Shown here one piece after another: positions 1-64,000 of a stretch of 64,000 nt of DNA. The DNA is from a virus. The stretch covers positions 30,530 to 94,529 of IMG/VR virus record IMGVR_UViG_3300034101_001322; one strand, given 5' to 3'. The translations under genes were made by a program, and so were the position numbers. The stretch's first letter is position 1; the number at the start of each line of letters is the position of its first letter. The notes under the pieces are model-generated. The model was given only the letters and a program-made list of their open reading frames with translations, was not told the DNA's origin and did not search any database.

Positions 1-716
1 AGAAGATTCGTCTTGACTGGGAAGTTTCTACAGAAGCACTTGAAGACAATATTGAAGGCGGAGCACTTGAAGATCATCTAGTTCGCTTGATGACAAATGC
101 ATTTGCTAACGATATCGAAGATCTTGCTATTAATGGTGAAGGATCAGGCGCAGATGCCTTCCTATCTATCATGCCTGGCTTCGTAAAGCAGACTCGTGGA
201 ACAGTAGGAAATGCTGCTCATGAGTACGCTGCAACAGTTGCAGACAATAACTACACAACATCAGTAATGCAGGGCTTGCTTCTAGCAATGCCACGCAAGT
301 ACCGTGCACTTAAGTCAAACCTTAAGTTCTACGCAGGCACTGATGCATTTGCTGGTATTGTCCGTAACAACGGTACACTAGCGGATGCTATTTCAGCAGC
401 CTTCTCAGACCGTACTGGTAGCACACAAGCAAACCGTCAAGAATTCCTTGATGGTGGCGCACAAACACTTGGTAACACACGTACAACTCGTGTACTTGGT
501 GTAGATGTTCTTGAGGTTCCTTACTACCCTGCAGGTTATGTCGACTTGACATTCCCTCAGAACCGTGTATGGGGCTTCCAGCGTGATATCACAGTAAATC
601 GTGAATATCGTGCGAAGAAGGACACAATCGAATACACAGTATTCGTACGCTTTGGTATCCAATGGGAAGAACTAGATGCAGTCGCTTATGTCGACTCAGA
701 TAGTGCCGATTCCTAA
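1..716 (+). CDS. Major capsid protein, HK97-fold type (5' end cut by window)
   Basis: The reading frame is open from base 3, so the gene begins left of the window; about 237 C-terminal residues are visible. The visible part contains the run FANDIEDLAINGEGS, typical of the long-helix/P-domain of HK97-type phage capsid proteins, then a P-domain-like stretch and a C-terminal strand-rich tail (residues near VWGFQRDITV and YTVFVRFGIQWEE). It builds the icosahedral head. It is followed at once by a strong terminator, as expected for a very highly expressed gene, and then by the head-tail connector genes. The missing N-terminal part would hold the N-arm and any scaffold domain. Confidence 0.85.
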   Translation, partial: KIRLDWEVSTEALEDNIEGGALEDHLVRLMTNAFANDIEDLAINGEGSGADAFLSIMPGFVKQTRGTVGNAAHEYAATVADNNYTTSVMQGLLLAMPRKYRALKSNLKFYAGTDAFAGIVRNNGTLADAISAAFSDRTGSTQANRQEFLDGGAQTLGNTRTTRVLGVDVLEVPYYPAGYVDLTFPQNRVWGFQRDITVNREYRAKKDTIEYTVFVRFGIQWEELDAVAYVDSDSADS

Positions 717-737
717 GATTTAACCAATCACTAATAG

Positions 738-773
738 GGAGGGTAGCGTAAAAACTACCCTCCTTATTCTTTT
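738..773 (+). terminator. Rho-independent terminator after capsid gene
   Basis: A 9-bp perfect stem, GGAGGGTAG (738-746) with CTACCCTCC (755-763), is followed by a T-rich run. It isolates the capsid mRNA from the connector genes. Confidence 0.85.
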
Positions 774-775
774 CT

Positions 776-783
776 GGTATAAT
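776..783 (+). promoter_or_regulatory. Extended -10 promoter for connector genes
   Basis: TGGTATAAT-type sequence (-10 TATAAT at 778-783 with GG/TG-type extension) directly after the terminator; no clear -35. A GGAG ribosome site at 798-801 follows before the ATG at 806. Confidence 0.6.
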
Positions 784-805
784 TACAAATGAGCACTGGA
801 GAATT

Positions 806-1156
806 ATGAATCTAACAATAGAAGAGTTATCAACAAAAACTGTTATGTCTTTAAAGTCATATGCAAAGAAAAATAATATTGAACTATTTGAAGCAAATAC
901 TAAACTTGAAATTTTAGAAATTTTGGCTAGTTGGATTCCACCAGAGCCAAAAGAAGAAGTAGAACAAGCAGACAAAGCAAAAACTTTAATTAATAAGGTA
1001 GCCCTATATTCAGAAAGAAACCTACATATGGATAACCTGGGTGCTTTAAAGGTAGGTTACAACATAGTCTCAAAGGAGGCATCGGAAAAGTGGCTAACAC
1101 ACAGGCTGGTTAGAATTGCACCGCCTGAAGAGGTAGCCTCATACTACGGTAAATAA
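806..1156 (+). CDS. Small head-associated protein with SAP/HeH-like N-terminus
   Basis: 116 residues. The N-terminal 45 residues (TVMSLKSYAKKNNIELFEA...KLEILEIL) look like a short helix-extension-helix motif (SAP, HeH or Rho-N type), which binds nucleic acid in other proteins. The C-terminal half (VALYSERNLHMDNLGALKVG, then KEASEKWL and APPEEVASYYGK) resembles small proteins found just after capsid genes in actinophages. A GGAG ribosome site lies 4 bases upstream. Position between capsid and connector suggests a head decoration, head-completion or connector-associated role; this is inferred from order, not from a recognised family. Confidence 0.5.
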   Translation: MNLTIEELSTKTVMSLKSYAKKNNIELFEANTKLEILEILASWIPPEPKEEVEQADKAKTLINKVALYSERNLHMDNLGALKVGYNIVSKEASEKWLTHRLVRIAPPEEVASYYGK

Positions 1157-1158
1157 AT

Positions 1159-2148
1159 ATGAACATTTTAAGACTTCCACCATACCCGCTATCTGTTACG
1201 TATACAGTTCCAGATGCAAACACAGACTATATCATTGTTATTGAAGATGTTGCTGATTTGACAGAGATAGAAGAGTCTATAACCTCTAATGCAAACTCCA
1301 AGATCACCTACTCATTAACAGGTGATTTTGTTAAATATGATAAGTCATATGCTGTTAGCATTTATGAAGATGCTGGCTCTTCTGGTGCAGACCTAGTACG
1401 TGGAGATATTGTTGTTGAAGACAACTTAAATATTGAAAGACCATATGTAAACCCAATCACCTTAGCAACTTCTGGAACTGCAACAGATATTGCAGCCTAT
1501 ACAGAGTATGAAGGTTTAGCAAGATCAATTATTGATTCAATTACTGGTGGGTTCTACTACAACAGAACATACTTAGAAGTTGTTGGTCAAGGAACTGATT
1601 ATGTTCCGCTTTGGAAAAAAACACATAAAATTTTAAAGGCATATGAAAATGCAGAACTAGTCTATGATTTAAGTGATACAGTTAATGGTCCAGCACTAAA
1701 GTCCTATACGTATGTAATAACAAAAGACAAGTCTGCAATTACAAAAGATCCAGTAGAAAATACTGACTCATTGAATCGTGCTGAAAGAAAATACCCTAAT
1801 ATTCCAGTTGCACCATCAGATTCTATTAGTCTTTTTGACACTGAAGATAGCGGAAACGTTCAGACAATTGTTCCAGCAGTAGCCTTTCCACAAGGAATAG
1901 ACTGCATCTTTTTACTAGAGACTGGCTACAAAGTAGTTCCAAACGATATTACAGATGCTACAAAAATGTTAATTGAAGATATTAAGTGTGGCAAACTAGA
2001 TTATTACAAGCGCTATATTAAGAACTATAGTACAGATCAATTTAAAATTGAATATGACAAGAGAATGATTGATGGTACTGGTAATATTCTTGTTGATAAA
2101 ATTCTTGACAAGTACATAGAAACGATTATCCGTCCAGGAGTATTATAA
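1159..2148 (+). CDS. Head-tail connector/adaptor protein
   Basis: 329 residues, starting 3 bases after the previous stop. Residues 1-95 look like a beta-sandwich (Ig-like) domain; residues 110-175 contain a helical stretch (EYEGLARSIIDSITGGFYYN and later PLWKKTHKILKAY) similar to adaptor proteins of the gp6 type that dock on the portal ring. The last part is unrecognised. The next gene overlaps its stop codon by one base, so translation is coupled. Role in joining head to tail is inferred from this similarity and from position. Confidence 0.6.
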   Translation: MNILRLPPYPLSVTYTVPDANTDYIIVIEDVADLTEIEESITSNANSKITYSLTGDFVKYDKSYAVSIYEDAGSSGADLVRGDIVVEDNLNIERPYVNPITLATSGTATDIAAYTEYEGLARSIIDSITGGFYYNRTYLEVVGQGTDYVPLWKKTHKILKAYENAELVYDLSDTVNGPALKSYTYVITKDKSAITKDPVENTDSLNRAERKYPNIPVAPSDSISLFDTEDSGNVQTIVPAVAFPQGIDCIFLLETGYKVVPNDITDATKMLIEDIKCGKLDYYKRYIKNYSTDQFKIEYDKRMIDGTGNILVDKILDKYIETIIRPGVL

Positions 2149-2597
2149 TGGAATGCTGCCCAGAAACAGATTTCATGTATCCGATGAAGGCAGATATCTA
2201 TTATCCAATTATTAAACAAACCCAGTATGGTCAGGCTACAAAAGACTGGGTTTTTGATAGAACGATTATTTGTAATGCAACAAGCGTAGGTGGAGCAGGT
2301 ACAGAAGATATTAAACCAGAGACATTTCTTCAGTACGAAAATAAACTTATTGCTAGAACTAAAAATGATCCAAGAATATCCTCTAATAGTTCAGAAAATG
2401 CCATAACAAATATTTTAGTAACTAACATTCGTAATGCACATGATGACATGATTTACAAAGAAACTGCGGGACCGAGATCTGGCAGAGGAACCATATACGA
2501 AATGGCTACAGTAGAACCATTTACTGGACCATTTGGCAATGTTGAATATTTTAAGATGCTCTGGCGTAGAACAGAGAATCAGACAATAGGTGACTAA
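2148..2597 (+). CDS. Head-closure (stopper) type protein
   Basis: 149 residues, overlapping the stops of both neighbours by one base (TAATG). Strand-rich with the C-terminal segment VEPFTGPFGNVEYFKMLWRR. Third in the order connector, stopper, gp10-like, tail terminator, which is conserved in siphoviruses, so head-closure is the most likely job. No catalytic motif is visible. Identity rests mainly on gene order. Confidence 0.5.
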   Translation: MECCPETDFMYPMKADIYYPIIKQTQYGQATKDWVFDRTIICNATSVGGAGTEDIKPETFLQYENKLIARTKNDPRISSNSSENAITNILVTNIRNAHDDMIYKETAGPRSGRGTIYEMATVEPFTGPFGNVEYFKMLWRRTENQTIGD

Positions 2598-3274
2598 TGA
2601 GAGTAACAACCAACTCAAAACAATTTGAATTACAGATGAATAATATCATCAAGTATTCTGTTGGGTTTTTAGATGGCGTTCAAAATGGAAAGTCTTTATT
2701 TTTAAAAAACCTTGGGGCTGGTGTTATTCAAGCACTAGCGGCATATGTCGATGTTTCAGCAAAAGGTAATCCAAGAGCGCTTCATCATATGTACGAGTGG
2801 TATCAAACTGGAAGTCCAAGCGCAAGATTGTTTGACCTAGACTATACAGTTAGTAATCTAGGGTTAAGCATTAATTCAAAGTTCAAACAGTCAAGAACTT
2901 TAAAAGAAGATTCAAATGAGCCATTTTATAATAAAGCAGAAATAATGGAACGTGGTATACCAGTTACAATAACTCCAAAAAGATCATCAGTTTTAGTATT
3001 TGAAGAAGGTGGAGAAACCATCTTTACAAAAAGTCCAATTACAGTTAGAAGCCCAGGTGGTGACGAGGTACGTGGGTCATTTGAAAGAACAGTCGATGAG
3101 TTTATACTTAGATACTTCAAACAATCATTCTTAAGAGCAAGCGGAATTTATGACTACATTAAGAAGCCAACCTTGTACAAGAAGAACCTTAAGGTTGGAT
3201 CTAGGGCTGGAAGATCTAAGGGACTTGAAACTGGTTTTAAATGGATTGCAAATGCAAAGATTAGTGTAGAATAG
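2597..3274 (+). CDS. HK97 gp10-like tail-completion protein
   Basis: 225 residues. Starts at the A of the previous TAA. N-terminal helices (KQFELQMNNIIKYSVGFLDG), a central region with ALHHMYEWYQTGSPSARLFDL, and a basic C-terminal tail (KKNLKVGSRAGRSKGL) match the general pattern of HK97 gp10-like proteins, which sit at the head-tail joint. Overlapping start and stop codons place it in the connector operon. Confidence 0.55.
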   Translation: MRVTTNSKQFELQMNNIIKYSVGFLDGVQNGKSLFLKNLGAGVIQALAAYVDVSAKGNPRALHHMYEWYQTGSPSARLFDLDYTVSNLGLSINSKFKQSRTLKEDSNEPFYNKAEIMERGIPVTITPKRSSVLVFEEGGETIFTKSPITVRSPGGDEVRGSFERTVDEFILRYFKQSFLRASGIYDYIKKPTLYKKNLKVGSRAGRSKGLETGFKWIANAKISVE

Positions 3275-3278
3275 GCAT

Positions 3279-3857
3279 ATGACTCTTAACATTAATGCCC
3301 AAACTGGCTTTCCTCCAACATTTCTTAATGCTTATATTAATAGCGAATTAAAGGAGTTTGGATTAATTCCAGACGGTCCAAACCCATTCCAACCATTTTT
3401 TCCAGCACAGAGCCCAATAAACATTGAGGACATTTACAACGATAGCGTATACATCAAGAATAACCCTGATGCTATAGTTGTTATGTTTGATAGGCTTATT
3501 AGGTTTAGACCAAATGCATTTTATAGAAATAAGCGTGAGCAACTTGTATACTTTATTTATGCTCCAAACCTAAGCAAGTTGTTTGATGCAACCAGAGTTA
3601 TTATTGAGTGCCTTGATAGAGAAGATGCTGCAGCCCAAGATCTCAATCTCTGGATAGCAACAAATGACGTTGAGGACGATAATGGAGTTGCTATTACTCC
3701 AAATGTAATGTTCCATAATGTAAAGGTTTATCAGGCAGATGAGGCAAGGGATATAGCCGAACTAGCCTCAGCCAGAACCCTATTTTTGAACAAATTGGTT
3801 ATAGAGTATGACTACCATACAACCGATAGCCTAGGAATCTCCCAAAGATACACATAA
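3279..3857 (+). CDS. Tail terminator protein
   Basis: 192 residues. It lies directly before the major tail protein, the usual place of the tail terminator that caps the tube. The sequence has an alternating strand-helix pattern (FYRNKREQLVYFIYAPN, LSKLFDATRVIIECLDRED, NVMFHNVKVYQADEAR) as in lambda gpU-like and SPP1 gp17-like folds. No motif decides the matter; call by position and pattern. Confidence 0.55.
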   Translation: MTLNINAQTGFPPTFLNAYINSELKEFGLIPDGPNPFQPFFPAQSPINIEDIYNDSVYIKNNPDAIVVMFDRLIRFRPNAFYRNKREQLVYFIYAPNLSKLFDATRVIIECLDREDAAAQDLNLWIATNDVEDDNGVAITPNVMFHNVKVYQADEARDIAELASARTLFLNKLVIEYDYHTTDSLGISQRYT

Positions 3858-3863
3858 AATGCT

Positions 3864-3871
3864 GTTATACT
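3864..3871 (+). promoter_or_regulatory. Extended -10 promoter for tail tube gene
   Basis: TGTTATACT: TATACT at 3866-3871 with TG extension, 60 bases before the ATG at 3934. A fairly long untranslated leader with a purine-rich ribosome site (GGAAGAGG) precedes the start. Confidence 0.6.
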
Positions 3872-3933
3872 TATCATGAGGAAACACAAACGCCGTACAA
3901 CTTAATATCTATTCTTAAGGAAGAGGTGAATAA

Positions 3934-4572
3934 ATGGCATACAGTCGTGGAACGTCGTCCAACATTATCGTTGGTGCAGCAGCACTTTTTGTTGCAGACA
4001 CAACCCTAACTCCAAATACATTGGAGAACTTTAGTACTGAAGTATCATTCAGAGAGACACTCTCAAATGATGCAGATTATACAAACGTAGGTTACACCAT
4101 GAACGGTCTAGAAATGCAGTTCCAACCAGACTTCGGTGAAGTCCAGGTAGACCAAATTCTTGACGTTGCAAAACTTTACAAGCAGGGCATGCAGGTTAAT
4201 CTTGCAACTGCTTTTGCTGAAGCAACACTAGAGAATCTTCTCTTGGCTTTGGCATTCGGTTCAGACGAACTAACTGGCTCAGTCGCAACTCACACAGGTA
4301 AGACATTAAACTTATCTGCAGGAGATATCGGCGAGTGTCCAGTAGAGCGTGGAATTGTTGCAGTAGGACCTGGTACAGGTGACTGCGTAAACTCTCCATT
4401 CGTGGAGCGTGTTTACACAGCATACCGTGCTTTGTCAATCGAAAACGTAACAGTTTCAGCAAAGCGTGATGAGGCTTCAATGTTTGAAGTTTCTTTCCGT
4501 TTGCTACCAGAAGATACTTCAGGCTCATACGGTAAGATCGTTGATCGTACCTTCGGAGACCTATTGTCTTAA
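3934..4572 (+). CDS. Major tail tube protein
   Basis: 212 residues. Own promoter before it and own strong terminator after it, as expected for an abundant structural protein. The sequence is rich in Thr/Ala/Glu strands, with SVATHTGKTLNLSAG and AKRDEASMFEVSFRLLPEDT typical of tail tube beta-barrels. Codon use is visibly more biased towards GC-ending optimal codons (CGT, GGT, TTC) than its neighbours, again fitting high expression. It polymerises into the tail tube around the tape measure. Confidence 0.75.
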   Translation: MAYSRGTSSNIIVGAAALFVADTTLTPNTLENFSTEVSFRETLSNDADYTNVGYTMNGLEMQFQPDFGEVQVDQILDVAKLYKQGMQVNLATAFAEATLENLLLALAFGSDELTGSVATHTGKTLNLSAGDIGECPVERGIVAVGPGTGDCVNSPFVERVYTAYRALSIENVTVSAKRDEASMFEVSFRLLPEDTSGSYGKIVDRTFGDLLS

Positions 4573-4591
4573 TAGTTTAATTACTCAGCAT

Positions 4592-4624
4592 AGCCCATGT
4601 CTTCGGATGTGGGCTTTGTTGTTT
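4592..4624 (+). terminator. Rho-independent terminator with UUCG loop
   Basis: A 10-bp stem (4592-4601 with 4606-4615) closes a TTCG tetraloop, followed by a T-rich run to 4625. Ends the tail tube transcript. Confidence 0.9.
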
Positions 4625-4626
4625 TA

Positions 4627-4635
4627 TGGTAGAAT
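4627..4635 (+). promoter_or_regulatory. Extended -10 promoter, probably leaderless
   Basis: TGGTAGAAT with the -10 box TAGAAT at 4630-4635. The ATG at 4645 is only 9 bases downstream and has no Shine-Dalgarno site, so the transcript would start on or within about 3 bases of the start codon. Confidence 0.6.
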
Positions 4636-4644
4636 AGAATTTCC

Positions 4645-5337
4645 ATGGCAACTACAATATATAAAAGTGAAATAATACATTTATTTGACGGAACAGAATT
4701 AGAAATAACTCCATTAAAGATCAAGTATCTTCGTGAGTTTATGGTGGCATTTGAAGATGTCAAATTAACTAAAAATGACGACGAAGCAATAGCGGCATTA
4801 GTTGAATGCGTAAGAATTTGCATGAAGCAGTATCACCCATCTATATCTGGAACGGTAGAAGAGATTGAAGATAGTTTAGACATGCCAACTATCTATAGAG
4901 TGTTAGACATATCTGCTGGTATTAGAATCAATAAGAAGTCTGAAGAGCCAGTTAAAGATCAAGCAGTTGAAAGCGGATCTACTTGGGATGATCTAGATTT
5001 AGCAAAACTTGAGTCAGAGGTTTTTTTGCTAGGAATTTGGAAAGACTATCAGGAACTAGAAAAATCTTTATCCATGCCAGAACTAATGGCAACCTTAGAG
5101 GTTAGTAGGGAACTAGATTATGCTGAAAAGAAATTTATGGCTGCTATTCAAGGTGTTGATTTAGATAAAGAGTCTGGAAAAGGCAAGGGACAGCAAGAGT
5201 GGGAAGACATGAAGGCAAGAGTATTTAGTAAGGGTCAAACAAATGACTCAAATGACATTCTATCCTTACAAGGACCAAAAGCCCAGAAGTTGGGGTTTGG
5301 AATAGGTATGGGATTAGATTACGAAAATTTAACATAA
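4645..5337 (+). CDS. Tail assembly chaperone, long form (G+T domains)
   Basis: 230 residues. Residues 1-95 align with the separate short chaperone at 5383 (shared MATT start, PLKI, ECV, DMPT/DLPT, I/Y-RV/KV, ASG/SAG positions). Residues 115-230 (DLAKLESEVFLLGIWKDYQE and later SMPELMATLEVSRE, KKFMAAIQGVDLDK) are the T-type extension that contacts the tape measure in actinophages. The long form is normally made by a programmed -1 frameshift from the short gene; here it is a complete gene of its own. No ribosome site is present, and the promoter lies right against the start, suggesting weak leaderless translation, which would suit the low amount of long form needed. Confidence 0.75.
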   Translation: MATTIYKSEIIHLFDGTELEITPLKIKYLREFMVAFEDVKLTKNDDEAIAALVECVRICMKQYHPSISGTVEEIEDSLDMPTIYRVLDISAGIRINKKSEEPVKDQAVESGSTWDDLDLAKLESEVFLLGIWKDYQELEKSLSMPELMATLEVSRELDYAEKKFMAAIQGVDLDKESGKGKGQQEWEDMKARVFSKGQTNDSNDILSLQGPKAQKLGFGIGMGLDYENLT

Positions 5338-5348
5338 TAAGCGTTTTA

Positions 5349-5357
5349 TGCTATAAT
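5349..5357 (+). promoter_or_regulatory. Extended -10 promoter for short chaperone
   Basis: TGCTATAAT with TATAAT at 5352-5357. It is followed by a strong ribosome site AGGAGGAA (5372-5380) just before the ATG at 5383. Confidence 0.75.
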
Positions 5358-5382
5358 TGAGTTAACCTATATAGGAGGAACA

Positions 5383-5715
5383 ATGGCAACAACAGTACAT
5401 GAGGGCACAGAACTAACTCTTATGGATGGGTCAAAGATTAAGGTACGTCCACTTAAAATCTCTTTGCTTCGTCCATTTATGAAGAAGTTCGAACAGGTAG
5501 CAGGGGTGGCAGAAGATAACGAGAAGTCAATGACTCTTCTTATTGAATGTGTACAAATTGCGATGGAGCAGTACAACCCAGACTTGTCTACAGATATTAA
5601 CAAACTAGAAGAGATCCTAGATCTCCCAACAGTCTACAAGGTTATTGAAGCCGCTTCTGGAGTTAAGTTAACAGATGCAAACAACTTGTTAAACACAGTT
5701 CTTGCAAATAACTAA
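5383..5715 (+). CDS. Tail assembly chaperone, short form (G domain only)
   Basis: 110 residues, a clear paralogue of the first 95 residues of the long form encoded just upstream. It has its own promoter and a near-ideal ribosome site, so it should be made in excess over the long form, as the family requires. It keeps the tape measure soluble during tail assembly, together with the long form. It ends without any T-domain and no slippery heptamer is obvious near its 3' end. The tape measure gene follows after 22 bases. Confidence 0.75.
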   Translation: MATTVHEGTELTLMDGSKIKVRPLKISLLRPFMKKFEQVAGVAEDNEKSMTLLIECVQIAMEQYNPDLSTDINKLEEILDLPTVYKVIEAASGVKLTDANNLLNTVLANN

Positions 5716-5737
5716 TTAATAAAAGAGGTGTAAATGA

Positions 5738-8700
5738 ATGGCTGATGTAAATGCTAATATTGGCGTACATATTGATACGTCAGCGGCACTGGCAGAACTT
5801 AAAAACTTACAGCGTCAATTAGCGACATTTCATTCATCTGTAGCAAAGAATAGTGCAGCCTCAGCAGCAGCACAAAAGAATCTACAGACAAACCTTTTAA
5901 ATTCTATCAATGCCACTGGCAAATTTTCTGCCCAAATGGGGTTGGTAAGAACTTCAACGGAGTCGTTTACTCACGCACTGGAGAAAAATAAACTCTCTAT
6001 GCGTGAGTATTTCCGTTATGCAGGCGGATCTACTAGAACATTCGGAAAGTTATTTAAGCAAGAGTTTGACACAATTGGCAAGGTAGCCGAAGAGCGTGTC
6101 AAGAAGATGCAGACCCAATATATCAAGATGGGTCGTGACGCATCTGGTGCAATGAAGGCTATGGCAATTACGCCAAGATCATTGGACATGAATGACTATG
6201 CTACTAAGACAGCCTTAGCAGCACAAAAGCAAGCACTATTTAATCAGTTAGTTAGACAAGGTTCTACTAACCTTCTAAACTTTGGTAAGAACACTCAGTG
6301 GGCTGGTCGTCAGTTGATGGTTGGCTTTACTGTACCTCTTGCATATTTTGGTACCGCAGCAGCAAAAACATTTATGGACCTTGAAACACAGGCTATTAAG
6401 TTTAGACGTGTTTATGGCGATATGTTTACAACAACAGATGAAACAACTAAGGCTCTTAGTGATATTGAAAAGATAGCAAAAGAATTTACAAAATATGGTG
6501 TTGCTGCTGTTAAAACCATGGAACTTGCATCTCAGGCTGCTGCGATGGGTAAAACAGGTGCAGAACTTACAGCCCAGGTTGTAGAAGCAAATAGACTTGC
6601 AGTCCTTGGCGGGGTAGAGCAAACAGAAGCACTAGAGACAACTATCTCAGTAACAAATGCATTTGGTATTGCAGCAGAAGACTTAGCAAATAAAATTAAC
6701 TTTCTTAACGCAGTTGAAAACCAGACAGTTACAAGTATTGAAGATCTAACAATTGCTATTCCAAAGGCTGGACCAGTTGTAAAGCAACTTGGCGGTACAG
6801 TAGAAGATCTAGCCTTCTTCCTTACAGCAATGAAGGAAGGCGGAATCAATGCATCAGAAGGTGCTAACGCACTCAAGTCTGGTCTTGCATCTTTAATTAA
6901 CCCAACTAAAAAAGCATCAGCAATGCTCCAAGACTATGGCATTAACATTAAGGCAATCGTTGAAGGTAATCAGGGAAATGTTAGACAGACTGTAATTGAT
7001 TTTTCTAGAGCACTAGATACACTAGATCCACTAAACCGTGCTCGTGCAATTGAACAACTGTTTGGTAAGTTCCAGTTCTCACGTTTGTCAACACTATTCC
7101 AGAACGTAACAAAAGATGGAACACAGGCAAGCAAGGTTTTAGGGCTTGCTGGAGCATCTATTGAACAACTTGCAATCTTGTCAGAGCGAGAATTAAAAAC
7201 TGTAGAAGACTCAGTTGGAGTTCAGTTTAAGTCTGCAGTAGAAGAATTAAAGTTAGCAATTGCTCCAATAGGAAAAACATTCTTAGAAGCAGTAACCCCA
7301 ATTGTTAAGGTTATTGGAAATCTTCTTGAAAAGTTTAACGGTCTTGGAGATGGCACAAAGAAGTTTATAGTTATTGCATCAACTCTTGTTGGTATTATTG
7401 GACCTACACTATTGATGACATTTGGTCTTGTTGCTAACGGTGTAGCAAACATTATCAAGATGTTCCTAGCAATGCGTATTGGATTCTTAAAACTTGGTGG
7501 AAACTCAAAGGTTCTTGCACAGCAAACAGGTTATTTAAATACTGAACAGATGGAAGCAGCAACTGTTGCAGCATCTCTAAATCAAGCACACACAAGATTA
7601 ACTCAATCATTTACAGCAGAAACATCAGCAGTTAGATTATTGCGTCAAGCATATATTGATGCTACCGTAGCAGCAGCAAACTTTGCTAGAGCAAATCCAG
7701 GCATGATGATGCCAGGCAAGGGTGGTGCCCCAAAGAAGGGAGCAGCACCAAAGAAGTTTGCAACAGGAACAACTGGACTACCAGGACCAAAGGGAGCGGG
7801 AGATATTATTCCTATCCTTGGTGCACCTGGAGAAGCAATTATTCCAGCAAACGTTGCACAAGATGATAGATTTAAACCAATTATTGATGCAATGGTTAAT
7901 GGAAATCTACAAGGTTTTGAAGAAGGAACAGTAAATTTAGGTGGTAAAACATTTACAACACGAAGCCAGTCTACTGCTCTAAATCTTCAGAACAAGATTT
8001 CTGAATTAATTTCTAAGGGATATTCAGAAGATAGAATTATCAAAGCATTAGAAACAAATGTTCAGCGTGGTCGTCCAATGACTGCATCACAACTTGAAAG
8101 AAGATTGTCAATTGGTCGTGGTGCTTCAACTGGATCATCTGCACCTTCATCTATTAGATCTCTTGCCAAGCAGTCTCAATCAGGATTTATGCAAGAAACC
8201 AATGCAATTAAGGAAGCACTTAAGCGCCAAGGAGTAGTATTAACACCAGCACAAGAAAAGAATTTGTTTAATGTTCAGGCTTCTCATATTGAAGAAGTTA
8301 GAAATGCTGGAGTAAAAGAGTGGAAAACTAACAACCTTGTTGCAGATCTTGGATATGTTAATAATTATCTTAATACTGTAAAGGGTAAACTTGGTCAGAC
8401 TCTTATGGGAATGTCTGATGAACAACTTAAGTCTATGGGCATTGATAGAAATGAACTTAAAAAACTTCAGTCTGGAACACACCCAACAAATGCAAGAGCA
8501 GCAGAAACACTACGTGCAGTTGCTAGATACGATGCATCGATTAATCCAAACTCATATCAAGCAAGGGCTGTTCTGGCTGGTTTAGAATATCGCTCAAAGA
8601 GCAATTTCTATTCTCAACCAATGAAGACTTTGGCTGACATGGTTGTATCAAAGGGCAAGAAGACTAAGAGCGGTGTTGTTGATGGTCAAACAGGAAGAGC

Positions 8701-11700
8701 AAAGTCTCCAGCAGTAAGTGTATCTGGTGGAGGTGTTGGAGACCGTCGTCAAGTTGCAGTTGGCAAGGGCGAAACAATTCTTAATAAGAAAACAACCACT
8801 GCTATTCGTGGTGGAAGAGCAGCGTTTATTCCAGGACTTGGAAGACTAAGAATTGCTGGAGCAGAAGATGGTATTCCTACTGGTCAAAAGACAGGAAGCA
8901 CTACTGTTGGAGCGGTATCACAATCAGCACAACTATCAAGAGCACAGTTAATTGCTGCAACAGAAAGAATAAGTTTAAAGGAAGCAAAGCGTCGCATTGC
9001 TGCAGAGGGTAGACTAGCGAATGCAATGGATGATTCTACAAAGGCTCAAATTACAACAAAAGAAAAACTATCAGAGTTTAGTAAAAAAGCAGGAATGGGC
9101 ATAGGCGCAGTATCTGGTCTTACAATAGCAGCATCTTTTGCTGGTGGTAAAGTTGGAGAGATGGCTCAAGCCATAATGCCATTTGTATTTGGTCTTCAAG
9201 GAATTATAACTTTACTTCCATTACTTGCAAACCCTTGGGTTGCAGCCATTGCTGCTATTGCAGCAGTTGGTGGAGTAATGTGGAAGATGGCTAAAGATGT
9301 TGAAAAGGCTAGACAGGCTGGAGTTGATCTTGCTAAGTCTATGAACATGACATCTGAAAAATTACAAAACCTTTCAGTTCTTACGGCAACAGTTAGTGCT
9401 ACTGAAGAAGCAGATAGAAAACGACAAAACATTCTTACTGGCGAAGATGCTGTTCAAAGAAAGTTTGGTCAAAATATTCTTGGTAGTGAATTTGGCAAGG
9501 GTCTTATGGCTGACATTGAGAAGCAAGCAAAATCTGGTCAGGGTATTCAAGAAATTGGAAGAAATATTTCTAATAGTCTTGCCTATGCAATCGTACAAGG
9601 TGTAATAACAACCGATCAAGCAAAAAGCATATCTTCTGCACTTGGTGAAGAATTAAAGAGTTATGAGATTCCAGCAATCATTAGTGGAAGATTGACAACT
9701 TTACTTGGACCAAATGGTGAAAATCTAGCAACAGACCCGCTAAAGATTACTCTTGCAATTCAAGAAGAGTCTATGCAAAGACAGGCTGATTTCTTTAAGA
9801 CTGCTTTAGAAGGCTCCATGAGCACGGTTACATTTACAAATGTTGGACAGGTTATTGGTGGAGGAATTACCGCTGCTGTTGGAGGACTTATGGCAGCAGC
9901 AGGAGTTCCAGCACTTGCAGCAGGTGGAGTTCCAGGTGCTGGTATGTTGGCTGGTGGAACTGCTTTAGCAGGTGTAGGTGCAGCAAATGTAAGGGCTGGT
10001 CTATCAGATCAAAATCAAAGAAGAGAAGTAAATGCTAATCTTGGTGCAGCAGCACTTCAACTTGGACTAGAGCAAGTAACAATGAATAATGGTTTAGTTG
10101 ATTCACTTAACAAGCAATATGACATTAAAGTTAAAATGGCTAAAACAGATGCAGAAATTGAAGAGATTGAAAAGAAAAGAACTGCAGCACTTGATACACT
10201 TAATGCAAAAAATGCAGAAGCGCTAAATCTTCTTATTGCACAAAAAGATAATTTTGGTGCTGATGTATTTACAAAGGGAATTAATGCAGCAATAGATACA
10301 CTTTACAAAGATGGACCAATGAAGGTTTTTGCTGATGAAGCAAAGAAAGAACTAGAAGGAATTAAAGACGCAGACTTTAAAGCAATGCTTCAGGTTCAAT
10401 TTGCTAGCGGATCTATTGATCCAATAACAGTTACAAAACTTGCTAATAATGAAGAATTACAAAGTCAGTTTACAATAATGGTTGAAAGCCAAGGTAGTGA
10501 GCAGGCAAACCTAGTAATGCAACTACTTATGAAGGCGGGAACAAATGAAACCAACCTTCCAATCTTTATGGACATTATAAATAAAGATAAAAAGAATTTT
10601 GATAAAAATATGAAGGCAATAGCAATTCTTGGTAATATGCAACAAAAGTATGGCATATCCGTTAACATGAATGTTAATGGTCAAAAGAAAATGGAAGATG
10701 TCGTTAAGATTACTGAAGATCTTAAGGGTATTTCTCAAGAAGAAATAACCAAAGAAGGATTGCTTGATCTTAAAGTAAAGGATCCTGCAACTTATAATGC
10801 ACTTATGGCTAACTGGAATACTTTGGTTGGAACATCAAGTACAATTAATAAAACTGTAATTATTGACTTTGTTGCTTCACAAGATGAAAATACTGTAAAT
10901 GCATATATGGCTGCTATGGGCATTACTGCTCCAAAGGGTAGACTGGGTGCAACACTTCGTAAAGGACTTGAAGAAAAAGCAGCGGCATGGAAAATTGGAA
11001 GACAAGGTAGAGTTACTCCCAACCCTATCCCTGGAGGAACTGGTGGCGGTGGAGATACAGGATCTAAGTCAAGAGATACAACACTTGATGATCTTTTGAA
11101 CAGACTAAAGATGACAAGAAAAGCATCTATAAATGCTGCAGGTGGACTTGATGAATTGATGAAGCGCACAAAGGGTAAGGGTTTGACAAACTTTGGCGGA
11201 GTAATAAATAACCTCATGAACCAGTCTCCTGGCAGAATAAATAGAGAGTTCCTTGATTTTATTTCACAAATGGATGATAAAACACGTAAAACATATCTAA
11301 CTATTAAAGATGGAAAGGCTGTTCTTACAGCGCAAGGCAAGGCTCTTAAAGAAGGATTTGATGAAGCAGCAATTGGTGATTATCTAACAACACAAACAAA
11401 GAGTCTTGATACTACAAAGGCTCAGGAAAGTGCTTTTAACAAGTTAAGGGCTGCTGGAGTAGGCACAGCACAAGCAATTGAAATGGTTTCAGATGAACTG
11501 CTTGCAGTAGCCATCAATGGGAAAGACATTGATTCTAGAGAATTAAAAGTCATGGCAGACACTGCTAAGGCAGCAGCAGATGCTGCAAAAGACTTACAAC
11601 AAAATTTAAACATGCAAACACGTCAAGGAAGGTTTGCAATCTTTAAGGAGTCTTTCAATGAAGCCATGGATTATTTTGATGCACAGGAAGAACTTGTAAG

Positions 11701-13192
11701 ACAACAAAGAGAAGCAACACCAGAATTTAAGGCTATAAATGCTGAGATAGATGCTCAGACCGCTGCAATTGATGCAGCAGAAAAGGTAATCACTGATTAT
11801 CAAAATAAGATTGGCGACTTACAGTATGACCTTGAAAACAACACTGTCTATGGAAGTCGAGTAATTGATAATCTTAATGCACAGATTGACACACTAGGTA
11901 GAACTGCTGAAATTGATTTTGATAGACCACTTGCAGCACTAAGCGAAGAGTCTGCAATTATCTCAAACACACTTGGACTTATTGATAAAGCAGAAGAAGA
12001 GATTAATAAAAAGTATGATGCTCAAGAGCAAGCATTATCTAAGATTTCTCAACTTAACTCAGAGATTGCAGCACAAGAAAAACAAAGACTTACACTTGCA
12101 GATGCACTAAGCCAAGGAGATATTTCTGCAGCAGCAGCAGCCGCTCAGGAAATGAGAGCAACTGCAGCAGAGGCTGCAACAAGAAGATCATCTGGAACCC
12201 TTGCCGCAGCAAGAGAGTCAGAGTTGGGTACCGTAACTGTAAATGGAATGACAAGAATTCAAATTGAAGAGCGTCAGTTCCAAATAGGACAGCAAACATT
12301 TGCTTTAGAACAACAACGTAAGGTAATTGAACAACAAATTTTATCTATTCAAGATCAAATTTATGCAAAAGAACTTTTGCGTGAACCAATTAACAGACAG
12401 ATTAGAGACTATCAGTTTGAAATTGAAAAAACTCAGCGTAACTCACTTGAGCCTGCACAGCAGGCTCTTGAAAAAGCAACATTTGCAAAAGAGCAGTATC
12501 AAAAACAAACAGAATCAATTATTAAAACTTTTGAATATTTAGGTAAATCAAAAGACGAATGGATTACGATAAATGTAGAAGCAACTGCTGTTGAAAAAAG
12601 TGCAGATGCTATTGAAAAGTCAACTGCTAAATCTGCTACAAATACTGCTGCAATTCTGGAATCTTGGGAAAAGTTAAAAGATAAAACAATTACACTTACA
12701 GAAAAGATTAATAGAATAGTTACAACAACTAATATAGTTACTACTGTTTATGCTCCTGGCAGTACCCCACCACCTGGTGGTCTTACTACAAAAATGTACG
12801 GTGGAGTAATTAAGAAGATGGCAGTTGGTGGCTTTGTTCCAGGAATTGGAATGACAGATAAGGTTCCTACGCTGTTAACACCAGGTGAGTTTGTTGTTAA
12901 TAAGGCTGCTACAAAGCAGTTTGGTCCACTTCTGTCAGATATTAATAATTCTAAATTCCCATCAATGGTTAATGAATTAACTCCCGCAGTCTATTCATCT
13001 AATAATTCATCTATATTTACACCAAATATTATTTCAAATAATGCATCTCTGTCAGATAACTCCAGCACCATGTATAATTATAATATTGGAATAACTGTTC
13101 CACAAACAAATGCAAGTTCTGACGATATTGCTAGATCAGTAATCAGTCAGATTAGACATGTTGACGCACAAAGAATTAGAGGACAAAGGTAA
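5738..13192 (+). CDS. Tail tape measure protein
   Basis: 2484 residues, the longest gene in the window. N-terminal coiled-coil region, then a TP901-type tape measure core at about residues 190-480, hydrophobic membrane-type segments near 543-580, 1122-1184 and 1371-1418 (thought to help DNA cross the cell membrane), and long coiled coils near 1930-2230. Three short repeats of a G-E-x-hydrophobic motif occur near residues 696 (PGEAIIPANVA), 1010 (KGETILNKKTT) and 2381 (PGEFVVNKAATKQF). From the usual 1.5 angstrom per residue the tail would be about 370 nm. Start: ATG at 5738 behind GAGGTG; an ATG four bases earlier is out of frame and stops at once. Confidence 0.93.
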   Translation: MADVNANIGVHIDTSAALAELKNLQRQLATFHSSVAKNSAASAAAQKNLQTNLLNSINATGKFSAQMGLVRTSTESFTHALEKNKLSMREYFRYAGGSTRTFGKLFKQEFDTIGKVAEERVKKMQTQYIKMGRDASGAMKAMAITPRSLDMNDYATKTALAAQKQALFNQLVRQGSTNLLNFGKNTQWAGRQLMVGFTVPLAYFGTAAAKTFMDLETQAIKFRRVYGDMFTTTDETTKALSDIEKIAKEFTKYGVAAVKTMELASQAAAMGKTGAELTAQVVEANRLAVLGGVEQTEALETTISVTNAFGIAAEDLANKINFLNAVENQTVTSIEDLTIAIPKAGPVVKQLGGTVEDLAFFLTAMKEGGINASEGANALKSGLASLINPTKKASAMLQDYGINIKAIVEGNQGNVRQTVIDFSRALDTLDPLNRARAIEQLFGKFQFSRLSTLFQNVTKDGTQASKVLGLAGASIEQLAILSERELKTVEDSVGVQFKSAVEELKLAIAPIGKTFLEAVTPIVKVIGNLLEKFNGLGDGTKKFIVIASTLVGIIGPTLLMTFGLVANGVANIIKMFLAMRIGFLKLGGNSKVLAQQTGYLNTEQMEAATVAASLNQAHTRLTQSFTAETSAVRLLRQAYIDATVAAANFARANPGMMMPGKGGAPKKGAAPKKFATGTTGLPGPKGAGDIIPILGAPGEAIIPANVAQDDRFKPIIDAMVNGNLQGFEEGTVNLGGKTFTTRSQSTALNLQNKISELISKGYSEDRIIKALETNVQRGRPMTASQLERRLSIGRGASTGSSAPSSIRSLAKQSQSGFMQETNAIKEALKRQGVVLTPAQEKNLFNVQASHIEEVRNAGVKEWKTNNLVADLGYVNNYLNTVKGKLGQTLMGMSDEQLKSMGIDRNELKKLQSGTHPTNARAAETLRAVARYDASINPNSYQARAVLAGLEYRSKSNFYSQPMKTLADMVVSKGKKTKSGVVDGQTGRAKSPAVSVSGGGVGDRRQVAVGKGETILNKKTTTAIRGGRAAFIPGLGRLRIAGAEDGIPTGQKTGSTTVGAVSQSAQLSRAQLIAATERISLKEAKRRIAAEGRLANAMDDSTKAQITTKEKLSEFSKKAGMGIGAVSGLTIAASFAGGKVGEMAQAIMPFVFGLQGIITLLPLLANPWVAAIAAIAAVGGVMWKMAKDVEKARQAGVDLAKSMNMTSEKLQNLSVLTATVSATEEADRKRQNILTGEDAVQRKFGQNILGSEFGKGLMADIEKQAKSGQGIQEIGRNISNSLAYAIVQGVITTDQAKSISSALGEELKSYEIPAIISGRLTTLLGPNGENLATDPLKITLAIQEESMQRQADFFKTALEGSMSTVTFTNVGQVIGGGITAAVGGLMAAAGVPALAAGGVPGAGMLAGGTALAGVGAANVRAGLSDQNQRREVNANLGAAALQLGLEQVTMNNGLVDSLNKQYDIKVKMAKTDAEIEEIEKKRTAALDTLNAKNAEALNLLIAQKDNFGADVFTKGINAAIDTLYKDGPMKVFADEAKKELEGIKDADFKAMLQVQFASGSIDPITVTKLANNEELQSQFTIMVESQGSEQANLVMQLLMKAGTNETNLPIFMDIINKDKKNFDKNMKAIAILGNMQQKYGISVNMNVNGQKKMEDVVKITEDLKGISQEEITKEGLLDLKVKDPATYNALMANWNTLVGTSSTINKTVIIDFVASQDENTVNAYMAAMGITAPKGRLGATLRKGLEEKAAAWKIGRQGRVTPNPIPGGTGGGGDTGSKSRDTTLDDLLNRLKMTRKASINAAGGLDELMKRTKGKGLTNFGGVINNLMNQSPGRINREFLDFISQMDDKTRKTYLTIKDGKAVLTAQGKALKEGFDEAAIGDYLTTQTKSLDTTKAQESAFNKLRAAGVGTAQAIEMVSDELLAVAINGKDIDSRELKVMADTAKAAADAAKDLQQNLNMQTRQGRFAIFKESFNEAMDYFDAQEELVRQQREATPEFKAINAEIDAQTAAIDAAEKVITDYQNKIGDLQYDLENNTVYGSRVIDNLNAQIDTLGRTAEIDFDRPLAALSEESAIISNTLGLIDKAEEEINKKYDAQEQALSKISQLNSEIAAQEKQRLTLADALSQGDISAAAAAAQEMRATAAEAATRRSSGTLAAARESELGTVTVNGMTRIQIEERQFQIGQQTFALEQQRKVIEQQILSIQDQIYAKELLREPINRQIRDYQFEIEKTQRNSLEPAQQALEKATFAKEQYQKQTESIIKTFEYLGKSKDEWITINVEATAVEKSADAIEKSTAKSATNTAAILESWEKLKDKTITLTEKINRIVTTTNIVTTVYAPGSTPPPGGLTTKMYGGVIKKMAVGGFVPGIGMTDKVPTLLTPGEFVVNKAATKQFGPLLSDINNSKFPSMVNELTPAVYSSNNSSIFTPNIISNNASLSDNSSTMYNYNIGITVPQTNASSDDIARSVISQIRHVDAQRIRGQR

Positions 13193-13833
13193 TGGCAACA
13201 GCAGCGTATTTAACAGGAAGACGTAGATACCAAAGACCACAGGCTCTGTTGTGGTCTGAGAATGCTGGAACATTGACAGATGGACTTTATGTACCAACAG
13301 GGTATGAAATAGGCGCAGATGCCCCAGAGGGGGCTAACGAAGCCCTTCTAGACCAGTTCTTAATCCTTTCAGATCATAATCGTGGGGAACTACAGTTTAG
13401 CCCAACTAGAATTGAGCAACGTCAAAGAACAATCAATGGCAGGATGAGGTCTTATCACATTGCAGATAAACTAAATATGTCTCTTAATTGGACGAACCTT
13501 CCATCAAGAGGATACCATCTTCCAGCAGATTTTGATGATGAGACTGGAGCATCCGCCTATAAAAATGTTTCTGGTCAAGAATATACAACAGACGGCGGAG
13601 CAGGTGGAGTTGAACTATTAGATTGGTATGAGAACCACAAGGGTCCATTCTGGATGTTTTTGGCATACGATAAGTATAATAATTTTGGTAAAGACAGTGC
13701 TGCATATGGTCACTTAGCGCAATACAATCAAATCATACAAGTGTATTTTGCAGACTTTAATTATACGGTTGTAAAACGTGGTGGGGGCAACCATGACCTT
13801 TGGAATATTTCGGTAACCTTGGAAGAGGTCTAA
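13192..13833 (+). CDS. Distal tail/minor tail protein
   Basis: 213 residues, starting on the last base of the tape measure stop (TAATG). Strand-rich, ending in a beta motif (YFADFNYTVVKRGGGNHDLW, then NISVTLEEV) typical of the N- and C-terminal galectin-like parts of distal tail proteins. Gene order tape measure, distal tail protein, hub is conserved, which supports the role as the ring joining tube and tip. The next gene begins at the base after its stop. Confidence 0.6.
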   Translation: MATAAYLTGRRRYQRPQALLWSENAGTLTDGLYVPTGYEIGADAPEGANEALLDQFLILSDHNRGELQFSPTRIEQRQRTINGRMRSYHIADKLNMSLNWTNLPSRGYHLPADFDDETGASAYKNVSGQEYTTDGGAGGVELLDWYENHKGPFWMFLAYDKYNNFGKDSAAYGHLAQYNQIIQVYFADFNYTVVKRGGGNHDLWNISVTLEEV

Positions 13834-16800
13834 ATGTTTGTTAATGAAGCATTAAAGACACACCTAGAAACATCTTCAACAATTCGACTTCAGTCATTAG
13901 TTTTGGCTGAGTGGAATATGAATATGCCAGATAATATTTATAAGTTAGGTAATTACAGATATCGACCAACAGATACAACATCACAATATTTTACATTGCC
14001 AAATGACTTTGATCAGTTAGACGCTGGAAATTATTATACAAATGCAACAGATGCCGATGTAATAATCGATGGAGGTTTTACAAACTCCAACGTTCCACAG
14101 TTGTTTACATCTAAAAAAGATAAAATGAAAATGATTTATTCGCTAGAAGACTGCCTAAAACCTTTTAGACCTAGATCTGGAATTAATAAGGTATCATATT
14201 TTAATAATAGATTTTTGGCAAACTCAGGTGCTTCTATGGCACAACGTCCAAGATACTACATGGCTTCAAGGTATGATGAGTTTAAGTATTGGACATCTTA
14301 CAGAACAGAAAATAATATTGAGCGGGGTATTGCAAAGAACATCTCTAATAACCTATATTACATAGACGATGCAGCACCATTTGTTGTTTATAAAGAAAAC
14401 GTTCCAGCAAATAGACTTGTGGTTAAAATGCAGACAAATGTTGGTGACGTAGACCTGGGTCCTTTTACAACAGCAACAACGTCTATCAGCGATCCATTAT
14501 TTGCTTCAGCAAATAAGACAACCCCAACAAGATGGAAAATTCAATATTTAAATAATAATAGTTGGGTAGACGCTTATTCTTTTAGAGAAACAGACACAAG
14601 AAGTTCTGGGGCACCAATTATTGGAACTGACGGATACGTAGAACTTGAGTACGGACTTATAATTCCAGAGGAATACATATCTTCATTTGTGTTTGCAGAA
14701 AGACTATCTTCTGATACTTTGCTTCCAGAAACAAGTATTGAAGGTTATGCTTATCTAGTTATAGAAAATGAAGGTGAGCGAGGAACTTTTTATATCTGGA
14801 CAAATGGAGACTATGCAACTTTTGCACCAGAGTATGGTTGGAGCCTTGGATCTGAAGAGGTTGCAAACAACACAAACTTTATATCAGACCTGACATCTCC
14901 AGATTATTTTAATAATGACACCATTGGTGGAATAACCTACAGAGACTTTTCATACATTCGTGGAATTAGAGTAGTTGTAGATACCATGAATAAGTTTGAC
15001 TCAACATTTGACCTTATTGAGATGTCTCCAAGACTTGCAGTAGATATATCAGATAAAGTAATTGACTTTAGAATTAACAAGACTCTTTCTGATATTGGAG
15101 TAACATCGATGCCAGTTGGACAACTCCTTGCTTCAAATGGTCAATTGTCTTTGTTTGATGATGACCAGGCTTTTAATCCAGAGAACTCAAACAGCATAAT
15201 TGCAGACTATATAAGAAAAAATATTAAGTTTAACTTTTATGAAGTTGTAATTGATGTAGATGGATTTGATTACTATGTTCCAATAAAAACATTATACTCA
15301 GAAGGATTTCCACAGGCAGATGCTACTGGCGGAACAGTGTCTATCGAACTTAGAGACTTCTTCTTCTTTTTAGAGTCAATGCCAGCACCAAGACTTTTAA
15401 CAACCCAAGCATCTTTAAGTTATGCAATAACAACACTACTTGACTATATTGGTTTTACAAACTATGTATTTAGACGTGTTGATGGAGAATCTGATCCAGT
15501 AATTCCATTCTTTTTTATTGCTCCAGATCAAAACGTTGCACAGGTTTTAAACCAACTTGCCCTAGCCACACAAACAGCAATGTTTTTTGACGAGTACAAC
15601 AATTTTATTGTTATGAGCAAAGACTACTTAATGCCAACAGAGGCTCAGAGAACTACAGACTTTGTGCTTTCGGGTTCAAATAATCAAACAGATACAGGTG
15701 TTACAGAAAATGCATCTTCTGGCAATCTACCAAATATTTTATCAATAGCCTCACAAGATAAAAAGATTTATAATGATGGAAAGATTAACTATACAGCCAG
15801 ATATATTCAAAGATCTTATGGAACAATAAGGCAATCATCTATGATTGACCAAGAAAAAACTTGGATATACAAGCCAGCACTATTGTGGGAAGTTTCGGGA
15901 ACTGAGGCTACTAAAAGCATAAATGAACTTGCTGCAAAGCAGGGTAGTTATGTTTTAGGAGCAATGCCATTAAACTCAAATTTATCAGCAACTCCACCAA
16001 TTGTAGCAAACAACGTGGTAATAAATAATATTATGGACCTTGGAGAGAACGTTTATTGGTTAACTAGATATCAAGGATATCTATATTCTAATGGTGAAAT
16101 TATTAGGTATGATGCAGCGGAGTTTAATATTACTGGAACTGGAAATGTTTGGATATCAAGCAACCAGGAGTATCAAAAGTATTTTGCATCTTTGCCATTT
16201 AATGGAAAGATTTACCCAACGGGTCTTATTCGCATATATTCTGTTCCCTATTATGAAGTAGTTGATGGAATCACTAGACTACAAGGTGGGGCAGTAGTAG
16301 AGCATGGTCGTGCACAATTTGGAACAACAATTACAACACATACAGCAGGCATAGATAATTATTGGTCAAACAATGAATATGTTCGTGGATGCAATATGCA
16401 GGCTGGACTTATGTTTACTACACAGTTAGATGAGGATGTTGTGTACCCGCCAACTACCATTGGAGCAGCAGGAGTAGACAATGTTCTTGCAAGACAGACA
16501 ACTCGTAATGGTGTTATTAAAAACTTTATGGCAAACAATTACTTAACAGAAACACAGGTCAATAACTTAAAGAGTACTGAAAGTGGAACCATTCAATCTT
16601 CAGCACTTGTAATGAATGGTCCGTCATTTAAAACTACAGAAACTCCACTAAATTTTGTTTCTTACGTTTATAAGCAATTAGACAACGCTTATAGGCATTT
16701 TGGAACTAGAATGCGTATTGTTGGTAAAGTTGAAAATAATGTAAGTAGAACTCAAACTCCTATTGGGTCTACATCTTATTATCAAGTTACAGGCTCACAG

Positions 16801-18144
16801 ACAGACCAGAACGTAAGTATCGGTGGTGGTTCAGGTGGCTTAGCCGTTTTGTTAAATCCAGAAACAAATAATGGATATTACTTTGAGATTATTGCATTAA
16901 CGGAAGATAATATAAACTCTTATCTAAAATTAAATACAAGAGGGCAGGCTGAAAAGTCTATTAACAACATTGTTTTTTATAAAGTTAAAAAAGACTCTTC
17001 AAACAATAACGCCATTCCAATAAAACTTTGGGGTGGTCTATCAAAGATTCTTGTTGACGACGGAAGATTTACAGGTCAGTACAGAATGTCTGGAGAAGAT
17101 AATCCAACAGTTTATGACTTATCTGTAGAATATCAAGACATCGGAAAGACTAGAAGATTCTTTTTATACATTAACAACAAGTTAATTAAAGTCGTAGATG
17201 ATACAGATCCACTTCCAATCTATAACAATATGGCACTATTTACTCGTGGCTCATCAAGGGTTATGTTTGAAAATATATATGCTCTTTCAGAAAACTATTC
17301 ACAAAACAGCGTATTCACGGTAGGAGAAACACTTGCTGCATCTTTAGCAGAAGGAAAGATTAACGCAAATGAATCTTTTAGAAAATATGCAATGAGTGGA
17401 ATTATACAGTCAACCTATCTGTCTGGAATCAGCGCACAAGAACCACCAAAATACAACATGTATTTTGAAGAGTTTGGATCAATTATGCGTGAGTGTGCTT
17501 ATTTTGATATTAGATATAATCGTGCATACCCAGCACTTTATGCTCAGATATCACCAACATTTAATAGGATTAAAGGCTATACCACGTCTGGGTTTAATGC
17601 TGATTCTTACGGTGCAGAGTTCTTAATATTTAATGCAACAGATAAAGCCCTTAGCCTAGATGAAACAACTGGAAACTTTTTAAGAATTCAAGGTGTAACA
17701 TTTACACAGGATACAACGCATGAGTTAAGTGTAGATGAATATTTTAAAAAACGTGGAAATCTTTCTGATCCAGAGTTTAAGGGTGACACTTTAATTTATT
17801 CTCCATTAGTTGAAAAAAATAAGTATGATGAGATTAGGCAAAGTAGAATGTTATATGGGAAAAATGAATTCTCCATTGATAGCGTATATATTCAAACTCA
17901 AGATGATGCTGAAGCCTTAATGGGATGGATCATAAACAAAGTTATGCATCCTAAAAAATCAATTGGCATAAGTCTTTTTTCAATACCAACACTTCAACTT
18001 GGTGACATTGTTACGGTTGATTACAAGGACTCAGATAACATAAACCTGGTTGCGCTAGATACCGCTAGGTTTGTTGTGTATAATATAGAGTATTCAAGAG
18101 GAAACTCTGGTCCAAACATGTCCATTTATTTGAGTGAGGTGTAA
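13834..18144 (+). CDS. Tail tip hub / receptor-binding protein with LamG-like domain
   Basis: 1436 residues. Residues about 400-620 (DISDKVIDFRINKTLSD, then FFIAPDQNVAQVLNQLALAT) resemble tail hub (gp27-like) domains with a typical Ala/Leu-rich helix and MFFDEYNNFIVMSKDYLM. Residues about 1000-1150 resemble a concanavalin/LamG-like jelly roll (ends with ALFTRGSSRVMFENIYAL), a frequent carbohydrate-binding module. The C-terminal 200 residues (DDAEALMGWIINKVMHPKKS and LGDIVTVDYKD) resemble the last domain of tail-tip proteins. Likely forms the tail tip and contacts cell-surface glycans; specificity cannot be read. Confidence 0.7.
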   Translation: MFVNEALKTHLETSSTIRLQSLVLAEWNMNMPDNIYKLGNYRYRPTDTTSQYFTLPNDFDQLDAGNYYTNATDADVIIDGGFTNSNVPQLFTSKKDKMKMIYSLEDCLKPFRPRSGINKVSYFNNRFLANSGASMAQRPRYYMASRYDEFKYWTSYRTENNIERGIAKNISNNLYYIDDAAPFVVYKENVPANRLVVKMQTNVGDVDLGPFTTATTSISDPLFASANKTTPTRWKIQYLNNNSWVDAYSFRETDTRSSGAPIIGTDGYVELEYGLIIPEEYISSFVFAERLSSDTLLPETSIEGYAYLVIENEGERGTFYIWTNGDYATFAPEYGWSLGSEEVANNTNFISDLTSPDYFNNDTIGGITYRDFSYIRGIRVVVDTMNKFDSTFDLIEMSPRLAVDISDKVIDFRINKTLSDIGVTSMPVGQLLASNGQLSLFDDDQAFNPENSNSIIADYIRKNIKFNFYEVVIDVDGFDYYVPIKTLYSEGFPQADATGGTVSIELRDFFFFLESMPAPRLLTTQASLSYAITTLLDYIGFTNYVFRRVDGESDPVIPFFFIAPDQNVAQVLNQLALATQTAMFFDEYNNFIVMSKDYLMPTEAQRTTDFVLSGSNNQTDTGVTENASSGNLPNILSIASQDKKIYNDGKINYTARYIQRSYGTIRQSSMIDQEKTWIYKPALLWEVSGTEATKSINELAAKQGSYVLGAMPLNSNLSATPPIVANNVVINNIMDLGENVYWLTRYQGYLYSNGEIIRYDAAEFNITGTGNVWISSNQEYQKYFASLPFNGKIYPTGLIRIYSVPYYEVVDGITRLQGGAVVEHGRAQFGTTITTHTAGIDNYWSNNEYVRGCNMQAGLMFTTQLDEDVVYPPTTIGAAGVDNVLARQTTRNGVIKNFMANNYLTETQVNNLKSTESGTIQSSALVMNGPSFKTTETPLNFVSYVYKQLDNAYRHFGTRMRIVGKVENNVSRTQTPIGSTSYYQVTGSQTDQNVSIGGGSGGLAVLLNPETNNGYYFEIIALTEDNINSYLKLNTRGQAEKSINNIVFYKVKKDSSNNNAIPIKLWGGLSKILVDDGRFTGQYRMSGEDNPTVYDLSVEYQDIGKTRRFFLYINNKLIKVVDDTDPLPIYNNMALFTRGSSRVMFENIYALSENYSQNSVFTVGETLAASLAEGKINANESFRKYAMSGIIQSTYLSGISAQEPPKYNMYFEEFGSIMRECAYFDIRYNRAYPALYAQISPTFNRIKGYTTSGFNADSYGAEFLIFNATDKALSLDETTGNFLRIQGVTFTQDTTHELSVDEYFKKRGNLSDPEFKGDTLIYSPLVEKNKYDEIRQSRMLYGKNEFSIDSVYIQTQDDAEALMGWIINKVMHPKKSIGISLFSIPTLQLGDIVTVDYKDSDNINLVALDTARFVVYNIEYSRGNSGPNMSIYLSEV

Positions 18145-18145
18145 G

Positions 18146-19006
18146 ATGCCAGTATCAGCAGCAGAAATTATAGCAAGTAAAGCAGCAATCGAAGCAAACA
18201 AGCAAAGAGCAGAAGAACGTGCAGCCCTTGCTGCTTCACAGGGAAATTCTGCCAGAGAACAAACTTGGTTAGCCAGCGCTGCAAGATATCAAAATCTTTT
18301 AGACATAAAAGACAGACTTGCTGCTTCTGCTGCTAGACAAGAACAGGCAAAAGAAGATGCTGAAGCAAGAAGACAGGCTGCAATTGAAGCAGCCAGACGT
18401 GCCGAAGAAGAAAGACAAAGACAACTAGAAGAAGCAAGAAAGAGAGCAAAGATTGATGGAGAAGTTGAACCACCTTTTCGTGGAGGATATGTTGCTCCAG
18501 CAATCAGCCCAACACCTTTAACACCTTCATTAATTTCTAACCCAATTGTTTCTACTCCACCACCGCCTCCAGTTAAAACTGCTCCAATTGATACTGTTTT
18601 ATTTAATGACGAAGAGGTACCAATTGAGGTTATGACTGACCTAATCTTTGAAGATATTGGTGGTCAAGAACTAATTAATATTGCACGTAATGACATTATT
18701 AATGGTCAACAAGTTTCATATCAACCAATTAAAAACCTGTCTTCTATTCAGCAACAGTATAATCCAAACAACATTCTTAGCCTACAGTCTACATCTGATA
18801 AATACTTTGCCAATTTTCCAATTAAACTTGAGAATAAGATACCTACTCCTGGAACTGGTCCTAGCGGAACCCACGTTTACATAGATTCTGCAAACGGAAA
18901 CCTTGTTATTGAGGCTATAAATATTGAGCCTGATGAGCAGATTGAAATAGAAATCACGGTAAGTGGTACAATATATGAAGCGGAATTTGGAGAAATAGTC
19001 TCATGA
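18146..19006 (+). CDS. Tail-tip associated coiled-coil protein
   Basis: 286 residues from the ATG at 18146 (AGGTG ribosome site 4 bases before); a GTG at 18134 is in frame but lies inside the previous gene and inside this ribosome site. Residues 5-105 form an Ala/Glu/Arg-rich coiled coil, residues 115-150 a proline-rich linker with a run of five prolines, residues 150-286 a small strand-rich domain ending in IEIEITVSGTIYEAEFGE. Shape suggests a tail fibre or tip strut. Overlaps the next start by four bases. Confidence 0.55.
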   Translation: MPVSAAEIIASKAAIEANKQRAEERAALAASQGNSAREQTWLASAARYQNLLDIKDRLAASAARQEQAKEDAEARRQAAIEAARRAEEERQRQLEEARKRAKIDGEVEPPFRGGYVAPAISPTPLTPSLISNPIVSTPPPPPVKTAPIDTVLFNDEEVPIEVMTDLIFEDIGGQELINIARNDIINGQQVSYQPIKNLSSIQQQYNPNNILSLQSTSDKYFANFPIKLENKIPTPGTGPSGTHVYIDSANGNLVIEAINIEPDEQIEIEITVSGTIYEAEFGEIVS

Positions 19007-20157
19007 TAACTAATACAGGTAAAAGCATTATTGGTAAATATATGCTTGGTCAAGCACCAGCATATGCTTCATTTATTGCTGTAGGTTGCGGTCCAACACC
19101 ACTAGATGTCGGAGATGTTCAGGGAGATTTTTCTACAAAAGCAGCCTTAGACTTTGAAATGTTCAGAGTTCCAGTTTCATCAAGAGGGTTTGTTAATGAA
19201 AACGGTGTGAACAAGATTGTTCTAACAGCAGAACTGCCAACAGAAGAAAGATATGAGATTACCGAAGTTGGTATTTATTCAGCAGGGTCAAACCCATCTG
19301 CTGGAGCATACGATAGTAAGACTGTCTTTGCTTTTACTACTGCAGAAAACTGGCAACATCATACAGCAGAAGCAGTTACGGCTATTGATTCATATTCTGC
19401 TCCACTAGATGATCCAGAAGATGACAACGTTATCTCTGTGGCTGATGCTGTGTTTCAAACAAATGCAGACAACTCTATATTTTATAAACCATCTCGTGCA
19501 GGAAGATATGAAAGATGTAGATTTTTAAATAATACAATTTTTATACAAGGGGATGATTCTGACATTACAATCAGTGAAGACAGTGGTCCAACAGAGGATC
19601 ACTTTGTTGTTGAGTCTGGATCAAATCATATTCACCTAACTGGAGCAAGTGTTGATTTTACTAGAAACTCTCCAATTGATGAACTTAAGTTAGCATTTTC
19701 TTTAATAAACAAAGATGGAGATTCTAACGCAATTCCAGATACTGTTAGAATTCTTGTAGATTTTGCAGAAACCGATACCCTAGGTGGAGAGTTTGCAAGG
19801 TTTGAAGCAGAAATCAATCATGGAACATCTGGAAATCCAGATTTAGTTCAAGACTTTTCTACTAATAGATATTTTGTAGTATCAAAACAATTACAGGAGT
19901 TGTACACAAGTGCAAACTTTACCTGGAATGCTGTAACAGTGGTTAAAATTTATGCTTGCGTTATTGATGGTGGAATTCCTTCAGAAGATTACTATGTTGC
20001 TCTTGATGCAATTAGACTAGAAAATGTTGCAACTGTAAATCCTTTATACGGTCTTACTGGATATTCGCTAATTAAAACAGAAGGCGCTGAATCAATCATA
20101 AAGTCTCCTAATACAAGTAATTATATTGAATTTAGATTTTCAATAGGAGTTACGTAA
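19003..20157 (+). CDS. Minor tail protein (fibre-type N-terminus)
   Basis: 384 residues, ATGA overlap with the previous gene. The N-terminus (TNTGKSIIGKYMLGQAPAYA, then IAVGCGPTPL) is the common attachment segment of actinophage minor tail proteins. Residues 130-290 are rich in strands (FLNNTIFIQGDDSDITISE) and could be a short beta-helix or jelly roll. Likely part of the receptor-binding tip. Confidence 0.65.
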   Translation: MITNTGKSIIGKYMLGQAPAYASFIAVGCGPTPLDVGDVQGDFSTKAALDFEMFRVPVSSRGFVNENGVNKIVLTAELPTEERYEITEVGIYSAGSNPSAGAYDSKTVFAFTTAENWQHHTAEAVTAIDSYSAPLDDPEDDNVISVADAVFQTNADNSIFYKPSRAGRYERCRFLNNTIFIQGDDSDITISEDSGPTEDHFVVESGSNHIHLTGASVDFTRNSPIDELKLAFSLINKDGDSNAIPDTVRILVDFAETDTLGGEFARFEAEINHGTSGNPDLVQDFSTNRYFVVSKQLQELYTSANFTWNAVTVVKIYACVIDGGIPSEDYYVALDAIRLENVATVNPLYGLTGYSLIKTEGAESIIKSPNTSNYIEFRFSIGVT

Positions 20158-20657
20158 TGGCTAATGAGTTTATTAAAAAAGTTAAAGTTGAACAAGATAG
20201 CCTTCCAACATTAAGCAGTCTTACAGAAAAATATGATGTTAGATACAGAATAGTTTCTGAGGATAAAAATAGAATCTCTCATTGGTCTCCAATAGTTACT
20301 ATTGATCCACAGTATGTTTATGTTTCAGGAAACATTTCTATTGTCTCTTCGGGGATAACAACGGTTGTTTGGGATACAGTTACTATTAAAATAGGAGCAC
20401 AAGTTATTCGTCAAGCAAAAGATTATGATGTTTGGGTAAAGTGGAGTAGAGCAGCAGGAAATGGTGACTGGAATTATGTTCAAAGAATCTCTGGTAATTC
20501 TATTAGTCTTGTTCATCCATCAACATTTTATATTAATGGTGTAGATCAGGCGCAGTCTCCAAACAGAATAACAGTAGAAGTTTACTTAAAGGGTGAACCA
20601 ATAACAAGAGATTCAACAAATCTTTTAGTTTATAGTCCTGCAATGCATACGATCTAA
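20157..20657 (+). CDS. Minor tail protein, FN3-like
   Basis: 166 residues, starting on the last base of the previous stop. The N-terminal part (KYDVRYRIVSEDKNRISHWS followed by PIVTID) resembles a fibronectin type III-like strand pattern. No enzymatic motif. Its place in an unbroken run of overlapping tail genes supports a structural role. Confidence 0.5.
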   Translation: MANEFIKKVKVEQDSLPTLSSLTEKYDVRYRIVSEDKNRISHWSPIVTIDPQYVYVSGNISIVSSGITTVVWDTVTIKIGAQVIRQAKDYDVWVKWSRAAGNGDWNYVQRISGNSISLVHPSTFYINGVDQAQSPNRITVEVYLKGEPITRDSTNLLVYSPAMHTI

Positions 20658-20666
20658 TGATATAAT
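20658..20666 (+). promoter_or_regulatory. Extended -10 promoter, possibly leaderless
   Basis: TGATATAAT directly after the stop of the previous gene; TATAAT at 20661-20666. The next ATG (20676) is 9 bases later. A GGAG at 20667-20670 could serve as ribosome site only in read-through mRNA. Confidence 0.65.
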
Positions 20667-20675
20667 GGAGATATA

Positions 20676-21119
20676 ATGGCTAAAGTACCGCTACCAGAAC
20701 GAGGACAACCACTAGATGTTACTTACATCTATCAGTTGGCTGATACTATTAATGATCTGTCTACACAGGTTTCATCAGCAACCTATAACTATACAACAGT
20801 TGATACGGTTAGTGCGGGTAAGCAGAGTGTAAAGACTTCTGAGGCTCGTATGATTGGTGGATACGTAGAAGTTGCTAACAACTCTACAGTAAGCGCAGGA
20901 AACGAAAAAACCTTTTCTTATGACTTTCCAAGCGACTTTAAGTATCAACCAATAGCAACGGCTACCCCAGTAAACATAGGAAACACTCCTGCTGGACAAA
21001 ATGTAAGCGTTATCTTAAAGACAGTAACAACATCAAGAGTAGAAGGAATTGTAAGATTTGGTGCTTCTGGAGATTTATCTCTAGCAATTAATTTAATTAT
21101 TCTTGGTATACCAAACTAA
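20676..21119 (+). CDS. Putative virion structural protein
   Basis: 147 residues. Starts PLPERGQPLDVTYIYQLADT, then a Thr/Ser/Val-rich strand-forming region with SAGNEKTFSYDFPSDFKYQP, resembling short fibre-tip or collar proteins of other phages (H-type lectin-like strand pattern is possible). It has its own promoter, so its dose may be set apart from the tail operon. Last gene of the structural block. Confidence 0.5.
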   Translation: MAKVPLPERGQPLDVTYIYQLADTINDLSTQVSSATYNYTTVDTVSAGKQSVKTSEARMIGGYVEVANNSTVSAGNEKTFSYDFPSDFKYQPIATATPVNIGNTPAGQNVSVILKTVTTSRVEGIVRFGASGDLSLAINLIILGIPN

Positions 21120-21134
21120 CATTAAGGGTGGGAA

Positions 21135-21326
21135 ATGGTTTTTTGCAAAAAATGCAAAGGTCGTATGCTTGTTGATAGACAATATAGCACAACTGAGCAT
21201 ATTGAGATATTCTGTATACTGTGTGGTGCAAGAACATTCTTTCACCCACCATCAGAGAGTGAGCAAGGTAGATGGATACTGCTAAGGGAAAGATCCAGAG
21301 CGAACAATACAATAACGAGTCTGTAA
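21135..21326 (+). CDS. Small zinc-ribbon protein
   Basis: 63 residues with two CxxC pairs (CKKC at residues 4-7 and CILC at 27-30), a classic zinc ribbon. GGGTGGGA ribosome site just before the ATG. Overlaps the next gene by 55 bases in another frame. Likely a nucleic-acid or protein-binding adaptor; precise role unknown. Confidence 0.65.
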   Translation: MVFCKKCKGRMLVDRQYSTTEHIEIFCILCGARTFFHPPSESEQGRWILLRERSRANNTITSL

Positions 21327-21814
21327 TAAAAGGAAACAAAAAGATTTGGTTTCTTAATGGAGATTTAGTTAGACTGTATCACAGTTCACGCTCTACTGGA
21401 ATGGTAACTGTCTATAACATTAATAAAGATAGAATTGAAACATGCTTAAGGTCTGATTTTAGAAAAAATAGACAAAGAGCCTATACTATTGCTGAGACTG
21501 CTAAATTAGTTAATCGTCATAGAAAGTATATGCCAAGTCTAATTAAACGAGGAGTTATCCCTAAGCCAGTTGGATCTAGCATTGATGGCAAAACTGGTTT
21601 TCAAATTAGGGCTTATTACTCAGAAGATCACGTTAGGGAGATACGTGCTATACTTGCAAGTATACATATTGGTCAACCAAGAAAAGACAAATTAATAACA
21701 AATAATATGACTCCTACAAGTCAAGAATTGACAAGACGCATGGGAGACGGTATACTTACATATACGAAGACAGAAGATGGAAGGTTTATTCCAACTTGGT
21801 CTGAAAGCATTTAA
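21272..21814 (+). CDS. MerR-like winged-helix DNA-binding protein
   Basis: 180 residues. Residues 71-125 (YTIAETAKLVNRHRKYMPSL, then IKRGVIPKPVG and RAYYSEDHVREI) form a MerR-type helix-turn-helix with wing, as seen in actinophage regulators and excisionase-like proteins. The first 65 residues (IWFLNGDLVRLYHSSR) look like a small SH3/Tudor-like barrel. It sits at the switch from tail to replication genes, so a transcription-regulating role is plausible. Confidence 0.65.
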   Translation: MDTAKGKIQSEQYNNESVIKGNKKIWFLNGDLVRLYHSSRSTGMVTVYNINKDRIETCLRSDFRKNRQRAYTIAETAKLVNRHRKYMPSLIKRGVIPKPVGSSIDGKTGFQIRAYYSEDHVREIRAILASIHIGQPRKDKLITNNMTPTSQELTRRMGDGILTYTKTEDGRFIPTWSESI

Positions 21815-21833
21815 ACTATGAAATGGGTGGGTA

Positions 21834-22067
21834 ATGGAAAATAGCAATTACGTAGTAACAAACGAACCAACAAAGATTAATGTAACACTAGGATATACGC
21901 TTAACCTTGGTAACTTTCAATCACTTAGACTCGATCTAGGCGTTGTAGATAGCAAGCGTGATGGAGAAACCACAGCAGACGCTTTTGAGCGTGTCTATAA
22001 GTTTGTAGAAGACAAACTAACAGAAAAGATTCAAGAAGCACAATCAGAGGCTGCTGAAAAAGAATAA
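21834..22067 (+). CDS. Conserved small phage protein, function unknown
   Basis: 77 residues with strong GGGTGGGT ribosome site. N-terminal strands (KINVTLGYTLNLGNFQSLRL) and a C-terminal charged helix (AFERVYKFVEDKLTEKIQEA). Similar small proteins are common beside replication genes in actinophages, but no function is known to me. The TAATG junction couples it to the next gene. Confidence 0.55.
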   Translation: MENSNYVVTNEPTKINVTLGYTLNLGNFQSLRLDLGVVDSKRDGETTADAFERVYKFVEDKLTEKIQEAQSEAAEKE

Positions 22068-22375
22068 TGGCTGAACGCAAAGACCGAATGGCTTTGCTTA
22101 GTAGGTACAGTAAGTTCCATACAGCAAAGTATGAGCAAAAGCCATCTTTAAATTTAAATGTTGAGCAGTGGGCTTCCGATGCACTCATAGAGTCATACGG
22201 AATCAGCAAGTGCTATGACATATTGGAATATTACTTTAGCGTAGCACAAGATCCAAGTTGGAACTACTTTGCATACAATGCAGAAAAAATTCTAAATGGT
22301 AAAATTGAAGTAGATAAAGATAATGAAGAACGAATTGAGCGCAGACGATTAGCAAGGAAGTGGCTAAGTGAATAA
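22067..22375 (+). CDS. Small protein upstream of DnaB, possible helicase partner
   Basis: 102 residues, mainly helical, with WNYFAYNAEKILNG and a basic C-terminus (ERRRLARKWLSE). It overlaps the DnaB start by 8 bases; genes in this place often encode helicase loaders, but no AAA+ or DnaD motif is present, so that role is only suggested by position. Confidence 0.45.
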   Translation: MAERKDRMALLSRYSKFHTAKYEQKPSLNLNVEQWASDALIESYGISKCYDILEYYFSVAQDPSWNYFAYNAEKILNGKIEVDKDNEERIERRRLARKWLSE

Positions 22376-23591
22376 TACAGAGGCAAGAGTTATATCAGCA
22401 TTACTTGAAGATAAGCAGATGCATGTTTTACTGCAGGCAAATGTAGATAATCTTCTTAGAACTCATAATGATATCTGGAATTTTATTCGTTTATACTTTG
22501 AAAACAATGGAAGCGTACCACCTGTATCTCTTGTTGTTGAAAAGTTTAGAGACTTTCAACCAGTTGCTGGTATTGGTGCTACTAAGCACCACCTAGAAGA
22601 ACTTCAGACAGAGTACTTAAACGATAGCCTTAAAGATATTCTACGATCTGCAGCAGGTGAAGTACAAGGCGGTGAAGGTTCAAAGGCATTAGAAGAACTA
22701 ATTACAAAAACATCAGAGTTAAAAAAGAATACTTCTGCTATCCGTGACATTGATGCTACAGACTTAGAGTCTGCACTTGCATATTATGAAAATGTACAAA
22801 AGCAAAAAGAAACTGGTCAGATTGGCATTAAAACAAATCTTCCAGGGTTTGACAATTACCTGCCTTCTGGCATTATGCCTGGGCAACTTGGAGTATTCCT
22901 AGCCTATCCTGGTATTGGTAAGTCTTGGATGGCTCTATACTTTGCAGTACAGGCATGGAAGCAAGGTAAGTCCCCATTAATCATTAGTCTTGAAATGTCT
23001 GAAACAGAAGTTCGTAACCGTGTATTTGCAATTATGGGTGAAGGTGTTTGGTCACACAGAAAGTTGAGTAACGGAGAAGTAGAACTTGATATGCTAAAGA
23101 ATTGGCATAAAAATAAAGTTGAAGGAAAGCCAGAGTTTCATATTATCTCAAACGATAATGGTGGAGAGGTTACTCCATCTGTTATTCGTGGAAAAATCGA
23201 TCAATACAAGCCAGACTTTATTGTTGTAGACTACCTACAACTTATGAGTCCAAATCAAAAGTCAGACAATGAAACGGTACGAATGAAGAACCTTTCACGA
23301 GAACTTAAACTTATGGCTATTAGCGAAGAAGTGCCCATCATTGCTATCTCTTCTGCTACACCAGACGATGTTAAGGACCTTAGTAGTGCGCCAACGCTGG
23401 GTCAAACATCTTGGTCTAGACAGATTGCTTACGATGCAGATTGGGTTATGGCTCTTGGTCGTGCTACCAACAGTGATATTATTGAGTGTGTCTTTAGAAA
23501 GAATCGTAATGGTTTTATGGGTGATTTCTTAGTACAGGTAGATTTTGATAAAGGTTATTACAGATATAAGGATTACGAAGACGGTAAATAA
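22368..23591 (+). CDS. dnaB: Replicative DNA helicase, DnaB family
   Basis: 407 residues from a GTG start with AGGAAG eight bases upstream. Helical N-terminal domain (residues 1-130), linker, then a RecA-type motor: Walker A near residues 179-187 (YPGIGKS), Walker B near 285-292 (IVVDYLQLM), and the sensor/arginine-finger region near 350 (TSWSRQIAYDADWVMAL). Unwinds the phage fork in the 5'-3' direction and recruits the primase encoded next. It overlaps the previous gene by 8 bases. Length is slightly below bacterial DnaB (about 450). Confidence 0.9.
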   Translation: MNNTEARVISALLEDKQMHVLLQANVDNLLRTHNDIWNFIRLYFENNGSVPPVSLVVEKFRDFQPVAGIGATKHHLEELQTEYLNDSLKDILRSAAGEVQGGEGSKALEELITKTSELKKNTSAIRDIDATDLESALAYYENVQKQKETGQIGIKTNLPGFDNYLPSGIMPGQLGVFLAYPGIGKSWMALYFAVQAWKQGKSPLIISLEMSETEVRNRVFAIMGEGVWSHRKLSNGEVELDMLKNWHKNKVEGKPEFHIISNDNGGEVTPSVIRGKIDQYKPDFIVVDYLQLMSPNQKSDNETVRMKNLSRELKLMAISEEVPIIAISSATPDDVKDLSSAPTLGQTSWSRQIAYDADWVMALGRATNSDIIECVFRKNRNGFMGDFLVQVDFDKGYYRYKDYEDGK

Positions 23592-23592
23592 A

Positions 23593-24513
23593 ATGACAGA
23601 CATATATACAGAAGATCAAATTAGACGAGTCCTAAACGGAATTGGTGTAGATGTTGAGGCAGAGTTTGGTAACGAGTTAATTGTATACTGTCCATACCAC
23701 AACAATAGTAGAACTCCAGCAGGAGAAGTATCAAAAGAGCATGGTAGATTCTTTTGTTTTGGATGCCAGGTTACTAAAAGCCTAGAAGAGTTTGTAATGA
23801 CATCTTCAAACAGAACATACTTTGAGGCTGTTAGATATATTAAAAGTAAAGGTCAAGAGACTGATCTAACTAGTGTTATAAATAAAACATTGTATTCACC
23901 TCCAGACTTTGTTCAGTATGATGAACTACTGATTAAAAGATTAAACAATCAGGCTATGGAGTCACCTAGAGCAGTAAGATACTTTGAAGGTAGAAAGATC
24001 ACAAAAGAATCTATGACAAAGTTTTCTCTTGGCTACTCAGAAAAACAAGACTCTGTTACTGTTCCAATGCACAACCATGATGGAATGTGCTTGGGTTTTG
24101 TTGCTAGAACTATTGAAGGTAAAGAGTTTAAGAACACACCAGGACTTCCAAAGAGTAAGATCCTGTTTAACCTTAACAGAATAAAAACATCAAGTACGGT
24201 CTATGTAGTAGAATCGTCTTTTGATGTTATAAGGTTGGACCAAGTAGGTTTCCCAGCAGTTGCAACTCTGGGTGCTAATGTGTCTGTATCACAGATCAGA
24301 CTATTAGAAAAGTACTTCAATAATGTTGTGCTTATAGCAGACAATGATGAAGCAGGAGTTATTATGACAGACAAGTTAATTGAAAAACTTGGCTCAAGAG
24401 TAACTGTTATTCATCTAGATAAAAAATACAAAGACATCGGAGATATGGATGATGAGTCAATAAGAAAACTTGAGTTTCAGTTTGACAATTCTATATCTGC
24501 TATGCTAAAATAA
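23593..24513 (+). CDS. dnaG: DNA primase, DnaG family (zinc + TOPRIM)
   Basis: 306 residues from the ATG at 23593, two bases after the DnaB stop; an earlier in-frame start lies inside dnaB and is unlikely. Zinc-binding module at residues 32-59 (CPYH ... CFGC), then the TOPRIM core: ESSFDVI near residue 207 carrying the acidic Glu, and ADNDEAG near 250 carrying the Asp pair. No C-terminal helicase-binding domain, so it is shorter than host DnaG (about 600) and may contact DnaB otherwise. Makes RNA primers. Confidence 0.87.
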   Translation: MTDIYTEDQIRRVLNGIGVDVEAEFGNELIVYCPYHNNSRTPAGEVSKEHGRFFCFGCQVTKSLEEFVMTSSNRTYFEAVRYIKSKGQETDLTSVINKTLYSPPDFVQYDELLIKRLNNQAMESPRAVRYFEGRKITKESMTKFSLGYSEKQDSVTVPMHNHDGMCLGFVARTIEGKEFKNTPGLPKSKILFNLNRIKTSSTVYVVESSFDVIRLDQVGFPAVATLGANVSVSQIRLLEKYFNNVVLIADNDEAGVIMTDKLIEKLGSRVTVIHLDKKYKDIGDMDDESIRKLEFQFDNSISAMLK

Positions 24514-24537
24514 ATATAACAAACAAAGGAGAAACAT

Positions 24538-25194
24538 ATGAGCGTAGTAAAGGGACTCAAAAACATTAATGCCCTGCTCGACAAGCCAAAGTATGACGAA
24601 AACTCACCAAAGGTAAAGTGGCTAAAACTTGCCGATGGTCAATCAGTAAAAATTCGTTTCATTGAGGAACTAGATGAAGACTCTGCAAACTATAATGCAG
24701 AACGTGGTCTTGCTCTAGTTGTTAAGGAACACACAAACCCAAAGGACTATAAGCGTAAGGCTGTAGATACTATGGAGTCAGAAGGACGTGACTGGGCAGA
24801 AGAAATGCACCGCAAGGATCCAAAGGCAGGCTGGAGAGGTCGTCTTCGTTTCTATTGCAACGTTCTAGTAGACGATGGCATTGAAGCACCATACGTGGCT
24901 ATCTGGTCAATGGGTGTTAGCAAGCAATCTGCATTTAATACAATTCGTGAGTATGCTCTTGAAACAGGAAGCATATCTAACGTACTATGGAAAGTCAAGC
25001 GCAATGGTCAGGGAACTGAAACATCTTATACAATCATTCCAGGTTCACCAGACAAAGAACCATTTGATTGGGCAGAGATTAAGCCATATCCTCTTGAGTT
25101 AGCATTGAAGAATATTCCATATGCTGAACAAGAAGCATTCTATTTGGGCTTTGATGGTCCATCAACTTCTTCTGCTACCAACATCGACTGGTAA
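24538..25194 (+). CDS. ssb: Single-stranded DNA-binding protein (gp32-like)
   Basis: 218 residues, AGGAG ribosome site. Basic/aromatic N-terminal half followed by an OB-type pattern (DGQSVKIRFIEELDED, then FYCNVLVDDGIEAPYVAIWS, NVLWKVKRNGQG) and an acidic/Ser-rich tail ending NIDW. The family is that of phage gp32-like binding proteins found between primase and polymerase genes. Codon use is strongly biased (CGT, AAC, GGT), fitting an abundant protein. Coats exposed strands during replication and recombination. Confidence 0.75.
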   Translation: MSVVKGLKNINALLDKPKYDENSPKVKWLKLADGQSVKIRFIEELDEDSANYNAERGLALVVKEHTNPKDYKRKAVDTMESEGRDWAEEMHRKDPKAGWRGRLRFYCNVLVDDGIEAPYVAIWSMGVSKQSAFNTIREYALETGSISNVLWKVKRNGQGTETSYTIIPGSPDKEPFDWAEIKPYPLELALKNIPYAEQEAFYLGFDGPSTSSATNIDW

Positions 25195-25197
25195 TAG

Positions 25198-28100
25198 ATG
25201 AGTTACGTAGGCTTACACGTACACACACACTATTCATTATTTGATGGTGTTGCTACTCCAGAAGAATATGTAGACCGAGCAGTTGAACTTGGTATGCCAG
25301 CATTGGCTATCACAGATCACGGAACCTTATCTGGGCATCGGGAACTGTACCGCATTGCAAAAGCAAAAGGTGTAAAGCCTATTCTTGGCGTAGAAGGATA
25401 TTTTTGTGCTGATAGATTTGACAAGAGGGCAAAGGCAGAACGCACTGAGCCAACTGATATGGTCTATAACCACATTATCCTTCTCGCTAAGAACCAACTT
25501 GGTTTAGAGAATCTAAACAAGATTAATGAAATCGCTTGGACTGAAGGATATTTTAGTAAGCCACGCTTTGACTTTGAAGTTCTTGAAAAGTACAGCGAAG
25601 GAATTATTGTTTTATCTGGATGTCTAAGCGGTATCATTGCAAAAGCCTTAGAGCACGGAGAGTATGCTCAGGCAAAAAAGCACATTGAATGGTTTAAGAA
25701 AGTGTTTAAAGATGACTTCTATATGGAGTTAATGCCACACAATGGAGCAGAAGTTAATAAGCAACTAGCAGATCTTGCAGATGAGTTTAAGATTCAGACT
25801 GTTGTTACTCCAGATTGCCATCATGTTGATGAATCGCAAAAAGAAATTCAAGAGTTTAAACTTCTTATGAACTCACATGCTAAGGTTCAAAAAGATGTAA
25901 CATATGAAAAGTCAAAGAAGCAAGATGGAATGATGAAGCGTCTTGACTATCTCTATGGAGAAGATCGACAAATGTCGTTTAATAAGTTTGACATTCACCT
26001 ACTATCTTATGATGAGATGAAAGTTGCCATGGAATCGCAGGGGATAGTAAGAGAAGACATGTATGTCAACTCTATCTCTATTGCAGACAAGGTTGAGGAT
26101 TACGATATTAAAGATGGTCTAAACCTGCTACCAGTTCAGTATAAGAATCCAGACAAAGAGTTAAAGGCTCTTGCCCTTGAGGGTTTAAAGGCTAGAGGGT
26201 TTGACACAAACAAAGAATATTTAGACAGACTTGATGAAGAATTGCAGATTATTAAAGATAAATCATTTGGTCCATACTTTCTTGTTGTAAGTAACATGAT
26301 TTCTTGGGCAAAGAAAGAAGGCATCATGGTAGGTCCAGGTCGTGGATCTGCTGCTGGCTCTTTGGTTTGTTATACTCTTGGCATTACAGAGATTGACCCA
26401 ATCGAACATGGACTACTGTTCTTCCGTTTTATTAACCCAGATCGAAATGACTTTCCAGATATCGATACAGATATTCAAGATAACAGACGTGAAGAGGTCA
26501 AAGATTATCTTGTTAGACAGTATAGACACGTTGCATCTATTGCTACATTCTTACAGTTTAAAGATAAGGGAGTAGTTCGAGATGTTGCACGAGTACTAGA
26601 CATTCCGTTAACAGATGTTAACAAGGTACTTAAACTTGTAGATACTTGGGATGAATACTGTTCATCAAAGACAACTGCATGGTTTCGTGAAAAATATCCA
26701 GAGGTGGAAGTTTATGGAGACAGGTTGCGAGGAAGAATTCGTGGAACAGGAATCCATGCTGCTGGAGTTGTAACAAGTAAAGAGCCTATATTTAGGCATG
26801 CACCAATGGAGACACGCTCAAGCACTGGAAGCGATGACCGTATTCCAGTTGTTGCTGTAGACATGGAAGAAGCAGAAAGAATTGGTTTAATTAAGATTGA
26901 TGCACTTGGTCTTAAGACGCTAAGTGTTATTCAAGATACATTGCAGATGATTAAAGAGAATCACTTTAAGGATATTAAGTTACTTGATATTGATTTAAAA
27001 GATGCAAATGTTTATGAAATGCTTTCAAGTGGATACACAAAGGGTGTATTTCAGTGTGAAGCAACTCCATACACCAACCTTTTAGTTAAGATGGGTGTAA
27101 AGAATCTAAATGAATTAGCAGCATCAAATGCATTAGTTAGACCAGGCGCTATGAATACTATTGGTAAAGACTACATTGCACGTAAACATGGAAAACAGTC
27201 TGTATCATATACTCATCAGGTCATGAAGCAATTTACGGAGGATACTTATGGGTGTGTTTTATACCAGGAGCAAGTTATGCAAGCATGCGTATACCTTGGC
27301 GGTATGTCCATGTCGGAAGCAGATAAAGTTAGAAAAATCATTGGCAAGAAGAAGGATGCTAAAGAGTTTGACGTATTCAAAGACAAGTTCGTTAAGGGTG
27401 CTTCTGCCTATATTAGTCCCAATCAGGCTCTTGATCTATGGCATGACTTTGAAGCGCATGCGGGATACTCGTTCAACAAGTCTCATGCGGTTGCTTACTC
27501 TACGGTCTCGTATTGGACGGCGTGGTTAAAGTACCACTATCCTCTGGAGTTTATGTTTGCCCTTCTTAAGAATGAGAAGGATAAAGATGGTCGTACAGAG
27601 TATTTAATTGAGGCTAAGCGTATGGGTATTCCAATTAAGTTGCCACATATTAATGACTCTAGTGCTGACTTTAAGATTGAAGGTAAGGGTATTAGGTTTG
27701 GTCTAACTGCCATTAAGTATATTTCTGATAACATTGCTTCTAAATATATTGCTGCTCGTCCTTTTAAATCATATAAAGAGTTAGAAGAGTTTACATTTAC
27801 TAAAGGTAATGGAGTAAATAGTCGTGCACTGCAGGCTTTAAGAGTAATCGGTGCTGCAAATTTTCCAGATAATCCACGTAATGAGCAAGAGATTAAAGAA
27901 AATCTTTATGATTATTTAAATCTACCAGAGTTTAATATTACAGTTCCTTCACACTATCATGCTTTCATACAGGAGGTTTGTGATTTTGAGGAAAAGGGTT
28001 CTTACATTTTGATGGGTATGGTTAAAGCAATTAAGCGTGGCAAAGGCTGGTCAAGAGTAGAGGTTCTTGATAAAACTGGTAGTGTTGGCATATTTGACGA

Positions 28101-28473
28101 AGAGCAAACAACAATTGAGCCAGGTAAAACTTATTTACTTCTTGCAACAGATAACAGAATTGTTTCTGCTATTCCTATTGATGAGATTAAGGGATCTTCA
28201 AATGCACTGATTAAGTTTTTAAATTATAAGCAGTTGCCATTTACAGATGAAGAAATGTTTGTTGTTTCATTTAAGCCAAGAATTACAAAGACTGGAAAGA
28301 AAATGGCTTCTCTTACACTTGCAGACACAAGTAGAGATTTGCACCCAGTAACAGTATTCCCAACATCATTTGCACAAGCATATATGCATATTGAAGAGGG
28401 CAATGCTTACAAGTTTAAGTTTGGAAAGACAAAGGATGGAACAGTGATAATGGAGGAAGTAAATGTTCGATGA
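25198..28473 (+). CDS. dnaE: DNA polymerase III alpha subunit (DnaE type)
   Basis: 1091 residues. PHP domain at residues 1-200 (HVHTHYSLFDG, ITDHG, LGVEGYF, PDCHH), polymerase core with GPGRGSAAGS near 379 and the catalytic PDIDTD near 419, the GIHAAGVV segment near 519, helix-hairpin-helix-type C-terminus and an OB-fold near 940-1090. It replaces the family A or B polymerase used by many phages. Metal ligands of the PHP domain look intact, so proofreading-type activity is possible. No clamp or clamp loader gene is seen nearby; it probably uses the host ones. Confidence 0.95.
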   Translation: MSYVGLHVHTHYSLFDGVATPEEYVDRAVELGMPALAITDHGTLSGHRELYRIAKAKGVKPILGVEGYFCADRFDKRAKAERTEPTDMVYNHIILLAKNQLGLENLNKINEIAWTEGYFSKPRFDFEVLEKYSEGIIVLSGCLSGIIAKALEHGEYAQAKKHIEWFKKVFKDDFYMELMPHNGAEVNKQLADLADEFKIQTVVTPDCHHVDESQKEIQEFKLLMNSHAKVQKDVTYEKSKKQDGMMKRLDYLYGEDRQMSFNKFDIHLLSYDEMKVAMESQGIVREDMYVNSISIADKVEDYDIKDGLNLLPVQYKNPDKELKALALEGLKARGFDTNKEYLDRLDEELQIIKDKSFGPYFLVVSNMISWAKKEGIMVGPGRGSAAGSLVCYTLGITEIDPIEHGLLFFRFINPDRNDFPDIDTDIQDNRREEVKDYLVRQYRHVASIATFLQFKDKGVVRDVARVLDIPLTDVNKVLKLVDTWDEYCSSKTTAWFREKYPEVEVYGDRLRGRIRGTGIHAAGVVTSKEPIFRHAPMETRSSTGSDDRIPVVAVDMEEAERIGLIKIDALGLKTLSVIQDTLQMIKENHFKDIKLLDIDLKDANVYEMLSSGYTKGVFQCEATPYTNLLVKMGVKNLNELAASNALVRPGAMNTIGKDYIARKHGKQSVSYTHQVMKQFTEDTYGCVLYQEQVMQACVYLGGMSMSEADKVRKIIGKKKDAKEFDVFKDKFVKGASAYISPNQALDLWHDFEAHAGYSFNKSHAVAYSTVSYWTAWLKYHYPLEFMFALLKNEKDKDGRTEYLIEAKRMGIPIKLPHINDSSADFKIEGKGIRFGLTAIKYISDNIASKYIAARPFKSYKELEEFTFTKGNGVNSRALQALRVIGAANFPDNPRNEQEIKENLYDYLNLPEFNITVPSHYHAFIQEVCDFEEKGSYILMGMVKAIKRGKGWSRVEVLDKTGSVGIFDEEQTTIEPGKTYLLLATDNRIVSAIPIDEIKGSSNALIKFLNYKQLPFTDEEMFVVSFKPRITKTGKKMASLTLADTSRDLHPVTVFPTSFAQAYMHIEEGNAYKFKFGKTKDGTVIMEEVNVR

Positions 28474-28780
28474 TCTAGCAATAACAATACACAAAAATGC
28501 AGTAGAAAAAGGCTTCTGGGACCGTACAGCAGATGAGATATTTGTTACAAAACAAATGATGATGATTGTCTCTGAGGTTGTTGAAGCCATGGAAGCACTT
28601 AGAAAAGACATGGATCCAAACCAGTTATCTGATGAGTTTGCTGACATTATCATTCGTACATTAGATCTGTACGCAGGCATGGTAGAAGCAGGGTACATGA
28701 CTAAATCTTTAGACGCAGCAATTAAAGAAAAGATAGAAAAGAACTCTAGTAGACCAAAGAAGCATGGAGTAAGATTCTAA
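28463..28780 (+). CDS. mazG: MazG-like nucleotide pyrophosphohydrolase
   Basis: 105 residues. The metal-binding EVVEAMEAL helix (residues 34-42) and DEFADIIIRTLD (56-67) reproduce the ExxE...ExxD pattern of all-alpha NTP pyrophosphatases. It would hydrolyse (d)NTPs or (p)ppGpp-like nucleotides; phage copies are thought to shift host nucleotide metabolism. Overlaps dnaE by 11 bases and abuts recA. Confidence 0.8.
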   Translation: MFDDLAITIHKNAVEKGFWDRTADEIFVTKQMMMIVSEVVEAMEALRKDMDPNQLSDEFADIIIRTLDLYAGMVEAGYMTKSLDAAIKEKIEKNSSRPKKHGVRF

Positions 28781-29796
28781 TGGCTGTAACAATGGAAGAA
28801 GTATTAGCACAACTTAACCCTAAGTTGCGTAAGACTATTATGATTGGGGACTCGGTTCCTCCAACAGAGTATGCTGAAACGCCTAGTTTTGGTTTAAACC
28901 GTGCCCTAGCAGGAGGACTCCCTTACGGTAGACAAGTACTCATTTGGGGTTCAAAGTCCTCTGCAAAGTCCTCTCTGTGCCTTCAGATGATAGGTCTAGC
29001 ACAGAAGGAAGGAAAGATCTGTGCATGGATTGATGCAGAAATGTCATATGATCCAAAGTGGGCAGAAAGACTTGGCGTTGATTCATCTAAGTTAATTTAC
29101 TCACAGGCTCGTACCATTAATGAAATGGTAGATGTAGGAACTAACCTTATTAATGCTGGAGTAGACATTGTTGTTGTTGACTCAATTACTTCATTGCTGC
29201 CAGCGATTTATTTTGAAAAGGATTCAGATGAACTTAAGCAACTTGAAAATACAAAACAAATTGGTGCAGAGTCTCGTGACTTTTCTAATGCTTGGAAGAT
29301 GATTAATTATGCTAATAATAAGGTTAAGCCAACGCTATTTGTTCTTATTAGTCAAAGCCGTAACAATATTAATGCTATGTATACTAGCCAGCAGCCTACT
29401 GGTGGTCAGGCTACTAAGTTCTATTCTTCTACTGTTATTAAACTTTTTTCATCCGAGTCGGATAATCAAGCCATTAAAGGCAAGATAAAAATTGGTGACA
29501 AGTTGATTGAAGAAAAGGTTGGCAGAAAGATTCGTTGGGAATTGCAGTTCTCCAAGACATCTCCAGGATTCCAATCAGGAGAGTATGACTTCTACTTTAG
29601 AGGTGACGATATTGGCATTGACTCTATTGGCGATCTTGTAGATACAGCAGAAGCATCTGGTCTTGTTAATAGAACTGGTGCTTGGTATCAACTAGATGAT
29701 GGAACAAAGGTTCAGGGTAGAGATGGTTTTATTTCTCGTGTTAGAGAAGATCTCACATTACAAGAAGAACTTAAGAATAAGTTAATCAATGGCTAA
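28780..29796 (+). CDS. recA: RecA-like recombinase
   Basis: 338 residues. RecA core with the ATP site at residues 57-65, reading GSKSSAKSS: the glycine before the invariant lysine (K63) is alanine (A62, codon GCA). The catalytic Glu is kept in WIDAE (E87), Walker B is VDIVVVDS (128-135), and the loop with LISQSRNN near 205 follows. C-terminal domain is shorter than bacterial RecA. Promotes strand exchange for repair and replication restart; adjacent zinc-ribbon, PD-(D/E)XK and RuvC-like genes would process its products. Confidence 0.85.
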   Translation: MAVTMEEVLAQLNPKLRKTIMIGDSVPPTEYAETPSFGLNRALAGGLPYGRQVLIWGSKSSAKSSLCLQMIGLAQKEGKICAWIDAEMSYDPKWAERLGVDSSKLIYSQARTINEMVDVGTNLINAGVDIVVVDSITSLLPAIYFEKDSDELKQLENTKQIGAESRDFSNAWKMINYANNKVKPTLFVLISQSRNNINAMYTSQQPTGGQATKFYSSTVIKLFSSESDNQAIKGKIKIGDKLIEEKVGRKIRWELQFSKTSPGFQSGEYDFYFRGDDIGIDSIGDLVDTAEASGLVNRTGAWYQLDDGTKVQGRDGFISRVREDLTLQEELKNKLING

Positions 29797-29971
29797 AGAG
29801 TTTACAGTCTATCCTGGAAAGTTTCCATGTAAAAAGTGTGGCGCTGAGGTAACATCTTTAAGGTATTGGGGCGAAAGCGGAGATGCAACTTGGATGTGTG
29901 AAAACAAACATGTTTCTAAGGTCAACTTAATACCACCAAAGAAAAAGAAAAAGGACTTTGCCAATGAGTGA
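29789..29971 (+). CDS. Small zinc-binding protein
   Basis: 60 residues, overlapping recA by 8 bases. CKKC at residues 14-17 and a later Cys/His pair (CENKH at 37-41) could bind one zinc; the C-terminus is a lysine run (PPKKKKKD). Probably a nucleic-acid-binding adaptor in the recombination operon. Confidence 0.55.
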   Translation: MAKEFTVYPGKFPCKKCGAEVTSLRYWGESGDATWMCENKHVSKVNLIPPKKKKKDFANE

Positions 29972-30248
29972 AAGAGGAGAGTCTAAAAGAATTGGTGCCA
30001 AGCAGCACAAGAATTCTGGTAGAAATAATACTAAGGGAGATGCATCTTGGCATAACTTTGTCTTAGATTTTAAAGAGTGCTCTAAATCCTTTACTCTTAA
30101 TCAAGACGTATGGGCTAAGGCAGTTACAGATGCACTCAAGAAGAGTATGGATCCAGCCTTAGTTATTGTGTTAGGCGAGGGGACAAAGAAGGTGCGTCTG
30201 GCTATTATAGAGTTAGAACTACTAGAACAGTTAATAGAAGGAGAATAA
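29964..30248 (+). CDS. Putative small PD-(D/E)XK-type nuclease
   Basis: 94 residues from the ATG at 29964 (AAGGAC ribosome site 8 bases upstream; a TTG two codons earlier is less likely). The order KQHKNSGR, then KGDASWHNFVLDFKECSKSF, with a GDA Asp and a DFK acidic-x-Lys pair, followed by ALVIVLGEGTKKVRLAII, fits a minimal Holliday-resolvase-like core. Lies between recA and a RuvC-like gene. Catalytic role is an inference from the motif. Confidence 0.5.
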   Translation: MSERGESKRIGAKQHKNSGRNNTKGDASWHNFVLDFKECSKSFTLNQDVWAKAVTDALKKSMDPALVIVLGEGTKKVRLAIIELELLEQLIEGE

Positions 30249-30249
30249 A

Positions 30250-30561
30250 ATGACAGAAGGCACAGGACAGACAACGCTAGAGATGATTAATGGTTTGGCA
30301 GAAATTGCCGAGTTTATGGAAGATGAAGAACTCAATATAGCCTTAACAATGATTGCTAAGTTAATCATTAAACCAGACATTCCTGCCCCAGTAGCAAGCA
30401 TTGAGATTGTAAGACTTCAAGCAATTGCAGGAAAGTTAGCATTAAAGGCTACCTGGATGGCAAATGTTGATAAGAATAACAGAGCAAAGAAGAACATTTA
30501 CTACACGGCTGCAGAGGCAGTTAACAACTTGGTATCAGCACTTAAATACATAATGCGCTAA
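30250..30561 (+). CDS. Conserved helical phage protein, function unknown
   Basis: 103 residues, all-helical by eye (TLEMINGLAEIAEFMEDEEL, then ASIEIVRLQAIAGKLALKAT), with a basic middle (NNRAKKNIYYTAAEAVNN). Two bases after the previous stop, in the recombination operon. Similar proteins occur in actinophages beside the Cas4-like exonuclease. Not recognised further. Confidence 0.5.
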   Translation: MTEGTGQTTLEMINGLAEIAEFMEDEELNIALTMIAKLIIKPDIPAPVASIEIVRLQAIAGKLALKATWMANVDKNNRAKKNIYYTAAEAVNNLVSALKYIMR

Positions 30562-30564
30562 ACC

Positions 30565-30573
30565 TGCTATACT
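30565..30573 (+). promoter_or_regulatory. Extended -10 promoter before Cas4-like gene
   Basis: TGCTATACT with TATACT at 30568-30573; AAGGGGA ribosome site at 30584-30590. Confidence 0.65.
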
Positions 30574-30591
30574 TATATAAAACAAGGGGAT

Positions 30592-31410
30592 ATGATGACG
30601 AAGAGTTTACTACAGCAAGTTATGCTTAAAAGTGTTTCGAAGAAGAGTACTATTATTGATGCAGATGCTTTGATCGAAAAGATCAAGTCTGGATATATCA
30701 TTAATCGTGGTCCTAAATTCCAGACAAAGAAGACGTTTGCTCCATCTACAATTGCCTATAGCCACGGAGAATGTCCACGCTATTGGTATTTGGCATTTGA
30801 TGGTGCTACATTTGAAGATAATGCAGATGCTTATGGTGCAGCAAATATGACTGCAGGCACATTATCACACGCACGAATTCAAGATGCAATGATGAATTCT
30901 GGAGTAGCAAAGATTTATCGTGATGATGATAATCAACCAACAACAGAGTTTAAAATTAGATATGACGATCCACCGATCTTTGGCTACGGCGATGCAATGC
31001 TTGAGTGGGAAGGCGAAGAGATTGTCGGAGAAATTAAGACAATGCTTAACGAAGGATTTGAGTATCGTAAGAACTCTATGAAGCCTAAGACTGGTCACCT
31101 GATTCAGTTACTTATTTATATGAAGATTCTTGGAAAAAAGAAGGGTGTTCTTATTTATGAAAACAAAAACAACCATGAGTTATTGGTTCTTCCAGTAGAG
31201 GTAGACGATAACTATCGTGAATGGATTGACAATGCTTTTGCTTGGATGCGTGAAGTACGCAAGGCTTGGGTAGATCGTACACTTCCAACCAAAAACTATC
31301 GTGCTAACTCAAAGATTTGCAAGACATGCCCTATTAAGGCAGCATGTGATGAAGCAGGTGCTGGAGTAGTTAAGATAAAATCCATGGAGGGGCTGATTGA
31401 AACTTTGTGA
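30592..31410 (+). CDS. Cas4/RecB-like exonuclease with Fe-S cysteines
   Basis: 272 residues. PD-(D/E)XK core: Asp in GYGDAM near 131, GEIKT near 145, Gln in HLIQLLIYMK near 167. Cys61 (HGECPR) plus Cys242, 245 and 251 in CKTCPIKAAC make the four-cysteine Fe-S site of Cas4/AddB nucleases. Likely a 5' or 3' DNA exonuclease for recombination or host DNA decay. ATG codons at 30592 and 30595 both fit; the ribosome site (ending at 30590) is better spaced for 30595. No cas genes or repeats are near, so a CRISPR role is not suggested. Confidence 0.8.
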   Translation: MMTKSLLQQVMLKSVSKKSTIIDADALIEKIKSGYIINRGPKFQTKKTFAPSTIAYSHGECPRYWYLAFDGATFEDNADAYGAANMTAGTLSHARIQDAMMNSGVAKIYRDDDNQPTTEFKIRYDDPPIFGYGDAMLEWEGEEIVGEIKTMLNEGFEYRKNSMKPKTGHLIQLLIYMKILGKKKGVLIYENKNNHELLVLPVEVDDNYREWIDNAFAWMREVRKAWVDRTLPTKNYRANSKICKTCPIKAACDEAGAGVVKIKSMEGLIETL

Positions 31411-31687
31411 CAGATGTGATATATACTTTGACCCTAAAGTAAGTTATCAAATTTATTGTAGCATTGAATGTAGAGATGCTGCAACAAAAGATAAGATTAC
31501 TGAAAGGTATCAGGTTACTCGTCGTCAAAAAAGAAAAGGCAAGGTTAGACGTTGTTTAGGTGGTTGTGATACACAACTATCGATCTACAATGATTCTGGA
31601 TTTTGCTCTAACTGCAACGTTAGTGAAAAAGCAGTTGCAAAAATGCTAAAAGAGTTGAAGGGATTTATTGAATATGAGCAAGAATAA
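31397..31687 (+). CDS. Zinc-finger protein with Cys-rich N- and C-parts
   Basis: 96 residues from a TTG start with GGAGGGG six bases upstream. CDRC at residues 4-7, YCSIEC at 20-25 and, after a basic middle (RRQKRKGKVRR), CLGGC near 53 and CSNC near 71: two zinc sites. Probably nucleic-acid binding. Lies between Cas4-like and RuvC-like genes and overlaps both. Confidence 0.6.
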   Translation: MKLCDRCDIYFDPKVSYQIYCSIECRDAATKDKITERYQVTRRQKRKGKVRRCLGGCDTQLSIYNDSGFCSNCNVSEKAVAKMLKELKGFIEYEQE

Positions 31688-32267
31688 GTGGGGATTAGAA
31701 CTTCCACCTAAGACTATTTGTGCAATAGATGCAAGTACAAACAGTCTTGCTTTTGCATTATTTGATACTGAACAAAAAACATTGGGTGTAGTTGGAAAGA
31801 TAACCTTTGATGGTAACGACACATATCAGAAAGTTATGGATGCTGGGGCTAAGGTCAAAGCATTCTTTACTTACTATGGTGGTTTTGAAGCAATCATTAT
31901 TGAGCATACAGTTTTTATGAATAGTCCAAAAACTGCTGCAGATTTAGCACTTGTTCAAGGAGCAATTCTTGGTGCTGCAGGTCAGTCTGGAACAACAGTG
32001 ATAGGTAAAGTATCTCCAATAACCTGGCAAAATTTTATTGGAAATAAAAAAATATCAAAAGATGAGCAACTATTTATACGTTCTCAACACCCAAATAAAT
32101 CATTATCTTGGTATAAATCACATGAAAGAAACCTTAGAAAAGAAAGAACTATAAGGTTTATTAATACTATTTATGATAGATCAATTACTGATAATGATGT
32201 GGCTGACGCTTGTGGCATTGGTCATTGGGCACTAAGTAATTGGGACAAAGCAATAGGAAATGTTTAA
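31674..32267 (+). CDS. RuvC-like Holliday junction resolvase
   Basis: 197 residues from ATG 31674 (an in-frame TTG at 31668 is possible, with GAAGGGA upstream). RNase H-fold acidic residues: D19 in AIDASTN, E77 in IIIEHTVF, and D175/D178 in DNDVADACGIGHWA, with the family's helix DLALVQGAILGAAG between. Cuts four-way junctions left by recombination before packaging. Confidence 0.8.
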   Translation: MSKNKWGLELPPKTICAIDASTNSLAFALFDTEQKTLGVVGKITFDGNDTYQKVMDAGAKVKAFFTYYGGFEAIIIEHTVFMNSPKTAADLALVQGAILGAAGQSGTTVIGKVSPITWQNFIGNKKISKDEQLFIRSQHPNKSLSWYKSHERNLRKERTIRFINTIYDRSITDNDVADACGIGHWALSNWDKAIGNV

Positions 32268-32440
32268 TGGACAGAGATACTTTTAGTTTTAAAGAAGAAG
32301 ATGAAAAAGTTATTTTAACAGTCAATACACTTGTGCCAACAAAATGGTTATTGGTTGATAGAGAAACGGGTCAAGTTTATCAGGGTAATCCACAAGGATA
32401 TTGGGATAAACTAAAAACAGTAGAAAGAGATAAGCAATAA
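32267..32440 (+). CDS. Small hypothetical protein
   Basis: 57 residues from the ATG overlapping the previous stop (TAATG); an earlier in-frame start at 32240 lies inside the RuvC-like gene. Strand-rich (EKVILTVNTLVPTKWLLVDR, then ETGQVYQGNPQGYW), acidic and basic mix. Resembles small phage proteins that wrap a single beta-sheet. Unknown function. Confidence 0.5.
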   Translation: MDRDTFSFKEEDEKVILTVNTLVPTKWLLVDRETGQVYQGNPQGYWDKLKTVERDKQ

Positions 32441-33084
32441 TGCCAGAGTTAAATGCAAACATACCACCTATTGAATGCTATGTGCGTGGTAATTTTTTAA
32501 GAGATCAGTTAGATAGTCATGATCAATATTTTCCATGTGTAATCTTTGGAGTATCAAGTATTAAGGCAAGAAGCCCACTGTTTCATTTTATGATGGAAGA
32601 TGGTGGTATTTGGTGGCGTATGCCAATAAATGCCTTCTGTTCTAAGCCAGGAGTTCCAGAAGAACCAATTCATAATCTTGTTCTATGGAATTCTTTTAGT
32701 CCACATGTTTCTGTTACAAAGTTTCAAGCATTAAGCAATATGAGAATGTCCTACATTGACAGAAACAAAAATACTATTCCTGGAACATATCTTTTTACTT
32801 TAGATTGGCACAGCCCAGAAACAAATATACTGGACGACGGTTATTCTGAAAACCCAGGGCAGCATAAATGTGGGCATGTTATTCAAAGAGATGATGGAAA
32901 TTTTGCGGTACAGCCAAACAACAGAGTGAGAATTAAAGAGCCGTCATTTGTTACTAAGAAAGATCTAGTCATAAACAGGTTAATTAATACAAATAAGTGG
33001 GATGTTGAGAGTTACGACAAGTGGATACTTGAAGACTCCAATGCATATAATTATGATGTTATTGATACGGAAGTTGACAAATAA
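32440..33084 (+). CDS. Conserved phage protein, function unknown
   Basis: 214 residues, starting on the last base of the previous stop. Aromatic-rich middle with MMEDGGIWWRMPINAFCSKP and LFTLDWHSPETN, a possible Cys/His metal site (HKCGH near residue 145). No family recognised. Located in the recombination/packaging block, so a role in DNA processing is possible but unsupported. Confidence 0.5.
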   Translation: MPELNANIPPIECYVRGNFLRDQLDSHDQYFPCVIFGVSSIKARSPLFHFMMEDGGIWWRMPINAFCSKPGVPEEPIHNLVLWNSFSPHVSVTKFQALSNMRMSYIDRNKNTIPGTYLFTLDWHSPETNILDDGYSENPGQHKCGHVIQRDDGNFAVQPNNRVRIKEPSFVTKKDLVINRLINTNKWDVESYDKWILEDSNAYNYDVIDTEVDK

Positions 33085-33088
33085 CACT

Positions 33089-33244
33089 ATGACTGGTAAA
33101 CTATATACAAGTGAGGTTTGGCTACGAAAGCGGTATTTGATGGACAAGAAGAGTCCAGAAGATATTGCTAAAGAGTGTGGGGCAAGCGTAGAGACAATCT
33201 ATGTTTACCTTGCTAAATTTGGACTAAGGAAGTCAAGGCGATGA
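33089..33244 (+). CDS. Small helix-turn-helix protein
   Basis: 51 residues from the ATG at 33089; longer in-frame reading starts inside the previous gene. YLMDKKSPEDIAKECGASVE followed by TIYVYLAKFGLRKSRR is a homeodomain/resolvase-like helix-turn-helix. Probably binds DNA as a regulator or in small-terminase style. Its TGA overlaps the next ATG. Confidence 0.6.
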   Translation: MTGKLYTSEVWLRKRYLMDKKSPEDIAKECGASVETIYVYLAKFGLRKSRR

Positions 33245-33375
33245 ATAAATTACAAAAGGTTGTTGTTGCAGTTGGTATTGCTGGCGCAGTGGGTTTGACC
33301 TACGTAATTACAGCACTAAAGGGTATGCCTGAAGCATTTGATTGGGAAGATGACGAAGAGGAAAACTATGAGTGA
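33241..33375 (+). CDS. Small single-span membrane protein
   Basis: 44 residues, ATGA overlap on the left and 8-base overlap on the right. KLQKVVVAVGIAGAVGLTYV forms one membrane helix preceded by lysines, with an acidic cytoplasmic tail (DWEDDEEENYE). Function unknown; too small for most gene callers. Confidence 0.55.
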   Translation: MNKLQKVVVAVGIAGAVGLTYVITALKGMPEAFDWEDDEEENYE

Positions 33376-33610
33376 TAATCTAACTATTACGGTAGATCAG
33401 GTTAATCACCCACGCCATTACACTACAGATCCTTCTGGTGTTGAGTGCATAGAAATTACACGTCATCGTAACTTTAACATTGGCAATGCCTTTAAGTACC
33501 TATGGAGAGCAGGACTTAAAGATGAATCAAAAACTATTCAGGATCTAGAAAAGGCTATATTCTATATCAAAGATGAAATCAATAGACTAGAGGGCAAATA
33601 TGTCAACTGA
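33368..33610 (+). CDS. DUF3310-type protein (T7 gp1.7-related domain)
   Basis: 80 residues from ATG 33368. NHPRHYTTDPSGVECIEI and NAFKYLWRAGLKD, then DLEKAIFYIKDEI, match the DUF3310 pattern. T7 gp1.7, which carries a similar domain, is a nucleotide kinase; whether this short version is enzymatic is unknown. Overlaps the small terminase start by 11 bases. Confidence 0.75.
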   Translation: MSDNLTITVDQVNHPRHYTTDPSGVECIEITRHRNFNIGNAFKYLWRAGLKDESKTIQDLEKAIFYIKDEINRLEGKYVN

Positions 33611-34136
33611 AGAAGATTTAGTCAAGCATCTTGATCAAATAAACAATGTTGTTGCAGAATACTTAAAGGGCAATGATCCAACTGTAATTTCTAAAGAGTT
33701 AGACATCCCAAGAGTTAGGGTTGTTACTTTAATCAATGAGTGGAAGGCAATGGCTTCTGACAATTCTGCTATTCGTGCTCGTGCTAAAGAAGCATTAGTT
33801 GGCGCTGACACACATTACACCAAGTTGATTTCTAAATCATATGAAGTTATTGATGAAGCATCTATGACCAATAATCTTAGTGCAAAGACTGCTGCAATTA
33901 AACTAGTTATGGACATTGAGTCAAAAAGAATTGATATGCTGCAGAAGGCTGGTCTTCTTGAAAATAAAGAACTTGCAGAAGAGATGGTTGAGATTGAGCG
34001 CAGACAAGAAGTTCTTGTTGGAATTCTTAGAGATATTGCATCTTCACATCCAGAAGTTAGAGATATTATTATGCATCGCCTTTCTGCGATTGCAAAAGAA
34101 GGCGAAGTGATTACAGTTGTCCACGACGTTCAATGA
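33600..34136 (+). CDS. terS: Terminase small subunit-like protein
   Basis: 178 residues. Residues 20-50 (EYLKGNDPTVISKELDIPRV, then RVVTLINEWK) form an HTH; the rest is helical (KTAAIKLVMDIESKRIDMLQ) as in oligomeric small terminases, with an acidic end. It sits directly before the large terminase and overlaps it by 20 bases. Would recognise phage DNA for packaging. Confidence 0.65.
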   Translation: MSTEEDLVKHLDQINNVVAEYLKGNDPTVISKELDIPRVRVVTLINEWKAMASDNSAIRARAKEALVGADTHYTKLISKSYEVIDEASMTNNLSAKTAAIKLVMDIESKRIDMLQKAGLLENKELAEEMVEIERRQEVLVGILRDIASSHPEVRDIIMHRLSAIAKEGEVITVVHDVQ

Positions 34137-35901
34137 GTTTTTTGAGGTTCTAAAAGAAAACCACTTTGTCGAAACACCAGTCGATGTAAAAACCTTTGTT
34201 CAATCGCCAGACTATCTGGGTCAACCACTTCTGTCTGATATTCAGTATGAGATAGTAGAGGCAATGAGCCAAATCTATCGTAAAGAAGACCTTATTGACT
34301 TGATGGGTGAGGCAGCAGGTGTAAACCACTTTACTAAATACACAAAGAATGAACTTATTTTGCAATTAGGCAAGGGTAGCGGTAAAGACTTTATCTCAAC
34401 AGTAGCATGTGCATACGTAGTCTATAAACTTCTATGCTTAAAAGATCCAGCAACATACTTTGGTAAGCCAGCAGGAGATGCTATTGATATTATTAACGTT
34501 GCAGTTAACGCTCAACAGGCTAAGAACGTTTTCTTTAAAGGTTTTAAAACAAAGATTGAAAGATCACCTTGGTTTGCTGGAAAGTATAATGCAAAAGCAG
34601 ACTCAGTTGAATTTGACAAGTCGATTACAGTTTATTCTGGTCACTCAGAACGTGAATCACATGAGGGTTTAAACCTTCTTATGGCAGTGCTTGATGAGAT
34701 TTCTGGTTTTGCAACAGAGGTTGGAACAGGTAATGAACAGGGTAAGACTGCTGACAATATCTATAAAGCCTTTCGTGGTACTGTAGACTCTCGTTTCCCT
34801 GACTTAGGTAAGGTTGTTTTGCTTTCATTCCCCCGTTATCAGGGTGACTTTATTTCTCAGCGGTATGAGTCAGTAATCGCTGACAAAGAAACAATTGAGC
34901 GTACACATACTTTTATTATGAACGAAGACTTGCCACACGATGATCCAAACAATCAGTTTCAAATCTCTTGGGATGAAGACACTATTCTGTCTTATAAGAT
35001 ACCAAGAGTCTATGCATTTAAAAGACCTACTTGGGAAGTAAATCCTACAAGAAAAATTGAAGACTTTAAATTAGCGTTCTACACAGACCTTGGTGATGCA
35101 ATGATGCGCTTTGCCTGCATGCCAACCTATGCATCAGATGCCTTCTTTAAGCAAAAAGATAAACTAGAAAAGTGTATGAATACTAGGAATCCTCTTGATT
35201 CCTTTAGAAGGTTTGATGAAACCTTTAAGCCAGACCCAGACAAGGTTTACTATATTCACGCTGACCTTGCACAAAAGCATGATAAGTGTGCAGTTGCAAT
35301 TGCTCACGTAGACAAGTGGGTAAACATTCAGGTAATTAAAGACTATGAACAGGTAGCGCCTATCGTAATCGTAGATGCAGTTGCCTGGTGGGAACCAAGA
35401 GCAGAAGGTCCTGTTAACTTATCAGAAGTCAAGCAGTGGATCATGAACTTGCGTAGACAAGGTTTTAATCTTGGCATGGTTACATTCGACCGCTGGCAAT
35501 CGTTTGATATCCAGAATGAACTACAGGCTGTTGGAATAAGAACTGAGACTGTTTCTGTTGCCAAAAAGCACTATGAAGATTTAGCAATGATGATTTATGA
35601 AGAGCGAGTTGCTATTCCTATGATTCCAATTCTGCTAGAAGAAATGTCAGAACTTAAGATTATGAAGGGTAATCGTGTAGATCACCCACGTAAAAAATCT
35701 AAGGACTTGGCAGATGCCGTTTGTGGGGCAGTCTTTGGAGCAATTTCACACACACAAAAGAATAATAATACTGAGATAGATGTCCATACTTGGAGTTCTG
35801 CAACTCGACTTGCACAGAAGCAAAGGGATATGGTAGAATTGGGTAATCGAGAAATTCCTAACGATGTTAAGGATTTCTTAGATAAATTCAATTTAATATA
35901 A
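34117..35901 (+). CDS. terL: Terminase large subunit
   Basis: 594 residues from a TTG start within the previous gene; the next ATG would remove conserved sequence. ATPase: GKGSGKD Walker A at residues 85-91, VLDE Walker B at 191-194. Nuclease (RNase H-like): Asp in YIHADLAQKHD near 382, Asp in VTFDRWQSFD near 456, Asp in KSKDLADAV near 529. Drives ATP-dependent DNA packaging and cuts the concatemer. It lies about 34 kb from the capsid gene rather than beside portal, and before a signal-peptide gene. Confidence 0.92.
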   Translation: MSTTFNEFFEVLKENHFVETPVDVKTFVQSPDYLGQPLLSDIQYEIVEAMSQIYRKEDLIDLMGEAAGVNHFTKYTKNELILQLGKGSGKDFISTVACAYVVYKLLCLKDPATYFGKPAGDAIDIINVAVNAQQAKNVFFKGFKTKIERSPWFAGKYNAKADSVEFDKSITVYSGHSERESHEGLNLLMAVLDEISGFATEVGTGNEQGKTADNIYKAFRGTVDSRFPDLGKVVLLSFPRYQGDFISQRYESVIADKETIERTHTFIMNEDLPHDDPNNQFQISWDEDTILSYKIPRVYAFKRPTWEVNPTRKIEDFKLAFYTDLGDAMMRFACMPTYASDAFFKQKDKLEKCMNTRNPLDSFRRFDETFKPDPDKVYYIHADLAQKHDKCAVAIAHVDKWVNIQVIKDYEQVAPIVIVDAVAWWEPRAEGPVNLSEVKQWIMNLRRQGFNLGMVTFDRWQSFDIQNELQAVGIRTETVSVAKKHYEDLAMMIYEERVAIPMIPILLEEMSELKIMKGNRVDHPRKKSKDLADAVCGAVFGAISHTQKNNNTEIDVHTWSSATRLAQKQRDMVELGNREIPNDVKDFLDKFNLI

Positions 35902-35918
35902 AATAAACAAGGAGAAAA

Positions 35919-37619
35919 ATGAATTCATTTCAAAAAATTGCCCTAGGTCTTGCTGCAGCGATGTCCTTTGGCGTTCTATCCGCAATCCCGACGAATGCTG
36001 CCGTGATTGCACCTACTTTAACAATTGATTCTGCAACAGATACAATTGTGGCTGGAGAGACTGCAACTGCAGTAGTTACTCTGTCATTTATTTCAGAGAC
36101 AGCAGCAGATACAGCAACAGTGCTATCTGCAATGTTTTCTCAGCCAACGGGTTCAGCAAAGACTGCAACCCTAACAGTTCTTGAAACAACAACCGCTACA
36201 GTAGCAGTTGCTGCAGGAAATCTTTCTGCAGATGTAAACTCAACAGTAGGAACGCCAGGATATGTGACTGCAAAGTTCACAGTGTCATTGGTTGCACCAA
36301 CAGTTGCAGGTACATACGAAGCAAGAATCATTACAACTCGCCCAGCAACTGGTCCATCCGTTGCATGGACAGTTACAGTTAAGGCAGCGGATCTAACTCC
36401 TTCTGCTTCAACAACAACTTCAATCCTTAATGCTGGAGAGGTTACAACCGCAACAACAGATGCAGTTGTCTTTGCACCAAAGGCTACTTCAACAGATGCA
36501 GCAGCGGTAATCGTTGTTACACCTAAGAATGCAGCAGGCGGAGCAGCAACAGAGTCAATTCTTGCTACGATCTCAGGGTCTGGTCTTATTGGATTTGGCA
36601 CAAACGCTACAACAATGTCTGCTACAGGTCGTGCACTTGTAATTCCTAACGGAAATCACATTGGTGTATTTGCTGACGGTACAGCAGGAGTAGGAACAAT
36701 TACTCTTACAACTCCTTCAGGTACAGTACTTGCAACAGAGCAGGTAACATTCTATGGTGACATTGCTACAATCGTGGCAACTCCAGTTAAGTCTGTTATT
36801 GCAGTAGGGGCAAATACAACTACTGTAAAGGCAGTTGCTAAGGATGCTTCTGGCGTAACAGTTGGAGCAGGAACACTCTATGCTTATTCATCAGATGTAG
36901 CAGTTGTTAGCGATTCAGCAACAGCAGCAACAATCGTAAATGGTGAGGCAGTATTCACAATTACTGGTGTTAAGGCTGGTGGAGTTGCAATCACAGTTAA
37001 GAATGCAACAGGAACTATTGTTTCTACTCCAGTGGCTACTCGTGTAGAGGGAACTGCAGCAACAGTTAAGTTGGCTTTTGATAAGGCTGCATATCTCCCA
37101 GGAGAAGCAGCAACACTTAAGGTAACAGTACTCGATGCAGCAGGTCTTCCATTATCTGGTAAGACGCATGCTAATCTATTTGCAACAGGTGGAATCGCAT
37201 CTACTTATGCATTTGGTTCAGGCTCAGATGTTCTTACAGCAACATCAATCACAACTGATACAGAAACAGTAAAGTCATATAAGGTATTTATGCCTTTGAC
37301 AGAAACTGTTGTAACAGTATCAGCAACAGGTGGAACATCTCTTCCTCTTGCTGGTCAGGTTATTGTAACAGCAACTGCTAATGTATCTAACCCAGCATCT
37401 AAGGCTTCTGAAGAGGCTGCTGCTGCTGCTAAGGCAGCAACTGATGCAGCAATCGCTGCTTCAAAGGCTGCAGACGCTGCTACAGAGCAAGCAAAGGCTG
37501 CTGCAGATGCAGTTGCCAAGTTGTCTGCAGATGTTGCAACATTGATTGCAGCACTTAGAAAGCAGATTACAGCATTAACTAACTTGGTGATTAAGATCCA
37601 AAAGAAGGTTAAAGCATAA
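35919..37619 (+). CDS. Secreted surface-layer-like protein with Ig-like repeats
   Basis: 566 residues with AAGGAG ribosome site. Signal peptide residues 1-28 (basic start, LGLAAAMSFGVLSAI, cleavage after PTNA/A). The mature part is Thr/Ala/Val-rich with bacterial-Ig-like repeats (KASGV... near 300, a BIG2-type unit ending VTVKNATGTIVSTP). C-terminus from 489 is an Ala-rich coiled coil ending KIQKKVKA, like the anchor of host cell-surface proteins. Phage virion proteins rarely carry signal peptides, so this is likely exported onto the infected cell. Strong terminator follows. Confidence 0.7.
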   Translation: MNSFQKIALGLAAAMSFGVLSAIPTNAAVIAPTLTIDSATDTIVAGETATAVVTLSFISETAADTATVLSAMFSQPTGSAKTATLTVLETTTATVAVAAGNLSADVNSTVGTPGYVTAKFTVSLVAPTVAGTYEARIITTRPATGPSVAWTVTVKAADLTPSASTTTSILNAGEVTTATTDAVVFAPKATSTDAAAVIVVTPKNAAGGAATESILATISGSGLIGFGTNATTMSATGRALVIPNGNHIGVFADGTAGVGTITLTTPSGTVLATEQVTFYGDIATIVATPVKSVIAVGANTTTVKAVAKDASGVTVGAGTLYAYSSDVAVVSDSATAATIVNGEAVFTITGVKAGGVAITVKNATGTIVSTPVATRVEGTAATVKLAFDKAAYLPGEAATLKVTVLDAAGLPLSGKTHANLFATGGIASTYAFGSGSDVLTATSITTDTETVKSYKVFMPLTETVVTVSATGGTSLPLAGQVIVTATANVSNPASKASEEAAAAAKAATDAAIAASKAADAATEQAKAAADAVAKLSADVATLIAALRKQITALTNLVIKIQKKVKA

Positions 37620-37635
37620 ACTAGTCCAACAATTA

Positions 37636-37669
37636 GGGGAGTCAGGAAACTGGCTCCCTTTTTTGTTTT
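37636..37669 (+). terminator. Rho-independent terminator with GAAA loop
   Basis: 10-bp stem (37636-37645 with 37650-37659) around a GAAA tetraloop, then TTTTT. Ends the terminase/surface protein transcript. Confidence 0.92.
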
Positions 37670-37675
37670 ATAAAA

Positions 37676-37684
37676 TGATATAAT
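37676..37684 (+). promoter_or_regulatory. Extended -10 promoter
   Basis: TGATATAAT with TATAAT at 37679-37684, just after the terminator; leader of about 45 bases to the AGGAG ribosome site at 37721. Confidence 0.7.
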
Positions 37685-37730
37685 AAGATTATTAGTCATG
37701 CTCACCACTACGACTATATAAGGAGAAAAA

Positions 37731-40310
37731 ATTAAAAATATACTAATCAAATCAGGATTAGTGGGGCTGCTTTTAACTCTTTGGATGATACTTTCTCCTG
37801 CAGAATATGCCCATGCTGATGAGGCTACTGTTCAGGTTAGCCCAAACCCAACTCCAAGTTCAGATCCAGCACCAGTTATAGTTGTAACAATTGCTTCAGT
37901 AGAAGAAAAAATAACTACTGCAGAAACAACACTACAGCAGGCTGCTGAAACTCAATCAACAACTATTATAACTACAATCCAGGCTAATGTTCCTAATACG
38001 GATACTCAGGCTGCTACAACAATTGCCACCACACAAGAGCCTATGGCTACAGCAGTAGCAGAGGCAACAACAAAGGTGCAGGAAGCCACTGCTGCCATAC
38101 AATCAGCAGAAACAGCAGTTGCTATCGCAGAAACAGCAAAGGCTGCAGTTGAAACTCAAGTAACTGTGGTGGCTGAGGCTACAACTAATTTAAATAATGC
38201 ACAGACTGCATTAGATGCAGTAACAAATCAAGTAACATCACAAACCGTGGTTGTTGCAGCAGATACACAAGCAGTAAATACTGCTACAGTAGCAGTTACG
38301 GCTCAGACAGCAGTTGTATCTACAGAAACTGCAGAACTAACTGCTCTGCAAAATACCCCTTCTGGATCAACAACATACACAACTCAAGGCTATGTAGCCC
38401 CTGTTGCTCCAGAAACTATAACAACAACTACTACAATTCTTCCTCCTATGTGGGATGCATCTACTAAAATTGAAACTCCATTTGATATAAAAATGGGAAA
38501 CACATTATATGAAGGTCAAGGAACAAATAGTCAAATCTATGTAACTTCTAAGGCAACCATTACTTTTGGTACAGGAGATCATAATTGGTGGGATTTTCCA
38601 GTAGGACCAAATATATCTGTTTATGCCTCTGACTTTATGAGTGCAGGTCCTGAAGCAAGTATTACTGTAACAACTACTGAAACAACACTAGCAGTTGATT
38701 GGGATCTTCATAGGTTTGGTGATAATAATGGTCCTATTACAAACGTTAATTGGACAATGACTGTTAACCCTACAACTGGGGAATGGACAGGTGTTGGAAC
38801 AGTGGCTGGAAATACAACAAACTTATATAACGGACCTCGTATTGGTGTTCGTGAAGTAGCAGGTGAAGAAGTTAGACCAATGACAAATGTATCAAACTCA
38901 GAATTAACAACTCAAATTGCAGATCAAACTGTGGTAGTTGCTACAGAAACTGCTGAATTAAATACATTAATTACAGAAAAAACAGTTGCTCAAACAAATC
39001 TTACAACAAGTACTACGATTTTAAATACATTGCAAGAACAAAAGACAACCGCAGAAGAAGTTGTTGTTGATAAAACAGAGGTTAAGGCAGCGGAAGTTGC
39101 TACATTAAATCAACTTACAGAAACTGCTACAGTAACAGTTCAAACAGCAGATGCCCTGGCTAATACTGCAACAACAAAAGTTAATGAAGCAGTTACTGCA
39201 ATGACAAATGCTACTCAGGTTACAGTTAATCATTATGCAGAACAAAGAGCAGCCGCTCAAGCAGAATCACAAAGACAGGCAGAAGAAGCAGCGGCACAAG
39301 CAGAGCGTGATGCTCAAATAGCAGAAGCAAGAGCAGCAGCAGCCGAAGCAGCAGCCGCACAAGCAGAAGCAAGTAGAGTGGCAGCAGAGAAAGCAGCAGC
39401 AGATGCAGCAGCAGAAGCAAAGGCTGCAGAAGAAGCAGCCTCTAAAGCAGAAGCAGATCGTGTAGCAGCAGAAGCGGCTGCAGCACAAGCAGAAGCCGAA
39501 GCACAGAAGGCAGAAGAAGATAGAATTGCTGCAGAAGAAGCAGCGGCACAAGCAGAAGCAGAGGCTAAGGAACAACAAGAAGCAGAAGCCCAAGCAGAAG
39601 CAGAAAGATTAGAAGCGGAAGCAGAAGCAGCACGACAGGCTGAAGAGGATGCTAAGGCAGAAGCAGAGGCAAAAGAAGCAGACGCAGAGGCTGCTAGACA
39701 AGCAGAAGAAGATGCCAAAGCAGAAGCGGAAGCAAAAGAAAAAGAATTAGAAGCAGCCAAGGCTGAAGAAGAAAAGGCTCAAGAAAAAAAGGAAGAGTTA
39801 GAAGAAATAATTAAAGAAGCCAAAGAAGGAAAAGAACTAACAGAAGAACAAAAAGAAGTTGTAGTAGAGGCATTGGTAGCAAGTCTTAAACCTGGAGAAT
39901 CAATATCAGCAGCAGAAGTAAAGGTATCTGGAGTTTCATATTCAGATCTTCCACCAGCAACACCAGTAGATGTTCGTACTGATGAAAATGGAAATGCTGT
40001 TGTGATTACTGCAGAAGTTGCTGCTCAGGTTGAATTACTGCAGGACCCAGGAGCCTTGGTAGAAGAATTATTTACAAATCCAGCAGCAGCCTTGGCTGCA
40101 TTTGGAAGCATAGGCGCAGATATGTCAGATGAAGAAAGAGAAGAAGCAACAGATATGGTTGTTGCTACAGTTGTAGCAGCAGGTGCAGCAATTAATGCAG
40201 CAGCAGTTGCCACAGGAGGAGCCACAGGTGGTGGTACAGGTGGTGGAGGAAGTTCTGGTGGAGGCTCAGGAGCCAACTCACCAGGTTCGAGAGGAGGAAG
40301 AAAATGGTAA
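37731..40310 (+). CDS. Secreted long coiled-coil surface protein, probable ATT start
   Basis: 859 residues if started at ATT 37731, which lies 6 bases after a perfect AGGAG. This start gives a proper signal peptide (KNILIK, hydrophobic core LVGLLLTLWMIL, cleavage AHA/DE); the GTG at 37761 would remove the basic n-region and has no ribosome site. Residues 50-215 coiled coil, 216-390 a beta domain (HNWWDFPVG, WDLHRFGDNN), 400-700 a very long Ala/Glu-rich coiled coil, 823-858 a Gly/Ser tail. An exported fibrous protein; may line the cell surface or act in late lysis. Confidence 0.65.
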   Translation: MKNILIKSGLVGLLLTLWMILSPAEYAHADEATVQVSPNPTPSSDPAPVIVVTIASVEEKITTAETTLQQAAETQSTTIITTIQANVPNTDTQAATTIATTQEPMATAVAEATTKVQEATAAIQSAETAVAIAETAKAAVETQVTVVAEATTNLNNAQTALDAVTNQVTSQTVVVAADTQAVNTATVAVTAQTAVVSTETAELTALQNTPSGSTTYTTQGYVAPVAPETITTTTTILPPMWDASTKIETPFDIKMGNTLYEGQGTNSQIYVTSKATITFGTGDHNWWDFPVGPNISVYASDFMSAGPEASITVTTTETTLAVDWDLHRFGDNNGPITNVNWTMTVNPTTGEWTGVGTVAGNTTNLYNGPRIGVREVAGEEVRPMTNVSNSELTTQIADQTVVVATETAELNTLITEKTVAQTNLTTSTTILNTLQEQKTTAEEVVVDKTEVKAAEVATLNQLTETATVTVQTADALANTATTKVNEAVTAMTNATQVTVNHYAEQRAAAQAESQRQAEEAAAQAERDAQIAEARAAAAEAAAAQAEASRVAAEKAAADAAAEAKAAEEAASKAEADRVAAEAAAAQAEAEAQKAEEDRIAAEEAAAQAEAEAKEQQEAEAQAEAERLEAEAEAARQAEEDAKAEAEAKEADAEAARQAEEDAKAEAEAKEKELEAAKAEEEKAQEKKEELEEIIKEAKEGKELTEEQKEVVVEALVASLKPGESISAAEVKVSGVSYSDLPPATPVDVRTDENGNAVVITAEVAAQVELLQDPGALVEELFTNPAAALAAFGSIGADMSDEEREEATDMVVATVVAAGAAINAAAVATGGATGGGTGGGGSSGGGSGANSPGSRGGRKW

Positions 40311-40483
40311 GAATAATAAAAAATATCTTAAAAGATTTGGTAGATCAGGCATGGACCCTTCTTGGAATGTTTATTGCCTGGGTAGTTTTAGACGGCAGTG
40401 CTAAAACAATCGTTGGCTATGGCATTATAGCCACAACTGGACTTTGGATTATTACTAGCCCTGCTAGAAATAAAGAAGAGTAG
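40304..40483 (+). CDS. Small two-span membrane protein, holin candidate
   Basis: 59 residues, strong GAGGAGGAA ribosome site inside the previous gene's end. Two membrane helices (TLLGMFIAWVVL and IVGYGIIATTGLWIIT) joined by a short loop, basic N-terminus and charged C-terminus (PARNKEE): the layout of class II holins. Endolysin lies 3.3 kb downstream, so other membrane genes compete for this role. Confidence 0.5.
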   Translation: MVRIIKNILKDLVDQAWTLLGMFIAWVVLDGSAKTIVGYGIIATTGLWIITSPARNKEE

Positions 40484-40489
40484 TATAAT
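40484..40489 (+). promoter_or_regulatory. -10 box for leaderless lipoprotein mRNA
   Basis: TATAAT at 40484-40489; the ATG at 40497 is 7 bases beyond, so the message probably begins at the start codon. No clear -35. Confidence 0.5.
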
Positions 40490-40496
40490 GAGACAT

Positions 40497-40706
40497 ATGA
40501 AAAAGTTCGTAGCCATTGCGTCAGCCACAATCTTGTCGCTAATGCTTACATCTTGCGGAATGTTAGAAAATAGATATCGCTATGAGTGCCATGACCCTGC
40601 TAACTGGTATAATAAAGAGTGTAATCCACCAGTCTGTTTAGCAGATGGATTATGCACTAAAGACATACTTGGTTTTGATCCTACGGAGGGTAGCGTAAAT
40701 GAGTAA
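40497..40706 (+). CDS. Small lipoprotein, possible superinfection-exclusion factor
   Basis: 69 residues from ATG 40497 (an ATG at 40488 overlaps the promoter). Signal peptide KKFVAIASATILSLM followed by lipobox LTSC with C20; the mature part is about 50 residues with four more cysteines (ECHD, ECNP, PVCLADGLCTK) likely in disulfides. A phage lipoprotein beside membrane and lysis genes could block receptors or aid lysis (spanin-like); neither is shown. Confidence 0.65.
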   Translation: MKKFVAIASATILSLMLTSCGMLENRYRYECHDPANWYNKECNPPVCLADGLCTKDILGFDPTEGSVNE

Positions 40707-41055
40707 AAAAAGATATACATCAGATGAATTAGATGCACGATTAAAGTTTTTTCTTGGCATGACATTAGGAACAATCCTTTTGTTTACAACTATGGGTATT
40801 TTGTATGCCCTTGTTTTTGTAACACAGCCAATTGGAGAGCAGTCAGAAAATGACAAGATGTTCTTTAATGTTTTGTCATCTGTAGCAACATTTATTACTG
40901 GCACACTTGCTGGTATTTTAATTGGTAAAAATAATAGTGGATCAGATGCTTCACAGCCTATGCAAACAAATGAATCTCAGTTTATTCAGTCATCTCAACC
41001 TGCACCTTCTGCGGTAGTTGATGAAATTGATGATCTTGAAGACTTTATAGATTAA
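40699..41055 (+). CDS. Two-span membrane protein with acidic tail
   Basis: 118 residues, GGAGGG ribosome site. Helix 1 (FFLGMTLGTILLFTTMGILY), helix 2 (FFNVLSSVATFITGTLAGIL) and a 45-residue Ser/Pro/Gln-rich tail ending in acidic DEIDDLEDFID. This layout is typical of actinophage membrane proteins near the lysis genes, often called holin-like. Overlaps the lipoprotein by 8 bases. Confidence 0.6.
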   Translation: MSKKRYTSDELDARLKFFLGMTLGTILLFTTMGILYALVFVTQPIGEQSENDKMFFNVLSSVATFITGTLAGILIGKNNSGSDASQPMQTNESQFIQSSQPAPSAVVDEIDDLEDFID

Positions 41056-41067
41056 TATAAACCATTC

Positions 41068-41097
41068 TTGACAACCCCTCTAGGGCAATGCTATACT
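41068..41097 (+). promoter_or_regulatory. Strong promoter for HslV-like gene
   Basis: TTGACA at 41068-41073, 18-base spacer, TATACT at 41092-41097 with TGC extension. A perfect 12-bp palindrome ATACTTAAGTAT (41093-41104) overlaps the -10 box and start site, so an operator is possible. Confidence 0.8.
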
Positions 41098-41120
41098 TAA
41101 GTATCGTATCTAGAGGGGTT
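41073..41120 (+). promoter_or_regulatory. Inverted repeat masking the ribosome site in read-through RNA
   Basis: Arms AACCCCTCTAG (41073-41083) and CTAGAGGGGTT (41110-41120) are perfect 11-bp inverted repeats. The right arm contains the GAGGGG ribosome site of the gene at 41126. The left arm is upstream of the transcription start, so only read-through transcripts would fold it and hide the ribosome site. Confidence 0.7.
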
Positions 41121-41125
41121 TCTTC

Positions 41126-41650
41126 ATGACTTGTATCGCTGTAGTAAAACAAGATGATAAAGTTTATATGGCTGGTGACAGAGGTGCATCTGATGATGGC
41201 ACTATTCTGGCACTAGATGCTCCCAAGGTTTGGAAGATTGGTCCGTATCTAATTGGATATGCTGGATCAATGGACGGAGAAAGAATTCGTTATAACTTTA
41301 AACCAACTGCTCCAAATATTAAAGATACAGATAAGTTTATGCAAACAAGGTTTATTAAAGAACTAAAAGAATTTTATAATGAGTTCTGGGTTGACACATC
41401 AAAAGATGGAGACCTTGGTTTAATTATTGCAGTTCGTGGAGAAATTTATGAGCACAGTTCTGCAGACATGTCTTTATCTAAATATACTATTCCATACCTT
41501 GCTATGGGGTCTGGTGCTGAGTATGCCTATGGTGTGTTATATGCAACAGATAAACAAAAGAATGCAAGAAATAGAGTTGTTTCAGCAGTAAGTGCAGCAG
41601 TTAAATTTAATCCATCATGCATGGGTCCAGTTGACGTAGTGAGCATTTAG
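41126..41650 (+). CDS. HslV/proteasome-beta-like Ntn peptidase
   Basis: 174 residues. After removal of Met, Thr1 is the N-terminal nucleophile; D17 (AGDRG) and K33 (APKVWKIG) fall at the exact positions of the HslV catalytic set, the GYAGS segment (43-47) and GSG (127-129) match the family's conserved glycines and serine. Length equals HslV (about 175) without propeptide. It should form a ring-shaped self-compartmentalised peptidase. No HslU or Mpa-type ATPase is in the window, so it may act alone, use a host ATPase, or be a diverged family member. Expressed from a strong promoter. Confidence 0.8.
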   Translation: MTCIAVVKQDDKVYMAGDRGASDDGTILALDAPKVWKIGPYLIGYAGSMDGERIRYNFKPTAPNIKDTDKFMQTRFIKELKEFYNEFWVDTSKDGDLGLIIAVRGEIYEHSSADMSLSKYTIPYLAMGSGAEYAYGVLYATDKQKNARNRVVSAVSAAVKFNPSCMGPVDVVSI

Positions 41651-41653
41651 GAG

Positions 41654-41659
41654 TATACT
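41654..41659 (+). promoter_or_regulatory. -10 box for leaderless small gene
   Basis: TATACT at 41654-41659, exactly 6 bases before the ATG at 41666; GGAG lies on the wrong side (overlapping) for use as ribosome site of a transcript started here. Confidence 0.6.
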
Positions 41660-41665
41660 TATAAT

Positions 41666-41848
41666 ATGATTAACGAAGAAGATAGTCTAGAGTTTGAAAT
41701 CTGGATTAACAATGGAATTGAGCGGGGATGGGTAACAGAACCGTTTTGTAACACTCATGAAGGAGATCCTTTTATGAGTGATGAAGAAGCACAAGAATGG
41801 GAAGAGGGCGGAGACCCTTGTCAGGTAGTAATTAAAATAAAGGAGTAA
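41666..41848 (+). CDS. Small acidic phage protein
   Basis: 60 residues. ERGWVTEPFCNTHEGDPF and EEAQEWEEGGDPCQVV carry two cysteines and a histidine, as in many small uncharacterised phage proteins with this spacing. Function unknown. Followed after two bases by the subtilisin gene. Confidence 0.5.
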   Translation: MINEEDSLEFEIWINNGIERGWVTEPFCNTHEGDPFMSDEEAQEWEEGGDPCQVVIKIKE

Positions 41849-41850
41849 GA

Positions 41851-42732
41851 GTGAAAAAAATAGCAGTGGGGTTAATTGCAGTACTTGGTTTAGTAGTATT
41901 ACAGCCAGCGTATGCAGAAGAAAAGAAGTCAATTGTAATCATTGACACAGCAGTAGACACAACATTACCACAACTAAGTGGAAAGATCGTACATGAGGTT
42001 TGCTTGATGGAAGAACTTCGTTGTCCAAACGGAAAGTCTTTCATGGAAGGTAAGGGATCTGCAACATTGCCAGCAACACAGGCATACTCTGGCGGATTTG
42101 CTCATGGAACAATCATGTCTTTAATTGCAACAAGTGTTAATCCAGATATCAACATTGTATTTATTCGTATTTATCCTATGGATAGAAAAGGAAATATTGC
42201 ATCATCTGCGACTAATGCAAATAGCACTGTAAAGCAGGCTCTTGATTGGGTAGTTAACAATAAGTCACGATTTAATATTGTTGGTGCATCTGTATCACTA
42301 GGTCATAGACCAGTAAGAAGTGGTGAAAACTATTGTGGAGTTAATAGATTTGATGCAGGACTAAGATCTTCTATTGTTAACTTACAAAACCTTGGTGTTG
42401 CATCAGTATTTTCTACTGGCAACAATTATGATAAGTCTAGAATTGATTATCCATCCTGTGTTTCAGAGGCAGTAGCAGTTTCATCTGTTGGTCCTAGAGG
42501 GAATACAGAACGATATGCAAATGATGCAAAGCAAGTAGACTTTTATGCTCTTGGTAATCACAATACCTCTTTAGGAACGGTCTCAGGAACATCTGCAGCA
42601 ACCGCTGCATTTACAGCGTACTGGGCAAAAAACTATAGGGGTAACTATCAAATGACATATGACTACATTAAGTCAGTTGCAATAACATCAGATACTAATA
42701 AAATCAATTCAGTTGTTGATGTTTTAAAGTAA
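41851..42732 (+). CDS. Secreted subtilisin-like (S8) serine protease
   Basis: 293 residues from a GTG start with AGGAG 5 bases upstream. Signal peptide (KKIAVGLIAVLGLVVLQPAYA, here summarised; cleavage after residue 22). Catalytic triad D32 (IIDTAVD), H85 (GGFAHGT) and S248 (SGTSAATA), with oxyanion Asn191 (STGNN). No propeptide is obvious: the Asp motif follows the signal peptide by about 8 residues, so folding may need no chaperone region. Four cysteines may pair. It would act outside the cell membrane, on host surface proteins or on the phage's own exported proteins. Confidence 0.88.
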   Translation: MKKIAVGLIAVLGLVVLQPAYAEEKKSIVIIDTAVDTTLPQLSGKIVHEVCLMEELRCPNGKSFMEGKGSATLPATQAYSGGFAHGTIMSLIATSVNPDINIVFIRIYPMDRKGNIASSATNANSTVKQALDWVVNNKSRFNIVGASVSLGHRPVRSGENYCGVNRFDAGLRSSIVNLQNLGVASVFSTGNNYDKSRIDYPSCVSEAVAVSSVGPRGNTERYANDAKQVDFYALGNHNTSLGTVSGTSAATAAFTAYWAKNYRGNYQMTYDYIKSVAITSDTNKINSVVDVLK

Positions 42733-42739
42733 AAGGTCT

Positions 42740-42815
42740 TGGTCTGTAACTCAGTTGGCAGAGTGAGAAACTGTTAATTTCTAAGTCGTAGGTTCGAGTC
42801 CTACCAGACCAGCCA
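42740..42815 (+). tRNA. tRNA-Asn (GTT)
   Basis: Full cloverleaf: 7-bp acceptor (42740-42746 with 42805-42811), 4-bp D stem, anticodon stem AGAAA/TTTCT with loop CTGTTAA, T arm GTAGG/CCTAC with TTCGAGT. Discriminator G and encoded CCA at 42813-42815. Confidence 0.95.
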
Positions 42816-42816
42816 A

Positions 42817-42890
42817 GCAGATATTGCATAGTGGTAGTGCGTAACCTTGCCAAGGTTAATGTGCGAGTTCGATTCTCGCTATCTGCTCCA
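42817..42890 (+). tRNA. tRNA-Gly (GCC)
   Basis: 7-bp acceptor GCAGATA/TATCTGC, anticodon stem TAACC/GGTTA with loop TTGCCAA, T stem GCGAG/CTCGC, encoded CCA at 42888-42890. One base after tRNA-Asn, so co-transcribed. Confidence 0.95.
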
Positions 42891-42896
42891 AATCTT

Positions 42897-42905
42897 TGAT
42901 ATAAT
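42897..42905 (+). promoter_or_regulatory. Extended -10 promoter for Hsp20 gene
   Basis: TGATATAAT with TATAAT at 42900-42905, right after the tRNA. Leader of about 50 bases with GAAAGGGGAA ribosome site before the ATG at 42961. Confidence 0.7.
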
Positions 42906-42960
42906 AGTATTGTACTGCCTACGGGGGTACATTAACTTATTCGCTTGAAAGGGGAATAAA

Positions 42961-43377
42961 ATGGTAACACAGTTCGCAATGGATCTATTCAATGATCCTT
43001 TTTTTATTGGCTTTAACAGAGAGTTAAGCCGTTTAAACACTGCACATAAAACAAATTCACAATCATATCCTCCATATGATCTTCTTAAACTAGATGAAGA
43101 TACATATAGACTTTCACTTGCAATTGCAGGGTTTACAAAGAATGATATCGATATCTCAGTAGATAATGGAACCCTTATCATTAAGGGTGAGATTGTTGAA
43201 GTAACAGATGCAGAAGTTGTTCACAAGGGTATTGCTGGTCGAAAGTTTGTTCGATCATTTGCTCTTGGAGAATATATGGAAGTAACTGGAGCAGACATGA
43301 AAGATGGAATGTTACACATCAATGTAGATCGTGTTGTTCCAGAAGAAAAGAAACCAAAAACAATTAAAATCAAGTAG
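42961..43377 (+). CDS. Small heat-shock protein, Hsp20 family
   Basis: 138 residues. Alpha-crystallin domain: YPPYDLLKLDEDTYRLSLAI, GFTKNDIDISVDNGTLIIKG, then GIAGRKFVRSFALGEYMEV, the A-x-x-x-G-x-L-like signature in KDGMLHINV, and C-terminal IKIK extension (I-x-I/V motif). Binds unfolding proteins without ATP. T4-like and cyanophages carry such proteins too. Own promoter suggests timed expression. Confidence 0.9.
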   Translation: MVTQFAMDLFNDPFFIGFNRELSRLNTAHKTNSQSYPPYDLLKLDEDTYRLSLAIAGFTKNDIDISVDNGTLIIKGEIVEVTDAEVVHKGIAGRKFVRSFALGEYMEVTGADMKDGMLHINVDRVVPEEKKPKTIKIK

Positions 43378-43383
43378 TACAAT
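43378..43383 (+). promoter_or_regulatory. Possible -10 box for the structured RNA
   Basis: TACAAT at 43378-43383, overlapping the stop of the Hsp20 gene; predicted start near 43391, the first base of the folded RNA. No convincing -35, hence weak. Confidence 0.4.
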
Positions 43384-43390
43384 ATAAGAT

Positions 43391-43480
43391 AGTCCCTACA
43401 CAGGACCTTAGAGATGGTTTAGTTACCCAACTATATGAAACCGTGGCTTAAGTGCCTGGAATGCCTGTGTAGGGCTTTTT
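43391..43480 (+). ncRNA. Candidate structured small RNA ending in a terminator
   Basis: An 11-bp perfect stem (43394-43404 with 43464-43474) closes a 59-base interior holding nested stems CTTA/TAAG (43407-43410/43449-43452), GGTTT/AAACC (43416-43420/43438-43442) and AGTT/AACT (43421-43424/43429-43432) with an ACCC loop, and is followed by TTTTT. Either a small RNA or an elaborate terminator. No known RNA family recognised. An HNH gene lies just downstream, so an intron remnant is another thought. Confidence 0.5.
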
Positions 43481-43487
43481 ATAACCC

Positions 43488-43496
43488 TGATATAAT
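43488..43496 (+). promoter_or_regulatory. Extended -10 promoter for leaderless HNH mRNA
   Basis: TGATATAAT with TATAAT at 43491-43496; GTG start at 43504, 7 bases further, no ribosome site. Confidence 0.6.
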
Positions 43497-43503
43497 GATA
43501 TTT

Positions 43504-43779
43504 GTGACTGACAAAGAGTTGGTGCATTACAATAAGCAGCAGTTTAAGAAAAAACTGTCAGAGATAAAAGAGTCATCTGGGTGTGTGGATTGTGGAATAA
43601 CTAATCATATAGTGTTAGACTTTGATCATTTACGAGACAAAAAATATAACATATCAAGAATGATTCATGATGGATTTTCTTGGGCAGCAATTAAAAAAGA
43701 AATTGCAAAATGTGAGGTAGTTTGTGCAAACTGCCACAGAGTAAGGACCTATAACAGGTTGACAAACAAAAGTGCATGA
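43504..43779 (+). CDS. HNH endonuclease
   Basis: 91 residues from GTG 43504 (longer reading from 43435 would start inside the structured RNA). CVDC (27-30) and CANC (74-77) bind a structural zinc; the catalytic core is LDFDHL (H42) to CANCHR (H78). Typical of free-standing phage HNH nucleases that nick or cut DNA; may be a homing element or aid packaging. Overlaps the endolysin promoter at its 3' end. Confidence 0.85.
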   Translation: MTDKELVHYNKQQFKKKLSEIKESSGCVDCGITNHIVLDFDHLRDKKYNISRMIHDGFSWAAIKKEIAKCEVVCANCHRVRTYNRLTNKSA

Positions 43780-43788
43780 TGCTATAAT
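43759..43788 (+). promoter_or_regulatory. Strong promoter for endolysin gene
   Basis: TTGACA 43759-43764, 18-base spacer, TATAAT 43783-43788 with TGC extension, inside the end of the HNH gene. Confidence 0.85.
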
Positions 43789-43818
43789 TAAGATCTAGCC
43801 AATAAACAGGAGGAACCC

Positions 43819-44607
43819 ATGGCAGCAAAAGGCTCGTTAGAAGCAATCATTGAGGTTGCAAAAGCAGAAGTAGGGACTATCGAAGGTCCAAAAGATAATG
43901 AAACAAAGTATGGTAAGTGGTCAGGTGTTAACTTTCAACCATGGTGCCAGTCATTTGTATCTTGGACAGCATTCACATCAGGATTAGATCCAAAGAAGTA
44001 TCCAAAGACTGCTTCAACAGTAGCAGCAGCAGATTGGTTTAAGAAAAATAATCGTTGGGCAGATGCTCGTAATGATGATCCAACTCCAGGAGATTGGATC
44101 TATTTTGATTTTCCAGATGATGGTGTAAATCGTATTTCACATGTTGGTCTTTGCATTAAAAATAATGGCGATGGAACAATTCAAGTTATTGAAGGAAATA
44201 CTTCAGGAACTGCAAAGGGAGACCAAAGAAATGGTGGCATGTGCGTAGAAAAAACTCGTGCATATGTAAAGAATAAAAAGGGCATTCTTAATGCAGTAGT
44301 TGGTTGGGGTCGTCCAGTCTATGCTGGCGAAGAGAATGTTCCTCTACTTTCAAAAGCAGGTGCATCAGCACCAGTAAACAATACGCCAGCACCTGTTGCT
44401 ACAGCAGAGAAGAAGCAGTTTAAGCCTTTTAAGGTTGGTTCAAAGGGTGAAAGCGTCAAGAAACTTCAGGAACTGCTTGGCATTAATGCAGATGGTGATT
44501 TTGGTCCAGGTACTGAAAAAGAAGTTAAGAAGTTTCAAAAAACTTCATCTCTACCAGTAACAGGTATTGTAGATCAAGCAACACTTAAGGCTCTTAGGGC
44601 TAAGTAA
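43819..44607 (+). CDS. Endolysin: CHAP amidase/peptidase + PG-binding domain
   Basis: 262 residues with AGGAGGA ribosome site. CHAP domain at residues 5-170: nucleophile C43 (PWCQSFVSW), H108 (ISHVGLC), E125 with N127 (VIEGN). Linker of Ala/Pro/Thr (175-198). Residues 199-262 (KGESVKKLQELLGINADGDF, GPGTEKEVKKFQK, TGIVDQATLKAL) are a peptidoglycan-binding type 1 domain. No signal peptide, so a holin must release it. Digests the actinobacterial wall at the end of infection. Overlaps the next ATG by one base. Confidence 0.92.
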   Translation: MAAKGSLEAIIEVAKAEVGTIEGPKDNETKYGKWSGVNFQPWCQSFVSWTAFTSGLDPKKYPKTASTVAAADWFKKNNRWADARNDDPTPGDWIYFDFPDDGVNRISHVGLCIKNNGDGTIQVIEGNTSGTAKGDQRNGGMCVEKTRAYVKNKKGILNAVVGWGRPVYAGEENVPLLSKAGASAPVNNTPAPVATAEKKQFKPFKVGSKGESVKKLQELLGINADGDFGPGTEKEVKKFQKTSSLPVTGIVDQATLKALRAK

Positions 44608-44792
44608 TGCCAGTTTATGAATACAAATGTACAGGAAACTGTGCAGATGTTGTGATCAAACAAAGATCAATTAAAGAAAACGATCCAGGGTATGAGTGTG
44701 AAACTTGCACTCTACCACTGGAACGTGTATACTCAAGTGTAGGAGCAGTTTTCAACGGTAGTGGATTTTATTCCACAGATAACAGAAAGTAA
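44607..44792 (+). CDS. FmdB-type zinc-ribbon protein
   Basis: 61 residues. PVYEYKC start with C8/C12 and CETC at 32-35, ending FNGSGFYSTDNR: the FmdB-family pattern. A small zinc ribbon often found in bacteria and phages; regulatory role proposed for the family but unproven. Confidence 0.8.
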   Translation: MPVYEYKCTGNCADVVIKQRSIKENDPGYECETCTLPLERVYSSVGAVFNGSGFYSTDNRK

Positions 44793-44795
44793 CGG

Positions 44796-44801
44796 TATAC
44801 T
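44796..44801 (+). promoter_or_regulatory. -10 box, possible internal leaderless start
   Basis: TATACT at 44796-44801 abuts the ATG at 44802 and is 9 bases from a second in-frame ATG at 44811, so a leaderless message would use the second. Confidence 0.4.
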
Positions 44802-45056
44802 ATGAGTACAATGATTACAGAAGAGGTCGTACAAGAAGAATGGATTCTTAAGGCGACTGATCGCTGTGATTCATGTGCAGCAGAGGCGTTAGTAAAAGTA
44901 ACTGGCATCTCTGGTGACTTAATGTTTTGTGGTCATCACTATAATAAAATCATGGATAATCCAGATGGATACTCTAAAATGATGTCTTTTATGCTTACAA
45001 TAGTTGATGAACGTCATAAGTTGATTGAAAATAAAGCGAAAGGCAAGGACTACTAA
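44802..45056 (+). CDS. DUF7455-like small zinc protein
   Basis: 84 residues (81 if started at 44811). WILKATDRCDSCAAEALVKV and GDLMFCGHHYNKI match the actinobacterial and actinophage pattern DRCD.C...fCgHH, a likely Cys3His1 zinc site. Function unknown; the family is largely actinobacterial, which supports the host guess. TAATG overlap with the next gene. Confidence 0.65.
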   Translation: MSTMITEEVVQEEWILKATDRCDSCAAEALVKVTGISGDLMFCGHHYNKIMDNPDGYSKMMSFMLTIVDERHKLIENKAKGKDY

Positions 45057-45463
45057 TGTATGAGTATTTTGTAAAAGAAGTCAAGAATGTTGTCGATGGA
45101 GACACTATTGATGTTATTATTGATTTAGGGTTTGATATCTTATTTGCATCCCGTGTTCGTCTTGCTGGAATTGATACTCCAGAATCTAGAACAACAGATA
45201 AGGCTGAGAAGGCTCTTGGTCTTGAGGCTAAAGAATATTTAAAGAAGAGCCTTAAGGATGCCAAGTCTGTTGTAATTAAGACTGAAAAGATGAACTCATC
45301 TGAAAAGTTTGGTCGCATTTTAGGCTGGGTATACATTAATAGTGACACAGTATCTCTTAATGATAAGATGATCAATGATGGATACGCTTGGGGATATCTT
45401 GGTGATACAAAGGTTAAAGATTTTGAAGCACTTAAAAAGGCTAGAGCAAAGTCTGGTAAATGA
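45056..45463 (+). CDS. Staphylococcal-nuclease-like thermonuclease
   Basis: 135 residues, no signal peptide. SNase signature: VVDGDTIDV with D16, RVRLAGIDTPE with R35, D40 and E43, and KFGRILGWV with R87: all catalytic residues of the family. Calcium-dependent DNA/RNA cleavage inside the cell; may degrade host DNA or mRNA to recycle nucleotides. Overlaps the thioredoxin gene by four bases. Confidence 0.88.
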   Translation: MYEYFVKEVKNVVDGDTIDVIIDLGFDILFASRVRLAGIDTPESRTTDKAEKALGLEAKEYLKKSLKDAKSVVIKTEKMNSSEKFGRILGWVYINSDTVSLNDKMINDGYAWGYLGDTKVKDFEALKKARAKSGK

Positions 45464-45714
45464 AAACCGTATTTTATTTCACAGCAGACTGGTGTAATCC
45501 CTGCAAAAAGGTAAAGCCAATTGTTGAAGAATTAAACAGAGAACAGGGCTATGCCAAGTTTCAAATTATTGATGCTGACATGGAAATGGAATTGGTAAAA
45601 AGGTTTGAGATTAGGTCTGTGCCAACTTTTATTTTGATAGAAGATGGTGTTGAGATTAATAGAATCATTGGAGCACAAACAAGAGAATCTTTGATTGGAT
45701 TTATAAATGGCTAA
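45460..45714 (+). CDS. Thioredoxin-like protein
   Basis: 84 residues, short thioredoxin fold. Active site WCNPC at residues 11-15, cis-proline in SVPTFI near 54. Reduces disulfides and may feed electrons to ribonucleotide reductase or keep phage proteins reduced. ATGA overlap with the nuclease before and 8-base overlap with the next gene. Confidence 0.85.
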   Translation: MKTVFYFTADWCNPCKKVKPIVEELNREQGYAKFQIIDADMEMELVKRFEIRSVPTFILIEDGVEINRIIGAQTRESLIGFING

Positions 45715-46042
45715 CGAAGAAGATAAGATCATTGACAATTTAATCTTAGATGGTGGTCTTGAGGTATCGGCTATGGATGAGGATACAGGGGAATTACTGT
45801 ACTCATTTACTCCAAAAATTCAAGAACTAATGCCAGATCTATATAAAGAACATATACAAAATGTCAACTCTGAAGTAATGAATTTATGGGAAAAAGGATT
45901 TTTGAACTTAGACCTGTTTGAAAAAGATCCAATCATTACCATTACCCCAAAGGCTCTGAATAAAGAAGACATTGAGGGCTTATCTAAGCAGGAGCGATGG
46001 TCTCTTTTTGAAGTCATCAGATTGCTCCAGCGCAAAGTCTGA
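45707..46042 (+). CDS. Hypothetical acidic protein
   Basis: 111 residues. SAMDEDTGELLYSFTPKIQE and a helical C-terminus (EDIEGLSKQERWSLFEVIRL). No family recognised. Its stop overlaps the next promoter. Confidence 0.5.
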   Translation: MANEEDKIIDNLILDGGLEVSAMDEDTGELLYSFTPKIQELMPDLYKEHIQNVNSEVMNLWEKGFLNLDLFEKDPIITITPKALNKEDIEGLSKQERWSLFEVIRLLQRKV

Positions 46043-46048
46043 TATAAT
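46040..46048 (+). promoter_or_regulatory. Extended -10 promoter
   Basis: TGATATAAT with TATAAT at 46043-46048, overlapping the previous stop codon; GGGAGGA ribosome site follows before ATG 46075. Confidence 0.7.
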
Positions 46049-46074
46049 CAGTATATAGATCTGGGAGGATACTA

Positions 46075-46797
46075 ATGCCATATAGAGTTGGAGCCAAAGG
46101 TTCTTTTGGGTGTTCTGGATACCCTGCATTAAAAGAGGGTACTAATGAAGTAATGGGATGCCACGAAACAAGAGCAGAGGCAGCAGCACAAATTTTTGCT
46201 ATAAACGCTAGTGAAGGTAAAATTGGTAAGTCAATGCATGATTTAAAAGAAGGCGACTTCGTAATGGGAACAACAAAAGAAGGAGTTGTCCATGGAAAAG
46301 TTGAGCATATTATGACAGAAGGTGGCACTCTTGGCACTCCTGGATCAGAGTATGCGCTAACATCAATGCCACCAGATAATCCAGCAATGTCTGTTAGAGT
46401 TTATGAAGAAGAAGAAAGTGGTAAATGGGAAGAAACTGCCTACAGCATTGGAATGATGTATAACGATGCTACAAAGTTAGATAGTTTAGAAGGACATGAA
46501 ATGGATTCTGAAATGGCAATGGCACAGTACGATTCCTATATGGGTAAAGCAAAAGAGCCTAACTATGGAGATTTTATTCAACCAAGACGTGGCGGAAGCG
46601 AACCATCAAATGCAAGATTGTATGCAAGAATTATTGCTGAAGCAAAAGACAAGTTTGATGTTTACCCATCCGCAGTAGCAAACTCTTGGGTTGTTCAAGA
46701 ATACAAAAGACGTGGTGGAACATATAAGTCAGAGCCTACAACTACCAAAACAATTTGGGATGGCGGTTTGCTTGATTTCAGAGGATTTACAAAGTAA
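46075..46797 (+). CDS. Multidomain phage protein with GCHxTRxxA and Tudor-like parts
   Basis: 240 residues. N-terminus CSGYPALKEGTNEVMGCHET followed by RAEAAAQIFAINASEG is a segment often fused to capsid-protease or portal-region polyproteins in actinophages. Residues 57-140 (DLKEGDFVMGTTKEGVVHGK, PGSEYALTS, AMSVRVYEEEESGKWEETAY) form a small barrel. C-terminus ARIIAEAKDKFDVYPSAVAN then WVVQEYKRRGGTY is another shared module. Role unknown; own promoter and a linked partner gene. Confidence 0.55.
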   Translation: MPYRVGAKGSFGCSGYPALKEGTNEVMGCHETRAEAAAQIFAINASEGKIGKSMHDLKEGDFVMGTTKEGVVHGKVEHIMTEGGTLGTPGSEYALTSMPPDNPAMSVRVYEEEESGKWEETAYSIGMMYNDATKLDSLEGHEMDSEMAMAQYDSYMGKAKEPNYGDFIQPRRGGSEPSNARLYARIIAEAKDKFDVYPSAVANSWVVQEYKRRGGTYKSEPTTTKTIWDGGLLDFRGFTK

Positions 46798-47168
46798 TGG
46801 CTGATACATACACCCCTAATGCTGGCATGAAGGCTGCTGCAAGACGTGCTTTAAAGTGGAAAGAAGATGGCAAGGCAACTGGTGCTGGAACTCCAGTGGG
46901 TTGGGGTCGTGCAACAGATATTGTTAATGGATCAGCAATGTCTCTTAGTACTGTTAAAAGAATGTTCTCTTTCTTTTCTCGTCATGAAGTAGATAAAAAG
47001 GGAAAAGGTTTTTACGATGGTCCAGAGTTTCCATCTAATGGAAGAATTATGTGGGAGGCTTGGGGCGGAGATGCAGGGTTTGCTTGGAGTCGTGCAATCG
47101 TAGAGCGTGAAAAAAGAAAAACAGAAAAAGTTTGGGTAGGAAGTCCATTTAGTTTAAGAAAAGGGTAG
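46797..47168 (+). CDS. Conserved phage protein with RHEVDK/WGGDAG motifs
   Basis: 123 residues, TAATG overlap with the previous gene. NAGMKAAARRALKWKEDGKA, GWGRATDIVNG, STVKRMFSFFSRHEVDKKGK and IMWEAWGGDAGFAWSRAIV form a well-known but functionally unassigned module that in other phages is fused to capsid-maturation or head polyproteins; here it is a free gene beside another such module. Confidence 0.6.
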   Translation: MADTYTPNAGMKAAARRALKWKEDGKATGAGTPVGWGRATDIVNGSAMSLSTVKRMFSFFSRHEVDKKGKGFYDGPEFPSNGRIMWEAWGGDAGFAWSRAIVEREKRKTEKVWVGSPFSLRKG

Positions 47169-47172
47169 AGTA

Positions 47173-47361
47173 ATGGAAGATTTAGGTGTAGAAGATTTAA
47201 AGCAGTTAATAAATTTTTATAAACAAAGATCATCTGATCTTGAGTTCAGCCTATTACAATCACAAATAAAGTTAAATAAGATTATCTCTCTTCAATCATC
47301 AGAAGAACCAAAGCAAGCAACGAAAACAGTTATAGATAAAAAGATCAAGTTCGATTCTTAA
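47173..47361 (+). CDS. Small coiled-coil protein
   Basis: 62 residues, mostly one helix (DLKQLINFYKQRSSDLEFSL, LQSQIKLNKIISLQ) with a basic end. Function unknown. Confidence 0.45.
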   Translation: MEDLGVEDLKQLINFYKQRSSDLEFSLLQSQIKLNKIISLQSSEEPKQATKTVIDKKIKFDS

Positions 47362-47369
47362 GGAGAAAA

Positions 47370-47789
47370 ATGGAGTATATCCTTACTGCCGTCTTGACTT
47401 TCATTGCTTCTTGCTTTATACTTATAGTAATAAGAAAAAAAACCCAAAAAGGTTTTTCAAAAACTTTGTATAGTCAAAGCGACATGCATAGATTATTGAA
47501 ATATTTTTTCTCATTAAACATAATCAATGAAAAAAAGCCTACCTCTCAGTTGACAAAACGCAGAGAAAAGGATATGATTAGAGTAATTGTTATAGGCAAT
47601 TTGGCATACTGGGTATCGGATAACATATTTTATGTTGCTGAGGCTATTGATGGAGAGGTTATACCTCAAACAGCAAAGCCAGTAGATACGAACAGTATGA
47701 CACGAAGAGACTTAGACAAAATGCTATTCATCTTGGATAGCCTAAAGAATGGAAATAAAAATGATAGTAGCAGTGCAGGGAACGAATGA
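47370..47789 (+). CDS. Membrane-anchored protein, one N-terminal span
   Basis: 139 residues, AAGGAG ribosome site. Span at residues 3-22 (YILTAVLTFIASCFILIVI), then basic RKKTQKGF and a soluble region (IRVIVIGNLAYWVSDNIFYV). No known family. Overlaps the next gene. Confidence 0.5.
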   Translation: MEYILTAVLTFIASCFILIVIRKKTQKGFSKTLYSQSDMHRLLKYFFSLNIINEKKPTSQLTKRREKDMIRVIVIGNLAYWVSDNIFYVAEAIDGEVIPQTAKPVDTNSMTRRDLDKMLFILDSLKNGNKNDSSSAGNE

Positions 47790-48111
47790 CTTTGATGATT
47801 ACAACATCTTCATTCGTGCTATGGGGGTTGCACTTTCCACAATGCAGGAAGACGACAAAGAGTTCGTAATCTATTCTGTTGGACCTGCTAGAATCAATTC
47901 TTTTGTTTCAGAGTTTTCAAATTTATCAGAACGTGGAATGAAAGCAAGAGGTCGTAAAATTAAATTTTACAAAGTTGCTTCTGCATGGCTTGAGGAAAAC
48001 ATTGAACAGATAAACTACTTTGCGTTTCTTAGCAAGCCTAAGCAACCAAATTCAAAATTAGTTGCATCTGCAGAACTAAAGAATATTGAAGTTGGAATTT
48101 TCCGTTACTAA
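47761..48111 (+). CDS. Rossmann/SLOG-like small protein
   Basis: 116 residues from ATG 47761 (an ATG at 47749 is also in frame). Begins IVAVQGTNDFDDYNIFIRAM, a strand-loop-helix start like nucleotide-binding SLOG/DUF2493-type proteins, with a second strand EFVIYSVGPARIN. Fold assignment is tentative. If correct it might sense or cleave a nucleotide. Confidence 0.45.
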   Translation: MIVAVQGTNDFDDYNIFIRAMGVALSTMQEDDKEFVIYSVGPARINSFVSEFSNLSERGMKARGRKIKFYKVASAWLEENIEQINYFAFLSKPKQPNSKLVASAELKNIEVGIFRY

Positions 48112-48125
48112 CAGAAAGATATATT

Positions 48126-48335
48126 ATGATAATTAATAAACTAGAAAAGATGGAAAAGATAGTTGCATCTAACAAATCCTTAGAGTGGGTTGGTTGGGAT
48201 GTAGCAGAACGTAAGAAAACCGATATGGGTAGGACTGCCGTAAACGGTGTACGAGTCAATGATCAGTGGTACACACAACGAGTATTTAAACTGGATCAAA
48301 ATGGCTGGGATATTCCAAACAAATATAGGATGTAA
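48126..48335 (+). CDS. Small hypothetical protein
   Basis: 69 residues, basic. WVGWDVAERKKTDMGRTAVN then GVRVNDQWYTQRVFKL, strand-rich. Unknown. Two bases before the WhiB gene. Confidence 0.45.
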   Translation: MIINKLEKMEKIVASNKSLEWVGWDVAERKKTDMGRTAVNGVRVNDQWYTQRVFKLDQNGWDIPNKYRM

Positions 48336-48337
48336 AC

Positions 48338-48622
48338 ATGAAACAGCATGTTTGGAAAGACGATGCTGAGTGTTTAGGTCTTGATACTGATATATTTTTT
48401 GATAAATATGAAGAAGAGCCAACGCTTAGATTAGCGGTAGACTCTATTTGTAACACATGTCCAGTAAGAAAGACGTGTTTTGCTGTAGGCGTTTCAGGTA
48501 AAGAGTGGGGAATTTGGGGTGGAGTATATCTTGAAGGTGGAGAAATATCCAGGGAGTTCAACAATCATAGAACCAAAAAAGATTGGGCAGAAACCTGGTC
48601 TTCATTGACAATGGATAAATAA
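48338..48622 (+). CDS. whiB: WhiB-family Fe-S regulator
   Basis: 94 residues. Four cysteines C12, C38, C41 and C47 (ICNTCPVRKTC) for a [4Fe-4S] cluster, and the GIWGG turn at 58-62 of the family. Basic C-terminal tail is short. WhiB proteins bind sigma factor region 4 and occur only in actinobacteria and their phages; phage versions such as WhiBTM4 repress host whiB2. Strongest single sign of an actinobacterial host. Confidence 0.92.
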   Translation: MKQHVWKDDAECLGLDTDIFFDKYEEEPTLRLAVDSICNTCPVRKTCFAVGVSGKEWGIWGGVYLEGGEISREFNNHRTKKDWAETWSSLTMDK

Positions 48623-48853
48623 ATGTATACAGATTCAATGCGTAGAGCCTTTCATTCTATAGTCCCACCAAAGGGATTTAATGTACAGATTCTTGACAAC
48701 GATGCCTTTCTTACTATAAAATTAGACGAGAAGCATTTTGTAACTATGGTTCATGATGAAAAAATTCAAGCCTTGCAATATGTTGTTCAGGTAAAGAAAG
48801 CATTAGAAATGAATGGGGCAATCGTGTTGGTAACAAGAGAGGCATTAAAGTAA
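48623..48853 (+). CDS. Small hypothetical protein
   Basis: 76 residues, directly after WhiB with no gap. Strands around GFNVQILDNDAFLTIKLDEK and ALQYVVQVKKALEMNGAIVL. No family recognised. TAATG overlap with the next gene. Confidence 0.45.
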   Translation: MYTDSMRRAFHSIVPPKGFNVQILDNDAFLTIKLDEKHFVTMVHDEKIQALQYVVQVKKALEMNGAIVLVTREALK

Positions 48854-49341
48854 TGCAAACATTTTTACCGTTTCAAAGTTATGAAGAATCTGCAGAGTCT
48901 TTAGATAATAAGCGTTTAAACAAACAAATACTTGAGGCTTATCAAATACTTAAGGTGTTATCTGGTCAGTCACCATCAGGTGCTTGGAGAAATCATCCAG
49001 CAGTTTTGATGTGGAAGAATGCTGAGTATTCATTGCGAACATATGCAAAGACAATGATATCAGAGGCTAAACTACGGGGTATTAAGACAGACAAGAACGA
49101 GGATAATATAGATGCCTTAGAAGCCCTCTGTGGCGATATCTGGGGTACTAATAAGCCTTTCTGGGATAACTCAACAGGTCCGCACCTAGATAGGATTAAT
49201 ATTACACATAGGGCTAACCTATACCGTAAAGATCCAGATTACTATGCTGAATTCTACCATGACACAAAGAATAAGAATAATAAGCCTTGTTGTGATAAAT
49301 GCCTCTACTACTGGGTAACTCACGCTATACGCTCAGTTTGA
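48853..49341 (+). CDS. Pyrimidine-dimer DNA glycosylase-like (DenV type)
   Basis: 162 residues. QTFLPFQSYEESAESLDNKR and LNKQILEAYQILK, then AWRNHPAVLMWKNAEYSLRT with YAKTMISEAKLRG, match the T4 endonuclease V related family (pyrimidine dimer glycosylase). Thr/Met at position 2-3 region and the first helix would carry the catalytic N-terminal amine. Here the N-terminal residue after Met is Gln, unlike T4 Thr2, so lyase activity may differ. C-terminal CCDKC adds a zinc-like pair. Confidence 0.65.
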   Translation: MQTFLPFQSYEESAESLDNKRLNKQILEAYQILKVLSGQSPSGAWRNHPAVLMWKNAEYSLRTYAKTMISEAKLRGIKTDKNEDNIDALEALCGDIWGTNKPFWDNSTGPHLDRINITHRANLYRKDPDYYAEFYHDTKNKNNKPCCDKCLYYWVTHAIRSV

Positions 49342-49366
49342 CAAAACCAGTACAAGAGAGTACAAT
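49338..49366 (+). promoter_or_regulatory. Consensus-spaced promoter
   Basis: TTGACA 49338-49343, 17-base spacer, TACAAT 49361-49366; AGGAAGG ribosome site before ATG 49385. Confidence 0.85.
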
Positions 49367-49384
49367 ATATATAGGAAGGCAAAA

Positions 49385-49810
49385 ATGACAAACATTATTA
49401 TTATAGTTTTAGGAACATTAACTGTTTCATTTGCTATTGCCTATTCAGTTACGCTGTATAGGATAACAAAACTTAATAAAGCACTTGCAAAATTGTTTTT
49501 ATCCCATCAATCACTTCAAGAATTTATTGTAAAGAATAACGTTGAATTTAAAAACGATAGCGACATACACAAAGAAAACTTTATCAAGTTTCTTTCTGAT
49601 TCTCGTGATTGGGCTTTTAGTTATATTGAAGATGTACAGTCTGGACTAGATAAGTTTATTACAGAAGTTAAACCAGAGATGGATTACTTTGCTGAATATG
49701 GCGAAGTTGGATCTGCTTATCCACATTACCATTCTTTAAAAAAAATATTTGAAGCATATCAAGAATTGACTAAACTTATGCCAATGGAGCCTGTAGAAAA
49801 AGATGCTTGA
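49385..49810 (+). CDS. Membrane-anchored coiled-coil protein
   Basis: 141 residues. One span at residues 2-24 (NIIIIVLGTLTVSFAIAYSV), then a mostly helical soluble part (ITKLNKALAKLFLSHQSLQE; DIHKENFIKFLSDSRDW). No catalytic motif. Might be a spanin-like or lysis-timing factor since small membrane genes follow; not shown. Overlaps the next gene by 8 bases. Confidence 0.5.
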   Translation: MTNIIIIVLGTLTVSFAIAYSVTLYRITKLNKALAKLFLSHQSLQEFIVKNNVEFKNDSDIHKENFIKFLSDSRDWAFSYIEDVQSGLDKFITEVKPEMDYFAEYGEVGSAYPHYHSLKKIFEAYQELTKLMPMEPVEKDA

Positions 49811-50012
49811 TGTTAGGGGAATACCTACATGCATCTGTCCACAATGTGGTGGAGAGTTGTTTAGAGCCTTGGTTTCTTTTGATCCAAAAACATATACAGT
49901 TGGAATGTATCATTTAGATATACAATGTCATGATTGCGGTGCATTGTGTACTGCTCCAACACCAGTAGATCACCCAACAAATCCAAATACGGATATAGGA
50001 GATAAAGAATGA
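49803..50012 (+). CDS. Zinc-ribbon protein
   Basis: 69 residues. CPQC at 12-15 with C10, and CHDC at 41-44 with C48 (ALCTAP), a zinc ribbon. Function unknown. Its TGA overlaps the XapX-type gene start. Confidence 0.65.
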   Translation: MLDVRGIPTCICPQCGGELFRALVSFDPKTYTVGMYHLDIQCHDCGALCTAPTPVDHPTNPNTDIGDKE

Positions 50013-50167
50013 AAGATGTTTTGTTGTCAACACTAACAGGTTTTGGATGCGGTGTTGTGTTCGCAGCATTCAAATTGCCAGTACCAGCACCACCAGTTTT
50101 TGCGGGAGTCGCAGGAATTATTGGTCTATGGATTGGCTTCACATTACTAACACGAGTTATATCCTAG
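50009..50167 (+). CDS. XapX-type two-span membrane protein, holin candidate
   Basis: 52 residues, ATGA overlap. LLSTLTGFGCGVVFAAFKLP then VPAPPVFAGVAGIIGLWIGF: the XapX family pattern (first helix, KLP.PAPP turn, second helix). In phages this small protein often sits next to lysis genes and could act as holin. Short enough to be missed by most gene callers. Confidence 0.7.
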   Translation: MKDVLLSTLTGFGCGVVFAAFKLPVPAPPVFAGVAGIIGLWIGFTLLTRVIS

Positions 50168-50175
50168 GAGGAATA

Positions 50176-50445
50176 ATGAATAACATAATCAATGATAAGA
50201 CAAAGGCAATGCTAGCATCATACGGTCGCTCAGTACTTGCATCAGGTCTTGCACTGTACATGGCTGGAGTAACAGATCCAAAGGATCTATGGACAGCACT
50301 CGTCGCTGCAATCGCTCCAGTAGCAATCAGAGCAATCAATCCTAACGACAAGGCTTTTGGCGTATTGCCAGATGCTAAGGAAGTTGAGAAGGCTCTAAAG
50401 GCTGCAAAGGCACCAGCACGTAAGAAGGCTGCGCCAAAGAAGTAA
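50176..50445 (+). CDS. Holin-like small membrane protein
   Basis: 89 residues, strong AGGAGG ribosome site. SVLASGLALYMAGVTDPKDL, then WTALVAAIAPVAIRAINPND followed by KAFG, a pattern seen in many phage proteins annotated as holin: two weak spans around a TDPK turn. C-terminus is very basic (KAAKAPARKKAAPKK). Last + strand gene before the strand switch; a strong terminator follows. Confidence 0.65.
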   Translation: MNNIINDKTKAMLASYGRSVLASGLALYMAGVTDPKDLWTALVAAIAPVAIRAINPNDKAFGVLPDAKEVEKALKAAKAPARKKAAPKK

Positions 50446-50462
50446 TCAATCTTCTATCAGGA

Positions 50463-50489
50463 AGCCAGTCTAGAGATAGGCTGGCTTTT
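50463..50489 (+). terminator. Rho-independent terminator with GAGA loop
   Basis: 10-bp stem AGCCAGTCTA/TAGGCTGGCT around GAGA, then TTTC. It lies between convergent gene sets; read from the - strand the same hairpin lacks a T run, so it mainly stops rightward RNA. Confidence 0.88.
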
Positions 50490-50493
50490 CTGT

Positions 50494-51531
50494 TTATTCA
50501 TTTATAATAGTTATATACTTGTCTTTAAGTTTATCTACAGAAAAAGTTTCTAATCCTATTTCTAAAGCCTTTTTCTTTAACTCAATTTTTTGATTATTTT
50601 CTACATACTTATCAATCACTTTTGCAAGCCTTTTTGGATCAGCATTATAAACATTAACCATTGATTTAGTCTTAAACTCATCAATCTTATGTGATTCTAT
50701 TAACCATTTATCAGGAAGTATTGCATTGTTTGGGGATACATTAGTCATAAAAACTGGCAGGGCACTCATAAGAGCCTCATTCATAGGTAGACAAAGACCA
50801 GCATAACGTCTAGGAAGAACCATACCGTCAAAGCCTTCGTACATACTCTCTCTGCTGTCTGGATTACCAGCATCAATAGTTATTCTTGAATCTTTGTAAG
50901 ATGTGTTAATAGGTGTCTGAGTTTTAATAACTAACTCGAAGTCAGCATTAGAATATCTCATCATATCTATAACAGTATCGGTTCCATTCCTATCTTTTGC
51001 TGCCTTCTTTCCACCAATATGTAGGATCCTCTTGTGATTTTTACTAAGGTTTATATCTTTTGCATTATTAAAAAGTGTGCTATCTGTTGGTGGTGGAAGA
51101 TGCATTACTTTTGTTTGATCTCCAAATTTTTGCATAACAATGTCAAGGTTCCAAATGCTTGGTGCCAATAGAACATCTGGTAAAGCCCAATCTGGGTTTG
51201 CAAGATTGCCAAATAGTTCATAGTTATACTGAAGAATTGTTTTTACACCACGCTTCTTAGCAAGATTAACAAACTCTAAATGATAAAATGTTTCACAACT
51301 AATAACAACATCAAGGTTTTCTAAGAAGGCTAAGACTTCATTTGTTTTTGGCATTCCCTTTGTTGTTTGAATAACATCATAGCCCTTGTACCATTCTGGA
51401 TGTTGGGCATTGTTATTAAAAAAAGAAGAATTAATTAAAAGTATCTTGTCTGGATTAAGCATCTTAACAAGTTCCATAGTCTGATTACCAAGACCAGTAT
51501 TATCTGATCTTGCAATAATTCCTAATCTCAT
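50494..51531 (-). CDS. GT-B glycosyltransferase (GT4-like)
   Basis: 345 residues. N-terminal half LGIIARSDNTGLGNQTMELV is a Rossmann start with the GLGNQT loop; C-terminal half has LHIGGKKAAKDRNGTDTVID and the acceptor/donor-binding AGLCLPMNEALMSALPVFMT typical of GT-B enzymes (E-x7-E-like motif). Adds a sugar to a glycan or protein; donor and acceptor unknown. First in a run of four transferases on the - strand. Confidence 0.75.
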   Translation of the reverse strand: MRLGIIARSDNTGLGNQTMELVKMLNPDKILLINSSFFNNNAQHPEWYKGYDVIQTTKGMPKTNEVLAFLENLDVVISCETFYHLEFVNLAKKRGVKTILQYNYELFGNLANPDWALPDVLLAPSIWNLDIVMQKFGDQTKVMHLPPPTDSTLFNNAKDINLSKNHKRILHIGGKKAAKDRNGTDTVIDMMRYSNADFELVIKTQTPINTSYKDSRITIDAGNPDSRESMYEGFDGMVLPRRYAGLCLPMNEALMSALPVFMTNVSPNNAILPDKWLIESHKIDEFKTKSMVNVYNADPKRLAKVIDKYVENNQKIELKKKALEIGLETFSVDKLKDKYITIINE

Positions 51532-52289
51532 TCTTTATAACCCCAGGCATCATCATCTGATGTAAACTTTCTAGTTCCTTCACGACCATCTAAATGATAT
51601 GAACGCTTTATATTTCCTTCAGGATGATAAATCCATAATTTGTGAATGTTCCAACCATCTTCATTAAATTTATTGTAAGGAAGTATTTCATCTTGTATTT
51701 TTCCATGAGTGGTGTCCTCAATAAAAACCCTATCCTGTAGTGGCGGAAGGATTATATCCTTATAATAAGATACACGACTTAAGTGTGGTCTTTGACTCCA
51801 TTGAGCAGTCTTCATAAAAACATCTTCTAGACCAAACATTAAATGTTGATGAGGCTCAGGAATAAATGCTTCAAAGTGAAAACGAATTGTGTTTGCTTTG
51901 TCGTACTCAATTAGATCTAAACATTTTTGCCAATCAATTGGCATGTCTGGGGTTAAAGGAGCATCTCCCTCAACATAAAGAAGTAAAGATGTTTGTATTT
52001 GATTAATAGTTTCACGCATCATTGTGCTTTGGTGACTATGCTTATCAAAGATAATAGGAAGAACGTTTTTATATTCATGAAGACATTTCCAAAGAATTCT
52101 ACTTTTGTATTCATCATAATCTTTTTTCCTATTTAATTGTTCTTTTCGTAATCCATCTATCTGCATAATGATTTCGTTATCTGGAAAATGAACTCTAATA
52201 GATTTAATAGTTTCATCAATCATTTCAGTGCTTGGATGACTTGGTAATACAGAAGTAGCCAAAATAATAGTTACATCATTCTTATGCAT
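51528..52289 (-). CDS. GT-A (GT2-like) glycosyltransferase
   Basis: 253 residues, ATGA-type overlap with the downstream gene. DVTIILATSVLPSHPSTEMI begins a GT-A fold; LLYVEGDAPLTPD near residue 110 holds the acidic D-x-D-like donor site. Likely sugar transfer within the same pathway. Confidence 0.6.
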   Translation of the reverse strand: MHKNDVTIILATSVLPSHPSTEMIDETIKSIRVHFPDNEIIMQIDGLRKEQLNRKKDYDEYKSRILWKCLHEYKNVLPIIFDKHSHQSTMMRETINQIQTSLLLYVEGDAPLTPDMPIDWQKCLDLIEYDKANTIRFHFEAFIPEPHQHLMFGLEDVFMKTAQWSQRPHLSRVSYYKDIILPPLQDRVFIEDTTHGKIQDEILPYNKFNEDGWNIHKLWIYHPEGNIKRSYHLDGREGTRKFTSDDDAWGYKE

Positions 52290-53136
52290 TTATCTGCCTC
52301 ATAATCTTAATACCTAAATCTCTCTTGTATTTAATCCACCAAGTAACCACTTTATGCATATTTGCTGGGTATTGACTTAATAACTCAGGAGTCAACTTAT
52401 GTAACTCAGACCAGTTGGAAACGCTAACAACAGGTATATCATACCCAAATAAATAATTATAAAAATCTAGGCTATTTCCATTTGGATCTATCTTATCAGC
52501 AATTGGAAGGCATAACATTTCTATGGCTTCAAAGAATCTAAATGAATCAATAACTACAGCCCCAGACGGCGCAGGAGCGATCTTAGCGCTGGCTAGAGTG
52601 CGGTAGTAGTCTATAGGCTTATCTCCCTGTGCAAAGCCTGCTGTGGGCTTAAAAAGGGCATTCGGCATGTTCTGTATAGCCTTAGCCAACTGCTGTCGTC
52701 TAGCATGAGTTATCTGACCACCAAAATATAAATCATTATCCTTAGAAGGATATTCAGGAACTAACTTCTTAAGGTGTTGAGGAGCACCTATTGGTAGTTT
52801 GTTATATTTATTGTGTTTTTTGTGAGGGTATTGAATCCATATCTCAGCATTAGGATGATTAATCTTAGTTGTATCAAACTTACCTTCCTCATCCCCCGTA
52901 ATAAATAAAACAACCCTTGAAAGGTTTTGTATTTGTGCATTAATATCTTCTTCATGACCAAGGTTTTGAGGTCCAGGAACTACAACAAATCCACGATCTG
53001 ACTTGGGGATAGATGTTACCTTAACTTGATCTATTTGATACTTATCAAATATTTCTTTTAACAAGCCATAGTCCCACTTATCAGCAGCACAGTCTTGTTC
53101 GTTAAAAGAATATAGGTAACATTTAGATTGATTCAT
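52282..53136 (-). CDS. Glycosyltransferase, exostosin-like GT-B
   Basis: 284 residues from the ATG at 53136; earlier in-frame starts lie inside the methyltransferase gene. YFGGQITHARRQQLAKAIQN, FKPTAGFAQGDKPIDYYRTL and SAKIAPAPSGAVVIDSFRFF then EAIEMLCLPIADK form the exostosin/GT47-like donor-binding half. Acts with its neighbours. Confidence 0.65.
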   Translation of the reverse strand: MNQSKCYLYSFNEQDCAADKWDYGLLKEIFDKYQIDQVKVTSIPKSDRGFVVVPGPQNLGHEEDINAQIQNLSRVVLFITGDEEGKFDTTKINHPNAEIWIQYPHKKHNKYNKLPIGAPQHLKKLVPEYPSKDNDLYFGGQITHARRQQLAKAIQNMPNALFKPTAGFAQGDKPIDYYRTLASAKIAPAPSGAVVIDSFRFFEAIEMLCLPIADKIDPNGNSLDFYNYLFGYDIPVVSVSNWSELHKLTPELLSQYPANMHKVVTWWIKYKRDLGIKIMRQINA

Positions 53137-53836
53137 AAAACAAATGAACCTCATGCTGGTAATCAATTAGAGTTTCTTTATATCCAATACCCTTAATAAA
53201 CTGTCTTAGATCATACAAATATTCTTTCCAGTACATCATCATAAATTCTGGGTGTCCAGACAGCCAGATCTTTGGTTTGAACTCTCTCATAACTTTTTCT
53301 GCACCACCAAGTACACGCCATTCACTTCCTTCAACATCAAGTGAAATTGCTGTAGGTGGCTTTAATCCTTTTTCATAAACAAGAGTATCAATCTTTGTTT
53401 GACCATATTTGTCTGCTTCATACTGCAATTCTTTAAATCCATGTGCTGCTTCAATAGGTGCATCAGCCTCTGGTGGAAACTCATTATAATAAATACGTGC
53501 AAGTTTATTGTCCTTATCAGATGCAAACCCTGGAATGGATGCAAGAGGCATATCTAAATTATTAGCACTCCATAGTAATGGAAAGTGTGACCACACCTTT
53601 GGATTAGGCTCAAACAAAACTACTTCAGCGCCCCACATTTGGCATAGTGCTGGCATTTCTCCTTCTTCAGCACCTACATAGTAAACAACATCGCCCTTGC
53701 CAATATTTTCACTCATTGACTTCAGTCTAGGTTTTTCCCAACCGTGTGGTTGATACCAGTCTGGTCTATCTGCACGATGCTTTGGCAATGTTATTTCAAA
53801 CTCTCCGTTAATAACTGCCTTTACCATTTCGGTCAT
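53123..53836 (-). CDS. FkbM-family methyltransferase
   Basis: 237 residues from ATG 53836 (AAGGAG 8 bases upstream, ATGA overlap with the gene before). SAM site DVVYYVGAEEGEMPALCQMW, acidic loop VLFEPNP, and AISLDVEGSEWRVLGGAEKV, the FkbM signature. Would O-methylate a sugar, perhaps capping the chain made by the transferases. Confidence 0.82.
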   Translation of the reverse strand: MTEMVKAVINGEFEITLPKHRADRPDWYQPHGWEKPRLKSMSENIGKGDVVYYVGAEEGEMPALCQMWGAEVVLFEPNPKVWSHFPLLWSANNLDMPLASIPGFASDKDNKLARIYYNEFPPEADAPIEAAHGFKELQYEADKYGQTKIDTLVYEKGLKPPTAISLDVEGSEWRVLGGAEKVMREFKPKIWLSGHPEFMMMYWKEYLYDLRQFIKGIGYKETLIDYQHEVHLFYESI

Positions 53837-54789
53837 AGACCTAACTCCTTCATAATAGTTGCCCACCTGTGTACATATGTGTGCTCTTGTTTTGTTCTTT
53901 CATGACCAGCAAATCTAATCTGTTCTCTTAATGGTGCATTAAATAAATACTCATCAATTTTAGACTTTAGATCTTCAAGATTTCCATGTTCATAAAAAAC
54001 AATTTCTTCTTCATCGATAAAATAATCTTCTAAACCTTTAATGCGAGGGTAGATAGTAAAGCCACCACGACCAGTACTTTCAAACAACCTATCGCTAGTG
54101 TAATAAGGATAGTTAAAGTTAATGTTTAAACTATCACCTATTGCTACCTTGCTTTTTGCGTAGATACGGTTTAGGGCATCTCCACGAATAGTTCCAGTAT
54201 CACCATCTCCACCAACATGTAAAAAATTTTTACCATATGTCTTTCTTAAAAAATCTATTAACTGTGGACGATATTTATGTTCTGGATGATAACCTTTGCT
54301 ACCAACAAATATAATATCATTCTCAAAATCATATTGATTATAGTCTTGATGTATATAACATTCTTTATCATACACTCCAGCAGGCAAAAAATGACCCTTA
54401 ACTTCTGTGTTTTCATTAAACCAATCACACATTAACTTATCTGTGGCAAAAAAGTGACCAATGTTTGTATAAAAATCATCATTCTTTAAATCTTTTTCAC
54501 GCTCAATACCAAACCATAAATCTAAATGATAAGTCATAGTTGGTACGCCAGCAGACTTTAACTCTTTCAACACATCTGTCATTGATTTAGATCCTGGAGT
54601 TTGCCATCTATGTGTGTGTACCCAGATAAATAGATCTGACTTTAATGATTGATCTAGAACCTGTTCACTTGTTGCTTTCTTTTCCTGCAATTTTTGAACG
54701 GTATGTCCAAGAGACTCTAAAGACTTAGCATGATGATTCTCACTGCTGTAAGGCACCTCAAAGTTACCAAGAAAAACTATATTAGCCAA
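53833..54789 (-). CDS. GT-B glycosyltransferase (CgeB-like)
   Basis: 318 residues from a TTG start (GGGTGG ribosome site). NIVFLGNFEVPYSSENHHAK Rossmann start; IIFVGSKGYHPEHKYRPQLI and ALNRIYAKSKVAIGDSLNIN then TSDRLFESTGRGGFTIYPRI match the CgeB/DUF3880-like C-terminal half with its E-x-G-G-type motif. First gene of the leftward glycan operon, promoted from the shared divergent region. Confidence 0.72.
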   Translation of the reverse strand: MANIVFLGNFEVPYSSENHHAKSLESLGHTVQKLQEKKATSEQVLDQSLKSDLFIWVHTHRWQTPGSKSMTDVLKELKSAGVPTMTYHLDLWFGIEREKDLKNDDFYTNIGHFFATDKLMCDWFNENTEVKGHFLPAGVYDKECYIHQDYNQYDFENDIIFVGSKGYHPEHKYRPQLIDFLRKTYGKNFLHVGGDGDTGTIRGDALNRIYAKSKVAIGDSLNINFNYPYYTSDRLFESTGRGGFTIYPRIKGLEDYFIDEEEIVFYEHGNLEDLKSKIDEYLFNAPLREQIRFAGHERTKQEHTYVHRWATIMKELGL

Positions 54790-54817
54790 GATATTCCACC
54801 CATCTTATGTTTCTATA

Positions 54818-54826
54818 AGTATACCA
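54818..54826 (-). promoter_or_regulatory. Leftward promoter of glycan operon
   Basis: On the - strand TGGTATACT with TATACT at 54823-54818. It lies 12 bases from the rightward -10 box, so the two promoters interfere. Confidence 0.65.
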
Positions 54827-54831
54827 GATTC

Positions 54832-54840
54832 TGCTATACT
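54832..54840 (+). promoter_or_regulatory. Rightward promoter of Stealth-like gene
   Basis: TGCTATACT with TATACT at 54835-54840, then AGGTAGGG ribosome site before GTG 54862. Confidence 0.7.
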
Positions 54841-54861
54841 TGTAATAAAGGTAGGGTAATT

Positions 54862-55554
54862 GTGGATTTTGTTTATATATGTAAGTCTGGCGACAATGAA
54901 GAACTTAGGTACTCAATAAGGTCTGTTGTGCATAGTTTTCCAGACGCTAATGTGTGGCTTGTTGGTGGCAAACCAGATTGGTATTCGGGTAATCACATTC
55001 ATATAGATCAAAATCACCATAAGTATGCTAATGCTATTAATAATCTTAATGCCCTGTGCAACTCTGATAAAATATCAAATGAGTTTGTTCTTATGAATGA
55101 TGACTTCTTTATAATTAAAAGAATAGATTCTATTGATCAGTTTTATAACGGTTTGTTATCTGAAAAAATAGATAGGTACACAAAGATTACTGGGTCATCT
55201 ATGTATATTAAAAAACTAATACTTACAAAAACAAGGTTGCTTGAGCACGGTATAAAAGATCCCTATGACTATGAACTGCATATCCCCATGGTGATGCAAA
55301 GAGATAAACTACTACCTATAATTAAAAAGTATCCTAGTTGTCTTTGGAGATCAATGTATGGCAATATAAACAGTGTTGGTGGCACACAAATGGAAGATGT
55401 TAAGGTTTATACTAATCCAAGGCACATGGCTAGATCAAATGATATAACAGAAAATTCTGTTTTTATGTCAACCGAAGATCAAGCATTTAAAATGATGTTA
55501 GATAAAGTATTGATTAAACTGTTCCCAGATAAAAGCAAGTATGAGTACGCCTAG
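54862..55554 (+). CDS. Stealth-like sugar-phosphotransferase
   Basis: 230 residues from GTG 54862. VDFVYICKSGDNEELRYSIR (Stealth region 1-like) and NEFVLMNDDFFIIKR with NDD at 79-81 (region 2-like), then TENSVFMSTEDQAFKMML. Stealth proteins transfer hexose-1-phosphates to capsule-like glycans. Only + strand gene in this part; its last 9 bases overlap the 3' end of tRNA-Arg on the other strand. Confidence 0.65.
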   Translation: MDFVYICKSGDNEELRYSIRSVVHSFPDANVWLVGGKPDWYSGNHIHIDQNHHKYANAINNLNALCNSDKISNEFVLMNDDFFIIKRIDSIDQFYNGLLSEKIDRYTKITGSSMYIKKLILTKTRLLEHGIKDPYDYELHIPMVMQRDKLLPIIKKYPSCLWRSMYGNINSVGGTQMEDVKVYTNPRHMARSNDITENSVFMSTEDQAFKMMLDKVLIKLFPDKSKYEYA

Positions 55555-55617
55555 AGGGATTCGAACCCCCGACAGTCTGGGTAGAAACCAGATACTCTTC
55601 CTCTGAGTTATAGACGT
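55546..55617 (-). tRNA. tRNA-Arg (TCT)
   Basis: - strand cloverleaf: acceptor ACGTCTA/TAGGCGT (one G-U), anticodon stem TCTGG/CCAGA with loop TTTCTAC, T arm with TTCGAAT. Reads AGA/AGG, the Arg codons favoured by this AT-rich phage. No encoded CCA. Confidence 0.9.
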
Positions 55618-55621
55618 TTAG

Positions 55622-55695
55622 TAGAGCAGGTAGGACTTGAACCTACGATAGCCGAATTATGAGTTCGGTGCCTTAACCAACTTGGCTACTGCTCC
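55622..55695 (-). tRNA. tRNA-Met or tRNA-Ile2 (CAT)
   Basis: - strand cloverleaf: acceptor GGAGCAG/CTGCTCT, D stem GCC/GGC, anticodon stem CCGAA/TTCGG with loop CTCATAA, T arm GTAGG/CCTAC with TTCAAGT. Anticodon CAT fits elongator Met, or Ile2 if lysidine is formed. No encoded CCA. Confidence 0.9.
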
Positions 55696-55698
55696 AGA

Positions 55699-56619
55699 TT
55701 AAATAAACTGTTTAATGCTTCTTCCACCAAGTGGATTAATTGTAACCCTGGCATTCTTTATACCGTGATCACTTCTATCTTTTTTATGTACCGCTAAGAA
55801 CACTGGATCGTAACTTTCGGACGGTACAATTGGATTCCTAAGTCCATGATGAGAAGCAATAAGCATATAACAATCACCAATATTCTTTAATGATAAACTA
55901 CCCTGTAACACAGCCTCAACATTGTTAAGACCAAACTCTAATCCAAAGTCTGTTCCATATATAGCCAACTGCTTCAAGGTGTTATCTTTAATCCTACGTG
56001 CCACAGTGCTTGCTCTTGGTAATTCGTTACCCATATTTTGTAGTGCAGAAATAAAACTTATTGTTTCTGGATGATCAAAAATTCTTTTTTGAAATCTTCT
56101 TGATGTTCCAGACCATTGTTGAAAATCTCTTGGACTGTTGCCATACTTGTGTGACACATGCATAACAGCATTACCTTCTATGTCCATGAAGTGAAAGTCT
56201 GACTTATATCCAAATGGAGAAGAGATTACAGATACAACTCTGTATATGTTTTCACTTACACGCACATCAACATAAGGCTTATTAGTTTTCTTTTTAATTT
56301 CTTCTAATTTATGTGAAAGGCTGTATACCTCAAGGTCTTGTTTAATTGTAGTATTCTGTGTTCTATTAGAAAACTCTGAATCTTTATAAAGGCTGGTAAG
56401 TTTAATCTTGTTGCCACCTTTTGTAGGGAGCAGGACAGAATTACCCTTTTCGTAATACCTCAATCCATCAAGGTCATCAATGTTTTCTAGAATAGATGTG
56501 TCTAATAAGATTAGTTCATCCATTCCAACAACATAAAACCCTTGACCAATGCTAATTCTTTTAGTAAAAATACTAAAATTATTACGCTTGGAAAGTTCTT
56601 TCATTGAAAGATTTGCCAT
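55699..56619 (-). CDS. Conserved phage protein, function unknown
   Basis: 306 residues. Central block FHFMDIEGNAVMHVSHKYGN then SPRDFQQWSGTSRRFQKRIF with DHPETISF, also seen in unassigned proteins of large myoviruses. Helix-rich N-terminus, conserved Asp/Glu/Lys spread over residues 130-200; a nuclease or DNA-end-binding fold is thinkable but unsupported. It stops 4 bases before the tRNA-Met 5' end. Confidence 0.5.
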   Translation of the reverse strand: MANLSMKELSKRNNFSIFTKRISIGQGFYVVGMDELILLDTSILENIDDLDGLRYYEKGNSVLLPTKGGNKIKLTSLYKDSEFSNRTQNTTIKQDLEVYSLSHKLEEIKKKTNKPYVDVRVSENIYRVVSVISSPFGYKSDFHFMDIEGNAVMHVSHKYGNSPRDFQQWSGTSRRFQKRIFDHPETISFISALQNMGNELPRASTVARRIKDNTLKQLAIYGTDFGLEFGLNNVEAVLQGSLSLKNIGDCYMLIASHHGLRNPIVPSESYDPVFLAVHKKDRSDHGIKNARVTINPLGGRSIKQFI

Positions 56620-57333
56620 TTATTTTGTAAATAATTCCTTTTGAAGACCATTCCAATACAAATTATAATAATTAATATCAAAAGAAAATCTCTTCATGTG
56701 TTGAACAACCGCACCAGTATGAGCATAAAGATCAACACCTGCAGCCTTTAATTTTCTAAAGAAAACAATATCTTCGCTAATGTATTTATCACCAATACCC
56801 TGCTCTTCTGCAAACAAAGAGTAGTCTGGGCTTACGCTGCGTAGTTTTGGAATGATTGACTTATGCATAAGAAGAAACCCAAAACCAGCAGAGTCTACCT
56901 GAATAAGTTGATTGATTGGAAGTGGATGAATAATTTGAAGTTCATTTTTATTATTGCCTTCCATAAAAAGTGCAGGGAATGGCTGCATTAAAGACTTCTC
57001 ATTCTCCTTTGACACAAAGTACGTACCACTTACAACTGGTCTTGCAACCTTATCTGCTGCATCCCATACAAGTTTAAACACCTCTGGTGAGATAACAATA
57101 TCTGAATCAATCCAAAGTAACCAATCAGACTTACTTACATCTGCCCAGTTATCAAACAATACCTGTCGCTGTCTACCAATTTGGTTTCCATTTACACGAA
57201 TCTTGTTTACAACTTTAATCCCTGAAGCCAGTGCTGTCATGGTTGTATATAATACTCCGTCCATGAATCGACCATCTACCATACCACCATCACACCATGC
57301 TAAGGTTAGAGTTTCTTTTGAACTATGTGCCAT
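56620..57333 (-). CDS. GT-A glycosyltransferase
   Basis: 237 residues. RQRQVLFDNWADVSKSDWLL then WIDSDIVI with the metal-binding D-x-D at 76-78, and VDSAGFGFLLMHKSII plus EDIVFFRKLKAAGVDLYAHT in the acceptor half. Similar single GT-A proteins occur in large phages. Ends one base before the next stop; the small zinc-finger gene precedes it. Confidence 0.72.
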   Translation of the reverse strand: MAHSSKETLTLAWCDGGMVDGRFMDGVLYTTMTALASGIKVVNKIRVNGNQIGRQRQVLFDNWADVSKSDWLLWIDSDIVISPEVFKLVWDAADKVARPVVSGTYFVSKENEKSLMQPFPALFMEGNNKNELQIIHPLPINQLIQVDSAGFGFLLMHKSIIPKLRSVSPDYSLFAEEQGIGDKYISEDIVFFRKLKAAGVDLYAHTGAVVQHMKRFSFDINYYNLYWNGLQKELFTK

Positions 57334-57440
57334 TACTTATGTCCCTTCATATGTCTGCTCAATGTTAAGTGAGCAAAGTCTGATCTAACTTCTATTTCTT
57401 TCTTACAAATTTCACAGATAACTATTCTGTTATTCGCCAT
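57333..57440 (-). CDS. 35-residue C2H2-like zinc finger
   Basis: CEIC at residues 9-12 and HMKGH at the end (H-x3-H), a single classical-like zinc finger in a minimal protein. Overlaps the glycosyltransferase start by one base (TAATG) and the membrane peptide before it by four codons. Confidence 0.55.
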   Translation of the reverse strand: MANNRIVICEICKKEIEVRSDFAHLTLSRHMKGHK

Positions 57441-57528
57441 CCTGCTTCACTCCATATGTCATTGCAACATAACAAGCAATATATCCAAGCGCAAAGGCTG
57501 GAAGTAAAAATAGTGCATGTACCATCAT
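57430..57528 (-). CDS. 32-residue membrane peptide
   Basis: One hydrophobic helix (HALFLLPAFALGYIACYVAM) and a charged end. AGGAG ribosome site 6 bases before the first of two ATG codons. Overlaps its neighbour, supporting a real operon gene. Function unknown. Confidence 0.5.
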   Translation of the reverse strand: MMVHALFLLPAFALGYIACYVAMTYGVKQDGE

Positions 57529-57529
57529 C

Positions 57530-57742
57530 CTACTCCTCTCTTTTCCAATGAATGTATGACTTAATATATACTGCTGCATATGCTAAGGCACTGAAAATAA
57601 ATCCATATTGATCTGTAACCAATGCATATGCAATCCATAAACATTCGTTAAACAATAGGATAAGCCATCCCCAAATTGTTTTACGTCCAACGAAGAATAT
57701 ACCTGCTACGCCAATGACGGCTAGCACCCATGACCACATCAT
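57530..57742 (-). CDS. Three-span small membrane protein
   Basis: 70 residues: SWVLAVIGVAGIFFVG, then WGWLILLFNECLWIAYALVT and GFIFSALAYAAVYIKSYIHW. A conserved type of phage membrane protein in actinophages with unknown role (host membrane change or entry-blocking are guesses). TGA/ATG overlap with the zinc-ribbon gene before it. Confidence 0.6.
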   Translation of the reverse strand: MMWSWVLAVIGVAGIFFVGRKTIWGWLILLFNECLWIAYALVTDQYGFIFSALAYAAVYIKSYIHWKREE

Positions 57743-57882
57743 ACTGCTACCTGCCTTGGTATCATTGCGTTACAAAATTCACAAAAATCATATGATGATC
57801 CAGTAAATGGACATTCCCCAGCATATACTAATCTATGCTCTGTTAACTTACATCTTAATGACTTAATCAAATTAATTAACAT
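57739..57882 (-). CDS. 47-residue zinc-binding protein
   Basis: Cys pairs RCK near 11, ECP near 24 and CEFC at 34-37 suggest one zinc site. Its stop overlaps the ATG of the membrane gene downstream and its start lies inside the helical gene upstream. Function unknown. Confidence 0.5.
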   Translation of the reverse strand: MLINLIKSLRCKLTEHRLVYAGECPFTGSSYDFCEFCNAMIPRQVAV

Positions 57883-58093
57883 TTATCTCGTTCTGCCCTC
57901 TAGCAATTGCTGCAGATATTTGAAAAGCCTTTGTGGTACGACGAGACTTATTAAGTCCTTTAGCCTTCCACAGATCACTTGTTCCTTCTATGTCCTGGGC
58001 AATCTGCTCACGGATCTCTTTAACTGTCTCAACAATAAACTCCCACAACTGTTCCTTGTGTTCATCTGAAAGTTCTTCAGTCCAGTTACTCAT
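57872..58093 (-). CDS. Small helical protein
   Basis: 73 residues from ATG 58093 (GAGG ribosome site). Acidic helix (DEHKEQLWEFIVETVKEIRE) then basic KSRRTTKAFQ. Could bind nucleic acid; no family known. Confidence 0.5.
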   Translation of the reverse strand: MSNWTEELSDEHKEQLWEFIVETVKEIREQIAQDIEGTSDLWKAKGLNKSRRTTKAFQISAAIARGQNEINVN

Positions 58094-58187
58094 CTTCATC
58101 CTCAAATTCTTTTAGGGCATTGGAGTTATCAAAACAGAAATTACAGTCTCCATTTACTAAACGATTCCCACACCGATTGCAAAACAT
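58086..58187 (-). CDS. 33-residue zinc ribbon, leaderless
   Basis: MFCNRCGNR and CNFC give the four cysteines of a minimal zinc ribbon; acidic end EFEDEDE. First gene of the leftward small-gene operon; its ATG lies 6 bases after the -10 box and has no ribosome site. Confidence 0.6.
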   Translation of the reverse strand: MFCNRCGNRLVNGDCNFCFDNSNALKEFEDEDE

Positions 58188-58193
58188 ATTATC

Positions 58194-58222
58194 AGTATAT
58201 CAAAGGTCTTGCAGTTTGTCAA
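58194..58222 (-). promoter_or_regulatory. Consensus promoter, leaderless
   Basis: - strand TTGACA (58222-58217), 17-base spacer, TATACT (58199-58194), then 6 bases to the ATG at 58187. Confidence 0.88.
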
Positions 58223-58234
58223 TTAAGCGTAAGA

Positions 58235-58315
58235 CTATCTACCGCATCTATTAATAATTAGTAGTAGCCCACCTGAGATTATCAAGGCAAAGATTATGTC
58301 TATTAAAGTAGTCAT
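58235..58315 (-). CDS. 26-residue membrane peptide, leaderless
   Basis: TLIDIIFALIISGGLLLIIN is one membrane helix, followed by RCGR. Start ATG 58315 is 6 bases after a TATAAT box. Small, but promoter and hydrophobic pattern support it. Confidence 0.5.
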   Translation of the reverse strand: MTTLIDIIFALIISGGLLLIINRCGR

Positions 58316-58321
58316 TGATAC

Positions 58322-58327
58322 ATTATA
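58322..58327 (-). promoter_or_regulatory. -10 box, leaderless
   Basis: - strand TATAAT (58327-58322), exactly 6 bases before ATG 58315; no well-spaced -35. Confidence 0.6.
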
Positions 58328-58335
58328 CCTTTCGT

Positions 58336-58366
58336 TTGTCAAAACTGGCAGGGTATATGATAAAAT
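58336..58366 (+). promoter_or_regulatory. Rightward promoter, leaderless
   Basis: TTGTCA at 58336-58341, 19-base spacer, TGA-extended TAAAAT at 58361-58366, 6 bases before ATG 58373. Confidence 0.6.
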
Positions 58367-58372
58367 GATTAT

Positions 58373-58570
58373 ATGTGCCCATTATGTAATAATAAACTAA
58401 CACCTATCATATACACAAGAATAGTAGATGACCGCTATATGCAGATGCATAGAGATGGTTTGATAATCCTTGCTGGTGAAGCAAATCGTTATGGAGATGC
58501 TCCAAAATCATATTGTACTAAATGTCAGGAACCATTCGATAGACTGGTCCCAATAGATAATATGGCTTAA
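58373..58570 (+). CDS. Zinc-ribbon protein, leaderless
   Basis: 65 residues. CPLC at 2-5 and CTKC at 48-51 form a zinc ribbon; between them TRIVDDRYMQMHRDGLIILA. A + strand gene in a - strand area, divergent from the 26-residue peptide and convergent with the next gene, overlapping its stop by four bases. Confidence 0.6.
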   Translation: MCPLCNNKLTPIIYTRIVDDRYMQMHRDGLIILAGEANRYGDAPKSYCTKCQEPFDRLVPIDNMA

Positions 58571-58752
58571 ACTACTGTTGGCTTACCGTTAAACAATGGA
58601 ACAGAATCCATTAGAACAACGTTACGGCTAGTGACATATCCACCCTGCTTTTCAAGTTGATCTGCAGCCTTTGGCTCATCTTCAGCCAGAATCTGAACAA
58701 TCATTTCTACCTTATATGTGAAGCAAGAAGTGTTCTCTACTTTGTCTTCCAT
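58567..58752 (-). CDS. Small protein, function unknown
   Basis: 61 residues, AGGAG ribosome site. SCFTYKVEMIVQILAEDEPK then AADQLEKQGGYVTSRNVVLM resembles the small domain of phage proteins in which a strand precedes a helix with ADQLEKQGG. Unknown role. Confidence 0.5.
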   Translation of the reverse strand: MEDKVENTSCFTYKVEMIVQILAEDEPKAADQLEKQGGYVTSRNVVLMDSVPLFNGKPTVV

Positions 58753-58760
58753 TTTATCTC

Positions 58761-58907
58761 CTATTGTTTATGGCGTTTCTTATTACCCTGAGCCTTGACT
58801 GCTTCTTTAGCAGCATCAACATAGAGTTTGGTTAGAAGTTCAATACGCCTATCGAATTCCAATTTCTTAATCTCTTTGGCTACTTCTGGATCATACTTTT
58901 CTGTCAT
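58761..58907 (-). CDS. 48-residue basic helical protein
   Basis: EKYDPEVAKEIKKLEFDRRI then ELLTKLYVDAAKEAVKAQGN, strongly amphipathic helices with a basic end (KKRHKQ). Overlaps the upstream gene by 17 bases. Unknown. Confidence 0.5.
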   Translation of the reverse strand: MTEKYDPEVAKEIKKLEFDRRIELLTKLYVDAAKEAVKAQGNKKRHKQ

Positions 58908-58995
58908 CTTTAACCCACCTAAGTTTGCCATCTTTCCATACCTGGATGTAGCCCAAGGCTCTCCAGTCCATACGCATGATACTAGGTTCTTTCAT
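58891..58995 (-). CDS. 34-residue protein, leaderless
   Basis: MRMDWRALGYIQVWKDGKLR then WVKDDRKV, a small basic strand-turn-strand. Start ATG is 6 bases after a good promoter. Unknown. Confidence 0.5.
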   Translation of the reverse strand: MKEPSIMRMDWRALGYIQVWKDGKLRWVKDDRKV

Positions 58996-59001
58996 ATACT
59001 A

Positions 59002-59030
59002 AGTGTAGCAGTTGCAAATCAAAAAGTCAA
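59002..59030 (-). promoter_or_regulatory. Consensus-like promoter, leaderless
   Basis: - strand TTGACT (59030-59025), 17-base spacer, TGC-extended TACACT (59007-59002), 6 bases to ATG 58995. Confidence 0.8.
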
Positions 59031-59262
59031 AAGAGCAGTTGTTCAGAGAATTCTCTACCGCATGCTCAGGCGGTGTGCCCTTTATATTTAAAGTCCGATG
59101 GCGGGACTAGGTAGTTTAAGTTAATAATATTAGTCTCCTTGCCTAGGGCGACCATATAATGATACCAAAAAATATGATTAAAGTCAAGCGCAAAATAGAG
59201 GTTAAAGTTCGGCGGCAAATAGAAGTAACAAACCTCCCAATGCCCTATGAGGGCACCATTGG
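59031..59262. other. Intergenic stretch with hairpins and two doubtful mini-ORFs
   Basis: About 230 bases without a firm gene. It holds an ACCGC/GCGGT hairpin near 59057-59074, a + strand TATAAT at 59155-59160 followed by a 40-codon basic ORF (59174-59296) that overlaps the next gene tail-to-tail, and a - strand 29-codon ORF (59066-59155). At 59237-59262 a 10-bp hairpin with a 3-base bulge sits just past the stop of the leftward gene and may end its RNA. I cannot decide whether either mini-ORF is real. Confidence 0.4.
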
Positions 59263-59484
59263 TTATATCTCTAGATCGCCCTTATCAAAGGTATAAAGTG
59301 TTCCCCACTTGTGGTAAGGTTTAAAGAATATGCTCCACATTTTTGCGTGGTATTTATAGCGCCAACCAAAGTCTTTATTATCATCTAGATAAACAACCTT
59401 AAGCAAGTGAGGAGCAGCAATTGCTTCACAGGCATTGGCAAACCACCGTAGTGGCAATATTCTGGTTTGATAGATAGGTTTCAT
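59263..59484 (-). CDS. Hypothetical protein
   Basis: 73 residues, aromatic and basic: KDFGWRYKYHAKMWSIFFKP then YHKWGTLYTFDKGDLEI. AGGAA ribosome site; ATGA overlap with the gene before. No family known. Confidence 0.5.
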   Translation of the reverse strand: MKPIYQTRILPLRWFANACEAIAAPHLLKVVYLDDNKDFGWRYKYHAKMWSIFFKPYHKWGTLYTFDKGDLEI

Positions 59485-59627
59485 ATCTGATTCCTAACAA
59501 ACTTAGCAGCCATCTTAAGACCCTTGACAAGTCCATCATGGTAGTCTTGGTTTTTGATCACCTTAGTTGTGTCCCATATGCGATAGGATTCTTTGTCTAA
59601 CAGGGCTGCAATCTCTTCATTACTCAA
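59481..59627 (-). CDS. 48-residue helical protein, TTG start
   Basis: SNEEIAALLDKESYRIWDTT then KVIKNQDYHDGLVKGLKMAA. TTG at 59627 behind AGG-containing ribosome site, inside the upstream gene end; stop overlaps the next ATG. The motif Y/HDGLVKGL-K is frequent in small phage proteins. Unknown. Confidence 0.5.
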   Translation of the reverse strand: MSNEEIAALLDKESYRIWDTTKVIKNQDYHDGLVKGLKMAAKFVRNQI

Positions 59628-59793
59628 AGTCAACCTGGCTTTCAAATATACTGGTCATGTAGTTATCTTCTCCTCTTGCAATCTTAGCAGCAGCAATACG
59701 CATACCTAAAGCATTTGTTACACCTGCATCAATCGGCAAGTTCTCAATCTCCCGTGCAATCTCTTCTCGCAGGGTTATCTCGTCTAGGCTCAT
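59620..59793 (-). CDS. 57-residue helical protein, leaderless
   Basis: LDEITLREEIAREIENLPID then ALGMRIAAAKIARGEDNYMT. ATG is 6 bases after the promoter's -10 box. First gene of a three-gene leftward operon (to 59263). The phrase GMR-AA-IARG recurs in small regulators of other phages; function unknown. Confidence 0.55.
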   Translation of the reverse strand: MSLDEITLREEIAREIENLPIDAGVTNALGMRIAAAKIARGEDNYMTSIFESQVDFE

Positions 59794-59799
59794 AGATCA

Positions 59800-59828
59800 A
59801 GTATAGCAAATTTTGGCGGGGATGTAAA
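59800..59828 (-). promoter_or_regulatory. Promoter, leaderless
   Basis: - strand TTTACA (59828-59823), 17-base spacer, TGC-extended TATACT (59805-59800), 6 bases to ATG 59793. Confidence 0.85.
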
Positions 59829-59850
59829 GGAGAGACAATTACCCCCTATG

Positions 59851-59934
59851 TTAACCCCAAGACTGTTGCTGGAGATAAGCCATATAGTTGAGAAAGATGA
59901 ATAAGCCTAGTAGTAGGATAAGGAATGGTTTCAT
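59851..59934 (-). CDS. 27-residue membrane peptide, leaderless
   Basis: KPFLILLLGLFIFLNYMAYL is a single membrane helix. ATG at 59934 lies 6 bases after TATAAT. Borders the origin-like region. Confidence 0.5.
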   Translation of the reverse strand: MKPFLILLLGLFIFLNYMAYLQQQSWG

Positions 59935-59940
59935 ATTGCC

Positions 59941-59946
59941 ATTATA
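59941..59946 (-). promoter_or_regulatory. -10 box, leaderless
   Basis: - strand TATAAT (59946-59941), 6 bases before ATG 59934; -35 not obvious because the upstream repeats begin here. Confidence 0.6.
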
Positions 59947-59953
59947 GCCTATA

Positions 59954-59999
59954 TGCCAGATAACCTTATATGCCAGATATGCCAGATATACGCCAGAGA
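59954..59999 (+). repeat. Short repeats TGCCAGATA (x3) plus CGCCAGAGA
   Basis: Copies at 59954, 59971 and 59980, with a variant at 59991. They open the origin-like region. Confidence 0.8.
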
Positions 60000-60062
60000 T
60001 GAGGTTTGGATACCCTGGAACTTTAGCCTTTACTTAAGGTTTGTTAGCCTTTACTTAAAGAG

Positions 60063-60149
60063 TTATCCACAGGTCAAATAGGTAGTTATCCACAGGTTTA
60101 GTGGTTTGATAACGGTTTGATAACATAGTTATCCACAGGTTTATCCACA
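60063..60149 (+). other. Four perfect DnaA boxes (TTATCCACA)
   Basis: At 60063-60071, 60086-60094, 60129-60137 and 60141-60149, all in the same direction and each extended to TTATCCACAGGT. This equals the bacterial R1-type box. Four copies in 87 bases is far above chance. Confidence 0.92.
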
Positions 60150-60495
60150 GGTAGATCTTACTGATATTTTTTAGATTTATCTTGGAGTGGAGGAAAGTGG
60201 AGTAAAGTGGGTTATTGAGCATTTAGACAGATGGGCTCGTAATGTCCAAACCTCAAACCTTCTTACCACCAAACCTTCATATTGTCAAATCCCCAAACCT
60301 CGATAGCGGATTATACATCCAAACCTCCTATTTGTCAAGTCCCAAACCTTAAAAACCTCCTATAAAAACATAGACATTTTGCAGGATTTTGTCCAAATAA
60401 ATATATAAAGGTTTGTAAAATATCTAGAAAACCAGGGAAAAAGGTTTGATATCGTAATGTTTTATATAGGGGTAATTGTTGTGTATCTTTTGATC

Positions 60496-60508
60496 CCCCG
60501 CTGCGGGG
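60496..60508. repeat. GC-rich mini-hairpin inside AT-rich DNA
   Basis: CCCCG-CTG-CGGGG in an otherwise AT-rich, repeat-filled stretch, followed by a GC-rich island to about 60545. Possible structural element of the origin. Confidence 0.55.
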
Positions 60509-60654
60509 CTGTCTACTAATCCTGGGATTCATCGCTGGGGCGGAGGATAAATAAGTGATGATCGTAATCTTATTAGTAGTATATACAACAACAAACCTCT
60601 ATACCTGGACATAAGGTTTGACATATAGAGGTTTGTATGATATAAGGTTTGGCT

Positions 60655-60775
60655 ATGAATCTGGAAAAATATTTAAACCTTCGTAATAAGTTTTTAAGGT
60701 TTGGAAAAAGTCCATGAATCTGGAAAATTATTTGGAGTATCGTAATGTCTTTTTCGTAAATGAGGTTTGGGTGGT
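60655..60775 (+). repeat. 59-bp direct repeat pair
   Basis: ATGAATCTGGAAAA recurs at 60655 and 60714, and CGTAAT at 60682 and 60741, both 59 bases apart; each unit also carries AGGTTTGG. Confidence 0.8.
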
Positions 60776-60799
60776 TTGTCCCATATGTCCGAATTCCGG

Positions 60800-60828
60800 C
60801 ACACCCGCCGCACATGGCGGCAGATGTG
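60800..60828 (-). terminator. Strong 3' hairpin of leftward RNA (no T run)
   Basis: Read on the - strand, a 12-bp stem with two G-U pairs and a 5-base loop starts 8 bases after the stop at 60837. On the + strand two of these pairs become C-A mismatches, so the hairpin is built for leftward RNA. No T run follows, so it may protect the 3' end rather than terminate. Confidence 0.55.
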
Positions 60829-60836
60829 ATCTTTAA

Positions 60837-61109
60837 CTACTCGTTGCTTTTTCCTTCTGCAAATTCTAGTAGTTGGTCAAGGTCTTCAAACCCTTCATCC
60901 TTAACTTTCAAACCAGCCAAGAATAATTCCCATGTCTCAGTGACATAACGAATACCATCATCAGAAGGTTGGCAAAGGTTTTCGCTGGTTAGATAAGCCA
61001 ATGGCAAACCTAAGTCGTTGAACTCAATAAAGTCTCCGAAGTTCTTGTCCTCTTTGTAATTAGAGTAAAGGTCTCCCAAGATGTCGCAAATGCTAGAAAA
61101 GTCTGTCAT
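60837..61109 (-). CDS. Acidic protein, leaderless
   Basis: 90 residues, pI clearly acidic. CDILGDLYSNYKEDKNFGDF, ENLCQPSDDGIRYVTETWEL, ending EDLDQLLEFAEGKSNE. ATG at 61109 is 6 bases after its own -10 box inside the upstream gene. Family unknown; acidic DNA-mimic function is a guess only. Confidence 0.6.
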   Translation of the reverse strand: MTDFSSICDILGDLYSNYKEDKNFGDFIEFNDLGLPLAYLTSENLCQPSDDGIRYVTETWELFLAGLKVKDEGFEDLDQLLEFAEGKSNE

Positions 61110-61326
61110 GATTGTATTCTACCTTCTTCTGTTCCTCTATGTCAAGTTGAAATTGTGCTGATTCTAATACTTCAAGTGCCCTGCGATAAATCAAGTAAGG
61201 TGTTGCCTTAGCAAGATAATAGCCAACCTTCTCCAAATCAAGGTGAAAGTCAGAAAGTAGTTTGCCAATTGCTATTGCAGTTTTCTCCTCGTTGCTGGTA
61301 CGAACGGCTTTGCTTATGCGATACAT
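61093..61326 (-). CDS. Small helical protein
   Basis: 77 residues, GAGGAG ribosome site. TAIAIGKLLSDFHLDLEKVG and PYLIYRRALEVLESAQFQLD. No family known. Overlaps the next gene by 17 bases. Confidence 0.55.
   Translation of the reverse strand: MYRISKAVRTSNEEKTAIAIGKLLSDFHLDLEKVGYYLAKATPYLIYRRALEVLESAQFQLDIEEQKKVEYNHDRLF
61116..61145 (-). promoter_or_regulatory. Promoter inside a gene, leaderless
   Basis: - strand TTGACA (61145-61140), 18-base spacer, TAGAAT (61121-61116), 6 bases to ATG 61109. Confidence 0.8.
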
Positions 61327-61344
61327 ACAAACTCCTCTCTATAC

Positions 61345-61353
61345 ATTGTATCA
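61345..61353 (-). promoter_or_regulatory. Extended -10 promoter
   Basis: - strand TGATACAAT with TACAAT at 61350-61345, then GAGAGGAG ribosome site before ATG 61326. Confidence 0.65.
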
Positions 61354-61398
61354 AAAAAATGGAGAGGGGGCAAGTCCACCACAACCTGCCCCCGTCTC
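61352..61398 (-). terminator. Leftward Rho-independent terminator
   Basis: - strand stem GGGGGCA/TGCCCCC (61393-61387 with 61372-61366), extended by GAGA/TCTC, followed by TTTTTTT (61359-61353). Ends the operon that begins near 63871. Confidence 0.85.
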
Positions 61399-61419
61399 AC
61401 TATATGGACAGGGTGACCC

Positions 61420-61785
61420 CTACCCCGCCGTATGCTCAGCCAAAACCTTAGAGCCATATGCATGCATGAATGCGTCCCAGTCTACGGGTACATTATCTGT
61501 AATAGTCTTGTTAGTAAAGTCGATGACGACCGTCTGCTCCCCAAGGTCATAGTTGGTCCCATTAATAGCGTAGATACCAAACCCTGTCTCATCAAGGATA
61601 TTGTGTTGAATAAGATAACTAATCATCATACGGGTGCCATAGGATGAATCCTGCCACCTAGGGGCTGCATGCTGCAGAGCATTAGCAATATCAATCTGCC
61701 ATTCAGTCTGTCCCCAGTGACTGTATAGTACTACACTAGGTCCGTCCTGTGAGTCTTTAAAGACAAAGTTTATACGTGCTCCCAT
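61420..61785 (-). CDS. Conserved phage protein, function unknown
   Basis: 121 residues. INFVFKDSQDGPSVVLYSHW followed by GQTEWQIDIANALQ, then GTRMMISYLIQHNILDETGF and INGTNYDLGEQTVVIDFTNK. A type seen in many phages of different hosts; no known function. One-base overlap with the next gene. Confidence 0.6.
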   Translation of the reverse strand: MGARINFVFKDSQDGPSVVLYSHWGQTEWQIDIANALQHAAPRWQDSSYGTRMMISYLIQHNILDETGFGIYAINGTNYDLGEQTVVIDFTNKTITDNVPVDWDAFMHAYGSKVLAEHTAG

Positions 61786-62117
61786 TATTCTTCTCCCTCG
61801 ATATCTCCGTCAAAATCAATAACTACCTTGCTAACACGTCCGTCATCATTCATCTGGACATAGACAGGATAGAGACCGTCTCCATAGCCTGTGCTAAATA
61901 CTACAGCGCTGTTGCCTAGCCCACCATAGTTATTGGCAAGGGTAGTAGCGCTAGCACCTTGATAGGAATACTGACCTACCTTACCCTCTAGTTCCCATGC
62001 GTCATTCTTGTTAGTATCCCAGCCGTCAAGATAGCACGGGTCTCCAACCATGGCTTGACCGCTGTCGACTGCAAACGAGCCTGCGTAAGTTAATTCTGTT
62101 AGTGTTATTTTATTCAT
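61785..62117 (-). CDS. Conserved phage protein with VGDPCYL motif
   Basis: 110 residues. GSFAVDSGQAMVGDPCYLDG, then NYGGLGNSAVVFSTGYGDGL followed by YPVYVQMNDDGRVSKVVIDF: the strand-rich VDSGQ...DPCYL family seen in bacteria and phages, function unassigned. Overlaps both neighbours by one base. Confidence 0.65.
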   Translation of the reverse strand: MNKITLTELTYAGSFAVDSGQAMVGDPCYLDGWDTNKNDAWELEGKVGQYSYQGASATTLANNYGGLGNSAVVFSTGYGDGLYPVYVQMNDDGRVSKVVIDFDGDIEGEE

Positions 62118-62296
62118 TATAGGGTCCCTTCGATATTCTTAGATTGACATTCGGCACATTCGCCATTGCTAACATCATCATACCAGTCTGTCTCAACGTC
62201 GTCAAGTTCCCCTGCGGCATTGTAGATCCCCAACTTATGGGATGTCTCATCGTACCAAAATTTGGTAGTCTGTCCACAGTCAAGGCACTTAGGCAT
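62117..62296 (-). CDS. Zinc-ribbon protein
   Basis: 59 residues from ATG 62296 (MPKCLDCG). CLDC and CAEC form the zinc ribbon around an acidic middle (ELDDVETDWYDD). Unknown function. Confidence 0.6.
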   Translation of the reverse strand: MPKCLDCGQTTKFWYDETSHKLGIYNAAGELDDVETDWYDDVSNGECAECQSKNIEGTL

Positions 62297-62567
62297 TCTT
62301 GCTCCTATCGTTGATAGCAAATGCTAGTTGATATGTTAATTGATATACAGCAGTTAGTGCGTCCATGTAACCTTCGTTATATAAACGTTCTACTGTATCT
62401 GAGTAGTCCTCATCAGAGCCTAACTCATTAGAGTTCTCCAGCAGAGGCACGAGTATCTTCTCACACTCATACATCATGTTCTTAAGTTCGCCATGTAGGA
62501 TATCAGTTCCTGATTCCCCTAGGTCCACTAGTTTTTGTAGTCTTGGTTCTAGTTGTGTTGTTTCCAT
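62289..62567 (-). CDS. Helical acidic protein
   Basis: 92 residues. LQKLVDLGESGTDILHGELK then MMYECEKILVPLLENSNELG. No family known. Start overlaps the previous stop (TAATG). Confidence 0.5.
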   Translation of the reverse strand: METTQLEPRLQKLVDLGESGTDILHGELKNMMYECEKILVPLLENSNELGSDEDYSDTVERLYNEGYMDALTAVYQLTYQLAFAINDRSKNA

Positions 62568-62725
62568 TACTTAATCATACCCTCTACCACTGACAAGATA
62601 TGACGGGCTGCGTATATCTGCCCATTAGTATGGATAATAGAGGCTAGGTCCCCATCAGGAAACTTCTCCAGGTCCTGCTCTAGGCTAATGATATGTATCT
62701 TTATATACTCAGTCAGTTGATTCAT
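62567..62725 (-). CDS. 52-residue helical protein
   Basis: NQLTEYIKIHIISLEQDLEK then FPDGDLASIIHTNGQIYAAR with HILSVVEGMIK. Stop and start overlap neighbours; ribosome site GAGGATGA. The DG-LA...G-I-AA-HIL pattern recurs in small phage proteins. Unknown. Confidence 0.5.
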   Translation of the reverse strand: MNQLTEYIKIHIISLEQDLEKFPDGDLASIIHTNGQIYAARHILSVVEGMIK

Positions 62726-62894
62726 CTTCATCCTCTTCTTCAGGTTCAGGCTGTTCTTCTACATCAATTGAGTAGACTTCAGCGCTGTAGGCATACTCTT
62801 CGTAATTCCAGCCTTCTTGCTCTGCGGCTTCAGCATTGTCTGCTTCAACCTCCATATAGTATTCAACAATTACCTTTACATCATACATTGGCAT
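62709..62894 (-). CDS. Very acidic small protein
   Basis: 61 residues. Strand pattern YDVKVIVEYYMEVEADNAEA and an acidic tail (EEQPEPEEEDEDESTD). Possible DNA mimic, but unsupported. GGAG ribosome site inside the upstream gene's end. Confidence 0.5.
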   Translation of the reverse strand: MPMYDVKVIVEYYMEVEADNAEAAEQEGWNYEEYAYSAEVYSIDVEEQPEPEEEDEDESTD

Positions 62895-63300
62895 TTGCTT
62901 CTATCTCCTTTAGTTGTTCTGGTGTTACACACTGTGGACAGCAATCAAAATCAAAGCCACCAAACTTATCACTAATAAGGTTATCAACGTCCTCTAGTTC
63001 TGAATTACAGCCCTCACAGAAAAACCACGGTACAGAAACCCTAACCTGTATAGTAGTATTATCAGGGAAAGGAACTTCAGTAATGAAATACCCAATACGA
63101 TTTACAAATCCCCAGCCAGACCATATGTAAGAGCCACCGTCATCACCATCTCCATACATCCAGATATGATTAGGGTGAGCCTTCTTTACAAACTCTACCT
63201 CTGCTCCATAGGTCTCAAACATCAAACCATCAAATGAGGCATTCGTATCTATATTATTAGGGATTGGTTTGTAGGTGGCTTCCCACTCTTCCATTGTCAT
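62881..63300 (-). CDS. Conserved phage protein with C-terminal zinc ribbon
   Basis: 139 residues from ATG 63300; an in-frame ATG at 63378 would add 26 residues but has no support. TMEEWEATYKPIPNNIDTNA then WMYGDGDDGGSYIWSGWGFV and NRIGYFITEVPFPD; FCEGC and CCPQC form a zinc ribbon. Function unknown. Confidence 0.55.
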   Translation of the reverse strand: MTMEEWEATYKPIPNNIDTNASFDGLMFETYGAEVEFVKKAHPNHIWMYGDGDDGGSYIWSGWGFVNRIGYFITEVPFPDNTTIQVRVSVPWFFCEGCNSELEDVDNLISDKFGGFDFDCCPQCVTPEQLKEIEANANV

Positions 63301-63393
63301 TTCTATAAAGTCGTTAATTTGGGGGTTCCTTTCTTGGTGTCGTAATACAATTCTACTGGATGGGGAAAGGTTTGGCAACCTCGTAATAGGGTT

Positions 63394-63555
63394 TTAGGCT
63401 GTGACCTTCCTCACAGTCGCATCCTCTGAGCCAATAAAGATAATATTACTAAGCATTCCACACACGCAGTCAGGATCAATTGCTGGCGGGACCTTAGAGG
63501 TAACCTCAATCAAAGAATCACAGTTAGTACAAAGATAGTTATACTTGATCCACAT
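63394..63555 (-). CDS. 53-residue zinc-binding protein
   Basis: WIKYNYLCTNCDSLIEVTSK, then DCVCGMLSNIIF. CTNC plus CVC forms a probable zinc site. TAATG overlap with the gene before. Unknown. Confidence 0.55.
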   Translation of the reverse strand: MWIKYNYLCTNCDSLIEVTSKVPPAIDPDCVCGMLSNIIFIGSEDATVRKVTA

Positions 63556-63713
63556 TAGTCAAAGTACCCTTCTGCCCATAGCCCTGACAGGAAGTCTGAG
63601 GCTTGTGTAAGGTTTCTATGTAGCCAAGGGTCATCGTCAGGATTCACGGTAGTTAAAGCAGAATCAATAGCAAGAACCATGTTATCTAAATCATCTCTCT
63701 CATAGCCTAACAT
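63555..63713 (-). CDS. 52-residue acidic protein
   Basis: LGYERDDLDNMVLAIDSALT then VNPDDDPWLHRNLTQASDFL. Overlaps both neighbours, which supports it as an operon gene. Unknown. Confidence 0.5.
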   Translation of the reverse strand: MLGYERDDLDNMVLAIDSALTTVNPDDDPWLHRNLTQASDFLSGLWAEGYFD

Positions 63714-63871
63714 AGCCCACCACCATACTCATACATTAAATCCATTGCCATATGTAATTTACAATCACATTCTCCACCATTCATGTTATCCATGAAATCA
63801 AAATGAGAAAAGTTCTCATCATATATTTTTTGCATTAGTTCATCTATTGTGTAAGGTTTTGTTTGGGTCAT
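63707..63871 (-). CDS. 54-residue acidic protein, leaderless
   Basis: TKPYTIDELMQKIYDENFSH then FDFMDNMNGGECDCKLHMAM. First gene of the leftward operon that ends at 61420; the ATG is 6 bases after a consensus promoter. Confidence 0.55.
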   Translation of the reverse strand: MTQTKPYTIDELMQKIYDENFSHFDFMDNMNGGECDCKLHMAMDLMYEYGGGLC

Positions 63872-63877
63872 GCATTA

Positions 63878-63906
63878 ATTTTACAGGAAACTGGGAAATA
63901 TGTCAA
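63878..63906 (-). promoter_or_regulatory. Consensus promoter, leaderless
   Basis: - strand TTGACA (63906-63901), 17-base spacer, TAAAAT (63883-63878), 6 bases to ATG 63871. Confidence 0.88.
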
Positions 63907-63944
63907 CTCTCCGTAATGAATGATTGATAAAATAAATAAAATCC

Positions 63945-63987
63945 GGCGCATTTTTATGCAGTGCGATGTATATTTATTACTTGCGCC
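63945..63987. repeat. Inverted repeat near the right edge
   Basis: GGCGCA (63945-63950) and TGCGCC (63982-63987) flank an AT-rich core. Too short and too close to the window edge to interpret. Confidence 0.35.
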
Positions 63988-64000
63988 CCGTACGAGATTT

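Follow-up and report, generated by a model that had tools for sequence, protein, structure and literature searches.

A candidate transcription-assisted replication origin with optional DnaA boxes in a family of metagenomic phages

In plasmid origins the iterons are bound by a Rep protein and for the most part follow a regular phase, while those of phage lambda are inverted 19-bp repeats that lie inside gene O and are bound by O. At the origins of P1, F and pSC101, iterons stand together with DnaA sites and AT-rich DNA, and in lambda a strong promoter, with transcription across or near the origin, aids opening (PMC5043065). The rule for the bacterial BUS asks for a DnaA box with three or more DnaA-trios no farther than 16 bp from it (PMC8287927). 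The lactococcal Ceduovirus (c2) origin is non-coding and has early promoters, its replication is tied to the non-coding transcript PE1-T and it is active in a plasmid test without extra phage proteins (PMC7150918). RNA-based prophage origins occur in mycobacteriophages (PMC7157519), and a phage origin with predicted DnaA boxes has been described (PMC11512268). Transcript-linked phage origins and DnaA-plus-iteron origins are kinds already known, as is a phage origin with predicted boxes; the start sites of large lytic phages with their own replisome are mostly unsettled, and for these we define a compact, alignable candidate with about 80 relatives.

The candidate lies in a window of 64,000 nucleotides, the last 64 kb of a linear virus record of 94,529 bp. 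Like the origins of P1, F and pSC101, it has repeats and AT-rich DNA alongside DnaA sites, but its AGGTTTG repeats are irregular, no Rep was found among the scanned proteins and its DnaA sites are dispensable in evolution. As in lambda, a strong promoter stands at the putative origin, and no lambda O-like initiator was found in the window's phage. Both this locus and the c2 origin are non-coding with promoters, but they share no sequence, and DnaA boxes are not mentioned in the parts of the c2 account used here; the function of the c2 origin was tested, whereas that of the present locus is predicted from sequence. Tandem TTATCCACA boxes oriented to an adjoining AT-rich segment recall the bacterial BUS, but the window lacks three NAN trios within 16 bp, and its core is absent from bacterial genomes. 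A literature search returned no paper describing this element, which is weak evidence as most subscription journals were outside its scope.

Composition of the non-coding region

A stretch of about 1 kb that holds no conserved gene separates a minus-strand gene starting at 59793 from another ending at 60837, in agreement with an earlier note on this DNA that had called the region gene-free. Open reading frames inside it are all 80 aa or shorter and none is conserved in comparison with relatives; across the AT-rich core, a minus-strand frame of at least 50 aa occurs in just 12 of 66 relatives. Because these small frames are not conserved, we consider the region non-coding. An Rfam search of the region gave no match. 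Named phages searched by blastn with a 3.2-kb stretch around it gave none either; only the tandem-box segment has matches among them.

The elements are arranged in the order DnaA boxes, core, GTGG repeats, TCGTAAT, left AGGTTTG arm with a leftward promoter, AT-rich tract, and right arm with a rightward promoter. Ahead of the boxes, a repeat search identified four ATATGCCAGATA-like repeats (59951-59999, plus strand). As the earlier note had reported, four exact TTATCCACA boxes lie in one direction within 87 bp, at 60063-60071, 60086-60094, 60129-60137 and 60141-60149, all on the plus strand, and between the second and third are two GGTTTGATAAC repeats 11 bp apart (60103-60124, plus strand, repeat search). 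The last two boxes start 12 bp apart, at -28 and -16 from the conserved AT-rich core CTTACTGATATTTTTTAGAT (60157-60176, plus strand), a candidate DNA-unwinding element present in 48 distinct viral-contig contexts, and this register recurs in the family. Three GTGG(AG) direct repeats at 10-bp steps follow (60187, 60197 and 60207; 60187-60210, plus strand), so that core and repeats form a conserved stretch at 60157-60210 which had previously gone unnoticed. Five TCGTAAT copies (60237, 60452, 60562, 60681 and 60740), all on the plus strand, extend over 60237-60746.

The left arm consists of six minus-strand AGGTTTG copies pointing toward the core (60247-60349) and includes another feature added here, a sigma70-type promoter, TTGACA-17-TATAAT (12/12; 60338-60310, minus strand), with AGGTTTG in its spacer, which reads through the GTGG repeats, then the core, then the DnaA boxes. 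An AT-rich tract evident in the sequence (60352-60407) separates the two arms. In the right arm (60409-60769, plus strand), AGGTTTG occurs at 60409, 60442, 60614, 60629, 60645, 60697 and 60763 on the plus strand and at 60592 on the minus strand; this arm also holds an interrupted GC-rich inverted repeat, TCCCCCGC...GGGGCGG (60494-60543), with a comparable pair in many relatives, and the rightward promoter, TTGACA-17-TATAAG (11/12; 60618-60646, plus strand), in which AGGTTTG overlaps the -35 element and recurs in the spacer.

Both motifs are clustered here rather than evenly scattered, which was a check proposed earlier. The window contains five TTATCCACA boxes against 0.79 expected from shuffling, and four of the six in the 94,529-bp record fall within the 87-bp cluster. 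The 16 AGGTTTG copies at 60002-60769 are in both orientations (9 plus, 7 minus), as first described; the window total is 34 against 11 expected, and their density in the region is about 40-fold above that in the rest of the record. A second cluster, of seven AGGTTTG, lies at the record's left end (record positions 290-800; L081:290-800) in partly non-coding DNA, and is perhaps another regulator target if AGGTTTG is an operator.

Conservation of the module and of its DnaA boxes

A scan for CTTACTGATATTTTTTNGAT, located directly downstream of the boxes, returned 66 stretches in viral contigs, and with loci from earlier scans included there were 48 distinct strict-core contexts; a tandem-box scan returned more than 100 stretches in viral contigs, many of which represent this element with its core in variant form. 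Pooled, the two scans place the element in no fewer than 82 distinct contigs of metagenomic phages, and three flanking minus-strand gene families are shared by 50-55 of the 82 loci. Presence in so many contigs with conserved neighbours indicates a functional module. Its constant parts are the AT-rich core, with a mean GC of 0.23 over the first 25 bp across the family, the GTGGAG repeats, with 94 of 101 intervals at 10 bp (58 loci), one-stranded TCGTAAT, and the leftward promoter. A TCGTAAT copy occurs at +50 to +100 in nearly every origin, and across the 58 loci TCGTAA is almost exclusively on the plus strand; these repeats are possibly a priming or single-strand signal. The one-strand bias of TCGTAAT also extends, more weakly, over the flanking minus-strand genes. 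AGGTTTG is oriented 198 minus to 15 plus from +50 to +250 and mostly plus thereafter (58 loci).

The DnaA boxes present a different picture. Upstream of the core, 132 boxes within 400 bp are on the plus strand and none on the minus strand (58 loci), and the -28/-16 pair is found in 39 of 58 origins. The 82-origin set is biased to box carriers, as part of it was found via the boxes, whereas the strict-core sample (n = 48) was drawn irrespective of them; in this sample boxes were in register in 24 origins and not in the other 24, two of which have too little upstream sequence to tell. The window's own cluster of four exact high-affinity boxes in 87 bp is what a DnaA-dependent origin would carry, but the boxes are not conserved family-wide. 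A tree built from three neighbouring proteins requires at least five switches of box presence (four counting starred branches only). Box-free origins, such as that of L089, have other sequence at the box site, frequently GTTTGATAG repeats spaced by 11 bp, or show nothing recognisable there. These patterns indicate that the boxes are an optional part of the putative origin, while core and promoter are its fixed part, and the box-free half of the box-blind sample is in effect a natural experiment that asks whether the host's DnaA is borrowed by lytic phages.

The earlier note had proposed that the phage mimics the host chromosome and recruits host DnaA, and the first of these is not supported. 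Among 84,980 genomes of bacteria and archaea none matched a 23-base form of the core, which was therefore not copied from a host oriC; about half of the related origins are box-free; and the window's boxes are not followed by three or more DnaA-trios within 16 bp. Trio matches occurred in 7 of 59 loci against 24.7 expected from shuffles, and trio-based unwinding was rejected as the mode of opening. One idea is that the GTGG repeats act as weak inverted DnaA boxes, GTGGA being the complement of TCCAC. A phage-encoded DnaA was likewise rejected: the DnaA C-terminal domain (PF08299) had no match in 14 records, comprising the window's record and 13 long relatives, and the same model matched 10 of 14 control genomes. 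Any DnaA used would therefore be the host's.

A WhiB-like regulator gene, together with the kinship of DnaE, which over its length is 55% identical to that of BillNye, 55% to Wakanda and 54% to Annadreamy (all Loccivirinae), points to Actinobacteria as the host. The tandem-box 24-mer occurs in seven bacterial genomes, by title Chitinophagaceae, Eubacteriales, Litorilinea, Clostridium, a proteobacterium, Roseovarius and Marimonas, and none of the seven is titled as an actinobacterium.

Proposed transcription-assisted opening and its alternatives

The leftward promoter scored at least 10/12 in 66 of the 69 origins with enough sequence, at +125 to +211, and was mostly 12/12 with a 17-bp spacer that is often AATAGGAGGTTTGGNNG; random 160-bp windows from the same loci contained such a promoter in 10% of cases. 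As in the c2-type arrangement, a conserved promoter reads through an origin with no conserved frame, the transcript here being predicted. The rightward promoter is present in many loci, though not all. The three exceptions to the leftward promoter (L206, L215 and L259) have DnaA boxes and lack AGGTTTG within the counted span. Wherever the sequence suffices, an origin carries the leftward promoter, DnaA boxes or both, a pattern that with three exceptions is only suggestive. Folds of the two predicted transcripts, which would start near 60303 (minus strand) and 60653 (plus strand), were not exceptional (leftward z = -1.2). Over the GTGG repeats the predicted leftward RNA is rich in pyrimidines, so that a stable R-loop is not favoured at that place.

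The record holds 15 distinct promoters that score 11/12 or better, and GGTTTG is found in only the two at the origin. Copies in the left arm are separated by 7, 16, 24, 26 and 23 bp and are not regularly phased like the repeats of iteron plasmid origins. AGGTTTG looks more operator-like than iteron-like, as it often sits in a promoter spacer or overlaps a -35 element, and its original description as an iteron is doubtful on both counts. The WhiB-like regulator is one of several possible candidates for binding it.

The best reading of the region, as the earlier note had held, and a very probable one, is as the phage's replication origin, given the conserved non-coding module and the phage's own replisome genes. 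DnaB, DnaG, DnaE and SSB are all encoded, as that note had stated, along with RecA, a RuvC-like resolvase and a Cas4-like nuclease whose match is marginal; no named initiator or Rep was found among the proteins scanned, which are a subset of the genes and mostly have no assigned function. Specifically, we assign a probability of roughly 0.55 to a composite, transcription-assisted origin with promoter-driven opening, an optional host-DnaA module and an AGGTTTG operator. From the order, spacing, strand and conservation of the elements and the absence of a DnaA gene, we infer the following steps of transcription, binding and initiation. Host RNA polymerase would start at 60338-60310 and make an untranslated transcript leftward through GTGG repeats, core and boxes, and this transcription would alter superhelicity or leave an RNA that aids opening of the core and may prime synthesis. 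In box-carrying phages only, host DnaA on the boxes at -16 and -28 could provide a second way to open the core and recruit helicase. AGGTTTG at the leftward promoter and at the rightward one (60618) would serve as operator, through which a regulator could set the time of origin firing, and the phage DnaB, DnaG, DnaE and SSB would take over after opening. A fuller version is tentative and falls short of an even bet: the origin would be modular, with a transcription-opened core and a DnaA landing module repeatedly gained and lost in fixed register, the family alternating between DnaA-assisted and DnaA-free initiation, and TCGTAAT with the 10-bp GTGG array forming a new initiation or priming signal.

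Cumulative GC skew, which the earlier note expected to turn at the site, turns at about 50 kb, at a gene-strand switch, and not at 60 kb; raw GC skew tracks gene strand and was discarded as an origin test. Within minus-strand genes, third-position GC skew was higher to the left than to the right of the element in 24 of 32 loci (means 0.060 and -0.018; Wilcoxon p = 0.0006, uncorrected for kinship among these related loci), and skew at fourfold sites agreed (-0.278 left, -0.362 right). The direction is that expected of forks leaving the element, though the signal is small and gene content differs between the sides. Separately, AT skew is extreme (0.52) at 39001-40000 of the window, inside an 849-aa frame (37761-40310) with no Pfam or PHROG match.

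Alternatively, the region could be a plasmid- or oriC-like origin whose core is opened by DnaA, with a phage initiator on AGGTTTG iterons, the promoters being incidental early ones. The fixed register of boxes beside an AT-rich core, the precedent of P1, F and pSC101 (PMC5043065) and a 10-bp GTGG period that could bind an initiator all suit this reading, but we regard it as rather unlikely, because the boxes are missing from half of the unbiased sample, AGGTTTG is irregularly spaced and promoter-linked, trios are rarer than in shuffles and the scanned proteins yielded no initiator gene. An early regulatory hub without any origin, in which two divergent promoters with AGGTTTG operators produce non-coding RNAs and DnaA acts as a transcription factor, would account for the 12/12 and 11/12 promoters with AGGTTTG. 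The leftward operon has its own, nearer promoter at 59828-59800, which fits early regulation but leaves the leftward genes with no need of a distant one; the rightward transcript would be antisense to minus-strand genes, and the most conserved parts, the AT-rich core and GTGG repeats, are some 100-150 bp distant from the leftward promoter, making the hub improbable. Clustered high-affinity boxes could also be a sink like datA, with phage copies titrating host DnaA to block host initiation and the origin lying elsewhere. Variable box presence is easily explained for such an accessory weapon, but it requires no fixed register to the AT-rich core and promoter, and the module is otherwise intact in box-free relatives, so we find a sink distinctly improbable. 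A packaging or terminus site, suggested by an inverted DnaA pair in NootNoot (L310, 120207-120300) 62 bp outside the start of its 10.8-kb terminal repeat, is highly improbable and was rejected as a general reading, since Annadreamy, with the same 12-bp tandem boxes, has a 789-bp terminal repeat at its very ends and its box gap about 6 kb away.

DnaA-box elements in cultured and other phages

The preferred reading, a transcription-assisted origin with optional boxes, can be set beside cultured Streptomyces phages. In the Stanwilliamsviridae Annadreamy, Faust, Wakanda, BillNye and NootNoot (the last, of Boydwoodruffvirinae, compared because of a shared distant tail protein), 2-4 clustered TTATCCACA boxes lie in an unannotated gap of 1.3-1.5 kb near the right end. 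The gaps of Annadreamy and Faust, at 118.4-119.9 kb and 123.2-124.7 kb of their records, contain TTATCCACAGGTTTATCCACA and, some 250 bp from it, a third box, but have GTTGAAC/TTCAAC repeats, not AGGTTTG, whereas the 2-4 boxes of Wakanda, BillNye and NootNoot are partly inverted. No strong consensus promoter was found in the sampled Streptomyces phage gaps, which suggests that the promoter is specific to the window's clade. The DnaA-box gap thus appears common to the cultured relatives, with promoter and AGGTTTG belonging to the window's clade, and since these phages can be cultured and carry their box cluster in a comparable place, part of the reading is open to experiment.

At the left end of the T5-like Salmonella phage bombadil, an annotated repeat region contains TTATCCACAGACTTATCCACAG with TACTG and AT-rich DNA after it at similar spacing; the likeness is to the window's element, but the other repeats differ, and phage and host are unrelated. 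Together with the Stanwilliamsviridae gaps, the T5-like left ends make the statement that such a layout is unusual for phages too strong. In a T5-like phage left end (L308:477-796), a TTATCCACA cluster lies beside AAAGTGGAATGATTCTCATTT repeats, in which AGTGGA resembles the window's GTGG repeats.

Some relatives (L290:14641-14690, L291:7488-7537, L292, L293, L295 and L296) have a second conserved TTATCCACA pair, 41-42 bp apart, with TGANGNANNTCACA-like sequence after each box, upstream of a promoter-like stretch; this pair is absent from the window's record. In a different viral group (L177, L197, L217, L235, L241, L275, L279 and L283), TTATCCACAGGTTTATCCACAGCCTGTGGAT, a tandem plus an inverted box, precedes a T-rich run and is likely another DnaA-box element. 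One further viral contig (L200:12862-13379) contains more than 20 TTATCCACA boxes in about 500 bp.
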